DNA of 64,000 bases from Amyelois transitella (lineage: Eukaryota; Arthropoda; Insecta; Lepidoptera; Pyralidae): positions 7,963,501 to 8,027,500 of the forward strand of contig NC_083510.1 in NCBI RefSeq assembly GCF_032362555.1, written 5' to 3'. The notes beneath the pieces were generated by a model. That model was not told the origin of the DNA and searched no databases. It saw nothing but the letters and a program-made list of their open reading frames with translations. The translations under genes and the position numbers were made by a program. Within the stretch, counting starts at the first letter, position 1. Each line of letters begins with the position of its first letter. Shown in pieces: positions 1-64,000 of the stretch.

Positions 1-139
1 ACTTTGTCCATCACGCTTTTTTATTCGGGCAACTTAAGTGTGCGACCACCGACGCTCCGGTTTAATAAGTCTAACATTGGACTTCGAGTACCTACCCAAG
101 TTGGTTCCGCACCCTTTGAATGAATTAAATTAATTTCAG

Positions 140-2065
140 CTTCTCGGCGCCATTTCGAGATAGCTTTCCGGATGTTTGACTTAAACGGAGATGGCGACGT
201 AGATTGCGAAGAGTTTGAGAAGGTGGCCGCGCTGATCCGGCAGCAGAGCAGCATCGGCTCGCGACACAGGGACCATGCTAACACTGGCAACACTTTCAAG
301 GTGAATATTGAAATGATGGATTACAACGATGAATGCAGGTCGCCTCATATAGAGCAAGGAGAAAATCATTGGGGAAGACCTATGTTCAGCAGTGGACGTC
401 CTACGACTGAAATTATGATGATGATGATTATAATGAGTTTGAGACTACTACCCCACGTGATTTGGCAGCGTAAAAGTGAATCTTATAATTAGGCAATTAA
501 AGTCAAAAAGGGAAACGATACCCCTTCCTTATTCCGTTATTTGTACAGAACGAAACCATGGTACATGATCAGCGTATATTAATAGGTTTTAATAGTCGAT
601 TTATGAAGTAATCAAAGTCTTTTACTCAAAGAAGTTTCTTTTGTTTTCAGGGTATAAATTCAGCTTTAACTACGTATTTCTTCGGACCCAAGCTCAATCA
701 GAAACTAACGATCGAAAAGTTTTTAGACTTTCAACAGCAACTGCAAAAGGAAATTTTATCCCTGGAGTTCCAAAGAAAGCAGCCAGGTATGTTAATATAC
801 TCGGTATTTTTTTGTACTAATAGTCGTACAGTTTGTAGTGGATACGGCAATAACATGTAGTGACTGTCGTCTGACCTTCAAACTTTATGCTGGACAAGTT
901 TAGACATGGCTTTAATAATTTTTGTATAATTTCAGACGAGAACGGACGCATCACTGAAGCAGATTTTGCCGAGCTTTTACTGGCGTACGCTGGCTACCCG
1001 GCTAAGAAGAAGGCCAGAATGCTCAAGCGGGTTAAGAAAGCGTAAGCAATTACTTCATTGATATGATATCGTCAATGTCGTTGAGGTTCGTCTTTTCGGG
1101 GATCTTAAAAACTGAAGTGAAAGGACTTTTTTATATGCGAGCCAAATAGTCTATGAAGCCTCATTAACACGGACTTGGCAAATGTCTGACAGCGGAAACA
1201 GAGTCCTAAATCATAACAGCTGTTCTATTTCAGATTCCGCGACCACGGAGTTGGCATCACTAAAGACGATTACCTAAAGTTTTTCCACCTCCTCAACAAT
1301 ATCAATGACGTAGACACGGCCCTTACTTTCTACCACATCGCCGGAGCCTCCATCGACCAGCCCACGATGCGACATGTCGCGAGAACTGTGGCTCATGTGG
1401 ACCTCAATCCACATTTGATCAACGTGGTCTTCACTATTTTCGATGAGAATAGTGAGTACACCTTTATTTATTTAATCTAGTCTTCATAAAGGAAAGGTCA
1501 TCTTAAAAATATTTCCATAGACCAGCCCACCAATTTTTTTTATTTCTCTAAGAAAAGTATACAATGTGATTGGAATCTCCTGTTAAGCGTGCTAGTCTGT
1601 GCCAGGAGACCCCGCTTTTTCATAATAGCAAATAATTATTTTGATGAGAATAGTAAGTACCTACATCTACATTTGTTTTATGCATAAAGTAAAAAGCAGG
1701 GTATTTTTAAACTGCTTTCTGTAAAAAGTAAATAAAAAGTACCGGTATATAAAAAGTATAGTAAAAAGTATTAAAAGTGCAAAAAAAAATACTTTGCAAC
1801 CAGGCAAATGACTTGGTGTTTACTTTTTAAGACTATTTAATTCGAAAGTAAAATATCGCGACTTAAGAGAATGTGTTTGAAGATAAATAAATATAATGAA
1901 CCAATTCCAGTGGATGGACAACTAAGCAACCGAGAATTCGTGGCCGTGATGAAAAACCGCCTTCTGCGAGGGCTCGAGAAACCCAAAGACACTGGCTTCG
2001 TCAAATTAATGCATTCGCTCATCAAGTGCGCGAGGGACACCAAGCCGGCCATATTGGATTTCTAG
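140..2065 (+). CDS. MICU1: MICU1, calcium uptake protein 1 (3' part; 5' end outside window)
   Basis: MICU1 is the EF-hand gatekeeper of the mitochondrial calcium uniporter in the intermembrane space. Five exons join in frame: 140-300, 651-786, 936-1041, 1234-1451 and 1911-2065 (stop TAG), giving the last 257 residues. The first exon reads [18 protein letters not shown], holding a canonical EF hand ([12 protein letters not shown]). The last two exons form the second EF hand across the intron ([12 protein letters not shown]). [18 protein letters not shown] and [11 protein letters not shown] are family signatures. Every junction is GT-AG and phases agree. The 3' UTR is not delimited; several AATAAA sites follow. 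MICU2 and MICU3 are less likely because these two signature stretches fit MICU1 best. The N-terminal exons, including the mitochondrial targeting region, lie to the left of the window. Confidence 0.95.
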
Positions 2066-4160
2066 ATGTATTTTATCTGATTAGTAAAGTTTGGTGCATG
2101 TGTGATATCCGCTTTCAAGGTTGACGGCTTGTTAAAAAGTATAAATATGATTTTGAACCTTGTCATAGCAAATCACAGACAAAAGTTTTGTTGGCAACAA
2201 GATTTAAAGGATATTTTTTGTCTGTGATGTAAAGGGTTCTACCTGTTGCCTCTGTATCACTCTTGTTAAACCTAATTGTTGATATTGTTATCAAGATAGC
2301 TTTAGGAGTTATAGCCACCAATTAAGTCATGGCCGTTTGTAACTTCAAAGTGGGTTATCAAAACTTGCGAGTACATAATGAACCTGTTAAGGTCAGAGTC
2401 ATGTTACATGAGTGTGAAAACGAACGACACGAACTCTAAAACGAATATTATCCCACTAAAACAAAAAGTTGTTTATTCCCAATAGAAAAGTGCAATATGA
2501 ACATACTTTTTGAACTGTGTTACCAATCGACCTATGAGTAAAGTATTTTATCTCCACAGTAAAGAGCCAGAAAAATCTAGTCGGTATATATAAAAGAAAA
2601 TAATTTGTTTGATCTTATCGGCCAAGGTATAGCCGAAATTAATGAACGGTTAAGTTCTGATGGCATACAAAACCACTCCCGAAATTCTCCACAATGTTTC
2701 AAATGTAGTAAAATGAGTTCTACATTTTACATTATTTCTATGATGCAAACAGAAATATGACAGAAAAAAAATATAGAAATTGAGTGGCGTTTCTAGACTT
2801 GGTACAATGCGAAACTTAAAACTGAACAAATCTTTGAGGCTGGCCTAAAATTAAATAAATAATAGATAGTAATTTAAATTAGACCTCTTAAGATTTTTTT
2901 AATTTATTATGACTAACATAATTAACAATCTTTGAATTTTGTGGTCAGATACTAATAAAAGTCATTAATAATTTTGACTCTCATTTGTTGATAGCTTTAT
3001 GAAACATGTGTTATATTAATAGTATTAATCTCAATTACCTTTATCTCTCTTACGCAAAAGACTTTATAAAGTATTTAAGTGAAATCGTGATAAAAATATA
3101 ATAAATATAGTTTTTAAATAATCATCATGCTACGAATTTGCCTAAATGAATCAATATACTGTATCTTAAATTTTTCTCTTTCAAAATATTCTTTGTTAGC
3201 AAGCCTATTTATAATTTTTGAACACCATAATTATAATAAGGTAGATGAAATGTTGATTTTCTCATTTTACATAATAATTTATAGTAGTTGTGTTCCAGTA
3301 AACTTTCTGATGAAGATTCTTCTGAGATGCATTTCATCACTTACGAGTTCTCTCAATTAATTTGTATGTAGAGCTTCGTTTATTTTTTTCTAAAATTGTA
3401 TACTATATATTTGTTTTGTTTGAAATGTATGTAATGTAAGTCAAAAATATATTAAATGAAACTTTAATGTTACAATTTTTGTTTTATAAATGTTCTCAAT
3501 AATTTTAAGCTTTGTTTTGTATAAGTTTTAAATCGAATTTAAAGAAAAAGATTTGTGAACTGAATTTATACTTGTATATTTGCCGTTTGTTTATATCTCA
3601 TTAAATATTTAAATTTTAATATACTTTTTTTATTATTAAGATTTTGTTAGATAAAATGAAATTATGGGTGTGATATGGGTGGGCTAAGAGATATCCAGGA
3701 ATCTTTAAGGGGGACTAATAATAATCATAAATGAATTGTCATTTGTGATTATTATTAGTCTTCTTTGTCAAGACAAACTGCTATAGGAACCTATAATATA
3801 CTTAATTTTTCATTATCACTTGCATGTAAATCACTCATTTATTTGTCTTTTAAATGATCATATTAGTAATAATATTCATAGTACCAATAATAAATAACTG
3901 ATAGTCTCTAGCTTGGTTAAAAAATTTTTGTATATAAGATGTAGACGATTAATATTTTCTTATCATGAAGTATTTCATGTATCGCCATCCAAGCCAAACC
4001 TATATTCAGTTTTTGTTACATACTGTGGAAAGATTAGGTAATCTGTCTTGACGGGTGGTTGTGTATGTAAATGCCTATAAAAATCATCATTTATTTCTTG
4101 TTATATAGGTATTAAAAGCAAAAAGGCCCACAACACGTATTTTTTTTGTTCTCACATAAA
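2066..4160. other. 3' UTR and intergenic stretch after MICU1
   Basis: This stretch is AT-rich with no convincing coding exon. It should contain the MICU1 3' UTR (several AATAAA hexamers, for example near 2853 and 2953). The only structure I see is an imperfect inverted repeat at 3713-3760, listed separately. The short open frame at 3127-3360 has no recognisable features. Confidence 0.5.
3713..3760. repeat. 22-bp inverted repeat (hairpin)
   Basis: The arms 3713-3734 and 3739-3760 are complementary with a single mismatch position, which would be a G-U wobble in RNA, around a 4-nt loop (ATTG). It lies about 1.65 kb downstream of the MICU1 stop codon. Confidence 0.7.
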
Positions 4161-4163
4161 GCG

Positions 4164-4429
4164 TCATAGAATCCATATTTCGGGAGCAATGAACCTCGTC
4201 CGAATTGGATATCGCCGGGAGTTGAACGGACAAATTGCGAATTTCGGATTGCCCCAGAAACAGCGCGTCTGCCTCGCTTGTAAGTTGTAAATCAGAGTAA
4301 GCACGTCGATGCGCCGTCCGCAAGCGAAAAATAGACATAGTTTGATGTAGCTCGGAATAATTCGAGATAATAGTAACACTGTTTGAACGGCGCCGAGGAA
4401 GTAACCACGCAGCACCGCACCGCCCTCTG
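4164..4429 (+). promoter_or_regulatory. Probable 5' noncoding exon and promoter of the Zasp66 gene
   Basis: A relatively GC-rich patch ends in a consensus splice donor (GTGAGT at 4430) with no open frame leading into it, as expected for an untranslated first exon. Compatible acceptors lie downstream at 5091 and 5554. The transcription start cannot be fixed from sequence alone, so the left boundary is nominal. Confidence 0.4.
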
Positions 4430-5107
4430 GTGAGTAAACAATTTTTGTAAAGTTTTGTTTTCTACGATAAATATTAACGTTTGTATTTACTCAGACAGAA
4501 ATAACTTACCACAGAAAACTTTTAGTACTTAGTTACTAAAATTTCCATCACTTCTAAATGTCTAATGCATTTCATCCATGCCGCAGTTTTCCACTTGATA
4601 TTTTCCCTTTATATTCCCTAAAAGTTTCATCCGGGCTGTTTCACGTACCGTCCGCCTCCGCGCCGCCGGCGCGTTGTTAATGAATATTGTTGCCAACGGC
4701 CCATGTTTGTTATGATAAACTGTCTAGTCCATCTTCAATATTAATCCTTCAAAATATGAACAAAAAATATGACCAGACGTTTAATTATCTATAGTGAATA
4801 ATGAAACGTTTACATATAAAAAAATTGCCGCAAATAAATTGCAATGAGTATAAGGATACCTAGATATATAAATTACAGCTAGACAAATTAATATCTTTGG
4901 CTCCGGCGGTAGTTATTGAGCAAGTTATTTCTAAAATTAGATCAGATCTTCGCTTGTGAAAGACTTTCGACAATGTTATTCAGTTTTGGAAGTAAGTCGC
5001 ACGGGGTATGCGTGCGCGCACGTTTTTTTTTTGTTTTAAATGTCTTATATTGATGTAAACCGATTCATTTTTATCAGTGATTTGGTTTAGGGCTCCGAGC
5101 ACAGAAA

Positions 5108-5200
5108 ATGCCGATGTACCAGCGACCCCCGTTTTGGCGCATACCACATCAAAGGCAGGACCCTGAAGATGAACCCAGATATTTTGGACAAAGAAGAAGG
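5108..5200 (+). CDS. Candidate alternative first coding exon of Zasp66 (31 codons)
   Basis: An exon running from an acceptor (TTTAG, ending at 5090) to a consensus donor (GTAAGT at 5201) holds an ATG at 5108 and 31 open codons beginning MPMYQRPPFWRIPH and ending FGQRRR. It ends in phase 0, so it fits the phase-0 acceptors of the exons at 10956 and 19546. Joined to 19546 it would give a PDZ-less protein. It contains DPEDEP, resembling HPEDE in the other candidate first exon at 16951. Assignment to Zasp66 is inference from strand, position and phase. Confidence 0.45.
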
Positions 5201-5557
5201 GTAAGTCAAATTTGATTTCCTGTATTGCACTTATCATTAACATTATCCATGTAATATTTATATATATATATATATACTTATACATGTGCGTGTCGGTTTC
5301 AAGTTCTACCTCGGCTATGTACCAATGACTCTTCTGAGTTGAGACTTCTTATGTTCATTAATTTGAGTGCTTAGGTAACCGATGCTTTTACGGTGATGGA
5401 AAACATCGTAAGTTAAGCTGCATATCCAATCAACTGCATCCAATAACCATGATCCATGACCATCCATCCATATAGATTAGATTCCAATGCAAAGTTTGCG
5501 GATGGCATTCAGATGCGAGTCCATTCATGTAAAAACTTACTTATCCAATCCAGGATT

Positions 5558-5650
5558 ATGTTCGGCGCACCTCGGCCTCCTCTCAGAGGAATGCGCGAGT
5601 ATGTAGCCATGTATAACGCCAGGCGAAAGAAAAAAAGTTGCAATTATCCT
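5558..5650 (+). CDS. Second candidate alternative first coding exon (31 codons)
   Basis: After an acceptor-like CCAG (exon from 5554), an ATG at 5558 opens 31 codons (MFGAPRPPLRGMREYV, then a basic RRKKK run) that stop at a consensus donor, GTACGT at 5651, in phase 0. Length and phase equal those of the exon at 5108-5200, but the residues do not align. The short length makes chance a real possibility. Confidence 0.28.
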
Positions 5651-6308
5651 GTACGTCTTGATTGGTGTATGGTGGTTGTGTAGGTGAACCAGGTATCTCC
5701 TGAGCCGAGTGTGCATATTATAGGTCTACCTCTACGTCGTGTTTCTGAAATAGTCACCATTCAATCGCAATCGTTCAAAGTTAAATTGTACTACCATTTA
5801 ACTTTGTTCGCATACACGCAATCAAATCGGCTCTTTTTCATTTTTGGAAAAGAATCGACGATGCAGGAGCATCTCTCGTCAAACTACCACACCGTGACCC
5901 ATTTACCAGGAGAATCCAACGCGGCTTGGATTATGCACACATGTAGTTGCCTGCATATAAGCTATACCATCTCATTAATTTTAAAACATTAACCGAAAGT
6001 AATTTATGTAGGTCACGTCATGCGTTCGGTTTCGCGTAATTTGAACAAATAAACATGACGCCAGCCTTGGACGTGCTGGAGATCTGTTGGCCATCAATTA
6101 CCCCCAGTTTCCTTACTTTGAATTAGGTCGATTGCGAAGGCAGGGTTACATGCAGGCGATGCAAACCACGGGGAGAGGGGAAGGGTGAAGAGTTTGCGGT
6201 GAGGCTAAATTTGCGCGCACAACGTCGCGTATTGCCGCCGTGTCCGCACAGTCCGCGCATACAGCGCGCGCGCCCGCGCAAGTGCATTTTACCCCTCTCT
6301 CCCCTACC

Positions 6309-9300
6309 ATGGGGCGATTACATACCTTCGTCGTGACGCTACGGCGGGAGAGCCTGGATACCAACTGGGGGCTCCGGCTGGTGGGCGGCGCAGACCTCGC
6401 TACACCACTCATCGTGACTAGGGTACGCCCTTCACGCTAGCCTCACCTAATGTTGACGATGGACGCCGGTGTAAACAAAACGCTGGAACATTTCATTGAC
6501 GCGTGTTTGTTTACTTGCGCATTACGTATTTACGGCAACTAAACCTATCAATTCTCCCAATTATTCTAAAGCCGTTGTTTCATTTGACGCTCAGTGATTT
6601 CGCTAAGAAGACCAGCTCCTAAAATATCCAAGCAATAAAAATAATTATTTCGAGCTTATCTAGAACGGCATCAATGTCCAGAACGGCGGCTCTTTATATC
6701 CGATGTATTCTGGGATTCGTATCGGTCACCCGTCGTTCGACAGCTGCCGTCAGAGACAAAGCTTGACCTAATTTTTATAGAGACATTAGACATGGAAATG
6801 TCTTTTATCAATAGCTGTTAACATGTGCCGGCTATGTCGACGTTCGTGATTTCTGGTTAACTCTATACCTAGAAGTATTGAAGTCCAAATAGATTTATGT
6901 TAGTCTAGCCAATAATGTCATTATATTACCTCATTCCCTTAACACGTCTATTACTGTTGCAGGTAGCAGGAATAATATCTTTACATCAATAAGCAAGTTT
7001 CTTAGAAATTGATGTTTTATTAAATATAACACCTTTAGTATAAGTTACCATAATGTGACCACGACGTACTAAGTACTAATATTGAAGCTTATATCTACAA
7101 TTGACCAGTTATACTTAAAAATATCATGCTTCATGATATTATTTTTATTACAGTAATATTTTTAGTAAATTTTTAATAAAACATGATAAAAATGTTTACC
7201 ATGTTCGATTCTGGCCTGTTTTTCTTCTAGTCTTTCTTGGCCTCTGTTCAATGAAGTTACATTCAGGCTATTGACGCCGTTTCTTGACGAAAGCAATGTG
7301 ATTTGGTGGCATACTTCCACATTATTTCACATCCGTTATCAGTTGAAATGAGACTAATCATATTCACATCGAAGTTTCCGAAAAAACATTAATTCTGTAA
7401 CGTTTGATTCGATTTCTGGTATACAGTTATATATCTTTTAGTTTCTATTGTGTAGCTCTTCGTTTACGTTTTATTCTTACTATAAGGATTTACTGTTGCA
7501 ATCACACTCAATTTATTAATTACCCAAGAATTACTCAAAAACCTCTGTTTTGGAGTTTCAACACTTGATCTACAGTATCAACAACTTGTTCTACCCAGAA
7601 CATTACTTACTGAATACTCTTTAGCTAAGTATATTTACTAAGCCTATCGTAATTTGTTATTGCAGTAATTCTATAATGTGTACTATTCCTCTGATAACAA
7701 ATGGAGAATCGAGAAATTTTTCAACCATTCCTCCATTCCATCTTCATCGATGCATATTTTCCATGACATGTCCTGATATTTTTCTTAAAGCATTAGTATT
7801 TTCTAGGATGCTTCGTATTACGTGATGTGTTTGTTTACTTTCATGATTAACATGTAATTTACTTATCCATGTTCCACACAGATTGGATTAGCGAATATGT
7901 GTGTACGTAATTTCCAGCTCATTGAAGGTTTTCGCCAATAAATGCTAATTTTAGTTAGTATCGTCCTGTATATTCACCGCGAGGTACATTTAGGTAATTA
8001 CAGGTATAATTGCATATTAGTATGATGTCATCGATTGATGATAATTATATTTATGAAGCAAATGCCTAGCCGATTTCTTTTAGAAAATTATACTATACTG
8101 ACACATTAGTTAGTTAAAAATAAGATGTTGCACCTAGCTAGAGATTTTTAACCTTCGTTGTTGATGTATCTTATTAATTTTACAAAATAGTTGATTATTT
8201 TTATTCACCTTTTAATTAATTATTTTATACTTTCTAAACTGAATAATAACGAATGTTCTTGAATTTTAATTAATTAATGTAGTCACAGGTGCGATAGCAA
8301 GCTAACAAATATTTGGACAAGAAAATTATTTCAAGCTATTCTAGTAGAAACTGCAGTCACGAAATTATGTGAAAACATTCAAAGATAACAATTGTTTTAG
8401 TATGAGTCACAATAAATATGTCGTGACTAACAAAGAATACATATATACATACATATAGTCACGTCTATATCCCTTGCGGGGTAAACAGGGCCAACAGTCT
8501 TAGTCTTATGTCTAAAAATAAAAAGTTTGAGCTAGTTGCTTCTTATCATACATTTGTTTTTAATTTATGCACATACTGGCAAATTTATTATTTACTTCGT
8601 TTATTATTGTACTTATTGAGATACGTAAGGTAATAAATTTTAAGATCCCCTCTTACACTCGATGTCATATTATAGGCTGATTAAAAGATTATTTGCAAAC
8701 CTAGCAATTGAATCGCTCTTACTTTAAGAATATTGTTTTTTTTTTTTTTCAAAATGACACTTAATTAGAGTATGTTCTACTATACTAACATTTGGCCCCA
8801 GATTATTTGTTTTTTCAATCACTATTCGTTACTTACACCCCTATTGAGTTTTGTTTTATTTTAATAATTGCCCTTTCCAAACAATATTTACCGCTGACGG
8901 TGGATCCGCGTTGTTGAGTATAGCAAAATTTCCTATAATGAATGCATATAATGCATCTTATAGACATTTCCTTTGACCTTCATTGCCATAAATATTCCGA
9001 CAGCCTTGAGCTGGTTCTCTTTTACGTGAGCCATTAAAATGCTTTCATTGCTTCCTCTCCATGTGGCCGATGATTCAATCGATCGGGCTTCGATTGGAGT
9101 TTGATGTTTATAGTTAGATGAATATAGCATTAACCAATTACACATACTTTTTAATATTCTTTCATCGCAATAAGTATTATTTCTTGTGAAATGTTTAATA
9201 TCTAACTGAATTGTCGCAGAGAAACTACATTGCTGATGTTTTCTTTGCTGTGTGCGATAAAGTTAGATTTACAAAGACTTTGTGGTCTTACTGACCACTC

Positions 9301-12300
9301 GTATCTATCTATCGTACTTCGCCATCTCGGCAGAAATTATTTCGTGTCTTATCGATTTTGTTGTTGGCTAATGTTTTTCTTTCGAAATCTTCATGTCCGT
9401 TAATTTGCTATTCATGCGCGTACGTCTGAACAATTAGCAGTTATCTATGTAATCACAACAGTTCTTGGCAACGAGTTTTCTCAGTGCGTCATGATTACTC
9501 TCAATTTGTATCATTGAAAAGGTTTTTGAATTTCTAGCATTATGTGTTTTAATTAAATTTCAAATATTCTTTTTACACATTCATTTTCTTAGAAATCCAG
9601 AGAACGTCCATCATAAATGTATAGACTTATTCCAAAAAAAAGCATCTCCAAGTATAATCATGTCTTTTCTCACCCACATTTCATAACTGGGCCATCTGTG
9701 TCATTATAATTGCAATGCCGACTGAAATCCATATGAAAAATTCAAAGGCCAACGCAAACATTGCGTCGTATTGACGTCGCCGCGAGAATTCCTTACCGGC
9801 AGGCGGCGACACGCGCCCCGCGGTGATGGACAAGCTTAATTATAGCTGAATGTCCTCGCCATTGACTCGAGGAAGTTTGTGATGGATTTGCGCAGAGCCG
9901 TCGATGCGTCGCGGCCTCATCTGATCCGCCGGTTGTTTTCAATAAAAATGTCAGGTTGGCGCGGCGACGCCGACCGACGCATTTAGCCTGGCCCCAGGCC
10001 AAACGCGGTGCATACGTCCCGCCTACCCTGCCCAAATACAAGGTCGTCCTAGCTGATGCATCATACCCTTTGTTCATTTTATAATGATCTGCGATAAGTC
10101 TTATATTATTTGTACGATTTGTTTGTATATAGGATGTTTCGTTTACAATAGTGACTATGACTTTACTTTCTACCAGCTCTACTACGATCCATTTACGAAT
10201 GATAACGTAACTTCCAAAACCACCATCCATAATCTCTTCATCTGTTCTAATGATTTTCTCAAAAATATGTTCATTAACATTAGCGTTACCTTGGAGGTGA
10301 CTGAACGAATTGGTGTCTCGCCCAATCTTCAGAATGTCACGGTCCATCAACCAACCTTCAGACTACTCTTAAATACAGGCAATAAATATTTTTATGTAAG
10401 CGCTTACATATTAGATCGTTTGTCACGTAACTAACCGTGTAAAAGGCACCAAGAGTTTTCAGTAATTTTTATTGTTAAGCAGATGTAAAATCTAATTTCA
10501 GAACGCATTACTCGCCAGTGATCTAATGAAATGCCTTTGATCTATGTTAGGTGATGGCTTTATGATTTGACCTCAATAATTTGCATTTTTTACGTGATGG
10601 TACTAATGGACATTTTGTATAACCATATGATTTATTTTATGTCTCAACTTTTCAACTGTTTTGTATGCCACTGCTGGGCAAAGACCTTCCAAGTTTCGCG
10701 ATACATAGCCTATTTCATTACTAAATAGACAAACAGCCATGTATACCTGAGCCATTTGATGGAAAATGGTTAGTTTTACATCTTTATTATGACATAATAA
10801 AGATGTAAAACTAACCATTTAAAGATATTACATTTTAAAGAAATAAGTATAACAAGTTTACTTTAAAAATCTTCTAATATTCTTTCTTAAAAATGTGTGA
10901 ATATTGTGACACCCTCTTCTCAGTATGATAAACTTTATTTATTTTCTCATTCCAGGTGACACCAGGCACTCCGGCTGGTCGGGAGCTTCTTCGAGGCGAC
11001 ATCATCGCAAAAATCGACGACTACGATGCCCGAGACCTGAGACATGAAGATGCTCAGAACCTCTTCAAGAATGCGCGCAATCAAATCAAAATTGTTGTAC
11101 AAAGGTATGATGAATGTTGTAAACAAGGATAGTTCAATATTTAGCGATCTAAACAATGATGACCTGAGCAGAGTTCTAAAATTCATTAAAATATTTAAAA
11201 GAAACGCAGAAAACGGACTGTAAAAATGCAGATGAATTTTCTAATTTCCTATTTTAAAAGAGTGAATATTGCAAAAATGCAAGGAAAGAATCAAGTATTT
11301 GACTTAATTTTTTCACTTTTACTATCTGATCATTTGTATTTATAGAAACATAGATCGACGTCATATAATATCTGGATGTTATAAAAATAATAAATCTTGC
11401 CAGAACGATAAACTTTAAGAGGTATTTAAAATCAAACTTCAAATTTATCTTACAATTCATTCAAAATATAACGGGCTATGAAGACGTCCAGTCAAGGCCT
11501 GCTAAACTGAGATATTTGTTAATTGTTAGTTAGAATTGTTAGTAAAATGGAAACCATGAAATATGTAATTTAATAAAGTACTTATACGAAATCAAATAGC
11601 CCTCAAAAGTATACAAAAGAGAAAGTTTTTATTCCACATAGAATTCCAGTCCACTTGTGGTATGAAATAATAAAAGTATCCCTTTCTTTGTACATAACTT
11701 TCTTATAGCATCTCGGGAAAAAATTACGGCGGCTTTCGCAGAGAAATACTCATTATAAGCCGCCATTCAAATATTGATGTCATGGTATTACCTAAATGAT
11801 TTTCTAAATAGACGTGTAAAACAACATCAAAGTGAATTAATTGAAAAGTTAATGTGGAAATGTTCTTTCCTTCTTCACGATTCGGGCATTTGGAAGATGA
11901 TAAACAGGAGTTTGTCCCTAAAGTGCTAGATTAATAACACAGATGTGACCACAGGGGCGGCTCAAGTTCTCACCTTTACTCGGTGCCGCGGGCCACCGGC
12001 AGCTATGTAGGCAGGGTTGCCACACCCACGTTCTATCACGAACTCGCTGAGTAAGCCTGCACGCTAGGTGTCAACCGGTGTATTATTATTGTTACGAGCC
12101 AAATCTCACAGGTGGTACTGACTCATGTCACGCTTTCGGAAACACCGTATCCTATTCTCAAATCTGTATAGATTTGACGTTTGAGATTATGTATCTATAT
12201 TACTGATAGGATTTATTTATACGTGATGCTTCTGAGTGTTGCCATTATTTTTTGGGTCTAGAAAGTAATGTTACTACTAGGTAGGCAGGTCCTTCAGACT

Positions 12301-15300
12301 ATAGTTTTGTTTTCAATCTGCTATAAACAGTTGTAACTAGGAACTAACTATTGGAACAAACAATCTCAGAAGAAAGAAAATTGAGATTCAAATAAAAATT
12401 CATTAAACAAAAGCACCCAAAAGAATGGCCTCTTTAAGATTGCAATAAAAATAGAGAAACTTAAATTTTGTGCTTACTCGAATTGCTTATTTATTTAAAA
12501 CGGGGGCGTTGGTTCATGCGTCACCTAAAGTGTGCTCAAAAAGAAACGGATAAGCGTGGCATGATTTAGTATGCCTATAAATACTACTCTCCTGTTTCTC
12601 CGAAAAGTATAATCTATATCTTTGGCATGGACCTTTACCTAGTGTCAAAAGTTTATGCAAGAATCGTAATAAGGACCTTTTTAAAACGTTATAATTTTTA
12701 TCAAAAATAGAACTGATAAGTGCATATTACTTTATGCCAAGTTTCACGAAACTCGATGTTTATTCATATGAATGTTTATACTATTTGCATGTCTATAGTC
12801 CTTTATGCGTATAAATTTATGTTAATGAATGTTGTAATTTTTGTATTTCCCATTGTGTCTAAATAGTATTTTATACCATTTTATACACAAGTACTTTCCT
12901 AGTAACTAATATTATAATTATGCATTGTGTTGAATATTTGTCATATTTCAATGTAGCGTCAACGGACTTTTAATATATTATATTATTAAGGAAAATTAGA
13001 GAAAAAAAAGAACAGTAGACAAAGTGCAGCTTGGAGACCTACCGAATCTAGTATAAAGAGTCACTTTTTTATCTTCTTGCACATTGCACGTTAAAAGTCC
13101 AGTTGCGTTATTTGTTACATTTTTGTGTTTCATACAAGCATGATGTGCATAGGGACGTGGACCGGGAAGCTCCCAGGGGAGCCACATACTCTTACCCGCC
13201 GAGATCACCCATACCAACACCCGTGGCACCGTCATACAGGTATGTCCATGATCCACTCATATTTTGTAATGTTTATATTTCAACAACTGCACTTTTGGTA
13301 ATTACGAGTATTGTAAGGTAACTGGAACATGTACAACTGGATATGTATATGAGATATGTCACGAAAGCCCTGTTATATTAGCGAACGTCATGTTAGGAAA
13401 ATTATGGTGATTCTATTTGTAGGTTTCTCGAGGTTTCTCGCCATAGAATATACATAAAAATTATCCCTGTAAAAAATATTAAATTACTTCAAACAATACA
13501 TACATATAATCTCGGTCTCTTTCGAGACAAATGCTGGCAAGACGATTTTGTCACTTTCTTTGAATTGCTAAAGATTGCAAAAATTAATGTTTATGACAAT
13601 GTTTTATAAAATGTTAACTAGTTTGTTTTTTTTAAACTTGTCACTTAGGTACTCATATGCCCTTTTTCGAGTCGAACAGGGTTTTTATTACATTGATGAC
13701 GAAAAACAAGGCTCACCGTTCACACCATAAATAAGTAATTGGTACCAAAAGTGTGGTTATCTTATTGTTTGTTACTTCTTCATCTTTATATTTCTATGTA
13801 AGATCAAATTTAAAGCTGATTTGCTGATTCGTTGAAAATTACCAACAAATTCTACGATAACAATATGATTTTTAACTTTTTCTAAGTGTCAATTTTCGGT
13901 CACTAACATCTTATACATACAAACTTCATAACATTAAAAAAATCATAACAATTTTAAATACTTATAAAGTAACAGAGTACTGTAACTCCCCCTAAAAATA
14001 TGAATAAGGAATTATTTATTCATACGTAAATACCCTCTGAACAATAACAAATATAACCTGCCCTTATTCGACCAGATATCAATATTTATCCGAAAAATAA
14101 TCCACTACTACAAAAACTTAATTCTTCTCAAAATCTAGTAATGACCGTAAGGAAAAACTTGTAATTACCCTATAAAAATTCCGCTTAAAACCTTATACCT
14201 TTGGGTACAAAATTTATCTCTTTTCATCCATCACAGACTTGTAGTATATAAATTTTAACGCAGAACGCCAAGTCCCCTGCCGCCGCCTACGTCGCCCCAC
14301 GTATGGCAGGGCAAAGGTCCGGAGTCTCTACCCAGGACGCCAGTTCAGAACTACAACTCGTTCCCGGTTCAGCAGGATGGAGAGTACAGGACACTGCTGC
14401 TTTCGCCATCGTCTGTGCGCACTGATGAGACGATCGACGAGTCCATTCAAAGCCAGGTATGTTCTACTCCTTCCCAGCAGTACAGTGGGCCTAGGAGAGA
14501 CCTTGGCCACTTACCATACACCAATTGAGGTGGTATATGTATCTTCTGGCCTCACCGTACATTCCTGAGTGGTCATTTGTAAACAAAGTTGCACCCAAAT
14601 AAACAGATAAATGTGAGACAGATGGCATAATTTGAGTAGAAACTAGCTTATGCGCAAAATCATTCATTTTCACATTCTTAAGCCTGTCAATTTCCATGAA
14701 GAATAAGAGATATACTATCACTACATATGATTAAGGAGTCTCCCTATTTTCTTTGTCTCTCGGACTTTTGAATCTCGGAGAGTTGTGGACGGATTTTGTT
14801 CCTTATCAAAATATTCGAAGAGTTTTCTGAAGAAGGTTCATATCTATTAATGCTATCTGCGCGAAGCCGGGAAGGGTCAATAGTATACGATATGATTTTG
14901 TTATAATGCAACTATTAATATAAATACTGTAAAGAAGTTATACATTCTATTTTGTGCCAGATGATTCATATCTAAGACATGTTTGTTTATCAGAATTCCT
15001 GCTTTGATTCAAAAGCGTCTAAAATTTTACGTAGGTAATCACTGAACGTCAATATAGCATACCCATTTAATAAATAATTCGTTGCCAAACAAACCACTTA
15101 GCATTTAAAAAAAAAATATCACTGAACGTCAATATTCTTTCATTTGTAGATAAACATACACACATAAAATAACGCCTCTTTTCCGGGGGCAGGCAGGGAC
15201 TTCATCTTTCCACTTATTCTTTCATCCAGCTTCATTACTTTCTTCCTGCAAACTCGGTGGTTTCAGGTACTCTTGACTGACCTTTTGCCAGGAAGTCCTT

Positions 15301-18300
15301 AATTTAATCAATAATCAATTCGTTTGTCTAGGCCTTCCACTCAATATTTAAAAATGATACTCTTTCTTTTTGTAGCTATATCTATTTATTCGTTGAATAA
15401 TGATTCTTAAACATTACCCTTACGTCTTTTTTAAACTTTTTCCAGTTGCGGGTACGTCCTTGGTTTCAAAATAAATTTTTGACGTCTGTAAATTTTTACT
15501 CCTAATCTCGTTATTCTTTTTATGTTGATAGCAACTCAAAATTCATCCTTATTTTCCACATTTTACACTATACAATTAGATCGGAATTTCTTATAACAAC
15601 CTTTTCGTTACGAATATTACGCTGGCTTTGAAAGTGTCCTTGGTGTTAAAACGAAATAGGTTACCCAAACCGCGTTCGTCCCATGCATGACGCTTATTGA
15701 AGCCGTGCCAATAAGTCTAATGATGTTATTTTATTAATTAGATAGGCTCTCAGAGGCGACGTTACAGACTACCAGATATCATGTAGGCACTGGAGGACAG
15801 TCTCTGGAATCTCTCGGCGTGTAGGCTATTTATCGTGCTTGTAGAACATTCTGGACAACGGCTAAATTCGTTCCCTGATTCACGATCGCAATAATAGACG
15901 CTGGCGGCTTTTCTAATGTTGTTTGGATTTCGATGTTTCTCCAGTGCGATGCGAAGTCTACTCAACGGCTATTGATAATGATTAAGAAATAAAGATTAAA
16001 CTTCAAATGCCTAAAAGAACACATACCCACGTGTAAAGTGCAATGCCACCTTTTCTTATTTTTTCGTGTAAGAAATTTGATTGTGATTTCTAAAATTACC
16101 TATACAATTTCATATCGTCGTCGTCAATCGTGAAAGTTGTTGCAAGCTTTGACCCTCTAAAAACCAAAACATGTCAAGACTACTAGTGGCTACTTTGGGC
16201 TTATGCCTATATATATACGCGAATATATGATATGTCATATCATATTCGCGTGTCTCCAGCCCGAGCTCCTCCCTAAAGCGAGTATGTTACTGGGACTAAA
16301 GCCAGTTGGAGCAAGAAATACATTTATAAGATAGCAATCAGCATGTTGAATTCCAAAATTCTTCTGGGCAAAGTCGAGCTAAACCAGCATGTTTAAAAAA
16401 CTGCCGCAGTTGAGACCATTTCTGTTATATTGCCCCTTTTCAGGCTTAACCTGCCTTTGGGACAGGCAGGTCAGAACAAGTTTTTCTGAATTTAGCCTGC
16501 AGTAGCAGTGCAGAAGGACCAGCATTCGCAAAACTACTTAACCATTATTATTTTGAGACCTGTCCACGGTTGGGGAAGAAGAGAGATCGTTTCTCTTCTT
16601 CATAATGAAGCCACTTTTAGATTCTTCCTGACTTAAAGACCATTTGGCTCAACTTGCGATGTTAAGACTCGTGTGCAAAAGTAGGTCACTTTTTACAAAT
16701 TTTCCATGTAATTTTGGGTAGGCATGTTAAGTAGGTATGTAATAAATAATGTACATTTAGTTTAATGTGCGCAAGCAAGGCTCCGGCGCGGGAGGTTTTC
16801 GCCCACACATTTTTCCGCCTTATTTCCAAAATAGAATGCATTGAAATTACGTTGTTTACCCGCTCGGGAACGACTGGAGCGGCAGTTCGCGATCGTGCGC
16901 TGTTAGACACACGTCTGCGCCACTAAGTGCTTCCATAGGACCACTCAACAATGGCGGTCAACCCTAATTTCTTCCCCAACGGTTACCAAGACCCCATGCA
17001 TCCTGAAGATGAAGTTGTGACCAACTGGGTGCGTGCTAGTTTGAAACAAACTTCCTTCTACTTTATCTTATAATAATAATTTTTAATTGTAGTGATGTGA
17101 TACTAACGTCATATTCCACATGTGAATGCATCGTCATGGTGGAACGCCTTGAGTTATGGTTAATGTTACATTATGTTCAAGCGCAATCTAATTTTGGATC
17201 ACTTGAAGCGCGCGTAGTGTTACAAAATATGTGATGTAATAACGCCCGCTTTACGAGGTACTCGTACTTTTCCGTGCAAATATTTATGAATAATATCATG
17301 GGATTGAGTTTTATTTAGGAAGTACAGAACTACAGAACATTAGTTTTTATGGAAAGTATATAGTAAGTAAATATCACGAATTAAATATTAACCGAAATAT
17401 TAATTAACAACGGAATATCGGAATATGTATCAAAGTTACTTTCTCAACTATGTACTTGCTGACACTAATTTCCTTCTTCGCAACTTTATCTTTTTCGTCG
17501 TGTCGACATAATATTTAGCTTTTACGCTTCACTTAAAAAAAAGGACTTAGTAAATAAAACATGTTAATTTCTGAACTCTTTTTGTTTTCAATAGTTGTGT
17601 TTGGCAAAAAAAATTACAGGTAAATCTGATCTATTTCTGTATAAATATGTATTTTAGCTAATATTTTTATCAATATATACCTATAAATATTAAAAATATA
17701 ATATGTATTTGAGTTTATTGCCTCTTTAATTCTTAGGCCGAAGTTTGATATGAATCGCCAGCTGTATGTTATTTCTGAACCAATGTCGCGACGCCTGTGA
17801 AAAAATTTACACCCACTTGAACTTTCAACGTAACGCGGCGAGCAAAGCGGAGTAATCATGTTTACCGAGCATGCCAACTCCAATATTGCTATGATTCATC
17901 TCCAGACAATCTTTATGAAATGTCAGGCATTAATTCTCTTAGAAGTATTTAATCTGTGGGAGTACTCAAAAATAGTTTTAAAAATTATAGCACATACTTT
18001 TTCACTCTTAAATGGCTTCGATTATTAAATTGTACAACATGTTTCTAATAAGTATACTTACACCAAATTGAGTTATCATTGTTATGACAAATCTTAAGCT
18101 GCAGTTCATGTAATTTTTAAGTTTCAGTTATAAGCCGTTGATAAAAGTTCACTTTATATAAAGAGTTTTTCAAAATAGATTGAACAGTAGTCTTTCCCTT
18201 TCGATATTGTCTACAGCAATCAAAATAACACTGGTAGAGGCAATGGCTGTAAATGACAATAAATTCCCCAAATGAAAAGTATTACTGTAACGCGTAACAT

Positions 18301-21300
18301 TGAGTATTGCGTCAGTGGCGAAAACTCGCATGTAAACAGGACGCAAATAAACTCAATTCGTCTATTCCATTGGCACGTTTACATCGGCCATTACGTATTT
18401 GTTACCTACAACCTCTGTGATGCATTTTATGTCGATTTTTATAGCTTGTATGAGTCAATGTTCAGTACAGCCCTTAGAATCTATCTAAATAAATAAGATG
18501 TATACCAGACATCGATTAAATATCAGAATGTACAAAATAATGATATTACCTTAACAAAGTTACATATAATCATTATAATAAACAACACAACAAAAGAACA
18601 AATTCTAAACCGGTCAAGCCATTACGTAGGTCAGATGACAGTCACCCTATGTAAAAACCTGTAACCTCATAAAATCACGTAAATTAGGAAGCGAACCAAG
18701 CAAACAATGCAGCTAAAAATGTACTGGGAATACAGAAGGTGATGTACAGTATACTGATCATGTTCACTACGTTACTAGCGGTAATCTTCTTTCCTACAGT
18801 TCTAGCCCCAAAGAATGTTCACCAAGCTTTTTCGACCGGTATTTTTATTTTAAACATCTGTTCCTTATTCCAAAAGTGATTTAAAATGTTTACATACAAA
18901 AATAAGAATTATATAAATATGACCACGACCCACATAAGATTGTTGGCCTATATTAATGTCAGAATAGTGTCAGTAATCATAACCCACATGGAGCAACCTC
19001 GCGTAAAATTAGAACGGGCTCGAGATCGTGCCGCGAAATCAGCAGATTGATACGCCGAGAGCTTGCTAGCATTTTGTTGATATTTTGTATGAAGATGCAG
19101 GAATTAACATTTTATTATTATAGGTATATTTTTAATTTATCTTGCGCATTAAACCTCTTTACCAGTGGAGACAGAAAATCATATTGCCATAGTCCCTGTA
19201 TACTTCTTTTGCTTTTTCTACATTATTAATTCTTTAAGGTATAGGGTAATTTTACGACCTGACTTTATACCAGAACGTCACCAATTATTTTATGGCCTTC
19301 CTCTTCCAATGTTGCCATTTACACACTTGTATTCAGTGCCTAGGCGTTGACATGTTTTTGTTCTTCCACACATCATGCCCAAACCGTCTTAGTTTTCCCT
19401 TTTATTTTTGCTGCTCTTGTTACTTAATTTTCTTTTAATCACAATATATAAAAAAGTTTTATATTCCTCAATTGTTAAAATTTATTAAGGTACAATCTCC
19501 TCAAATGGTAGCTTTATTAAAAATAAAACTACTATTTCCTTCCAGCCTTACCGCACAACGCCCCTGGTGTTGCCAGGCGCCAAAGTCCGACGTGAACCCG
19601 GCCCCACGGAGAGCTACCTCCGCCACCACCCCAACCCCGCGATGAGGGCGCCCCCACACCACGACTACCGCGACACTGTCATGAAACAGAAGGTAACACA
19701 CAACCAACTGGACTCTTGTTTGTCCCACTTGGAAGATTCCATACAACTTTTTAAACGTTCAAGAGCGTATAATTAGTGTTATTTTCAAAATTTTTTAAAC
19801 ATATTTTTTGTTTATTTTTTCTGGAGAAATTGATAATGGGAAATAAATCTTGATGTTTGATAAATTTTTGGTTTTTAATTTTATAATGTGGGCAAGATAA
19901 TTGTATCTATTTATCTAAACAAAAACACTATGAATATCGCTGACATATAGGCCGGCCTTGTTGTTGTTTAATGTTAGAATATATTTTTATTTATTGCTTA
20001 ACTGAAGCAGTATATAGGTATTTCAAATTTAGCAAACTCTTGACATATGCGTATGAAACACAATGTTACCAATAAAAAATTCTCTTTCCCAAACATATCC
20101 TCACAGCTAGAAACTAAAAGTTATTTTTATTACCTACCCTGTTTTGTAAAAACAAGGCTCAGACTATACTTGAGCTGTAAATAGACATTTTCTGCAAATA
20201 TATTTTCACTACTTGCTTCTAAATATATACTCATGGAAATATTGAAATGTAACTTTCTAAGTATCTTACTTTACACCTTATTTTATTGCACGCAAGCACA
20301 TTTCTACCTATACTATTACTTAACACCTGTACAAAAGCTACATTATTTTTAACACAATTTACCATGCTTTAAACATAAAGTTGTTTTTGCCAACTTTGTT
20401 TACGACACACTTACAACAATGACAGAAAATCTATTTTAAAAGAAGTGGAAGATATTTTGCCAACGTTGTTTTTGCAAATAATTAAACTTAAACTAAAAAG
20501 TTAAGAGAAAAACAACAGTAAAGAGAAGAGGACTCTTAGTGTTTTTTTTTAAATACTATGTAGTTGTGTGAATTTATTTGCAGTACGTACGTAGTATAAA
20601 GTATTATGATGCTATATTGTAGCTTATAATTAAATATTAGCATTATTAATTTCATGAGAACCGTTTGGGTGAGTCGTTATCGTGCTTTTAGTTATTTGTG
20701 GCCATCTTAACAAAACAACAAAAATACTTCTTAATGGGGTTCTAGCTTAAACCAGATATGTGACTTTCTTTGTTCCACAGAGGTTTATTACTGAATTTTG
20801 ACCTACCTATATGAAATATAACTGTGAAAAGGCAACAAAAACACAATTATAATATCACGATTGTTATATTGGGCTGGGATATGTTTAAATAGGTATTGGA
20901 AGCTGAAATTTTAGTTTTATCCAGCCATTGAAGACTAAAAGCAAGGACCGACTCACCCGAATTTATTTCTAAGATGACATCTCGCTTACAGCGCGTTATT
21001 TTAATTTACGCGTAGGAAAGTAATAAATTAACTTTACTAAGTGCACGGAATGCTCAATAGAATTTTGATAAAAACTCAGGTTGCCGAATCGGTGCTGCAG
21101 CGGGTCGGAGAGGACGTGAACAAGGTTGTTAGCGTGTGACGTCATCGGTTACTTCCAGCATGACGACAAACTTCATAAACGAAGCCGTTCAACTCTTTCT
21201 ATTGCGAGAATATCTAATTCTAGTCACATTTGCAATCGGTCGGTGAATGATATGCCGAAGATAATAATATTTTTTTGGAAGAAAGCTGCACTTTTCATAA

Positions 21301-23962
21301 GGGTTTTGCTAGACCAAAAATATAATGAGGGTCCGTAATATGAAAGTGATGAACTTTCCAATGGAATTAATACTGTCTGCTTTGAGAAGGAAGAGGCTCA
21401 CCATATTCACCGTAGTTGCAGCTCTAAACATCTTTTTTATGGAATCACCCTCTGGCGATATTTACCAAAAGTGTGGCTATCTCATATTTTATATTAAATT
21501 TATATTTTTACTTCTATATCCTATAGTATGATATTGTTATATATCAGAAGATTTATTTCGCCTCAACTTTCGCTGACCGATTTGTATGCTACGTGGTTGA
21601 GCATATAAATGTAGACATAATTAATAGATGTTCTTGTAATAGAATAAAGTGCATCTGTTCTCTCATCTGTCTATACGCCATCTGTTTGAGCTTCATTCTT
21701 TCGTATCAGCATATTTAAACTACATTTCATTTTCAGTTGTTTTGTTAACGAGTTGGTAGCTATGCTACGGATAACGGGTGTGTTTGAATTGGCATTAATT
21801 TTTTCCTTTTTTCAAAATTATTATGAATTACCATTTAAAATGTGATATGTAGCTGCTTTCTCATTTGTTATTGTTCTGTTTGATTGACAAATGAAATTGT
21901 GGGGATATGTAACACGTTTTAAACGCTGCAGGTGGTGCACAAACAGTTCAACTCGCCGATCAATCTATACTCGGACCAGAACATTGCCAACTCGATTAGG
22001 CAACAGACATCGCCTTTGCCGTGAGTATCACTAAATATTACTTTTGAAAATAAATACCTTTTTAAATTACCAATGATAGCTTTTAGAAAAATATGAAAAG
22101 ATGACGACTGAAGTAATTAGGTAAATTAACGCTAATCATGTTCAGTCGGATTACTGAAAGACAAAAAATGTGAGTGCCTCCATAGTCCCAACGAATATTT
22201 TGGCAATGGCTAGCGGCGACATGGCCGGCCGCCAGACAGAAACGTTACGCAAGAAAATACTTGACACAGGATTGTGTACATAATTTTAATATAACAGTGT
22301 AAAAAATTACTAAGAAATTACATTTTTTGTATATTCCTTTTAAATTTTAACAAAGTTCCTGATTAGGCGTAGATATCTTCCCAATTTCGGCCCTTGTATG
22401 AATGAAATTTAAATTCTAGAACATCTGTCTACCCCCACAGAAAAAGGGCGTAACTGTCAGAAATATAGACCTGACTTCGAATAAGTAGAAAAAGTAGTGT
22501 CCCTTGCTTTGTGTGCAAACAAAATGTAAATATTTTCATGTTGTAAAGAAAATTCTTAGCGGCTTTTACGTGTCGTTATTTGCATAGTAACTATGAGCAC
22601 TATGCATTCGCAGTAGGTAATGTGATAAGAGTTTATTTCCAATAATAATGAGGTATTTGTCTGCTTATTAGCGCTAACGGCCATTACGGGCGGCCGCACG
22701 TTGTCAAGAGGCAAGTGTTTTACTAGAAACGCCGCCAAACAGTCGACGCCCATCTCTCATGACGCATTAATGCTTATTTATTTTTACTTTGCTATCTTTC
22801 GACTCTTGGTCTTCACGCCTCACTACGACCTGCGAGCATGACGTCGACATGTCGGCCGTATCTTGAGAAGTGAACTATCATCCACTTCGCTCGCCCCACG
22901 TTTCACGCGACAACATTGTGTGAATCATGCGGCGACACGATTAGCTATAAGTAATTTATATCACTCGTATAATTAAGGATTAGAACTTATTCTACATGAT
23001 TAATATTAGTATTTTTATCGACCTATCCTTCCTGAAAAACAAACATTAATGTCACTGTCACTAACCGCTTCCGCGTCCCGATCTAATTCCTTCCGTCGAG
23101 TCTAATGTGTTTCTCTCTTGGTTGCGCCCGCTAACCGACTAAAAACTAACGCCCCGTCCACACGCCCGGTCCGCGGCACAGCCACAAGCCGACGCTGCTG
23201 TACGACCCCGCCAAGTCCGAGACGTTCCGCGCGCTGCAGGAGGAGGGGCTCGGCGGCGCCGTGCAGGAGGTGCCCGTGCCCGTGCAGCCCAAGGTCTTCC
23301 AGGCTCCGCCCAATAAGGTAGGCATGTCATTGTACAAGTCAAACGCTCATCTGTTTAATTGAAAGTTTTTAAGATATATAGAGAGGCAGATAAAAAAATA
23401 TTCACAAAAAACATTCATTATTCAAAAATTTATTTTCGTTTGGATTTATATAAGTAATTCAATTTGGGCTGTCTACGAGATGTAATAAGTTACTTAATTA
23501 TTTTTTTTCGTATATAAAAGCCTCATAATTATTGAAATTTCACAGAAACCAGTGCCTACACCAAAGCCAGCGAAGAAGCCTGAGACGAAACCGAACGGAA
23601 AACAAACGACCTTCGTAAGTTGGCACTTTACCCATTATTTGTCTACAAAAAAAAAATTGTTGTTACAAATTTTACGCACAAAACGTGTTTTAGTAGAAGT
23701 TAAATTTACTTCGTCGATACCGGAGCGCACGTTTTTGTTTTGGAAATTTTCGCTTAATTACGGGAAGTACTTAAAAATTTACATTCCTATTTCCCAAATA
23801 TAAAATAGGACAAATGATTACCAATGTGCCATACCAACCGAGTAGGTATATTTAATACTAACAATATTATTACAGGTGAATTCGCTTCACGAAGAGCACA
23901 TCCAGCAATCGAACTCGTTCAAACGCCTGATGTACAACGTACTCGGCGACACCGATTTCTAG
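6309..23962 (+). CDS. Zasp66: Zasp66-like PDZ protein of the muscle Z-disc (ALP/Enigma family)
   Basis: Exons: 6309-6422, 10956-11104, 11955-12050 (probable cassette), 13153-13239, 14264-14456, 19546-19692, 21080-21124, 21932-22020, 23182-23317, 23546-23614 and 23876-23962 (TAG). Joined, they encode 403 residues (371 without the cassette). Exons 1-2 form one PDZ domain (NWGLRLVGGADL, then IIAKIDDYDARDLRHEDAQN). A Pro/Ser-rich linker follows. The exon at 19546 encodes PYRTTPLVLPGAKV and ESYLRHHPNPAMRAP, recalled as typical of Zasp66. The exon at 21932 carries the ZM/Zasp motif (VVHKQFNSPINLYSDQNI), which in this family contributes to alpha-actinin binding. There is no LIM domain. The C-terminus is SFKRLMYNVLGDTDF. 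The start is the ATG in a CpG-rich patch just before the PDZ. The donor after 21124 (GTTGTT) is weak; an alternative GTGAAC lies 9 nt earlier, also in frame. Function is inferred from the family: Z-disc assembly at the alpha-actinin lattice. Confidence 0.85.
8430..8508 (-). mobile_element. Truncated copy of the SINE-like family
   Basis: An ACAT-type tail is followed by AGTCACGTCTATATCCC and then GCGGGGTAAACAGGGCC, matching the 3' end of the longer copies elsewhere in the window (reverse orientation). The rest of the unit is missing and I see no target duplication. Confidence 0.75.
9793..10350 (-). other. Unassigned 185-codon open frame antisense in the Zasp66 intron
   Basis: An open frame starts at an ATG (10350) and ends at a TAA overlapping a CpG-rich patch. 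I recognise no domain. A 116-codon frame overlaps it on the other strand (10084-10434). The last third is Arg/Ala-rich because it crosses the CpG-rich island, which can keep frames open by chance. A GTAAGG donor-like site lies at the end on the minus strand, so an antisense first exon is possible. No function is proposed. Confidence 0.2.
10764..10820. repeat. Perfect 26-bp inverted repeat (hairpin)
   Basis: The arms 10764-10789 and 10795-10820 are exact reverse complements around a 5-nt loop (TGACA). It lies in a Zasp66 intron about 135 bp before the exon at 10956. Sequence alone cannot tell a small-RNA precursor from a recent inverted duplication. Confidence 0.85.
11955..12050 (+). CDS. Zasp66: Zasp66 symmetric cassette exon (96 nt)
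   Basis: A GC-richer island lies between an acceptor (CCACAG) and a consensus donor (GTAAGC at 12051). Entered with the AG left by the exon ending at 11104, it reads GGSSSHLYSVPRATGSYVG, then a stretch ending FYHELA, with no stop, and leaves GA for the next exon. Both boundaries are phase 2 and the length is a multiple of three, so it can be included or skipped without changing the frame. It would extend the linker directly after the PDZ domain. Confidence 0.7.
   Translation, partial: GRLKFSPLLGAAGHRQLCRQGCHTHVLSRTR
12051..14263 (+). other. Zasp66 introns flanking the 87-nt exon at 13153
   Basis: Apart from the coding exon 13153-13239 (DVDREAPRGATYSYPPRSP, a Pro-rich linker) I see only AT-rich intron sequence here. 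Confidence 0.5.
16217..16251. repeat. Imperfect palindrome with CGCG ends
   Basis: ACGCGAATAT plus ATGATATG faces CATATCATATTCGCGT with only a 2-nt bulge, forming a 35-bp near-palindrome in an intron. Confidence 0.6.
16951..17028 (+). CDS. Zasp66: Alternative first coding exon of Zasp66 (PDZ-less isoform)
   Basis: An ATG in good context (CAACAATGG) starts 26 codons, MAVNPNFFPNGYQDP ending DEVVTNW, terminated by a donor GTGCGT at 17029 in phase 0. The next acceptor, at 19546, is also phase 0 and begins PYRTTPLVL. The product would be 216 residues containing the ZM motif but no PDZ domain. The preceding 150 bp is GC-richer than its surroundings, consistent with an internal promoter. Existence of the transcript is inferred. 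Confidence 0.6.
22021..23181 (+). other. Zasp66 intron
   Basis: This AT-rich intron lies between the ZM exon and the LLYDP exon. Donor (GTGAGT) and acceptor (CACAG) agree in phase. Nothing else is recognised. Confidence 0.5.
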
Positions 23963-24264
23963 GCCGCGGCCCCAACGCAATAACCGCAAAGTGCAAGACG
24001 TGAACTTGGCAAATATGGACAATTACATAAGTCTGCGTTCGTCGTAGTGTGACCTAGCCCTAACGAAAGTTAGTTTAGGTAGTCTGCCATAATTGGAATG
24101 AGTAAAACATAGAAATATGACTGATGTTGGTTTTGGCGGTTAGACGGCGCCAACAGAACACTGTTGGATTAGCAACGATAAGACTAACAAAATTAATTTA
24201 AAGGGAGGCCAATATTTATGCTCCTGCCAGTGTGTAAAATTATTTTTCGGTGAATTTAATTATT

Positions 24265-24282
24265 CTAATACTCGAGTATTAG
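24265..24282. repeat. 18-bp perfect palindrome in the Zasp66 3' UTR
   Basis: CTAATACTCGAGTATTAG is its own reverse complement. It may be chance in AT-rich sequence. Confidence 0.5.
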
Positions 24283-24455
24283 TGATATAATTTATATTTA
24301 CGTTAAGTAGCTATGTAACGTTTATTACTAAGTGTTGATTTTCTGTTTTGTACAGAAATATATTGTTTATGTATACAATGAGAAATGTTGAGTGTACAAT
24401 CTAGTCACTTCGACCGAGCTCGGTCGTCCACGACGATCCAATTCGAGAAACTTTA

Positions 24456-24470
24456 AATAAATTATTTATT
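24456..24470. terminator. Candidate polyadenylation signals of two converging genes
   Basis: AATAAA at 24456-24461 on the plus strand, about 495 nt after the Zasp66 stop, would end that transcript. TTTATT at 24465-24470 (AATAAA on the minus strand) is one candidate end for the MARCH 3' UTR. If both are used, the transcripts overlap tail to tail. Many other minus-strand hexamers exist in the next 4 kb. Confidence 0.4.
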
Positions 24471-27400
24471 TTTATCTAATGTGTTGTTTTTTTAAATGTT
24501 TTTCTAACAATGATAAATCAATAATATAATATGAACAGATGTCATAAAACAAATAACATGGTTAAATGAAATCAAAATTTGGGAAAAATATTTTGAATCG
24601 ATACAGAGTAGGGCATACATACATAGTGAAAACAAAACCAATTTTGAATCTCAAAATAACTATATTTATGACCTGGAGTTAACTAACAATGCTACACAAC
24701 AAAATAAAATACAGTCTTACAAATTTCATGAATTATAAGTACACAGATCAAAGAGAAAATAATAATTTTGAGCAAAATAAACCACTTAAACTTATATCAC
24801 AATATACAGATGGGTGTGGTCTCACGCGCTGTAAATCATATAATAAAAAAAACACAAGAACTAACATATTTAATAGGGCAAATTAATTAATAATATTGCA
24901 ATGACTAAATAAGGCACTACGTTTATTACAACGCTATATAAACACAGCCTGGGAAGGTTCCCAGCGCGCGAGACTGGAGCGATATCGACTTTTAACACAT
25001 ACTATTGTACACCTATTACGTCAAAGGCTTTATTTACAAACACAGCTAACTTTAAAACCCCACAAAATTACGTGATATGTCAACACAGAATGTAAGTAAG
25101 TACACGAAATAAGTGGCAATGTGTTCGCTGCATCGAAACGTCTCCATACACCCCAGTATAGCCCACTTATACTTATTTCAAAATATACAAGGACTGACCG
25201 ACATTATTAATTAATAATTTATACAATAAAATTTACAACATTCACAATTAACAAACTGATATTTGATTCAACAAAACTGACTCAGATTTTTTTGCTATCG
25301 TCAACTTACACCGTTAGTCGCGACTAGTAAGATGCTTCATACATAATTTTGAATGTCGTAAAACATAGCAAAGAGAAAAAAACATATTATACAATAATGA
25401 ATACATTGGTGTTATGATCATACTGCAATTGCTCGTTAATTTGTGAATAATTTGGACGACTGACAATGCATCCATCAAAACTTGTTGTTATTGTGTGACA
25501 TAATAAAACAATAACGATTAAGGGAAAAGGCAGATTGTGACACTATATACTACCAACCAAAGAAACATAATCCATTTTATAGTATACTTATTATATTGCT
25601 GATCATGCATTCACGAGTGTTCATCGACTCAAGTTGGCAAATATAATCTAAGTTTGGACTGATATTCACTTTTTAATTCGTTAGCACCAAATGTCCTTTC
25701 TAAATTAATTGTCTAACTAGGAATAAGGTTTTTACGTTATAATCCCGATAGAGTTTAAACATATTGTATTTCATAACTAAATATATCATTATCATATAGC
25801 TATTTACAAATTTCGCACATAACAATGTGCATGTGGGTGATTGGTTATGATAAAATTACTTGAGGATATATAATATAATTGAAACTATAAAATTCTTTAT
25901 TATAAAAGAAATGAAAATAAAGTCTAGTATATACATAAAATTATGTACATCACCCAAAATATTCAGTCGCTAACTTAATAATAATATAAGAATACATTTT
26001 AAAATCATTGTGATATTTCAAGTGATGGAGTTTATAAGAATCAGAAATGTCATGGCTTAAAGATTGGGGCTGAATGAGCCAACAGGGCTTTATATCTAAT
26101 TACAAATACATCGAGTTCATCTATGTATAGATGGATAAACAAAATTAAATGACAAATAAAAAATCCATTGTCAAAAAAGAGTAGTTTATATAAAAAAAAA
26201 ACTGAATTTAGCGTTACCGATGAGCTGTTTAATGAATAAATGTCTTTTTCATAGAGCTCAAAAAACTTTGCAATAATTATGGCACCTGCCGTGCGTGCTA
26301 CAACTTAAGGTACATCGTAAACCACCTACAATATCTTAAAGGAAATGTTATTATTTTTTCAAAACATTCTGTTACTATTTGATTTTAAAATATATAACTG
26401 TTAAGAAATAGAAATAAAAACAGAAGATGACTAAATGCTTGCTAAATGCACCAGGTTTTTTTTTTTCAACAACACAATAAAAATACGTGATAAGCAAGAT
26501 TACAAACAACATAGTTATTAGTTTTTTACAGTATTGTCATTTTGTATATTTTTATTAGTAAGGGATATTCTGTGACCTTAACATCTACTATCGAGGAGGA
26601 AAATTCTTAAAAAATGTGAATTGAGACAGACTATATTGGGAGAATAAACAAAAATTAAAATAATTCTAAGCTGTGTGGTGTGACTTGTGATGGGTAGAAA
26701 CATAATTATAAGAGAGCACATCTAGAGTAGCGAAACGTAAAGAATTGTCAACAACATAAAACGTGATTTATTTTTATGAAATATAAATATACAATTTTTT
26801 TATTTTTTCTCTAAATCCATCGAGATAATCTTACATATTGTATTAATGCATTAGTCTCACACATAAAACAATAAAAATATCTGAAATATGTAGAAAGGAA
26901 GGTAAAAACGAGAAACAGGAATATGCAATAGTTCATTAGGCTATAAAAATAGTATTTGTAAAGAAAAAAAATATGACCTTAGACATCATAAAATGTAACT
27001 CCTTGTAGTTCATTTTTCAAATGAGAGATCAAATAAAAAATTTTAGCGTACAAGTACAGTACTGTAAGACCTGATTTTATGCTAGTTTAATTCAACATTT
27101 ATTACTAGAATAAATTGACACTTTCATCTAAGCCTCGTGTTGCACTTATGGTGTGAGACCGCAAGAATGACTTGTTTGTTAAAAAATAGACTATAGGATA
27201 ATATTTTAATAGGTAATGACGGCATGATTAAGAAATATAGTCGTATCTGACTTAACGTCACAACTTTGAAACAAAAAAATTGTCGGCCATAAAGGTTTAG
27301 ATTTGTGAATTTTAGTTAAACATTTAGAAAAAGAACGTTTCTGTAATTATTACAAAAAAGGAGTGTTACAAACATTTGGTGATTAAGTTATCGTACTTTG

Positions 27401-28081
27401 ACATTTCATTAAACTATTCAATGATCATTTGAAAAAGATTCATTTTGAGCTATTGATTATATAGAAACTGCGACGTTTTACTCAGATTCGAACCTTAACA
27501 TATTTTTGTTAAATTTAATTTGATAAATTTAAGAGTATGTTAACTATGTACAGAGCTCACACTAATATTTACAAGGCTTGATCGCGAATACACAGTTCAA
27601 GTATACCGGCGAACGTTAAAATCGGCTTAAAAACTTGTGAAATATCAATTATAAAACAATAATCTTTACGATTTGAATCTTCCTTTCGATACTAATCAAA
27701 TATTTCACTAAACGATTTATACGTTTTGAAAGTCGATTTAAAATTACAATACATACAAATATATGGTCTAACTATAATTTCTTATCAATGAAATTTTTTG
27801 AATTCGCTTTATTTTATCTTGAGATCTACCGTATGACGAGTTTATGAGCGAAGGGCGGAATCGACTTTAGCGACACAATTATATATTTCTTTCTATAATT
27901 CAATGGTACGACATGGAAATGACGTTCTATCTTATTATGGGAAGTAACCTTGAAAAATGGAAATGACACGCTCACATGTCAGACGACACGACATCAAACT
28001 ACGAGCTATAGTATATAAACTATATTTATAGGTCATAAGATTCACAATTTGTCGATTTAATGTTGCCGATCGACAGTCCAC

Positions 28082-28100
28082 TATCGATAGGCTATCGATA
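28082..28100. promoter_or_regulatory. Pair of TATCGATA (DRE/BEAF-type) sites
   Basis: Two perfect TATCGATA octamers at 28082-28089 and 28093-28100 start 11 bp apart, about one helical turn. In Drosophila this palindrome is the DNA replication-related element bound by DREF, and CGATA clusters are bound by BEAF-32. Function here, downstream of a coding region, is inference. Confidence 0.45.
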
Positions 28101-28701
28101 GTACAGATAATATTGCTATAGGAATAAAATAAAAAATAAATAATAACAATATCTTTAAAAACTAAGTGCCACACTTTATCGTTGGGAGTGTGATATATTT
28201 TGTTAAGGTAAATAAAAATCTAATTTATTCAGTATAATATAGATAAAACATCATTTCCAATGTTTAGTGCCAGATTTATGCATATTACGGTTATTCGGAA
28301 CACTTCGTTTCCATCCCAAAATATCGAACCGCCATTTTGTACAGTTAACGGCATACAAAATGTATAGAACGTTTCTTAACTGAACGAAGATCCAGATAAG
28401 CAAATTCTGTGTGTTCCTTTATCGTAATAGGCATAACGTATAAGGGCCTAACTATAAGTACGGGCGTTTCTTTGCGCAAGAAAGAATGCTATTAAAGTTA
28501 TGAATTTAGTGTTGATGTTCTGGCGCAGATTAGAATGTCAATAGCATAGCATGACATTTACTTGAGCAAGTTAGAGCACGCCATGCTTGTCTGTAAGAGC
28601 GAATAAGCAAACATGGTATTACTAATAACAGCTTGCCATATCCGCGCTAGTAATTGCTATTGAAACGCATCATACTTGCGCATATTATAGAATATCACTA
28701 G

Positions 28702-28881
28702 AAGAGCCCGCAATACCCATAGAGCGAGTATCATTCGTAGAGCGCGCCGTTCCCTTAGAGCGAGTATCGCTAATAAAGCGCGCCTCACTTTTAGAGTGTA
28801 TATGGTTTATAGAGCTTGTGTTACCGTCGGAGTGACCGCCGCTAGTAGAGCGTGTCGTCGAGGTAGAGCAGCAGCGCGGCG
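28702..28881. repeat. Degenerate 18-bp tandem repeat, ten units (TAGAGC...)
   Basis: Ten consecutive 18-bp units start at 28702, 28720, 28738, 28756, 28774, 28792, 28810, 28828, 28846 and 28864. Eight begin with TAGAGC, TAAAGC or TAGAGT; the first begins AAGAGC and the eighth CGGAGT. The spacing is exact while the other 12 positions vary. The array ends 11 bp from the MARCH stop codon, so it lies at the start of the 3' UTR. Confidence 0.8.
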
Positions 28882-28892
28882 GGCGGCGGGCC

Positions 28893-31800
28893 TCAGGAGC
28901 GCGGCGGCAGCAGCGACTCGCGGCTGGCGCGCAGGTTGGGCAGCGAGCGCGCGCCGCGCCGCGCCTCCAGCTCCAGCAGCGAGCGGATGTCGGCCTCCAG
29001 CGGGTCCACGCTGATGTGGTACACGCCCTCCGGCTGCTGCGACAGCTGCTAACAAAAATACGGACCTATTGAACTTCCTCAAAACTTTAAAACCGATTAC
29101 AATCTATGTGCCGTTCATATCTCGGTACCGGTGACGCTTTAGGGTACCATGTTACCTGATATATTTGTCTCTATCTATAAACTCAAAACCCAATATTTAT
29201 TCAAACTTATGCCATAAAGCTGTATGGCATGTAATTTATTTTCGTTTCGACCTTCGATCAAGAGACGAGCACCCGACCACTGCGCTGAAAAAGCCGTCGA
29301 TTGTATGGTCTGTGGTCTGTGATGGTCTGTGGTCTATGGTCTGTGGATTGTATGGTATATATTATATTATGATCCATTTTCGATCGGCCGATCGAATTTG
29401 TTTTTTTCGGACACTGTTTCAGCAGGAATGTGAGTCTTCTTTCAGATAGTACGTCGATGTTATGAATATTATATGAATTTATCTTTCACCTGTTGAACGG
29501 CCTCAACTGTAGGCGGTTGTACGAGCTTGGTGTCGGAGTATCGTCTCGTGTCGCTCTCCACGCGCAGACAGTCATCCGCCACGGCCGACAGTCTTCTGTG
29601 CGGGTTCCCGCGGTAAGTCTCAAAGCCTCCGCTCTCGTCTGTAAATAAATAAAAAAGAAAAATAATTTAACTTCTTCCAATGACGACAGGAGGAGGCATT
29701 ATAGATATCCACTTCGTTAAAACCCTTACAGTTTTTTTTTTGCTTCCTATTTTTATATATTTACGACTAATTTCATAAATGGACCTACGAAATAGCAGGG
29801 CGCAACTGGGATTTGTGCTAAGGAATAAAATAAAATAAACAAACTTAAAAAAATAACCATTCTCTTATTTAAAAGAGAATTGTAATTTTTTACACAAAAT
29901 ATAAATAAGCAACCTTGCCACAAAAATTTACAAATATTAGATATCAATTACCAATGTAAAGTATGTTAAGTACGTAATTAATAAGCAAATAATATTCTTT
30001 GCCAAGGTTGGGCTATATTCATCTAGAACTGTAGTAGTAAGAAGGCCAAAACGTTTACAAGGTAGGTATTGTATACCACGCATCTTGTTTACAGTTAACT
30101 ATCATTTATTCTTTATCCCAACTAATATTATAAATGTGTAAGTAAGTTTGTTTGTTGTCTCTTAACGCATTATCTACCGAAACATATCTTTGATCCACAC
30201 AACCGGGAGAGCCCGTGAAACCATTCCTGGTCAAATATTAACCTCGTCCCTTCCACGGAGACCACGCAACCGGAACTAACGTCAGTAGGATGATGGAATA
30301 TAATAAGAATTACTAGCGTTGAAAATTCCGAAAGAAAAAAATTGTTTTTTTCGGTGAAAGAAACGTTTTTTTCGTTTTTTACCGATTTATTGGTTTGTTA
30401 CATTCAAATATATCAGAATAAAACCTTGTAATACGAGGGAATTTGAAAAAAAACAGGAACATTTCCCGCTTTTTTCAACCCTAGTAATTACCTTCTTCGT
30501 GGTAAGTGGCTGGGGGCGGCGGGGGCTCAATGTTGGCTACCACTTGCCCGCGCGCACTTCTCTCGCGTCGTTTCTTGTGCACCGCCGGCGGCGAACCGCT
30601 GCTAATCGGGAGTTTCTCGGGGGCATTTTGAATCAGTAGTATTCTGTAAGAAATGGCCAGTTTTTAATAAAAAATTACAACTATCATACTTCGGAGTTAA
30701 TTCAAAATTTGCCCAACTAAAAATATCAACTATGAGAGAAACAATAAATTAACTTCTTTCATATAATAATCCGAATATTAAGGAGGTAGTTAAGGTCTGT
30801 GTTCTTATCATTGTGTATACAAAGACAGTCGACAAAAGCAAATAAACGGACCAGATCTGACATATTACAATTGAAATGCAACGAGACCAGGACATACGAA
30901 GCAAATAACATTAGTAAAAAGTCTTGGTTACCTGTTATGTGCTCTCCAGCGATTACACAAATGCAGGTATTGCCGACACTGGATGTACATGAACACGGCG
31001 CCTCCGGTGAAGCCCACGGCGACGACCACCAGTTTGGTCCAGAACGGCCATGCTGAAACATGGAACAATATTTTTTTACACAATTAATAATTTTGTATCA
31101 TAAGTAATCTAAGAATAAAGCTAATAATTGGTTTTACAATGGTCAATTTGAGTGCGTTTGACCTCAACATATGACACGCCCGATGGTTAGCAAGTTGGGG
31201 GTCTAAGGTGGTGCACGCAAGCTCAATTAATGCCTATTCAGTCTTGTCTTATCCTACCTAAGTCATCTTTTTATTTAAATTTGGCAAGAGGAAAGATAAG
31301 GCGAGAATCTAAGTTGAGCATAACGAATGAAATTTTGTCACGAGTGCATCCTAACTGAACGGTACCCAGTATTACGAAGGGGAGGTGGAGCATATGCAGT
31401 CAATTACTCCGTGACTCTGTAAAAAAAACTCTACAAATTTGTCGAGGCGTGGAATGATACAGCTTGAATAAGAAAAGCGCAAAAGAATTAGAGTAATATT
31501 AAAGGCATTTTTTTATTTATCCCATATGCAGTCCAAAAGTGACATTTACGTTATAGCTGTAAACAACGGAACAGATAACAGTTATATCTTTCAATAAATA
31601 CAACAGCATTGAAGTCGACCGATAATTCACATTAAATCATCTCTGTATTTATTTTTGGATATGATTTATCTGAGAGACGCTAATTATAGCGTTTTGTTTA
31701 TATCCCATCTATGCCGTGTAGGTATTTATCTACCGTGACTTTAGTTACGAATCTTAGGTATTATGATATTTACGGTTCAGTTGATATTATAGCTCTTATC

Positions 31801-34800
31801 TCGTTCCCGGATACATTTTCTAATGTAAATATAGCATTCTGATATCGATGACGTTACCTATGCAATTAAAATTATCATGTTTCATTAGCGCCATTTTCGC
31901 CCCCGGTTCGACCGCCAACTTCGCGTGAATAACTAGCGACTAGAGTACCAAAAAGTTTTAGAAGCATAACTATGTATATAATTTTAATTAAAAATTCATT
32001 TGGTTAAAAATTAAAATCTCACAACTTTGTTTATGTACTGCATAATTTCCCAGATTAATAAGAAATTTATCAAGATTAAAAACGCCTTTTTGCATTGACA
32101 ACTCGGTACGAATTAACGATGCACTTGTACGCTGTTACGTCATTTGGCCGGTACCGTTTGCAAAAAAAAATCGAATAATGTTAAAAAATATTCATTATCA
32201 TTTTTTATGTCTGTTCATATTTAAGATCGATTTGGTAATATGGTGTCCTAATACTTAGGTTACAAAGGTAAAATCAAATTATCCATTCCAGCAGAGTGCA
32301 CAGTTAATTTAATTATTTAATTAATTGATTGATTGCCAAATTTCCGTTGCTTTTAATAGATTGACAGAGAAGAATCAGGAAGTTGAAACGACACGCATAG
32401 CGCGATGGGATGAAATTGTACTGACCCTTTCTTCTTTATAATAACTTGGCTTTAACTTATCATAGTTATTTTTTACACGCAACGACACGCGTATCTACAC
32501 GATTGTGACGAATTGGTGAAATATTGCTACGTTGTATAATTTTTAAGACCGTGAATGACCAGTGAAGCACGTCTAGCTTATATCATCATCGTAACCACAG
32601 ATTACTCGTTATAAAATGAGTTAATGCATTATTTATACTATAATATAACAGTATACTTAGAATACATTGAAAATTTTGGTATTCATCGAACAAAAAATTC
32701 CTGAAAAAAATTCATACTATATTACATATGAGAATAGCTATAATTAATTAATCGTTAATTATTATTTATATTATAATCAAATTAGTGCAAGGTTAAAGTG
32801 ATACATTTTTGTAATACAACTAGTTTTAACAACAACTTTGAAAGCAATTTTTAATTTATTAGTGTATAAATTAAGAGTATAAAATCCAGTTGCGATTTCG
32901 GCACAGAATTATTTATTACTACTACATTTCGGCACATTGTACCGTTAATGATGGTAGCTAAAAATAACACACCGGATCTATCATATACACCGCTACATTC
33001 AAGAAAACTTTTATCATTTTAAATCCTACTAATATTATAATTGCGAAAGTTTGTGAATATGTCAGGATGCCAGTACGGATGTTTGTTACTCTTTCACGCA
33101 AAAACTGCTGAACCGATTACGATGAAATTGTGGTATGTAGGTAGCTGAAGACCCAGAATAACATAAAGGCTACTTTTTATTCCGGAGTTCCCGCGGGATT
33201 GATTCCAAGCGGACGAAGTCGCGGGCGGCCTCTAGTGTAAAATAAATAAACAAAAGTATTTGTGTATTGTGGGCCAAACATACTACATACATACGCGATA
33301 AATTGCAAAATATCTCCTTCAAAAACTACTCAACTAAAAATAACGTAAATAATGATAATGAACAAATTAGTACCTATTTTCATACGCACGAAAAATAAAT
33401 TAATTGGTGTCAATGTCAAGGTGATTACACCTTCCATGCTGCTACAAACATACATCAAAAGCGGCATGTAACCATTCGCGGAAACACTGACACGATAACT
33501 TTTTAGTTAATTGGTACAATCGCATGGTTACATCAGATACTCATGAATTATTGATACGTTGTATAACTAGTTGGAGTTACAAACATAATAATTGGCAAAC
33601 GACGACTAAACGTCCATTCATAGCACCTTTAAAACGATCTGATAAAGGTGCTATCAACCCTTACTAAACCTGAAATTTGTTACAATCGTATAGGTATACA
33701 TACTGTTAATTTATTTTGATACTTTTTTGGAAATGGCTAGCCACTACTTACAGACAGACAAAGGCTACTTTTGATTCAAAAATTCTAGCCTCCACGCAGA
33801 ATAAGTCACGAGTACCAATCAACTTATTATTTATTATAAAAATATAGTATCGTTGAGTTAGTATCTCGTAACACAAGTCTCGAACTTACTTCGAGGCTAA
33901 CTCAATCTGTGTGATTTGTCCCGTATATATTATTTATTTATTTATTTATTTAACTACTAACTGTATGTACATAACCTTAACCATATGGAGGATCTGTCAA
34001 CGAAGCCGTTACGTGTCTAATTCTAATTCCTTAGAGGAGTGCCAAGGACATCGTTGTATTTTTAGCTCATGCACAATGTACACCAAACGACTATGCAACA
34101 TGCACATTTTATGTTTAGCTACATGTATTCTTATGTAATTAAATAACGTTTGTTTATAAATAACATTGTTATTTACTTTTGAACTACTTACCTACTGACT
34201 AAAATACAATTTAAAGCCGATAAGGTCAAAAGTACCCGAAACCGCCGAACTTGCATGAAGAGAGTTATGAATGTGGATGAAGCGAAGGAAGTATGTAGAA
34301 ATCGTGGCAAGTTGAAAGAGGTAGTCTCTGCCTACCCCTCCGTGAAAGAGGCGTGATTTTATGTATATATGTTAAAGCCGATATAAAACTAATATGCGAA
34401 AGAAACCTGTTAACTGCGAAATTTTGCATGTTAATTCCTAAGTGGTCGCACATACATCATGCCTATAAGAAATTAACAAAATCATTTCTTTTTTGAACAG
34501 AGAATTGTGACTAATAATCTAGAAAAGACCTGAAAGTTACATCCGACTGGATGGTTTCGTAATGGAATAGAGATTCACATATTGACAACTAGCATTATAT
34601 CGTACAGAAGCTATTTTATATACAAGCAGATAAAATCACTTATTGACGTCCAAGATTAACACTGCTAGCAGTGAGTCCTGACCTTACTTGACTTCCCTTT
34701 TCCTCTTATCTCACTTTATATGCGTTCCACAAAGCACATTACGTAATCTCCAAGTCTTGTCAGATTTGTCTAAGAAATAATTCATCGCATGTATAAAATC

Positions 34801-37800
34801 GAGTGTAAATGGTGGCCTGAATACCGAAATCCACCAACATACATACATACATATGGTCACGTCTATATCCCTTGCGGGGTAGACAGAGCCAACAGTCTTA
34901 AGACTGAATGGCCACGTTCAGCTATTTGGCTTAATGATAGAATTGAGATTCAAATAGTGACTGGTTGCTAGCCCATCGCCTAAAAAAGAATCCCAAGTTT
35001 GTAAGCCTATCCCTTAGTCGCCTTTCGAGAAAAAGATGGAGTGGTCCTATTCTTTTTTGTATTGGTGCCAGGAACCACACCCATCAATTAAATATTAGAA
35101 AACTCTTCTGTTACTCACTGACATAAACCGAAACAACTGGGCGTATAGATAACTAAAGTTTGACAAGTATTTTGCTTGTGAAGTGCACAAGTCAGAATTT
35201 ACGGAAATTCCAACGTGAATAGAAACAACGCTATAGTTATTTAAAAAGCTAGTTGATAATACAATTAAAGAAAATGTATGCAAAAGTTTATCAAGACTTG
35301 TTGAACACAGTGGGCCACATGTTTAGTCAGTAGAAGTCGTAGTTCCAATGTCATTAACATTAAGATCTCGTCCCGTCAGCGAATCGACCGCAGTGTTGCA
35401 ATTTAAAGCCAACGATGATAGTGTTTCGCATCATTAAGTAATCTTGTAAACAAGTTTACCAACAGTAAATGTTAAAGAAATTGATATATTTGATATATCA
35501 TCTATACTTCTACACTAATCTATCTATCTATCGAAATATATAAAAATAGGGTGTTACTGAGTGACTGACAAACAATAACAACACAGGCCACTGGGTCTCA
35601 GACTTAAAAATTGGCATGTAGGATCTCTATGTGGTCAAAGGGACCAGTGTACTAAAAGATTTTCCGATATTCCCACGGGAACGGAAGTTAACTGGTTTTT
35701 TCGTAATACAGAAGCGGAGCCGCGGCGCTCTCTAATACAGATATATGAACGTATGAAAACTTAACCGTCAAATTGACAAAAATTACAACAGATCAACAGA
35801 GCCGCGGGCAAAAGCTATTAAGTAATTATAATCTGTTATCATTGGAAACAAAATATTTTAGTATATTGCTCAATTAAAAATCATATACCTATTCTAGCTT
35901 TTTGTTTACAACCGATCCTCTTCAATTTTTATCAAAATAATAGAGCTGATAAAAAATAAAGAAGGCATATTTTTATCATGTGATTAATCCGTAAGACAAA
36001 AATTCTACTGATAACTTAGTCAATCTTTCCAGTAATTAGGATAAAGAATAAGGATCCTATGTAAAAAAACTGACTGACATACCTATCAATATAAAGCACA
36101 GTACAAACAATCTAAAAATAAATTTGGCATGGCATTCCAAATTTAAATTAAAGGAATTTATTCGTTTACCGGGGAGTCTTCTAGTTTTTAACGATGGAGA
36201 AAACAAACTACTTAGTACTTCTGCCATAAGTACCAAAGGACTCTAATAAAATTTACATGCTATTGTAATGTAATACATATTTCGGCAGACGGCGATTACC
36301 TAACCAAACTCTATCTAGTTTAGTTCGTCATCATCTGAGTGTATACCCGGTTCATGTCCAGAGGTGTTACTTCGAAGCCCGTGGTCTTCTTTTTCAGACT
36401 AACGTAAGAATTCAAAGGACAAAATGTGACTATTTCGCCACAGAGGCCGTCAATATTAATTCATACCTTTTATATTTTTAACCGTGTGCCGTGTGGTTCC
36501 CGGCACCAATACAATAAAGAATAGGACCACTCCATCTCTTTCACATGGATGTCGTAAAAGGCGACTAAGGGATAGGCTTATAAATTTGGGATTCTTTTTT
36601 TAGGCGATGGGCTAGCAACCTGTCACTATTTGAATCTCAATTCTATCATTAAGCCAAATAGCTGAACGTGGCCATTCAGTCTTTTCAAGACTGTTGGCTC
36701 TGTCTACTTCGCAAGGAATATAGACGTGACCATAGGTATGTATGTATGTATATTTTTAACCACTTCCGAAAAAGAGGTGGTTCTCAGTTTGACCTGTTTA
36801 TATGTATGTATATGTTTGTATGCATGTGTGTATGTATGCTTGTGTATATGTTCATATGTATGTATGTGGTTGTCAGGAAAGTGTTTATGACACTTAGGAG
36901 AATGAATTAAAAATTTAACCTACTTCAAAAAGGAAGGGTATTGATTGGAGGCAGTTGCAGTTCTCTTTTTACAAAAGTTAATTACATACCGATAAGTCCT
37001 CTGTTGACCTCTTCAACGGCTCGCTCAATGAGTACGAAGAGTGACCACATGACGCACAGAGCGGCCACGCAATGGAACAGCACTGCGCAGCACAACCGAC
37101 GCCTCTCCACGCCAGACATCTCAAGTAGACGCCACTGAAACATTTGCACTAGGGTCACGCCTAGATAAACAATTAACAATTGATATTACTGCTAATGTAA
37201 GTTGTTATTGTGAGGTAAACTGCAATAAGACTGCAGTTTTTTAGTTTCACATTAGCATCCTGGTCTGGTGTGAAAAGGGTGAGAAAGCTGCTTCACTTCC
37301 CATGCAGAAAGTCAATCAGTGTTTATATATTTGTGTTCCTTCGAATAGTAATGAACTGGCAATCTACTACTATGTCTCAATCTCACTACCATCATAAAGC
37401 TATCAAGTTAAAGAAGCCAAAATACTTGGAAATTCATCTCTGGTTTAATGGAATCTTTAAATTCTTATACAGGTGCTCCTTTTATATACACATTAGGTCC
37501 TAACTCCAGCATGTTCCTGCATAAAAATTAGAGTTCAGGTGAACTGTTCCTTTCCTATGGCAAAATCCAAAAAAAAATTCAATAGCCTTGGATGGGTAAT
37601 ATGGATAACAGAAGGGCTAAATACAAAATGAATAATCTTGCAAAGTAAAAACTTAGTATCGACTTGGGTACTTACCTCATTAAATGGCTTAATTTTGGTG
37701 TGCATAATGAAATTGAACTTGCAGAGTTCACATGACCTAGTTTCTGATGCTGTCAACCACTGCTGCAGACAACTTTGGTGGACGTACTTGAGACTTCCTG

Positions 37801-38693
37801 CAACAAAATCTTGTTGTTAAACTTAAAAATTCTTTTGAATTATACATAACTCTCTCTTTTTTTCTATGGACGTAATATAAAGCAACTAAGGCATTAAACA
37901 CTTTTATCTAGTGCAGTGTTTACCGTGATTCAATATGGCTTAATATTGTCCCAGCAAGGTTACGGAAGAAGGTCTATTGTTATACATTTCACAAACTTTT
38001 CAAAAAATCTATATTGGACCAGGATAAAGATAACTTGTGTAGTAATTACATAAATAAAATGCTTATAAATATATTTATGGGACAAATTGTACAGATTTGA
38101 GGCCTCAAAGTAACTTTGAGACTTGTGTTAAGAGTTGGTAACTGAACAATACAATATTTTGTAACAAATACTTTCATAGGTTAGAATATACATTCATACA
38201 TAAAATCAAATCACCTTCCCGGAGGGGCATGCATACACTTCATCTATCAACTTGACACTGACTTGTTTTAATACTACAAACAAACAAAGTTATAAAAACA
38301 CATGGTACTTTTAAATATTACTTCAAATGTCACATTTTGTGATGTTTTAATACTACAAACAAACAATGTTATAAAAACACATGGTACTTTAAATTATAAT
38401 TAAAATTTCACATTTTCCAAGTTTTATTTACACATTACTCTTTTTTCTAATTTCACATTCTTTGGTGGAGTCTTGTTTCTATGCCACTCACCTGAGCAAT
38501 AGCATGGCGCAAGAAGAGGATTATGAGTTTCACTTTCACAGTGGCAAATACGGCATATATCACCGCTAGAATTACTGCAGGACGTGCGACTGCTATCTGA
38601 ACCAGCCCTCATCGTCTCTCTGCCACATCCACCGCCCCATTCCCAACTTTCGATGTCTGATGAATTCTTCACATTGATTTGGTGCAGAGGCAT
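28893..38693 (-). CDS. MARCH1/8-type RING-CH E3 ubiquitin ligase
   Basis: Seven minus-strand exons: 38492-38693 (ATG at 38693), 37676-37797, 36990-37134, 30932-31052, 30492-30643, 29490-29638 and 28893-29048 (TGA), in total 348 residues. The RING-CH domain (C4HC3) starts in exon 1 ([20 protein letters not shown]) and finishes in exon 2 ([11 protein letters not shown], then [10 protein letters not shown]). Exon 3 holds transmembrane segment 1 ([18 protein letters not shown]). Exon 4 opens with [20 protein letters not shown], the second membrane segment and a hallmark of MARCH1/8. A cytoplasmic tail rich in Pro, Arg and Ser follows. The family ubiquitinates membrane proteins and directs their endocytosis or lysosomal sorting. 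All junctions are GT-AG and phase-matched. The Drosophila counterpart is, I believe, CG4080. Confidence 0.93.
33020..33240. mobile_element. Degraded RTE-like interspersed repeat
   Basis: Phrases such as ACTAATATTATAATTGCGAA, CTGAACCGATTACGATGAAA and GAAGTCGCGGGCGGCCTCTA are, from memory, the signature of a common lepidopteran repeat family related to RTE non-LTR elements. There is no coding part and no clear target duplication. A shorter relic with the same opening (ACTAATATTATAAATG) lies near 30120. Confidence 0.5.
34838..35080 (-). mobile_element. SINE-like retroposon copy, nearly full length
   Basis: Read on the plus strand it begins with (ACAT)n, then GGTCACGTCTATATCCCTTG, and ends at GTGCCAGGAACCACAC, so its sense is minus. 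It matches the other long copies along its whole length. I see no obvious target duplication. Confidence 0.85.
36484..36748 (+). mobile_element. SINE-like retroposon, full length with 13-bp target duplication
   Basis: The element runs from GTGTGCCGTGTGGTTCCCGG to a (TATG)n tail. TATATTTTTAACC is present on both sides (36471-36483 and 36749-36761), a perfect 13-bp target-site duplication. It sits in a MARCH intron, opposite in orientation to the copy at 34838. Confidence 0.92.
38262..38390. repeat. Two-copy tandem duplication (about 79-bp period)
   Basis: About 48 bp containing ACTACAAACAAACAA and ATAAAAACACATGGTACTTT occurs at about 38262-38312 and again at about 38341-38390 with few differences. 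It lies in a MARCH intron, just downstream of exon 1 in the direction of transcription. Confidence 0.75.
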
Positions 38694-39126
38694 TGTAACT
38701 AGGTGTTTAATGTTTTATGCTCAATAGAGCCTACAAAACATAATGAATACTACTACTGAGACCGTGATCAATCTAAATATCGACAAAGCCACTATCCAAA
38801 AACATGTCACGTTCTATTTGGGTATCATCGAATTGCTTATTGCTATTACACAAGACAAGATTAAATAGCAATACCCAAATATCTTAGCTATAAATAAAGT
38901 TTAAGCGAAAAGGAATAAATCACAATCCTGCACCAAGCTTTACAGAGGACTAATTTTAATATAATTTTGCACTCGCTTGATACGACAAAGTCAAAACACC
39001 AAACAAGTACGTATACTTTGCAGAAGACTGACAAGCAAGATGCTGACAGAATAGACAATACGAAAGAATGAAACAAAATCACAACATGAAACCATAGATC
39101 ATACCATAGATATTTTTTTAACTTAC

Positions 39127-39706
39127 CAATCTCCGGTTCAGCGAGCCACCGACTTCATTCGACCTACGTCTGACCGACTCGGACAGATTGGATTGCACAT
39201 GTGTACAGTACAACAAGCAAAGGTGGTATTCAACCCAGGAATCTAGCTAGGATGAAGAAAAAACAAATAAAAAGGGTTTTTTTCATATAATTTTACCTTA
39301 GAGTGTAAAGGAAAACTATATTCTTTATTCGTTGCATGCATAAAATTATGTAATGTTGGCTTCCCTTTCTATGTCTGTGCCGTTATCGGCTGCAGCGTTA
39401 TTAAAATTGTTTCCCCTTAGTAAGATAGGTATATTTCATAGCTTCATCTCCGTTTTTATATTATAGTACAGTATTAATATGATTTCAAGTTCGTCTGTGA
39501 CGGCCTTAGGCCGCACAGTTGCTTGATCTTGGTCTCAGTGTGATAAGTAAAATGAAGTTTTTGTCCATCGAGGGTTCATTCAATTTATGTTCATTCCATG
39601 TTCGTTCAATTCTAAAAGTTCTTTTTTGATTGGCATGCATCGCGGAAAGCGGCTGTCTATTCAATTTTTCACGTTTATCTAAGTTAATACATGAAAAAGT
39701 GCAACG
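39127..39706. promoter_or_regulatory. Divergent promoter region of MARCH (-) and Nopp140 (+)
   Basis: A minus-strand splice donor at 39126 (GTAAGT) closes a noncoding exon whose right limit is unknown. The MARCH coding exon has an acceptor 5 nt before its ATG. The Nopp140 start codon is at 39707, so the two genes diverge from within less than 600 bp. An out-of-frame ATG at 39691 precedes the Nopp140 start by 16 nt, a possible short upstream frame. Confidence 0.5.
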
Positions 39707-42700
39707 ATGGCAGTTCCCGCAGAAGTTAAAATAATAGCAAATTCATTGGTTTATCAGTATCTACAGATTGTAGATAAATCATTAGCAGAACAGTTTCAAA
39801 AAAAGACTAAAGCGGTAAGTTGTTCCATGCTCTAACCTCTTCCACGTGTGGTACTGATGGTTTTACCACACGTGTTCTATAGAATGAATGTCTTGCTATA
39901 ATAACTTGTGTATTTATTCTTCGTATAAATATAAATACTTAATTGATTAAAAAATATTAACTTCAATTTAAATTTAGGTACTGCTAGGAACTATATTCCT
40001 GAAGTAGATACCTAGGTATAATGTTTAAAGTCATTTCTTTTAAAGTAGTAGCACTGAACTAATGTGGTATTATATTTACTTATCAAATGCTTCATTGCTT
40101 ATTTAAGCATCTATTATTTTTAAACATGCTGCCTTCACATTATAGCATAGCTGACGTCAACACCTTCAATTCACACACATCTTAATAAATTGAAGTAATC
40201 ATTATTAGAAAAACAAGTAATTTATGATATTTTTTTCAGAAACCTCCAGCAAAGAATCTGTCTGCATTGATTGACATTATATCTCAATACACGAAAAATA
40301 AGGTGCCGCAGAAAGCTGCTGACAGGTATCTATATATAGATATTTCCTTTTTTCTTTTATTAGGTAAACTGAAAAAACTTTGCATATATTTCAAAATACA
40401 TAAAGCATGTTTCTTTGATCATCATTGGTATATTTTGTACTAAATGATGCACTTAAAATATATTAGCTTGTTGTTGCCTGTGGTTTCGCTCAGGCATATT
40501 GTTGTTTAATGCAAACCTATGAAAAAAGTATTTTTCCTGAATGGAAGGTATAGAGTACTTGTGTCCTTTTCAGCACTCTTAATGGCTTTAGGTGTGTTTT
40601 AGATTGCTTCCACTTGTGAATTCATACATACAATGACACATTCTGTGCTCGTCTTGGGATTTTATCCTATATGTGTTCACTCCACTGTCTTAAGACCAAA
40701 GACGCCCAATTTACAATATTAATGATTGAATCAAATAGCTTTACCCAAGGTTTAGGCACATTGTCATTCATTGTCATAAATAAAAGTAAAGGACAAAATT
40801 TATCTTTGTATTCTGGAACTTGCAAGTAAAGAACCTTAAACATGGGAAGAACATTTACTCATACCTAATTTTATTTTAGTTCAGATGACTCATCTAGTGA
40901 AGAAGAGGCCCCTAAAAAAGCCATCCCACAAGTAAATGGCAAGGCTCCAGCAAAGAAAACAGCGAACTCCGATTCAGACAGCTCATCTGAAGATGAGAAG
41001 CCACAGGTATGCATTACAAATATATGTACTATAAATAGTATCTAAATAAAAAGTGAATGACTGACTGACATATCAATGCACAGCCAAAACAAACTTGAAA
41101 TATGGCTATTGGTTCTTTATTTGGTCTAGGGATACACTAAGAAAGGATTATTAAAACCCCTATTAAAACATACCTCTTTCTTACTTACTACATCGTTCCA
41201 CTTGCTATGATTCGCTTCTTGCTCTGTTTAGGGTACTCTTGAAATTACCTTTCATTAAAACATTCCCAAATACATTATGAAACATTTGACTTTCCTTTAG
41301 GCTTTCCCTTGTTTGTTTGCCTTCCCTTTTCAATATTTCTATTGACATCCCCTTGTATAAGCATTTAAACATTTCTATTTTTATTCTAGTCAGTCTGGTC
41401 AATCTTTTATATAGCACCTCTACATGTATCTTCTTTTATCATAATTTTTTTATTTCTTGACAATATTTTATTCTAAGAATATTTTATTTCATTGGACAGG
41501 CTAAACAAGTTAAACCCCAAGCCAAACCCCAGGTGGTAGTAAAAAAAGCAGAGTCATCTGATGACAGTGACAGTAGTGATGATGCTGCTACCACTCAACC
41601 TAAAAAGCAGCCAGTTAAGCCACAGCCTATTTCAAAACCAACTCCTGCTAAAAAGCAATCATCTTCAGATGACAGTGACAGTGATGAGGAACCAAAGAAA
41701 CCGGCACAGGTCAAAACACCAGTCAAACCAGCAGCTGCACCAGCCAAATCTGCACAAAAAAAACAAGATTCATCTGATAGTGATGATAGCAGTGAAGATG
41801 AAAAGCCAAAACTCATGGCCCCTGTTAAGCCGCAAGTGGCAAATGCCAAGGCTTCAGTAAAGAAACAAGCATCTTCATCAGACAGTGATGATAGTGAAGA
41901 TGAGAAGCCAAAAACTCAAACAAAAGCACCAGTCAAGCCTCCAGTTAAACCAGCCGCCAAGAAGCAAGAATCGTCATCTGATGATGACAGCAGTGATGAT
42001 GAACCTCCTGCAAAGAAGGCACATCCTGCAAAACCTCAAACACCAGCCAAACCTCAAACACCTGCTAAACCGCAACTAGTAAAAAAACCTGCAGATTCTT
42101 CAGATGACAGTGATGACAGTAGTGAAGATGAGAAACCTAAAAAAGCTGTCCCCAAGCCTGAGGCTACACCTGCTAAACCGGCTGCTAAAGCTGTTGTAAA
42201 AAAAGATTCATCAGATGATAGTGATGACAGCAGTGAAGATGAAAAGCCAAAAGCTGCTACAAAGACTCCAGTAAAACCACAAGCTAAACCAGCTGCTAAA
42301 GCTCCCGTGAAGAAAGATTCGTCTGATGATAGTGATGATAGTAGTGAAGATGAGAAACCTAAGAAAGTAGTTCAAAAACCTGTGGCTACACCTGCTAAGC
42401 CAGCTGCTAAAGCCGTTGTAAAGAAAGATTCATCAGACGACAGTGACGATAGTAGTGAAAATGAAAAGCCAAAAGCTCAAGTAAAGACTCCAGTAAAACA
42501 ACAAGCTAAACCAGCTGCTAAAAAAGATTCCTCGTCTGAAGACAGTGATGACAGCAGTGAAGATGAGAAGCCAAAACAAACAAAAGCTACCCCAGCTAAA
42601 GTTACACCTAAAAAACCTCAAGCAGATTCATCATCGGATGATGACAGTGAAGAAGAAAAGCCTAAACAAAAAACACCTGTCGCTAAGAAACCTGTACAAA

Positions 42701-44678
42701 ATGAATCATCAGATGATAGTGAGGATGATGATGGACCCCCAGCAAAGACTCCTAAAAAAGAAAATCAAGAACCACAAACTCAGGTATGTATATGTCAAAT
42801 TCATTTAATACACTTAATTGTTTAGTATACAGAATATTTTGAGTATATTTTAATTTTAAAAGTTCCTATAAAATCAATATTAAATAATTAGTAATAAAGA
42901 GAAAAGGTTAGAAATTTTTGTAACAAATAAACCCAAAAACCTACTAGACTGATTTCCAAGAAATTTGGCACAGATATAAAAAAGACCTACAGGGAGTAAC
43001 ATAGACTAGATTATTTCTGGAATTACGGGAGCTAACCCCCGCGGAAATTTGGTAACTAATTTCAAATAATAAACATTTCAGATGAATGGTTTCCAGTCCG
43101 GAAAGAAACGAAAAGCTTCTGGAGGAGATGACGGTCCAGCCAAGAAACCGTACAATAATTTCGTAAAGGTAATGACCTAACAGTTTTGTATAATTATCTT
43201 GCCCATTTTACAATTATGTAAAGTTATTTTTCAAGATAAATTGTAAAGAAGTAGCTAACCGAAATTAAACTATTTTTAGGGCACAATTAACTCTTCAACT
43301 CCCAATATGAAAGACAAAGAATCTTCAAGTAAGCCAGTGCCGTTTAGGCGAGTGGTGGACGAGAAAATAGAAGTGGATCCTAGGCTTAAGGATAATTCCT
43401 TTGATGCAAAGGTAAATGCCCTAACTATTGAGAAGCCAAGACAACTCTATGAAATTCGAAAAAACAAAATTGAAGTTGATTATATTTGGTGGCTCAGTAT
43501 CGATTTCGGGCATTTACTTTTTTGTCATACATTTCATAGGGTTGTCTTGGTTATTTTAAATATAAGTTTTATCTCAAACAGGAGGGCGAAGGAGAAGAAG
43601 AAGATCGTCAGACTGGCGGCTTCCGTGGCCGTGGAAACGACAGGGGGCGAGGCGGTTTTAGGGGAGGGCGCGGTTTTAATGATAGAGGCGGTCGTGGTGG
43701 TTTCAATGACAGGGGAGGCCGAGGCGGCCGCGGGGGCTTCGATAGAGGCGGGCGGGGCTTCGGCCGCGGAGGAGACAGGGGAGGGCGTGGTCGGGGGGGC
43801 GACAGGGGCGGCCGTGGCTGGGGGGGAAACCGGGGGGGGCGCGGTGACCGCAAATCGTGGGGCGGCGAGCGAGGGGGATTCAATAAAGGAGGTTTCCAAG
43901 AAAGGAAAAGCTTTGAGGGAGGCGATAATTCTCAAAACAAGAAAATAACATTTGATTAAGAGGTAATATTTAGATATTTCTGAATCTATATTGTTTCACC
44001 AATGAATTGGAGCATAGGGTTAGCCTTTGATCATGGATCCTGGATTGAGTAAGAATACCAATGCCCTCAATTAAAGGTGGGAAATGAGAGAGTGCTTATA
44101 AAAGTGAAAAGTGGCAGGTATAACAGCTTTTACTATGATTTTATTATATGATTTACATCATGTATTCTATGTGCCATGTGGTTCCCGGCACCAATACAAA
44201 AAAGAATAGGACCACTCCATCTCTTTTCCATGGATGTCGTAAAAGGCGACTAAGGGATAGGCTTACAAACTTGGGATTCTTTTTGAGGCGATAGGCTAGC
44301 AACCTGTCACTATTTTAATCTCAATTCTATCACTAAGCCGAATAGCTGAACGTGGCCATTCAGTCTTTTCAAGACTGTTGGCTCTGTCTACCCCGCAAAG
44401 GATATAGACGTGATTCTTGTAAGGATAAATTGGCAATTGTAAACGTTCATGGTGTATTTAATTGGTTATTTTACAAATTTACCAAATAATTGGGAAGTTT
44501 ATCAGTGCATGTTCTTTTGCAGAGTGGAGCTCGTGGTTCTTGGGGTGAGCGTGCCAACATTGACTTAAAGCATACGAGGGGCAAGTCTTTTAAGCATGAA
44601 AAGACGAAGAAGAAACGAGGCTCCTACCGCGGCGGCGCCATCGATACCGGTGTTCATTCCATCAAATTTGAGGATTAA
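39707..44678 (+). CDS. Nopp140: Nopp140 / NOLC1, nucleolar and coiled-body phosphoprotein (conserved-tail isoform)
   Basis: Exons: 39707-39814, 40240-40325, 40880-41006, 41500-42783, 43082-43168, 43280-43411 and 44523-44678 (TAA), 659 residues. The N-terminus ([15 protein letters not shown], then [16 protein letters not shown]) is the LisH-like domain. The centre alternates acidic serine clusters ([15 protein letters not shown]), typical casein kinase 2 sites, with Lys/Pro/Ala-rich basic blocks, the Nopp140 hallmark. The last two exons encode the SRP40-type C-terminus ([19 protein letters not shown], then [19 protein letters not shown]). The protein chaperones small nucleolar and Cajal-body RNPs. 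An alternative last exon (43582-43959) gives an RGG-tailed form. Confidence 0.96.
42139..42573 (+). repeat. Higher-order repeat inside Nopp140 (222-bp period)
   Basis: The stretch encoding [20 protein letters not shown] followed by two acidic clusters (42139-42360) recurs as [20 protein letters not shown] followed by two clusters (42361-42573). The period is 74 codons, so a two-module block was duplicated in frame within the acidic/basic array. Confidence 0.8.
43582..43959 (+). CDS. Nopp140: Alternative terminal exon of Nopp140 (RGG isoform)
   Basis: The acceptor CAAACAG is followed in phase 0 by [18 protein letters not shown] and about 85 residues of RGG/FGRGG-type repeats, ending NKKITFD and TAA. 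Joined to the exon ending at 43411 it replaces the conserved SRP40 tail, giving 733 residues. Drosophila Nopp140 is known to make two forms, one with the conserved tail and one with an RGG tail; this exon is the matching structure. RGG domains bind RNA and are often arginine-methylated. A SINE-like copy lies between the two alternative ends. Confidence 0.88.
   Translation, partial: EGEGEEEDRQTGGFRGRGNDRGRGGFRGGRGFNDRGGRGGFNDRGGRGGRGGFDRGGRGFGRGGDRGGRGRGGDRGGRGWGGNRGGRGDRKSWGGERGGFNKGGFQERKSFEGGDNSQNKKITFD
44171..44414 (+). mobile_element. SINE-like retroposon copy in the Nopp140 terminal intron
   Basis: It begins near CCATGTGGTTCCCGGCACC and ends at GATATAGACGTGATT, matching the other copies. 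No convincing target duplication is seen. It separates the two alternative 3' ends of Nopp140. Confidence 0.85.
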
Positions 44679-46154
44679 ATGAAATCAGCTCATTATTTAA
44701 TAGTATTAAGCAAAAACATCCGTATCCAGTGCAAATATTACGTAATTCAGTATTTGTGACGAAGTACCAGCTAGCATTTACTGTAATATATTTGTAACTA
44801 ATAATTGTTCCATCGTTCTTTGTCATTTCAACTGCGTGTGGAATTTGCCTAAAAGTTAAATCAGTGGTCGGCAGTCTTAATACTGTATGAATCATTGTAC
44901 AATTCTATGATTGCATTATTGTGACATTTTGTTAGAAAGTTATAATTTTGTTTATTTTATAGGTAATTAATACCTAAAATTGTTTTATGTAATGTAATTC
45001 TAAAATTCTATTAAATTTAGGAGTGTTTTAGTTACTCTGTAAAAATAGTAACTATAGTCATGTTCAAAAATTTCTACTCTGGCACTTAAACTAAGACCAC
45101 CTAACTTTATTAAATGACTTATCAAGTTAAGGGACATAAATAATTCATTTCTACATTTATATTAAGAATATGATTTTCAGACTTATTTTTATATTGTAAA
45201 TATTGCTTAGTTTTATGGTGACTGCACTCGCTATAAATAATAATAACAATAAGTTTTTGACATTGTATTGTGGCGCATTGTAGCAGATTTTTATTTGTAC
45301 ATAAGTGACCAAATGTATAGTGTAGCGTTACATGTTTTTTTAAATGTAAACTAAAATTGCTATACTATGTATTTGGCTAGTAAGTATAATTTCCTAGGTT
45401 TACATGCCGCCTTAAATAAACTTATTATAAAAATAAGATACTTTAAATTTAATATCTTACCTACATAGGAGTAGATTTCATGATCAACCTGGCGTAAATA
45501 TCGTTTTACATCGCATTCCATCCCATCCCTTCCCAAGAGGAGCTCGGGTTGCACTTTTTGACCGTGATTCTTGATTGGGTTAGTCACGAAGCGATTAGGA
45601 CCTTCGCAACCTTTGCAGGAATCTTGGATATTGGATAAAAGTAAAATCTATTTGATGAATGAATATTCCCATAGTCGCTTTTACTGAAAAAGTACAATAA
45701 ATACGCCTTTACTGAGGAAGTAAATAGGCTACTTTATTGTGAAAAAGAAATAACTAGTAAAAGCTAGTATGTAATATAAATCCCTTGGTCCGATTTTCAC
45801 CGATTGTAAGGTCGGGCAATGTTAGCATATGAGTACATGGTCATGCAAGATTTTGCTTTTGTACTATTTATCGTTTTTATTAAGGAATGTTTGTATCCTA
45901 TCCATACAGTAAGTTTGATTTTTTTCGAAGTCTCAGAAACGAAATTTAGAAAAACTAAAGTCAGCTCAGCTGTCAATGTCAAAAAGTCTCAATTACATTC
46001 TCTGAATTGCATTGCATTGCAATGAAATTCAATAAGAACCACAACTCTACCTGTGATTGAGTTCGTAGAAAGAGTATAGGTGACTGAGTTGGTTTTGCCT
46101 TAATATTCTACACCTCTCAGAAAAAAATATAGCTTGTAATAAAGAAAAGAAATA
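44679..46154 (+). other. Nopp140 3' UTR and spacer
   Basis: AT-rich. An AATAAA at 45415-45420 is one candidate polyadenylation signal for the long Nopp140 form. A 68-codon frame at 45819-46025 has no recognised features. The next gene starts at 46155. Confidence 0.45.
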
Positions 46155-46863
46155 ATGCTGAAATTACCAAGATATTTGTTACAATCATACCAAAAACGAT
46201 CTTTTAAAAATTTTGGACACAAAAGAGAGCCTACTCCTACTGTTACTATACTTTGGCATGGATTCTTAACTTTTAGTTTTATGGGATTATGCATCGAGTG
46301 GGATAAGTAAGATTTTATTTATAGCACCTTGAGAATCCAAGAACTAGGGTACTGCTGTGATTTGGTTGACGTTACATAAACAAACAACAAGTAACCTACA
46401 CATCATTTGCAAATAAATAAAATGTAAACGTGCTATTCATCAATTTTGAAATGTTGGACTTGTTTTTCAAATTGATTCTATTTGTACTTCTTTTTCATTG
46501 TAAAACTAGGTTTCTGGCCCTAAAAAAATAAAAGGTCTAGTCTACTTCTATGGCAAATTTTATCTAAATCAATTCAGTAGTTGTAAGTTTATTTTAATAT
46601 CCTTATCCCAAACAAATCTTTTCCTCTTATAGTATGGAAGAAATCATGAACATCTTTAATAAACTAATCTTAATTCTAGTAGGTAACTTGCTGGCTATTT
46701 CATAAATTTTTAAGATAGTTTGAAACAACCAGATTTTACTGTAAATGAAATTATTACCTTAATAATTTTAATTATTGTATTAATACTTTAATTTATTTTC
46801 AGGGTGAAGAATTTTATTTTTGGTGAAACAGAGATAGATCTTTCAGATTCAATAGAAAATTAA
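46155..46863 (+). CDS. Small two-exon gene: 70-residue putative mitochondrial membrane protein
   Basis: Exon 46155-46306 begins MLKLPRYLLQSYQKRSFKNF, a Lys/Arg-rich, acid-free stretch typical of a mitochondrial presequence. HKREPTPTVTILWHGFLTFS follows and leads through one hydrophobic segment (ILWHGFLTFSFMGLCI). A donor GTAAGA and an acceptor TTTTCAG at 46802 join AA to G and continue with KVKNFIFGETEIDLSDSIEN, then TAA at 46861-46863. An AATAAA at 46971 follows 107 nt later. Size, presequence and single membrane span resemble small accessory subunits of respiratory complexes, but I cannot name the family. The correct phase at both sites and a polyadenylation signal in place support a real gene. 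Confidence 0.7.
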
Positions 46864-48649
46864 CAAGTGCTTATTTTATGTTTTTAGTAGGTAGTAAACA
46901 TTGTAAAAAGTAGTCTTTCTGTACATACATTATTTATTATATTTAATTATTAAATATATATATTTTTTACAATAAAATTTATTTATTTGTATCATGATAA
47001 TCATGCAATTATGAATGGTTTATCATAATTATTTCTTGTTTTGTATTGTATTTTACCATTCACTATGATATATTATTTTAAAAAAATCAATAATACATTG
47101 AAACTCATGTTTCGAAAGAAAAGATTCGGCTTTTATGTTACTCACATCAAAAATAGTAGATCATGAGGTGTTTAAAAATAATGCACTTTTGGTAAAAGCT
47201 ATTTGCACTTGATGTTGTTGTCTAGTTCTATAGTATTCTTGTATAGAGTTGGCAGTCAAATGGTTAAGGAGCCTAAAAAAAGTGATGCACAGGTTCTCTT
47301 ACCTCCTGTTAGGGTTACCAGGTCGCCAAATCTAATAGCCAGACAAGCCAGTTTGGCCAAACATTTGGCTAAAAATCCAGACACCCTATAGTATTGAGGA
47401 TTTTGTCTTAGTATTAATAGGTACAAGCTAGACAAAAAAATTGTATGTAAAATCTATTTGCGAAATGTAAGAAGCTAGACACCGTTTATTTGGCCGGACA
47501 TGCAATCAAAAAGCCTAACTATGTCCAGCTTTATCCGGCTGCCTGTCAACGCTACCTCCTGTCATTCCACAGCAATGACTATCTGATGGTAAAGCAAAAT
47601 ATCGTTGAGTAAATCTGCACTCAGGTCAAACAGTTATTGCTTCATGTGAAAACCTGACTTGTTTCATCGAGTATTGTGGTCATAGGTAGGTACACTTTGA
47701 GGTTGCCAAATGACTTTTACTTAAATAATAAACTTGGGATTCTTCTTTAAGGCGATGGGCTAGCAACCTGTCAATATTTGAATCTCAATTTCATCATAAA
47801 GCCAAACAGCTTAATGTGGCCTCTCAGTCTTTTCAAGACTGTTGGCTCTGTCTACCCCGCAAGGGGCATAGACGTGATTATATGTATGTTACACAAAATG
47901 TATGAGTATGTACATAGTCTTTCTTTGTACACTGGTGACACTTTTTATACATAAATTCCCACGGGAGCAAAGCCTTGGGGCGCAACTAGTGTTAGTAGTA
48001 GCTAGTGTGTTCTATTACAATAAAACAATAGTACAAAATAAAATATTTTATTTAAGCTGACATAATTTTTATGTGCTGTATGCTATGACATAAAATACTT
48101 TAAATAAATAGGTCTTAAGATTATTTAAAATTCTTCTGCTGTAAATATAAAATGATGCAAAACCTGCAATCATCTAAATTAATGTTAAATTTCATTTTAT
48201 GATCATATTGCATAATGTGAATAATGTAATAGTACTTTTTATTATTTCTAGATGTATCATTAATTTTTATTTACTTTTATTATTTATTTATATTGGTGCA
48301 CCAAATGGACCCCCTAAAGTACCGATAATAATTAACGTTTAAAACGACTGTTAATGTTAGTAACAGTTTACTGCAACATTCCGGAAGCTGTGTACAAAGC
48401 CTTAAATTTTACATTAGAGGAAACTGTGAGATATATCACAAATATCGCTAAAAAGCACCATTGTTAAAAATATTAAAAAATACAAAAAAGGCAAAAGAAG
48501 ATTGTTGTCCATAACTATTTACATCTTGAGTTAATGTATTATATTCATTAGATTACTTAAATCATCCGAATATCGAAATTAACACGTCATTTTGATATAA
48601 TTTGAATTAATGACTAGTAATATGTGTTTCTATAATTTTTTTTTTGCAT
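46864..48649. other. Spacer between convergent genes
   Basis: It contains the polyadenylation signal of the small gene (46971), a 62-codon frame at 47203-47391 (MVKEPKKSDAQVLLPPVRV within it) that I cannot assign, a partial SINE-like copy (47730-47890), and AT-rich sequence that probably includes the Zasp52 3' UTR on the minus strand. Confidence 0.45.
47730..47890 (+). mobile_element. 5'-truncated SINE-like copy
   Basis: It starts within the unit at AACTTGGGATTC and runs to the TAGACGTGATT end and an ATGT tail. No target duplication is recognised. Confidence 0.85.
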
Positions 48650-49759
48650 TTATTTTTTATTACCAAGACAATTCTGCTTAATATACTGATAAATAAGATT
48701 ATATACAATTAATATAAAACATAAAATTGCTGCATGATAATGTATAGGCATATTATAAATAGCGCTAAAGATCCCTCCGCGTACACAATTTGATTTTGAT
48801 CTCTTATAGTTAATAAGATCATCAGATCTGATCTGAGAAGAATCAGATCTGCTTTTTATATCTTCTTGTTTTTCATATTCTTTTACTTGTGCTTGCGATA
48901 TGGGTTCCTTTTTATCAACAACATTTGTTTCTGTTTCTTGGTAACTACCAATATTACTGCTTGTACTTGATTTAATGTAATATGTCTTCTCTTCATATGT
49001 CTCGTTTATTCCCGTTTCCTTACTTTCCAACACTGTTTCTCCAATTCTTTGCATATGGTCAGGAGTGATGTGGCCCTTACTTTCGCGTATAGCACAGACA
49101 TCTAGACTATCTTGTAAGTAACTGTCTATTTTGGTTAATTGTTCCGAAACAAGTAGGTTTGCCAGTGGGCTATGAGCTCTTGCGTAGGGTTCGCTAACCG
49201 TTAAATTTTGTTCGCTCGCGCTACTGCCTATATCATTTTCAATATGTTTTTCCTTGCACAAAGAACTTACAATTTTATAGCTTTGTAAATCCTCATAGTT
49301 GTCCTTTATATACTCTATGGGTGATTTCGGTTGGTTAACTGTAAATTGCGAAGGAGTCAGTAGGCGAGGAGGATCCAGCTCTTGAGGTATCGGAGTGAAT
49401 TTTACTTTGATGACGTCTTCGTTAGTTATAGTCTCCGTTTTAACTATGTCGTCCACATAGTCTTTATTTCCATGTAAACCAGTACTCTCGTACACGCTAG
49501 GCGAGTCGGTGACATCGTGGCGTATAGAGCTGTGGATGCGATCGACGGTGACTTTGCTGAGCAATTTGCCGTCTGTGCTTCTTATGTCGGAAAACAATCC
49601 TCCATCGAAGTGGAGGGGTGTTTCCAACTTTCTTGTTCGCTGCGGCGATGGTGTTTGTGGTATTGTAGGCGTAGCCGGTGACGGAGAAACTGGGCGAAAA
49701 GTCGTAGCAGAGTAAACAGTGTCGGAGTTGTACATTAATTGCGGAGTATTAGCGAGCAT
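48650..49759 (-). CDS. Long second reading frame in the last Zasp52 exon, with tail anchor
   Basis: A 369-codon frame opens at an ATG (49759) that overlaps the LIM4 stop codon in another frame (11-nt overlap, ATGCTCGCTAA). The same frame is open back through the LIM4-coding part to the splice acceptor at 49826. The protein is Ser/Thr/Pro-rich at first (FRPVSPSPATPTIPQTPSPQ), acidic in the middle, and ends with a hydrophobic segment (AAILCFILIVYNLIYQYI, about residues 343-360) and a short basic tail, as in tail-anchored membrane proteins. Both giant exons (ending AG, phase 2) can splice to 49826 in this frame by skipping LIM2-4. The ATG context is weak, so use as a downstream cistron is less likely. 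I do not recognise a homologue. Confidence 0.65.
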   Translation of the reverse strand: MLANTPQLMYNSDTVYSATTFRPVSPSPATPTIPQTPSPQRTRKLETPLHFDGGLFSDIRSTDGKLLSKVTVDRIHSSIRHDVTDSPSVYESTGLHGNKDYVDDIVKTETITNEDVIKVKFTPIPQELDPPRLLTPSQFTVNQPKSPIEYIKDNYEDLQSYKIVSSLCKEKHIENDIGSSASEQNLTVSEPYARAHSPLANLLVSEQLTKIDSYLQDSLDVCAIRESKGHITPDHMQRIGETVLESKETGINETYEEKTYYIKSSTSSNIGSYQETETNVVDKKEPISQAQVKEYEKQEDIKSRSDSSQIRSDDLINYKRSKSNCVRGGIFSAIYNMPIHYHAAILCFILIVYNLIYQYIKQNCLGNKK

Positions 49760-52700
49760 GAATTTTGCAGAATGGTCTGCCTCCCTTGGCGAAGAAACTC
49801 TGTCCTTCGAGGTTCTTTTTGCACACCTGAAAATGAAATTCAATAAATCACGTATAGCATACCTCAAGAAAATTATTTGAAATTATATATATATAGGTCC
49901 GTAACAGATAATATATTTTGAATTGAACATGCCTTAGTTTTATCGACATCTACTTAAAAAACATTAACGAATCACATAAGAAAGATACACTACATACTTC
50001 TACCAAACAAGTACATATTATAGCAAAATACATCTTATGTATTTTTAAACTTTTTAAACATAAAATAGCCAAAACAGTTCTACTCAAATAATATCAGTCA
50101 AACTCATAACGGATAGCAGAAGCATTTGAAAGCATTTTAAAAAGTAAAATGTAAGATAATCTATCTTCCTGAACTTTGGGAAGTTTATGTATTGAAACAT
50201 AAATTACTTGTATATAACATACATAATAAAGTAATTATATGTAAAAAAACTGTATATATATTTACATTGGGGCACACTTCTGGAGGATACACACAGTAAT
50301 GTTTATGTTAATAAGGAAAAACACAGTTGTGGCAACGTATGACGAGCGTTTATATGTAATTTTGCAAAATCGAATAAATGTAGGTATGTATTTTAAGGAG
50401 AATGTTTCTTTTACATCATGATACTTAATATCAAAGATATTTAAGCTCCTGCTGATCAAGCAATGCCCAATGGTTGTAATCGCTAAAATGGAAACATTAT
50501 TTAGCATTTTTGTTATTTAGAAATGATTCGGAAAAATTATTAAGATTTAAGAGTTTTTTGTATAGCAAGTTTTGTGTTTGGTTATAGGGTATAAAACATA
50601 ATTACATATGTATAACGTTATAAGATCGACCAACATCGAGCTTAATGTTTTGACCATTTCACGACGGCAACAAAATGACATAGAATTTAAAATTGTTCTG
50701 TAAATTTTGTGTGACTGTCTGATATGTTGGAATTTAATAATTGCTCGTATCATACGCACCGTGCAGTTGAAGCACTGACTGTGGTAGTTATTGTTGAGCG
50801 CCTCGACCCACCTGTCGCCCGCCTCCACTGGGAATCCGCAGGCGAAACATTTGGTCGTGAACAACTCATTCCAATCTGAAATTGTTTTAAATAATATTCA
50901 CTAATATTTTAAACAGTGCTAGGTAATAATTAAGAAGTACTACAAGAAGTACAAGAATTATAAACCTTTAATTAATTAATTTCTCGTGACTGACATGTTA
51001 GTTGATGTTGTTCCACTCACCTGCTTCACAATATGGCAAGCCATCTTCTAAGAAGAACGGGTTGTTACCGAACAGCTTTCCACAATATACGCAATTGAAA
51101 CATTCTGGATGGAAATGCTTGCCGATAGCATTTAAGCAATCCTAAAAAAAAATAAGTTTAGGACCTTAGACATATATCTAAACAAAATTGAAATATGAGA
51201 GATATAAAAGAAATAAATATAATCCAACGTTCTAAAGTTAAGGTACATATGTATAAAAACATTATTAATATAAGCTACTTACGCCTTTAATCTTAGCGTG
51301 GCATTTATCGCAAGCGGGTGCAATATATTGTTCAAAACAGTATTCGCAGTACAACTGGCCATTCTCCTCAACAAAACCGATGTCCTGGAGTGGACGTCTA
51401 CACGTCGCATTCACACAAATAAAGTGTTCTGGACACCAGATGCGGCCCAAAGCTGTGATGAATGGTCCCCTGTTCATAAAATAACTGATAAGTGCTCTGC
51501 CCATGTATACCTATTACCATATTATTTCATAATAATGATTTTAAAATATTAATATGTTAAGTAAAAAACGAACAAAACAACACTCATGCTCTCTACAACA
51601 TGCTTTTTGTTGGACTTACATATCTTTCTCAGAAATTCAATAATTGCTGACACGTCATGATAAATAATGTCTTGTTCATATAAATGGTGAAGTTACCTTT
51701 CTATTGCTTTATCACATTTGTGACATACTGCATACAGTCCGTCAGTGGTGTCTGTGGATACCATGGTGCTAAGCGGCCGAGCAATTATGTGGGAATCTCT
51801 TCTACCGTCGTCATTTCTATAATTGGTCTTTTTCTGTCTACGTTTTACGACTATCTCAGATTCGGCATCGTCAATAACATCATGCTGTTGTTTTTGCAAG
51901 TCTAACTCTTCATTGTGACTTGTATTATTCGATAATATTCCTTCATTTGGGTATTTTGTATTATTCTCATTTGGTATTTTAAAGGTATACAAAGTGTTGT
52001 CGTACAAATTTTTTAGATGATTCGAATTCTTAGTATTATCACCTTCTTGACTAATGACACTATTCTTTCCATTTTCGGTAGATATTTTAGCGGTTCCCAA
52101 TGTGCTCGAATTCGCATTTTTTCTATTGATATTATTTTTATCATGTACCTTATTATTGCTTTCGATGTTAGAAGAATGGTTTGTTGCATCCAGTTTTTCG
52201 AACAATTTTCTCTTGTTCAATGTATTTGAGAAATTTTCATGTTTAACATCAGACCTGTCTTGGTTATGTGGAATGTTCATACCATTCACAAGTGATGTTT
52301 TCTCAGTGTCTTTTTTTCGTAGAGTATTAAGATAAATACTGTCCACTTTATCTTTTTCCGAGAGGTCTTCATTGCTTGAACATGAACCACTGCTGTTACT
52401 GATTTTTCCAATGTTTACCATACCAGCGTTGACATTTTTATTTATAATATTGTTAAATTGATTTTTCGATTGACTATTTGATACTTGAAACTTTGGTGTT
52501 CCTTGGGAATTAAATGTTGGTATCGGTGACTTTGGTATTGGTGGTGGTACTGGGACATCACCATTTGGAAAGGTACAATTATTTTGAATGCCTGATTGTT
52601 TATTAAAAGCGTTTAGCGAATTCAATATCGGTATAGGAGATTTTGGTATGGGTGGGGGAACTGGAACATCACCATTTGACAAATTACAATTAGCTTGATT

Positions 52701-55700
52701 AGCTGGATGATTATTGAAAATAGTTTCCTTTATTTTATCTCCTATGCTTTGTATGTTTTCTTGTGTCTTGTAACCCATGTCAAAGTTTTTGTGTAAGGGT
52801 CGTCTAAGCGTACCCTCTCGACTATTTTCACCTGATGACAATCCCTCTGCGTTCAATGGATGTTTTGTTACTACAGTGTCATGTATTTTATCTGCCATGG
52901 ATTGTATATGATCCGCTGGTTTTATCTTTCTTTGAATTCCGATTTCGTATCCATTCAAAGCCATTTTAGCCATTTTTCTAATAAGTCTTTCTTCCGCTGG
53001 GCTCTTAAAATCTGGTTTATGTGCGTTTGTAGTATTTTGGACATCAACTGTTAGAAAATTAAAAAAACAACAAATCAAGGTATCAATTTGATTAAGATGT
53101 TAAAAATGAAAAAAATCAAAAAATATTATAAAAAATAAAGTAGTATGTAAGTAAATAACATTTAAATGTCATCAACTAAACGAAACACTCTTCATACAAT
53201 GAACACGTGCAAAGCATACCATATTAATATTCAATAACAAAAATACAAAATAGACTGTACACACTGCCCACACAGTTATAATGAAATCACCTAATGTTCC
53301 CATTGCAAGAAGCGCAAAGGGGCACCCGGGAGCCAGGAACGGCTGCTTTGTTCAGAACACCTCTCCCGCGCTTAGGAGCTGACGATACTCCAAATGTTTT
53401 ACCACGTGCGGCAGCTCCTACACTGGAACCTGTTGATGGGGTAGGATCACACACTGGACCTTGGTTAGCACCAGAATTCGAAGGCATTTGTGGACAACTT
53501 TCTATTAATCTACCTTCATTAGTAACATTAAAAGATGAGTTTTGTTGGGAAGATGACAAACTCATGATAGGAGGCGGAAACACTTGTTTAGCGTTAGTAT
53601 TTGATGGCCTAAAATTAGGGTCTGTTTGTTGATATGCGCCAGTAAATGAAGAACCTCCTTTTCGTACTTCTACGATTTTAGCTGATTGTGTTCTTTCAAA
53701 TTCTTCGAACGTTTTTCTGGTAGTTTGTACTGTTTTGTTTCCATATTCTGATATATTTTGAGATTGTGTCTGCTTTTGACCATAATTTTGATTCATCATA
53801 GAATCCTCTTTAACCCTCATGTCTCCTTTGACATAATTTTCACTTTTAAATCCAACATTACAATGTCTTTCTTCACTTATAATAGCTGGCTGTTCTTGTG
53901 AAAACGGTTTTACGATAGACGAAGAATTAAAACTGTCTGCAGTATTTTGAAATTGTACTGATTCATGTTCCTTTCTAAGATTTGAAGTAGCTTGTGTAAG
54001 AAGCGAATGAGCCATTTGTCGTTGAGGTGTATTTTCCTTAAGCCGGGGCGCTTGAGCTTTCAAAGGATTAGGTGGAGGCCCTTGGGCGGGTGAACGAGAT
54101 CGTGGTTTCGGAGTTGGTGAACGACTTGCTTCACGGCTTGATGGTTCATGTAAATAACTATCAGGTGCAGAGTGTTCCACTGTTACCAAATTCATTTGGT
54201 AATAAGGAATTATTGGTGCTGGTTTATTTATCATACTGGGAGTTGAAGGCCTACTTCGCGCAGGGGAAACCCTTAATAAGTTTTCGTCTGTTACTGGTTG
54301 GAAAGTCATACTAATGGGAGTGTTCCTGTTAAACTGGCAGGGAGTTTGTTGAATAGGTGTTCTTAATTGGGTATGTTTCTGAATTTGTATTTCAGCGTGG
54401 CTACTCATTGGTGGATTTGATTTCGGCTCTAAGGACTTGTCTCTTGGTTTGGTTGGTGGATCCGTCGTAGGAGTGACGGGTCTTTGAAGTACTGCTGGGG
54501 CTAAACAAATCTCAGGCGTAATTCCTCTTTGTGATGGTAATCGATCAAAATTTTTCTGATACGGAGGTATATTATCAGCTTTATGCAAACCAGATTTCGA
54601 TCTTAAATTAACTGACGATAAAGATTCCTTTTGTTCTAGCTGCTCAAAGAAACTTTGAGCGTTTTTCACGGATGAAAATCCCTGGGTACTCATACCATTA
54701 GATGTCATTGTAGATTGTTGCATAGATTTTGATTCAGATATAATTGTTTCCTGCTTAACTCGAGTAGACTGTTCAAAACTGGTTTTTAAGTCATCAGTGA
54801 TCGGAGGAAAATTAGTAAGCTTACAAAATTCCTCTGGTTGTGGTGGTGGAAATACTTGTTTTGCTACTGGTCTGAACGCAGACATATTTGTTGAGGATTG
54901 TAACTGGCACGTATTTTGCATGGTATTTGAAAATTCTGAGCGCGTCTGATTAGTTATTTGCGTAGATGTTTGGGTTGCAATAGGTCTCAAAATTTGAGAT
55001 GTGCATGTAGTTGCTTGTACTTCAACGGAAGAAGTTGATGTATAACAACTGGATTGGCTAGTCATATTTAGCGGCAAAGGGCTGTACGGGCGATCTGGGG
55101 CAATAGTCAATGCATCTCTGAGTGAACCCCTCTGAATTTGTTGCATTTGTACTGGAGTGAATGGCCGGTTAGGTGCCGTTGTTAAAGCGTCGACCATTGG
55201 AGACGATGTTTCAGCTCTTGGAACTTTTGGTTCTATATTAATTTTAAAATCTGGTGGTATATATGGTTTCGTTTCTTCGGGCATTGGAATGGGTGTTTCC
55301 TTTTTATCTGGCGGATTGTATGGTTTTATTGGAGCTATTGGTGATATACCACGTTTCGGTTGCATAGAGAACATTGGCGATGGTTGAGAAGGCATAACTT
55401 GCTTCTCACATTGTTCATTTTGTGTTTCGGCATTCGCAGATTCTTCGTGTTTAATTGCGGAGGCTGATTTGTTTTCTTCTGATTCATTTTGACTATGCTG
55501 ACGGATTGCATTGATAGGAACTGAAGTAGTTGGTAACGGTGAGTAAGGTCTTTCAGGAGCAGTGGTCAAAGCATCTATCATTGATGTTGCAAGAGCTGAT
55601 GGTGGAGCATAAGGTTGATCAAATGTTGTTTTCTCTGTATCGTCCACATTTCCGATAACATTTTTGCCAGGAACAATAGATTCGCGTCTTTTAGCAAGTA

Positions 55701-58700
55701 TTTCATTATCAGTTTCTTTAAATTTAATTTCACTTTTTTCTTCTGTAACATAGTTTTCACTTTGTTGTTTCTTAAACTGAGTTTGGTTTATATTAGCATC
55801 TTTATTATCATCCTTGTACTTAATTTCGTTTTGCTGGTTTGAAGATTGATCAACGGCTATATTCTTCAATGCCGTAACTGTATTGTTTTGGTAAGTATCT
55901 TCTTTATAATTAGATTCTATTTCTGGTTTGCATACGTTCTGTTCTGATGGTTTAATAGCTTCTTCAGAATACTGCTTTTCAGTATACTTTTCAGCTTTTA
56001 TTTCTTCTCTCACTTGAGACTTGACATTGTAAATTTTTTGGTCACTTTTAACATTATCCATCGGGTTTTCGTAGGATTTTTGAATAGGAGGACTTGTTTG
56101 GGCTTGATACATGGTCATAGTTTGCTGCTCAGAGCTTTGTTGGGCTGAAAAAGACTCTACAACACAACTACTAATTTCTTGAAGTTCTTTAGATTGTTTG
56201 CTCTGCTTAACCGACTCTGTTGTAGATGTAGACGACATTGCATTGGTCGTAGACATAGTGGCTGAGGCGTAGGATACACTTGAAGTGAATTCAGCTATCT
56301 GCTGAGAAGAGGAGAAAGTATTTTGAACTACTTGTTGAATATTTTCCTCTTTGTCAGTACATGGTATTACCATTGTTGGCGTGGGTTCAATGCTAACTCT
56401 TTTGTTTGTGTGTTTTGGACTAGGATCTCTCTTAGGTGGTTCATCTGCTGGAGGGTTTGGTGGGGGCCACACAATGCTTTTGACGCTTTGAGCTATTAGT
56501 CGTTATATGGGTTAAAAGGTGAAAATAGGATGGAAAAAATATGAAAAAAAATTAGTATTTTGCATATGAGCAAGTAAAAAGTTGCAAGTCTACTAAAACA
56601 CTAATTGCGAAAGTTTAAAAAGCGAGAGTGTTATATTCTTGCCAAAATGTTATGACTGACTATAAGATGTAAATGACGCGTGATTTAATGGCGTATAAGC
56701 CAGAAATATTGTTATTTTAATACTGCGATTGGCTGCTATATAGCGCATTCATATCGTTGTTTTAATCATTTATAATTAGCTATATAAAGCAGCGAATTTT
56801 TTATACTCCTATTTATATAAATTACCTTTAAAAAGGGAACCTGGGGTCTCTGTTGGAAATAAATGAATACATTTATAAAAGACCAAATTTTTAATTTTTT
56901 GGCATAAGTACGAAGATTTGGCTGCAAACATTATTTAAAAAAAATTCTATCCAAAAAAAATTTATAAATAGGTACTTTTCACCAATCGCTCATTTTACTA
57001 TGGTTTGAAGAGTGTTCGTTAAGTTCGTACAACTCCTATGTATATCACTTTACATTTGCTTTGCTGATTGTCAAATAGAAGCTACTTTCAACGACAGTGC
57101 TGGACAATTATACCACACGAGTTTGTTGATATAAAAAAAGATAAATAAATAGAATAAGAACTTATTAATATTTATGAAATTATCAAGATAATGTGTCTAC
57201 TAAAACGAATGTAGGTACTTACTATCGTTTAAGTATACACATTGATCTTCATTTCTTTTCTTACGTAAATAGCATCATTAAAATCTGTCTCAATATTTTT
57301 GTACAATTTTTCAACTGCTAATTACATGTTGGTGGCTTCATATAGACAGTTTTTAATGATGTTATGAACAATTAAACGGCAAAAGTGACTCTCTTACTCG
57401 GCGCGAACGGCGCGTGAGCAGACTGCGTGGATAAAGGAACGCTATGTGGTACAGCAGCCGGTGCCACAGGGGCAGCCACGGGCCTCGCTGGCGACATCGG
57501 TGCGGAACGAGGCGACAGCGATGGCGAGTAAGCCGATCCGATCGAGGAACCGAAAGGCTTCGGTCCAGAGAAGTTGCTCGATGGCTGTTTAAGCAAGTAC
57601 AGTATTAAAAAAAACCCTCGAGTGAGTATAACATTATTATACATACATATAGTCACGTCTATATCCCTTACGGGGTAGACAGAGCCAACAGTCCCGAAAA
57701 GACTGAATGGCCACGTTCAGCTGCTCGGCTTAATGATGGAATTGAGATCCAAATTGTGACAGGTTGCTAGCCCATCGCCTAAAAAAGAATCACAAGTATG
57801 TAAGCCTATCCCTTAGTCGTCTTTTACGACATCCATGGCAAAGAAATGGAGTGGTCCTATTCTTTTTTGTATTGGTGCCGGGAACCACACGGCACTACTA
57901 TAACATTATTATGCCCGACAATATTGTATTTGAAAGTTGAAAAAACGTTAAATTTAGGAAAATATATGATTTTTCAATACTTACGCTAAACATAGATTGC
58001 GAGCCATTGAGGTAATTGTTATTCGTAGCCAACGGAGGTAATGGAGTCGAATACGCGTTGGTGGGCACACGGCCACCCCTGCCAAAATATCATTATTATT
58101 ACATACACCTGAATAAAGTTCGCTGAATAATCATTAGCCCAATGAGGCTGATTAATCGATACTTACGGTGGTACAGTAATGGGCTCGAGGTTCTGTGCTG
58201 GTGGGTTTTGGCGGGCGACAAGCTTGGCGTGGATATCGCAGTATAACTTCCCGTTCAAGTTGTAGTAACCCTGGTTCTTGAGGGAGGATCCACATGTCGA
58301 GCACTTGAAGCATTCCACGTGCAAGTTTTTATCCTTGATGCGCACGAATACGCCGCTATATGAGAAAAAAAAATGCTTTATAAAAAATCTAATTTAATTT
58401 ACCTATCATAATTGTAATCTCTATAAATTGATAGATATTTACATGCATACATATAGACACGTCTATCTCCCTTGCGGGGTAGACAGAGCCAAAAGTTTTG
58501 AAAAGAATGATAGGCTACTTTCAGCTTTTTGGCTTGATGATAGAATTGAGATTCATATAGTGGCAGATTGCTAGCCCATCGCCTAAAAGGGGAATACTAA
58601 GTTTATAAGCCTAGATATTTACATTTGATTTTATTTGTTTTCTGCACGCCTACTTTATACAGACATAGACATGCTTACCAAAATATTCGTGCTATCGTTC

Positions 58701-61700
58701 AACTCTGCCAAGCGACAAAAACTGATGCATCTAAGGTGCAGCGAATAGTGCTTCGTGAACGAAGATCATGCTTAGTAAATGAATACTTAACAGCGCTGTT
58801 ATAATCTCCTAACTACATGAAGATGGAATTACGAAGAAATGACGACAATTAGGTGATGATCAATGATATAATAACAATCATATAGCAAAAATATCGAAGA
58901 ACTGTAGACATTGAGAAAGTCCTCATTTATGCTCGATATTTCTGCTAAAATTGTCACGGCTTCATCACTTCTTATAATTTACAGAAACTACTCGAAAGAA
59001 ATGATAAAGGAAGCCGTAACGAGAAGAACATAGAACATACATCTACTTGACACTATAAAACAGGTCGACACGGTCGCAAACACGTCTACGCATTCCTTGA
59101 ATCGCCTCTTACACAATATAGCGGTTACAGTCGGAGCAATAGGGTGTATCATTGACAACGGGCAGCGAGTCGTGGTGTGGCTGCGGTACGGCGGGCGCGC
59201 CCAGCGCTATGCGGCCGTCCGGGAGCACCTGGTGGCAGCCCACCGGGATACTAGGCCGATGCGGCAGCTCCGGCGTCAGCTGCTCCATGGCCGGCGTCTG
59301 CGTGCCTGCGGTGACGCACGGCGTGGGCGGTTTGGCCGGCGGCGGCTGGGGCGTGGACGTGACGCGCGGCGTGCGCGAGCGCGAGCGGTGCGTGCGGTGC
59401 AGGCTGCACGGCGTGCCCGCGCGCGCCACGCTCGCTCGCGAGTAAAAGTGAGACGGCTCTGCCGGTGCCGCAATACTTATTCATTATCACATTGCAGTTA
59501 CTGGGTATGATTTAATCTATACAGTCTATACATATACAAGATCCCTCGGATGTCAGGGGGATATTAGTTCAAAGAAGGGAGACTTAGTCGAGACTAGGGC
59601 GGGGCAAGGTGTCACATGAACGCATTTTTGAACGATTGACCCGACTGAACCGAATCCCCGCGAATTTAGACCATCGAACGAGCTTGCGTTTGCCACCGTG
59701 TCGGCTACGATTCTCGTCCGACTTACGTGATGAGCCGTTCGCACTCCTCGCAAATGTTCTGTCCGGGTGGCAAGCCGCCGGTATTGTTGATGGGCGCGTC
59801 GGGCCGCGTCACGGGCGCTTGCACGTGGCGGAGCCCACTCACTGGCGACGCTGCGCTCTGGGTCACTTCTACTATATTTGCCAATTTGAGTTCTATTAGT
59901 TTTTTTGTAAATGGGAGTTTATTTTATGTTTTACCAAATTATGAAATTATAATGTGAAAAGTGAGACGAGCTTTTGGAATAAAAAAATCGTTAGACGTTA
60001 ATCCATCCCCTATACACCCCTATAATAATAGGAGAGGAATATTGACGACTTAAATTGTAGGAAAATTTCATAAAGTGGACAATCTAGTCTAGGTAGATAA
60101 AATGGTTTTTACGTAGTTTGTGATCTGTGATTATTGTTTAATTATTTTTTAGACCATCGAACGACTGATAATGATTTATGTACAATGTACTTAGGAACTA
60201 TGTATGTTTGAAAAATAATTATATTATCCAAACATTTCGGATAACATAGGATTGCGATGCAATTTGCATTGTTTTGAGGTAGAAAAGGCTGACGTTTACC
60301 TGGTTCTGGGTCGTTTTGTTCTTCTTGGAGAACCTTGAAAACTGCACTTTTCTCGGCGTCATAAGTTTTTTCATTTTTCTTAAAGTTTACTCTGTTAATA
60401 AAAATAAATATATATTTAAACACTAAATAAAATAATTACACAGGCAAAAAGGTAGGTACATGCGAATACTTCGAACGAAGGTAATTTTAAGGAATGCACT
60501 GTGGAAATGCAAAAATATGAATACAACATCCTTATGTACAAAATCATAACCATGTAAGATGCTTACACCTCAGAGCTAACACATGTCAGTAGTGTTAAAT
60601 TAAACGATCTCTAAATCATTTGAACGAAGAAAAATTTAATTAGCTTTATTGCCAAATTAAATTTGAGAACCACAATTCCATACAAAGATTGATTGCTATT
60701 GGCTTCATAGAGACCGAAACCGTATTTCTTATATAATTAATACCAGAAACCCAAAAGCATTGGAGATACTGAACATAGATTTTATATTGTCAAAAATCTG
60801 CCTATCCAAAAGAATATCTAGAATCTTTAATAAAACGAGATTCACCTGTAGCAGTATTATAAAAAGAGCCTTACCCTAGTACGCCGCCAGCAAGCACCTC
60901 TGTCTGTGCTGACAGGGTCTCGGCGATTGTCTTGTCGCTATACATGTTCACGGGCGTGTTGTACTGTTTGTTCACAATGCTTTTCACGGAGTCACTGCCG
61001 TTCATCTGTATTATTTTTTTAAATAAATCTCGGAGATCCTTTGGTTAAATGTCTAAAGATATTTGCAATAACCTCACAACTTTCATGAAATGTATTGCCA
61101 ACATGGCCATTTATTTGTTTTAGGAGATTTTGAGAATTTGCCCTACTTGCTTTTTATTGTATCCATATGCATTTTTTTTAATAATGATAGGTACTTACGT
61201 AGCCGAAGGGTTTTGCAACGTTGTTGTGTCCAGAGCCAAAGTTTCGGGTCGGTTGAGGATTGGCCTTGAGCGATGTGCTGGTAACAGGCAAAGGGGAGGC
61301 GCCGAGCGGCCTAGAGCCAGGCCTTGGCAGGCTGCCCGTTGGGGTCACGGATGGGCGCCAAGTTCCACCGCCACTGGCAAAATAAGACAATTTAATACCT
61401 TACAATATCTTTTTCTATTTGGCATTAAACCGGTTACAACCTCATACTTCGTTAGAGAAGAAGCCGGGGTGTGCTTTTTGACCATGATGATTGGGCAAGT
61501 CAGTATTTACACGAAGCTGCCTTTGCAGGGGAACTTAATCCTTTTATAATGTAAAAGTTGCACAGGGCCGTGTGGTTCCCGGCACCAATAGGAAAAAACA
61601 ATAGGACCACTCCATCTCTCTTTCCCATGGATGACGTAAAAGACGACTAAGAGGTAGGCTTATAATCTTGGGATTCTTTTTTTAGGCGATGAGCTAGCAA

Positions 61701-63357
61701 CCTGTCACTATTTTAATCTCAATTATATCTTAAAGCCAAAAAGCTGAACGTTTTCAAGACTGTTGGCTTTGTTTACCCCGCAAGGGATATAGACGTGATT
61801 AATGTATGTAAAATATGTAAAGTTGCACTAGAGATGCGAACGCCTTTAACTCCCTCCCCTGGTCTTGCATTGTGGAGGCACTCCGATACCATGGGGTGCC
61901 GACCTACCTGCGTCGGGTCATCCAGGACTACCTCTCAGAGAGATGGATAATCTTCCCTGACCGAAACGGTTGGACGAAGAGTTCAATGACGCGCGGTGTT
62001 CCACAGGGTTCTGTCTTAGGACCGCTCCTGTGGAACATCGGTTACGATTGGGTGCTGCGGACGGTCACTCTGCCCTGGGTGGAGGTCGTCTGCTACGCGG
62101 ACGACACACTCGTGACCGCCCGCGGTCGTGGGGGACGACCTTTCCCTGCCGGCTGTCGTGAGACAGATGGTCGACAGCGAGAGGTCGTGGACAGCAGTGC
62201 AGACCTTTGCGGAGAGCGTCATGCTCCGCAAAGAGGCGGCGGAAAGGGTGAGAGAGGACACGTCCGACCTCCCCATACGCCGCCGGCGCACTGGGCGCAG
62301 GAGGCGGGCATACGCCCTGCACCTGCTGCCCCCACAATAAGGGCCGGTCGGGCGGCGGAAACGGGATTCCGCTGCCTGGCGAAACGGCCCTGGGTCGAAG
62401 GCGCGCTTGTGCCAGGCGCGCCCTCCCCTAGCGGGTAGAATTGAAGGCCGACGGGTCACCCCGCTGGCCGCTCCGTGGAGAGCGGCCGAGCCGAGGCCGC
62501 CGTGGAAGCGGCCGCCGCGTCAGGAGTACGAGCGAGGGCAGCTCACACTCCTGGCAACGAAGCGGTAGGCGATGGCACCGTGTGGTTTTAGTGGGTTCAA
62601 GCCCCACATAACCCGTCCGACTTCCCGTAGCCGGCCGGGTAGACGAAGGTCTTTCCACACGTTAAAAAAAAAAAAAAAAAAAAAAAAGAGATGCGAATGG
62701 TCCTATTCTAAAGTTCCGGTGATATGTTGCTATTTATGGCAGAGGTTAAAAACTCTTCAATGCAGCTTTTTAAGTTCAGGAAAGCTCTGCACTGGTGGTT
62801 GTACTATCATTTTTTCTATTAATAATACTGTGATTGTACTGAAAAACAATTACCTACCTAATAAATAATGGCGATGAGTCAGTTGACAACAACGTTAACT
62901 ATTGTCATGAAACGCGTATAGTAGGTACTTAAGTACCTATTTCATGCCAAGTCATATTCCATTTTTATTCGTTAAACATACGACCTTTAGCTACTACAAT
63001 TTTATTTAATCTCATGAAGTGTTCTTCAGAAATTCGTTCTAAGTTTCTATTTTGGATTTATTCAGTCTACCAAACAAACACAGTAACAGTATACTGTACA
63101 CCAGATGTATTAACAATATTTTTTTCATGGATTCTTAAGAACACAAGATCACCATCCTTAGAAACGGGAATGCGTCCAAAAATATATTTGGTCCAAAATA
63201 TTCACCGTTGCACGGTGAGCTCCAGGTTGCCCCCGGCGGCGCGGATGGCGTCCTGCGCGTCCTGGTGGCGCAACGTGTACACGTCGGTGTTGTTGACGCG
63301 AATCAGCGCGTCGCCTGCTTGCAAACCAGCGCGCTCCGCCGCGCTGCCGCCGTTGAC
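49749..63357 (-). CDS. Zasp52: Zasp52, PDZ-ZM-LIM protein of the muscle Z-disc (5' end outside window)
   Basis: Minus-strand exons: 63206-63357, 61199-61373, 60875-61005, 60300-60391, 59727-59871 (or 59113-59458), 58167-58355, 57985-58078, 57398-57584, 53291-56492 (or 51697-53047), 51283-51469, 51021-51141, 50760-50875 and 49749-49826 (TAA). The default path gives 1622 residues. Order: C-terminal PDZ half (VNGGSAAERAGLQAGDAL), RPSVTPTGSLP linker, ZM motif (SIVNKQYNTPVNMYSDKTIA), GVNFKKNEK block, LIM1 (GVFVRIKDKNLHVECFKC), a long disordered linker, then LIM2 (GPFITALGRIWCPEHF), LIM3 and LIM4, ending GGRPFCKIHAR. These match Drosophila Zasp52 closely. The protein binds alpha-actinin and organises Z-discs and integrin attachment sites. 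The first PDZ exon is not in the window. Confidence 0.94.
51697..53047 (-). CDS. Zasp52: Zasp52 alternative giant exon B (450 codons, own LIM2 half)
   Basis: The acceptor AACAG is followed by TT (phase 1 entry) and an open frame DVQNTTNAHKPDFKS to CHKCDKAIER, with donor GTAACT, leaving AG (phase 2). Entry and exit phases equal those of giant exon A, and the CHKC supplies the first zinc ligands of LIM2 instead of CASC. The exon contains a duplicated block: IQSMADKIHDTVV/IQSIGDKIKETIF, and twice NGDVPVPPPIPKSPIP, a Pro-rich stretch suited to SH3 or EVH1-type partners (inference). It is Asn/Ser/Lys-rich and probably disordered. Confidence 0.85.
53291..56492 (-). CDS. Zasp52: Zasp52 giant exon A (disordered linker, own LIM2 half)
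   Basis: This 3.2-kb exon enters in phase 1 (acceptor AATAG, then CT) and leaves AG at donor GTGATT. It encodes about 1067 mostly disordered residues rich in Gln, Ser, Thr and Pro, starting QSVKSIVWPPPNPPADEPPK. A motif of the form DALTTAPxRPYSPLP occurs three times (around 55575, 55185 and 55105). QVFPPP occurs at two places, and PRSRSPAQGPPP marks an SH3-type Pro-rich stretch. The C-terminus PLCASCNGNIR is the first half of LIM2. GTGATT is a less common donor, but phase and domain continuity support it. Confidence 0.9.
57372..57584 (-). CDS. Zasp52: Zasp52 exon with possible read-through terminal form
   Basis: The exon PSSNFSGPKPFGSSIGSAYS to HAPFAP normally ends at donor GTAAGA (57397), in phase 1 for the giant exons. 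If the donor is not used, the frame continues only SKRVTFAV and stops at 57372-57374, giving a short LIM1-only protein. Such PDZ-ZM-LIM1 short forms are known in the family; use here is inference. Confidence 0.4.
   Translation of the reverse strand, partial: PSSNFSGPKPFGSSIGSAYSPSLSPRSAPMSPARPVAAPVAPAAVPHSVPLSTQSAHAPFAPSKRVTFAV
57641..57898 (-). mobile_element. SINE-like retroposon, full length with 14-bp target duplication
   Basis: It runs from an ACATACAT tail, AGTCACGTCTATATCCC, to GGGAACCACACGGCAC on the plus strand. TATAACATTATTAT is repeated perfectly at 57627-57640 and 57899-57912. It lies in a Zasp52 intron. Confidence 0.93.
58445..58611 (-). mobile_element. 5'-truncated SINE-like copy with 13-bp target duplication
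   Basis: The 3' part of the family unit only, flanked by perfect TAGATATTTACAT repeats (58432-58444 and 58612-58624). The cut at the element's 5' end with an intact duplication is what incomplete target-primed reverse transcription leaves. Confidence 0.9.
59113..59458 (-). CDS. Zasp52: Zasp52 alternative exon B for the first half of LIM1
   Basis: Entered in phase 1 at CGGCAG (AG then CCG), it reads PSHFYSRASVARAGTPCS, a Ser/Arg/Pro-rich stretch, and ends DTPYCSDCNRYIV at donor GTAAGA in phase 2. CSDC supplies the first zinc ligands of LIM1. It is GC-rich, unlike its neighbourhood. The polypyrimidine tract before the acceptor is poor, so the precise 5' boundary is less certain than the rest. 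Confidence 0.75.
59727..59871 (-). CDS. Zasp52: Zasp52 alternative exon A for the first half of LIM1
   Basis: Acceptor ATATAG, phase 1 entry, then EVTQSAASPVSGLRH and GGLPPGQNICEECERLIT, with donor GTAAGT in phase 2. CEEC is the first zinc pair and joins GVFVRIKDKNLHVEC to complete the first finger with CxxC-x16-H spacing. Phases equal those of exon B at 59113-59458. Confidence 0.85.
61564..61818 (+). mobile_element. SINE-like retroposon with 10-bp target duplication
   Basis: It runs from GGGCCGTGTGGTTCCCGGC to a GTGATTAATGTATGT tail. AAAGTTGCAC is repeated at 61554-61563 and 61819-61828. A non-LTR element is inserted 12 bp further on. Confidence 0.9.
61841..62687 (+). mobile_element. 5'-truncated, damaged R1/jockey-type non-LTR retrotransposon
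   Basis: The reverse-transcriptase frame shows GVPQGSVLGPLLWN and the YADD active-site box (CYADDTLV). The frame breaks just after YADD, and a short distance later a stretch like the C-terminal end of such ORF2 proteins appears (MLRKEAAERVRE, then RRRRTGRRRRAY), implying an internal deletion. GC content is far above the host sequence. A 24-nt poly(A) ends the element, and GAGATGCGAA flanks it (61831-61840 and 62688-62697; 11 bp counting the adjoining A). It lies in a Zasp52 intron. It cannot be autonomous. Confidence 0.9.
62688..63205 (-). other. Zasp52 intron segment
   Basis: AT-rich intron between the retroelement and the PDZ exon. Nothing further is recognised. Confidence 0.5.
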
Positions 63358-64000
63358 CTGGTCACAAAGGCAGATTCATTACAATATGAACCTTAGATCA
63401 AGGGGAGAGATGATGATGTTATGACAGATTGGAATCTTGAAGTAAGACTGATCAGTAAGGATCATTCTTAGAATGGCTGCCAGTTAATGAATACTTAAAA
63501 CCTTACATCCACGGCCTTTGAAACACTGCAGCCAAAATATCCTTCATGGGTGGCAAAGTGTAGCTGGGGCTCGATAGTAGCAAATAATTAGTATATATTA
63601 TCCTAGATTAGACAATCTAGGATAACATTTTATTTGTCCATCGTTTGCACCTGACCACAGACCAGAATTCATTGCTTAAAAACTTTCATTCATAGAACTG
63701 GACCGCATATTATTTGACGTATGTGAAAAACCATATACCTATGTAATGTTTTTCATTCCTTTTAGAACATATTGTAACTTGTCTAGTGTCAGCTATTTTT
63801 TATTTAATTGTTCTACTATTCAAGTATTCGTAGGACACGCGTGAAATTTCCCGAATTTTAGATAATCTAGATATTAGGCGGGTCAGAAGTGTAAGCGGGC
63901 ATTAGGTGCGGGAGGAAGCTGCGGGTGCGGTGATGATGTCATCATGAGATCAGCGCAAGTGCTGAAAATATATGCATAATTTTCTCATATGAGACGCATT
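63358..64000 (-). other. Zasp52 intron at the window edge
   Basis: Intron upstream of the second PDZ exon. The exon for the PDZ start is not found, so it lies beyond the right end. An 11-bp perfect stem with a 4-nt loop is at 63599-63624. Confidence 0.5.

What the first reader, a model, noticed from the sequence alone, without database searches (positions are those of the whole stretch)
48650..49826. Dual-frame last exon of Zasp52: LIM4 end in one frame, a 369-codon tail-anchored protein in another
Seen: after the acceptor at 49826, one frame gives the 25 residues that end LIM4 and stops at 49749. A second frame is open across the same 78 nt and on for 369 codons, ending in a hydrophobic anchor. 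A frame that long in AT-rich DNA is very unlikely by chance. Both giant exons end in AG/phase 2, exactly what is needed to enter the second frame if LIM2-4 exons are skipped. Inference: Zasp52 could make a form where LIM2-4 are exchanged for a membrane anchor, tying the PDZ-ZM-LIM1 module to a membrane such as the sarcoplasmic reticulum or T-tubules. Alternatives are a second cistron (ATG overlapping the stop) or +1 frameshifting at CGC-TAA-T. I know of no described Zasp isoform like this.
Basis: partly seen in the sequence, partly recalled or inferred. Interest (0 to 1): 0.88.

Follow-up and report, generated by a model that had tools for sequence, protein, structure and literature searches.

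The report
Membrane-tailed splice form of moth Zasp52
In moths and butterflies the muscle Z-disc gene Zasp52 can apparently use an earlier cut point inside its LIM4 exon, which shifts the reading frame of the last exon and swaps the end of the protein for a long, conserved tail with a probable membrane anchor.

Summary
Terminal exon D (49826→) ends LIM4 in one frame (stop at 49749). Its +1 frame is open for 391 codons to 48650; 0 of 3000 shuffles match that. The frame encodes a conserved protein: 84 homologue records, all named ones lepidopteran, with a conserved C-terminal transmembrane helix.

Of 14 annotated Zasp models that carry the tail, four, from four species (Plodia "isoform X7", Diatraea, Hyposmocoma "isoform X4", Colias), use one junction: an alternative 5' splice site inside LIM4 exon C (GACAG|GTGGGT, exon end 50812 here). 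It removes 52 nt (1 mod 3) and joins the ordinary acceptor at 49826 in the tail frame. LIM1-3 stay; LIM4 is cut after its first CxxC. The other ten models join differently.

In nine sequences, 16 of 17 degenerate codons between the two donors are synonymously invariant, against 11 of 45 around them (P=6e-7), suggesting conserved splicing control. An own-AUG cistron is unlikely: at least 16 of 35 informative homologues lack a Met there.

Likely role: a membrane-tethered Zasp52 form. The junction rests on gene models, not reads; the membrane is inferred. My searches found no description in print.

The parts
51283..51469 (-). exon A (187 nt): end of LIM2, start of LIM3; phase 2 in, phase 0 out
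   Evidence: protein order matches annotated Zasp isoforms
51021..51141 (-). exon B (121 nt): most of LIM3; phase 0 in, phase 1 out
50760..50875 (-). exon C, long form (116 nt): start of LIM4, normal donor ACG|GTGCGT (7 of 9 consensus positions)
   Evidence: contiguous C-D reading in lgn homologues P0005, P0009, P0013, P0037, P0040, P0046, P0054
50812..50875 (-). exon C, short form (64 nt): ends at alternative donor CAG|GTGGGT (8 of 9 consensus positions), phase 2
   Evidence: same junction (EAGDR|CAKR or CARK) in P0071, P0072, P0073, P0080
50760..50811 (-). 52-nt segment between the two donors: coding for LIM4 in the normal form, intronic in the tail form; synonymous sites nearly frozen
   Evidence: 16 of 17 degenerate codons invariant in 9 sequences (the first of the 17, Arg22, straddles the donor)
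49749..49826 (-). dual-coded start of exon D: 25 last residues of LIM4 plus stop in frame 0; tail-isoform linker in frame +1
48650..49825 (-). tail frame of exon D, from the acceptor to TAA (391 codons)
48689..48745 (-). predicted transmembrane tail anchor IHYHAAILCFILIVYNLIY, followed by 12 residues QYIKQNCLGNKK

Best explanation
Exon D of lepidopteran Zasp52 is a two-frame terminal exon selected by a pair of competing 5' splice sites in exon C. With the distal donor (50760) the protein ends with a complete LIM4. With the proximal donor (50812) 52 nt are removed, the frame moves to +1 at the same acceptor, and the protein continues as ...LIM1-LIM2-LIM3-CFACGFPVEAGDR-CAKRTSKDR...-disordered tail-transmembrane helix. 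Shown: the tail frame is conserved protein-coding sequence; the join is present in annotated isoforms of four species; the segment between donors is under strong synonymous constraint. Inferred: the choice is regulated (RNA-binding protein not known), the C-terminal helix is inserted post-translationally as a tail anchor, and the form tethers the PDZ-ZM-LIM module to a membrane (SR/ER or outer mitochondrial membrane) while lacking LIM4.
For:: four of 14 long annotated proteins carrying the tail (P0071 Plodia Zasp52 isoform X7, P0072 Diatraea, P0073 Hyposmocoma Zasp isoform X4, P0080 Colias) join at exactly GDR|C, the position of a CAG|GTGGGT donor at 50812 in the window; translating C-short plus D in the window gives an open frame with the same layout as Plodia; between the donors 16 of 17 degenerate codons are invariant, against 8 of 20 upstream and 3 of 25 in the exon D overlap (Fisher 6.3e-7 against both together); tail conserved; 10 of the 23 invariant columns of a 26-sequence alignment lie in the last 32 residues; the window's normal C-terminus has 3 LIM matches; the tail-form piece has no LIM match; the Plodia isoform keeps PDZ, ZM (PF15936) and 3 LIM matches; high-confidence C-terminal helix.
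Against: The isoforms are gene models; I saw no read or cDNA crossing 50812/49826. None of the lgn contig proteins shows the short-form junction, while seven show the normal C-D junction. Ten of the 14 long models join the tail in other ways: Choristoneura P0076-79, P0082, P0083; Chilo P0074, P0075; Colias P0081; Iphiclides P0084. Several genomes record the tail as a separate protein without LIM domains (Helicoverpa LOC126055982, Papilio 'Zonadhesin', Danaus, Euphydryas, Plutella). The +1 peptide inside the 78-nt overlap is only weakly conserved. No stable RNA hairpin was found at the donors in the window (z 0.76). Proteins longer than about 1913 residues were not searched.
Confidence: 0.82

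Rival explanations
1. LIM2-4 exons are skipped: a giant exon (phase 2) is joined straight to exon D. (The rivals do not exclude one another or the main reading; odds are for each as the chief route.)
For: Phases fit: both giant exons end in AG.
Against: 0 of 14 tail-bearing Zasp models show an NIR|CA or IER|CA join (0 of 84 records, most of which do not reach so far upstream). It does not explain the frozen synonymous sites next to the internal donor.
Confidence: 0.05
2. Skipping of exon B alone (121 nt, 1 mod 3) puts exons C and D into the tail frame.
For: The frame is open through C and D in the window and in seven lgn sequences.
Against: None of the 14 long models shows an A-C join; the single match to IKGIG among 84 records (P0053) lies inside the tail, not at exon A. 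It would cut LIM3 and translate the between-donor segment in frame +1.
Confidence: 0.04
3. The tail is a second cistron or separate overlapping gene starting at an AUG near the LIM4 stop.
For: Several genomes record it as its own protein starting M-YNSDTVY; the window has ATG at 49759 overlapping the stop; seven lgn contigs carry the tail downstream of a normal C-D junction.
Against: Of 35 homologues with residues upstream of YNSDTVY, 15 have Met before it (four of these are records of one species) and 20 have Ile. In 16 of the 20 no Met lies between the LIM4 stop and the conserved LETPLHxD/E block; P0071 and P0073 have one, P0033 and P0043 begin with a letter M that may be one.
Confidence: 0.08
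4. Plus-one ribosomal frameshifting at the LIM4 stop (CGC-TAA/TAG) fuses complete LIM4 to the tail.
For: From frame +1 residues the Arg codon before the stop is CGC in 7 of 9 sequences and, read the same way from the residues listed, in 33 of 35 homologues (CGT in 2). The frames overlap. The odds were raised slightly for this recount.
Against: The stop codon (TAA or TAG) and the next base vary (inferred from R, S, K or N at that place); a splice junction seen in four species already gives a tail product.
Confidence: 0.05
5. An internal intron within exon D joins near-complete LIM4 (..GGRPF) to the tail, as in Chilo P0074/P0075 and Colias P0081 models.
For: Two species have such models.
Against: The window has no GT after GGRPF in the 78-nt overlap; this join would discard the conserved YNSDTVYSTTTFRP stretch; Colias also has the GDR|C model (P0080).
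Confidence: 0.04

Closest known systems
Drosophila Zasp52 splice forms (growing and blocking isoforms; PMC6910826, 12 passages read)
   Same: Same gene family; isoforms differ in how many LIM domains a PDZ-ZM protein carries, with effect on Z-disc size.
   Different: The passages describe forms with several, one or no LIM domain; 'transmembrane' occurs 0 times in the main text. Here LIM4 is exchanged for a membrane tail by a frame switch.
SLMAP tail anchors TA1/TA2 (PMC2712456, abstract read)
   Same: A muscle protein whose alternative splicing decides which C-terminal tail anchor it has and so which membrane it goes to.
   Different: SLMAP chooses between two anchors, the moth gene between an anchor and a LIM domain, by changing the frame of one exon. 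No sequence comparison with SLMAP was run.
Vertebrate ALP/Enigma proteins (ZASP/Cypher, ENH; review PMC9751615, 12 passages read)
   Same: PDZ, ZM and C-terminal LIM domains; isoforms without LIM domains.
   Different: The review text holds 'transmembrane' 0 times; no anchored isoform appears in the passages read.
Dual-coding exons entered by alternative splicing (general class; recalled)
   Same: Two reading frames of the same exon are used by different mRNAs.
   Different: Overlap is only 78 nt; most of the tail frame lies in what is 3' UTR for the normal form.

Membership tests
Zasp52 / ALP-Enigma family | PDZ domain at the N-terminus | tested here: met
   PF00595 at 7-85 of the Plodia tail isoform P0071; the window's own PDZ exon was not scanned
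Zasp52 / ALP-Enigma family | ZM motif (PF15936) | tested here: met
   153-218 of P0071; not scanned in the window
Zasp52 / ALP-Enigma family | C-terminal LIM domains | tested here: met
   3 LIM matches in the window's normal C-terminus and 3 in the tail isoform P0071 (read from its sequence as LIM1-3); no LIM match in the window's tail-form piece
Tail-anchored membrane proteins | single transmembrane helix within the last ~30-40 residues, nothing long behind it | tested here: met
   KD 1.75 over residues 339-357 of 369, 12 residues after it; AlphaFold2 helix 339-364
Tail-anchored membrane proteins | post-translational insertion with N-terminus in the cytosol | not testable with these tools
   needs cell biology
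Alternative 5' splice site isoform pair | two usable donors sharing one acceptor, both seen in products | tested here: met
   normal junction in 7 lgn proteins; short-form junction in 4 annotated proteins; gene models, no reads seen
Programmed +1 frameshifting | conserved shift site at the frame switch | tested here: inconclusive
   Arg codon inferred CGC in 33 of 35 homologues, but stop TAA or TAG and following base variable

The most novel reading that the evidence does not exclude
An order-wide, regulated frame switch makes a membrane-tethered Zasp52 in Lepidoptera. The tail frame arose in the former 3' UTR of the gene, and the proximal donor is held in check by an RNA element that freezes the 52 nt between the two donors. 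The resulting protein docks Z-discs or integrin sites to SR/ER or mitochondria in lepidopteran muscle, and by lacking LIM4 it also alters Zasp oligomer growth.
Probability: 0.3. Interest if true: 0.8.

Novelty: new variant of a known kind. Interest (0 to 1): 0.62.

Why it matters
Zasp/ALP-Enigma proteins are treated as soluble scaffold proteins of the Z-disc (family knowledge). A conserved lepidopteran form with a transmembrane tail would be a direct Z-disc-to-membrane link made by changing the frame of one exon, and so an easy system for asking how myofibrils are tied to SR or mitochondria. It also shows an annotation problem: the same tail is recorded as an uncharacterized protein, as "Zonadhesin" or as a hypothetical protein in different genomes.

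Tried and rejected
Own-genome search (copy number) did not complete. Pfam on the tail: 0 families. PDB sequences: one weak hit, E 0.38, taken as chance. A profile search for relatives outside Lepidoptera added only Pieris brassicae and Pararge; the search needs shared 5-residue words and most hits bear no species name, so absence elsewhere is weak evidence. RNA fold at the donors: nothing beyond shuffles (window only). Rfam over 48000-52000: nothing. The structure was not searched against fold libraries because mean pLDDT is 50.6. I first leaned towards +1 frameshifting (note), then exon-B skipping (while reading). Both were set aside when one search showed the GDR|C junction.

Limits of the synonymous test: nucleotides of other species were not available. 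Third bases were inferred from the residues of two frames, assuming the LIM4 sequence is the same in all; cells that did not fit (2 at codon 4, 1 each at 53, 58 and 60, 6 at 61) were set aside, and two sequences lack codons 1-2. One of the 17 codons (Leu27) is partly forced, because other Leu codons would close the frame and hide the sequence. The nine sequences are not phylogenetically independent, and the Fisher test treats codons as independent. They are all seven hits that reach exon C, plus P0084 and the window.

Full report
What is there. On the minus strand the window holds the 3' part of Zasp52. Exons A (51469-51283), B (51141-51021), C (50875-50760) and D (from 49826) encode the end of LIM2, LIM3 and LIM4. 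Exon D ends LIM4 with 25 residues and a stop at 49749. Its +1 frame is open from the acceptor to 48650. Dinucleotide shuffles of the exon give a mean longest open run of 71 codons, maximum 184, and 0 of 3000 reach 391.

The second frame is a real protein. A search with the 369-residue frame gave 68 homologues at E <= 0.01. A profile of 26 sequences (the window's and 25 of the hits) gave 70, two of them new. All named sources are Lepidoptera. They include Helicoverpa, Euphydryas, Plutella, Papilio, Danaus, Parnassius, Pieris, Arctia and Pararge, and Plodia, Diatraea, Hyposmocoma, Chilo, Choristoneura, Colias and Iphiclides. I looked up lineages for three of them (Plodia, Hyposmocoma, Plutella): Pyraloidea, Gelechioidea and Yponomeutoidea; the order of the others is recalled. 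Most records have no species name. The alignment of 26 has 23 invariant columns, 10 of them in the last 32 residues, with consensus AIYNMPIHYHAAILCFxLIVYNLIYQYIKQN. AlphaFold2 gives a confident helix at 339-364, less certain helices at 206-227 and 329-335 and one short strand, and no structure elsewhere (mean pLDDT 50.6). This looks like a long flexible tether with a tail anchor.

How the frame is entered. A search restricted to longer proteins (about 601-1913 residues by the tool's length rule), scored only on the tail region, found 14 annotated proteins that carry the tail on a Zasp body; the window's tail is closest to Plodia (73% identity). In four, from four species, the join is ...FTTKCFACGFPVEAGDR|CAKR (or CARK in Hyposmocoma).... 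In the window this is exactly what an internal donor in exon C would make: GCGGGCGAC AG|GTGGGT, exon end 50812. It matches the donor consensus at 8 of 9 positions, against 7 of 9 for the normal donor at 50760; the other four donors of the region score 6 to 9. Its use removes 52 nt (1 mod 3), leaves phase 2, and joins the usual acceptor at 49826 in the +1 frame. The window's own translation of this join is open throughout. The other ten models join the tail elsewhere, in ways that differ between and within species. They look like attempts of gene finders to connect an orphan frame, but I could not test this, and I did not see what evidence underlies the four either.

Independent evidence from codon choice. 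Seven lgn homologues run upstream through the normal C-D junction in the +1 frame. With P0084 and the window this gives nine sequences in which third bases of LIM4 codons can be inferred from the two frames. Between the two donors 16 of 17 degenerate codons are invariant. Upstream in exon C it is 8 of 20, and in the exon D overlap 3 of 25 (Fisher P 6.3e-7 against both together; 6.6e-4 against exon C upstream alone). The frozen codons include GCG, AAT and ACG beside C-ending ones, so a plain preference for one ending is an unlikely cause (inference; no codon-usage test was run). In the tail isoform this segment is intronic. The constraint is therefore best read as splicing control rather than as selection on a second peptide. 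No stable hairpin is seen there in the window.

Why not the rivals. Giant-exon-to-D joins and exon-B skipping fit the phases but occur in 0 of the 14 long models. Most of the 84 records are too short to tell. A separate cistron needs a start codon. Among 35 homologues with residues upstream of YNSDTVY, 15 have Met (four of them one species, Choristoneura) and 20 Ile at the preceding position. In 16 of those 20 there is no Met from just before the LIM4 stop to the conserved LETPLHxD/E block. The exceptions are P0071 and P0073, which have a Met, and P0033 and P0043, whose first letter may be one. Plus-one frameshifting at the stop has one point in its favour, an Arg codon inferred as CGC in 33 of 35 homologues, and against it a stop and next base that vary. 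These routes are not excluded in minor amounts.

What it probably does. The Plodia tail form keeps PDZ, ZM and three LIM domains (P0071), so it should still bind alpha-actinin and other Zasp molecules (family knowledge; PMC6910826 and PMC9751615, passages read). It has lost LIM4 and gained a probable membrane anchor. The anchor is moderately hydrophobic with basic residues after it. In SLMAP a less hydrophobic, alternatively spliced anchor goes to mitochondria as well as ER (PMC2712456, abstract), so a mitochondrial or ER/SR address is a fair guess and no more. In Drosophila the balance of isoforms rich or poor in LIM domains sets Z-disc size (PMC6910826, passages). Losing one LIM of four may matter less than the tether.

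Novelty. The isoform exists as an unremarked model in annotation databases (Plodia isoform X7, Hyposmocoma isoform X4). I searched the held open-access library for Zasp52+isoform+LIM (25 of 48 papers listed), Zasp+Lepidoptera+isoform (6 of 6), Zasp52+splicing+transmembrane (6 of 6), Zasp+tail-anchored (1) and Enigma+PDZ-LIM+transmembrane domain+isoform+splice variant (0). No listed title or start of an abstract describes it; the papers were not read in full, and subscription papers are mostly not held. PMC3303723 (passages) treats Zasp52 mutually exclusive exons, not this. I file it as a new variant of a known kind: an alternatively spliced Zasp whose variation is a frame switch to a membrane tail.

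Noticed in passing
window 41461-43960, + strand: A Nopp140-like gene: acidic/serine repeats ([15 protein letters not shown]), then [24 protein letters not shown], then a downstream stretch that reads as RGG-rich by eye. It recalls the RGG isoform of Drosophila Nopp140 (recalled, no search run).
   Followed up: partly
window 61821-62438, + strand: Reverse-transcriptase-like fragment (GVPQGSVLGPLLWNIGYDWVLR...YADDTLV), probably a non-LTR retroelement remnant within the Zasp52 region; named by eye.
   Followed up: no
window 51697 and 53291, - strand: Two giant exons each end with the start of a LIM2 (VCHKCDKAIER or CASCNGNIR) in the same phase, so LIM2 has two alternative first halves. Plodia isoform X7 uses the first kind, Diatraea the second.
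   Followed up: partly
records P0038, P0056, P0062: The tail is recorded as a separate protein in several genomes (Helicoverpa LOC126055982; 'Zonadhesin' in two Papilio species), apparently a mis-annotation of a Zasp52 exon.
   Followed up: partly
records P0007, P0011, P0026, P0038, P0056, P0062: By eye, the middle of the tail expands by internal repeats in some lineages (for example TPIDRPITPLNVPMTLFDRP in Papilio, SPLANLEAYEPIKRG in Helicoverpa).
   Followed up: no
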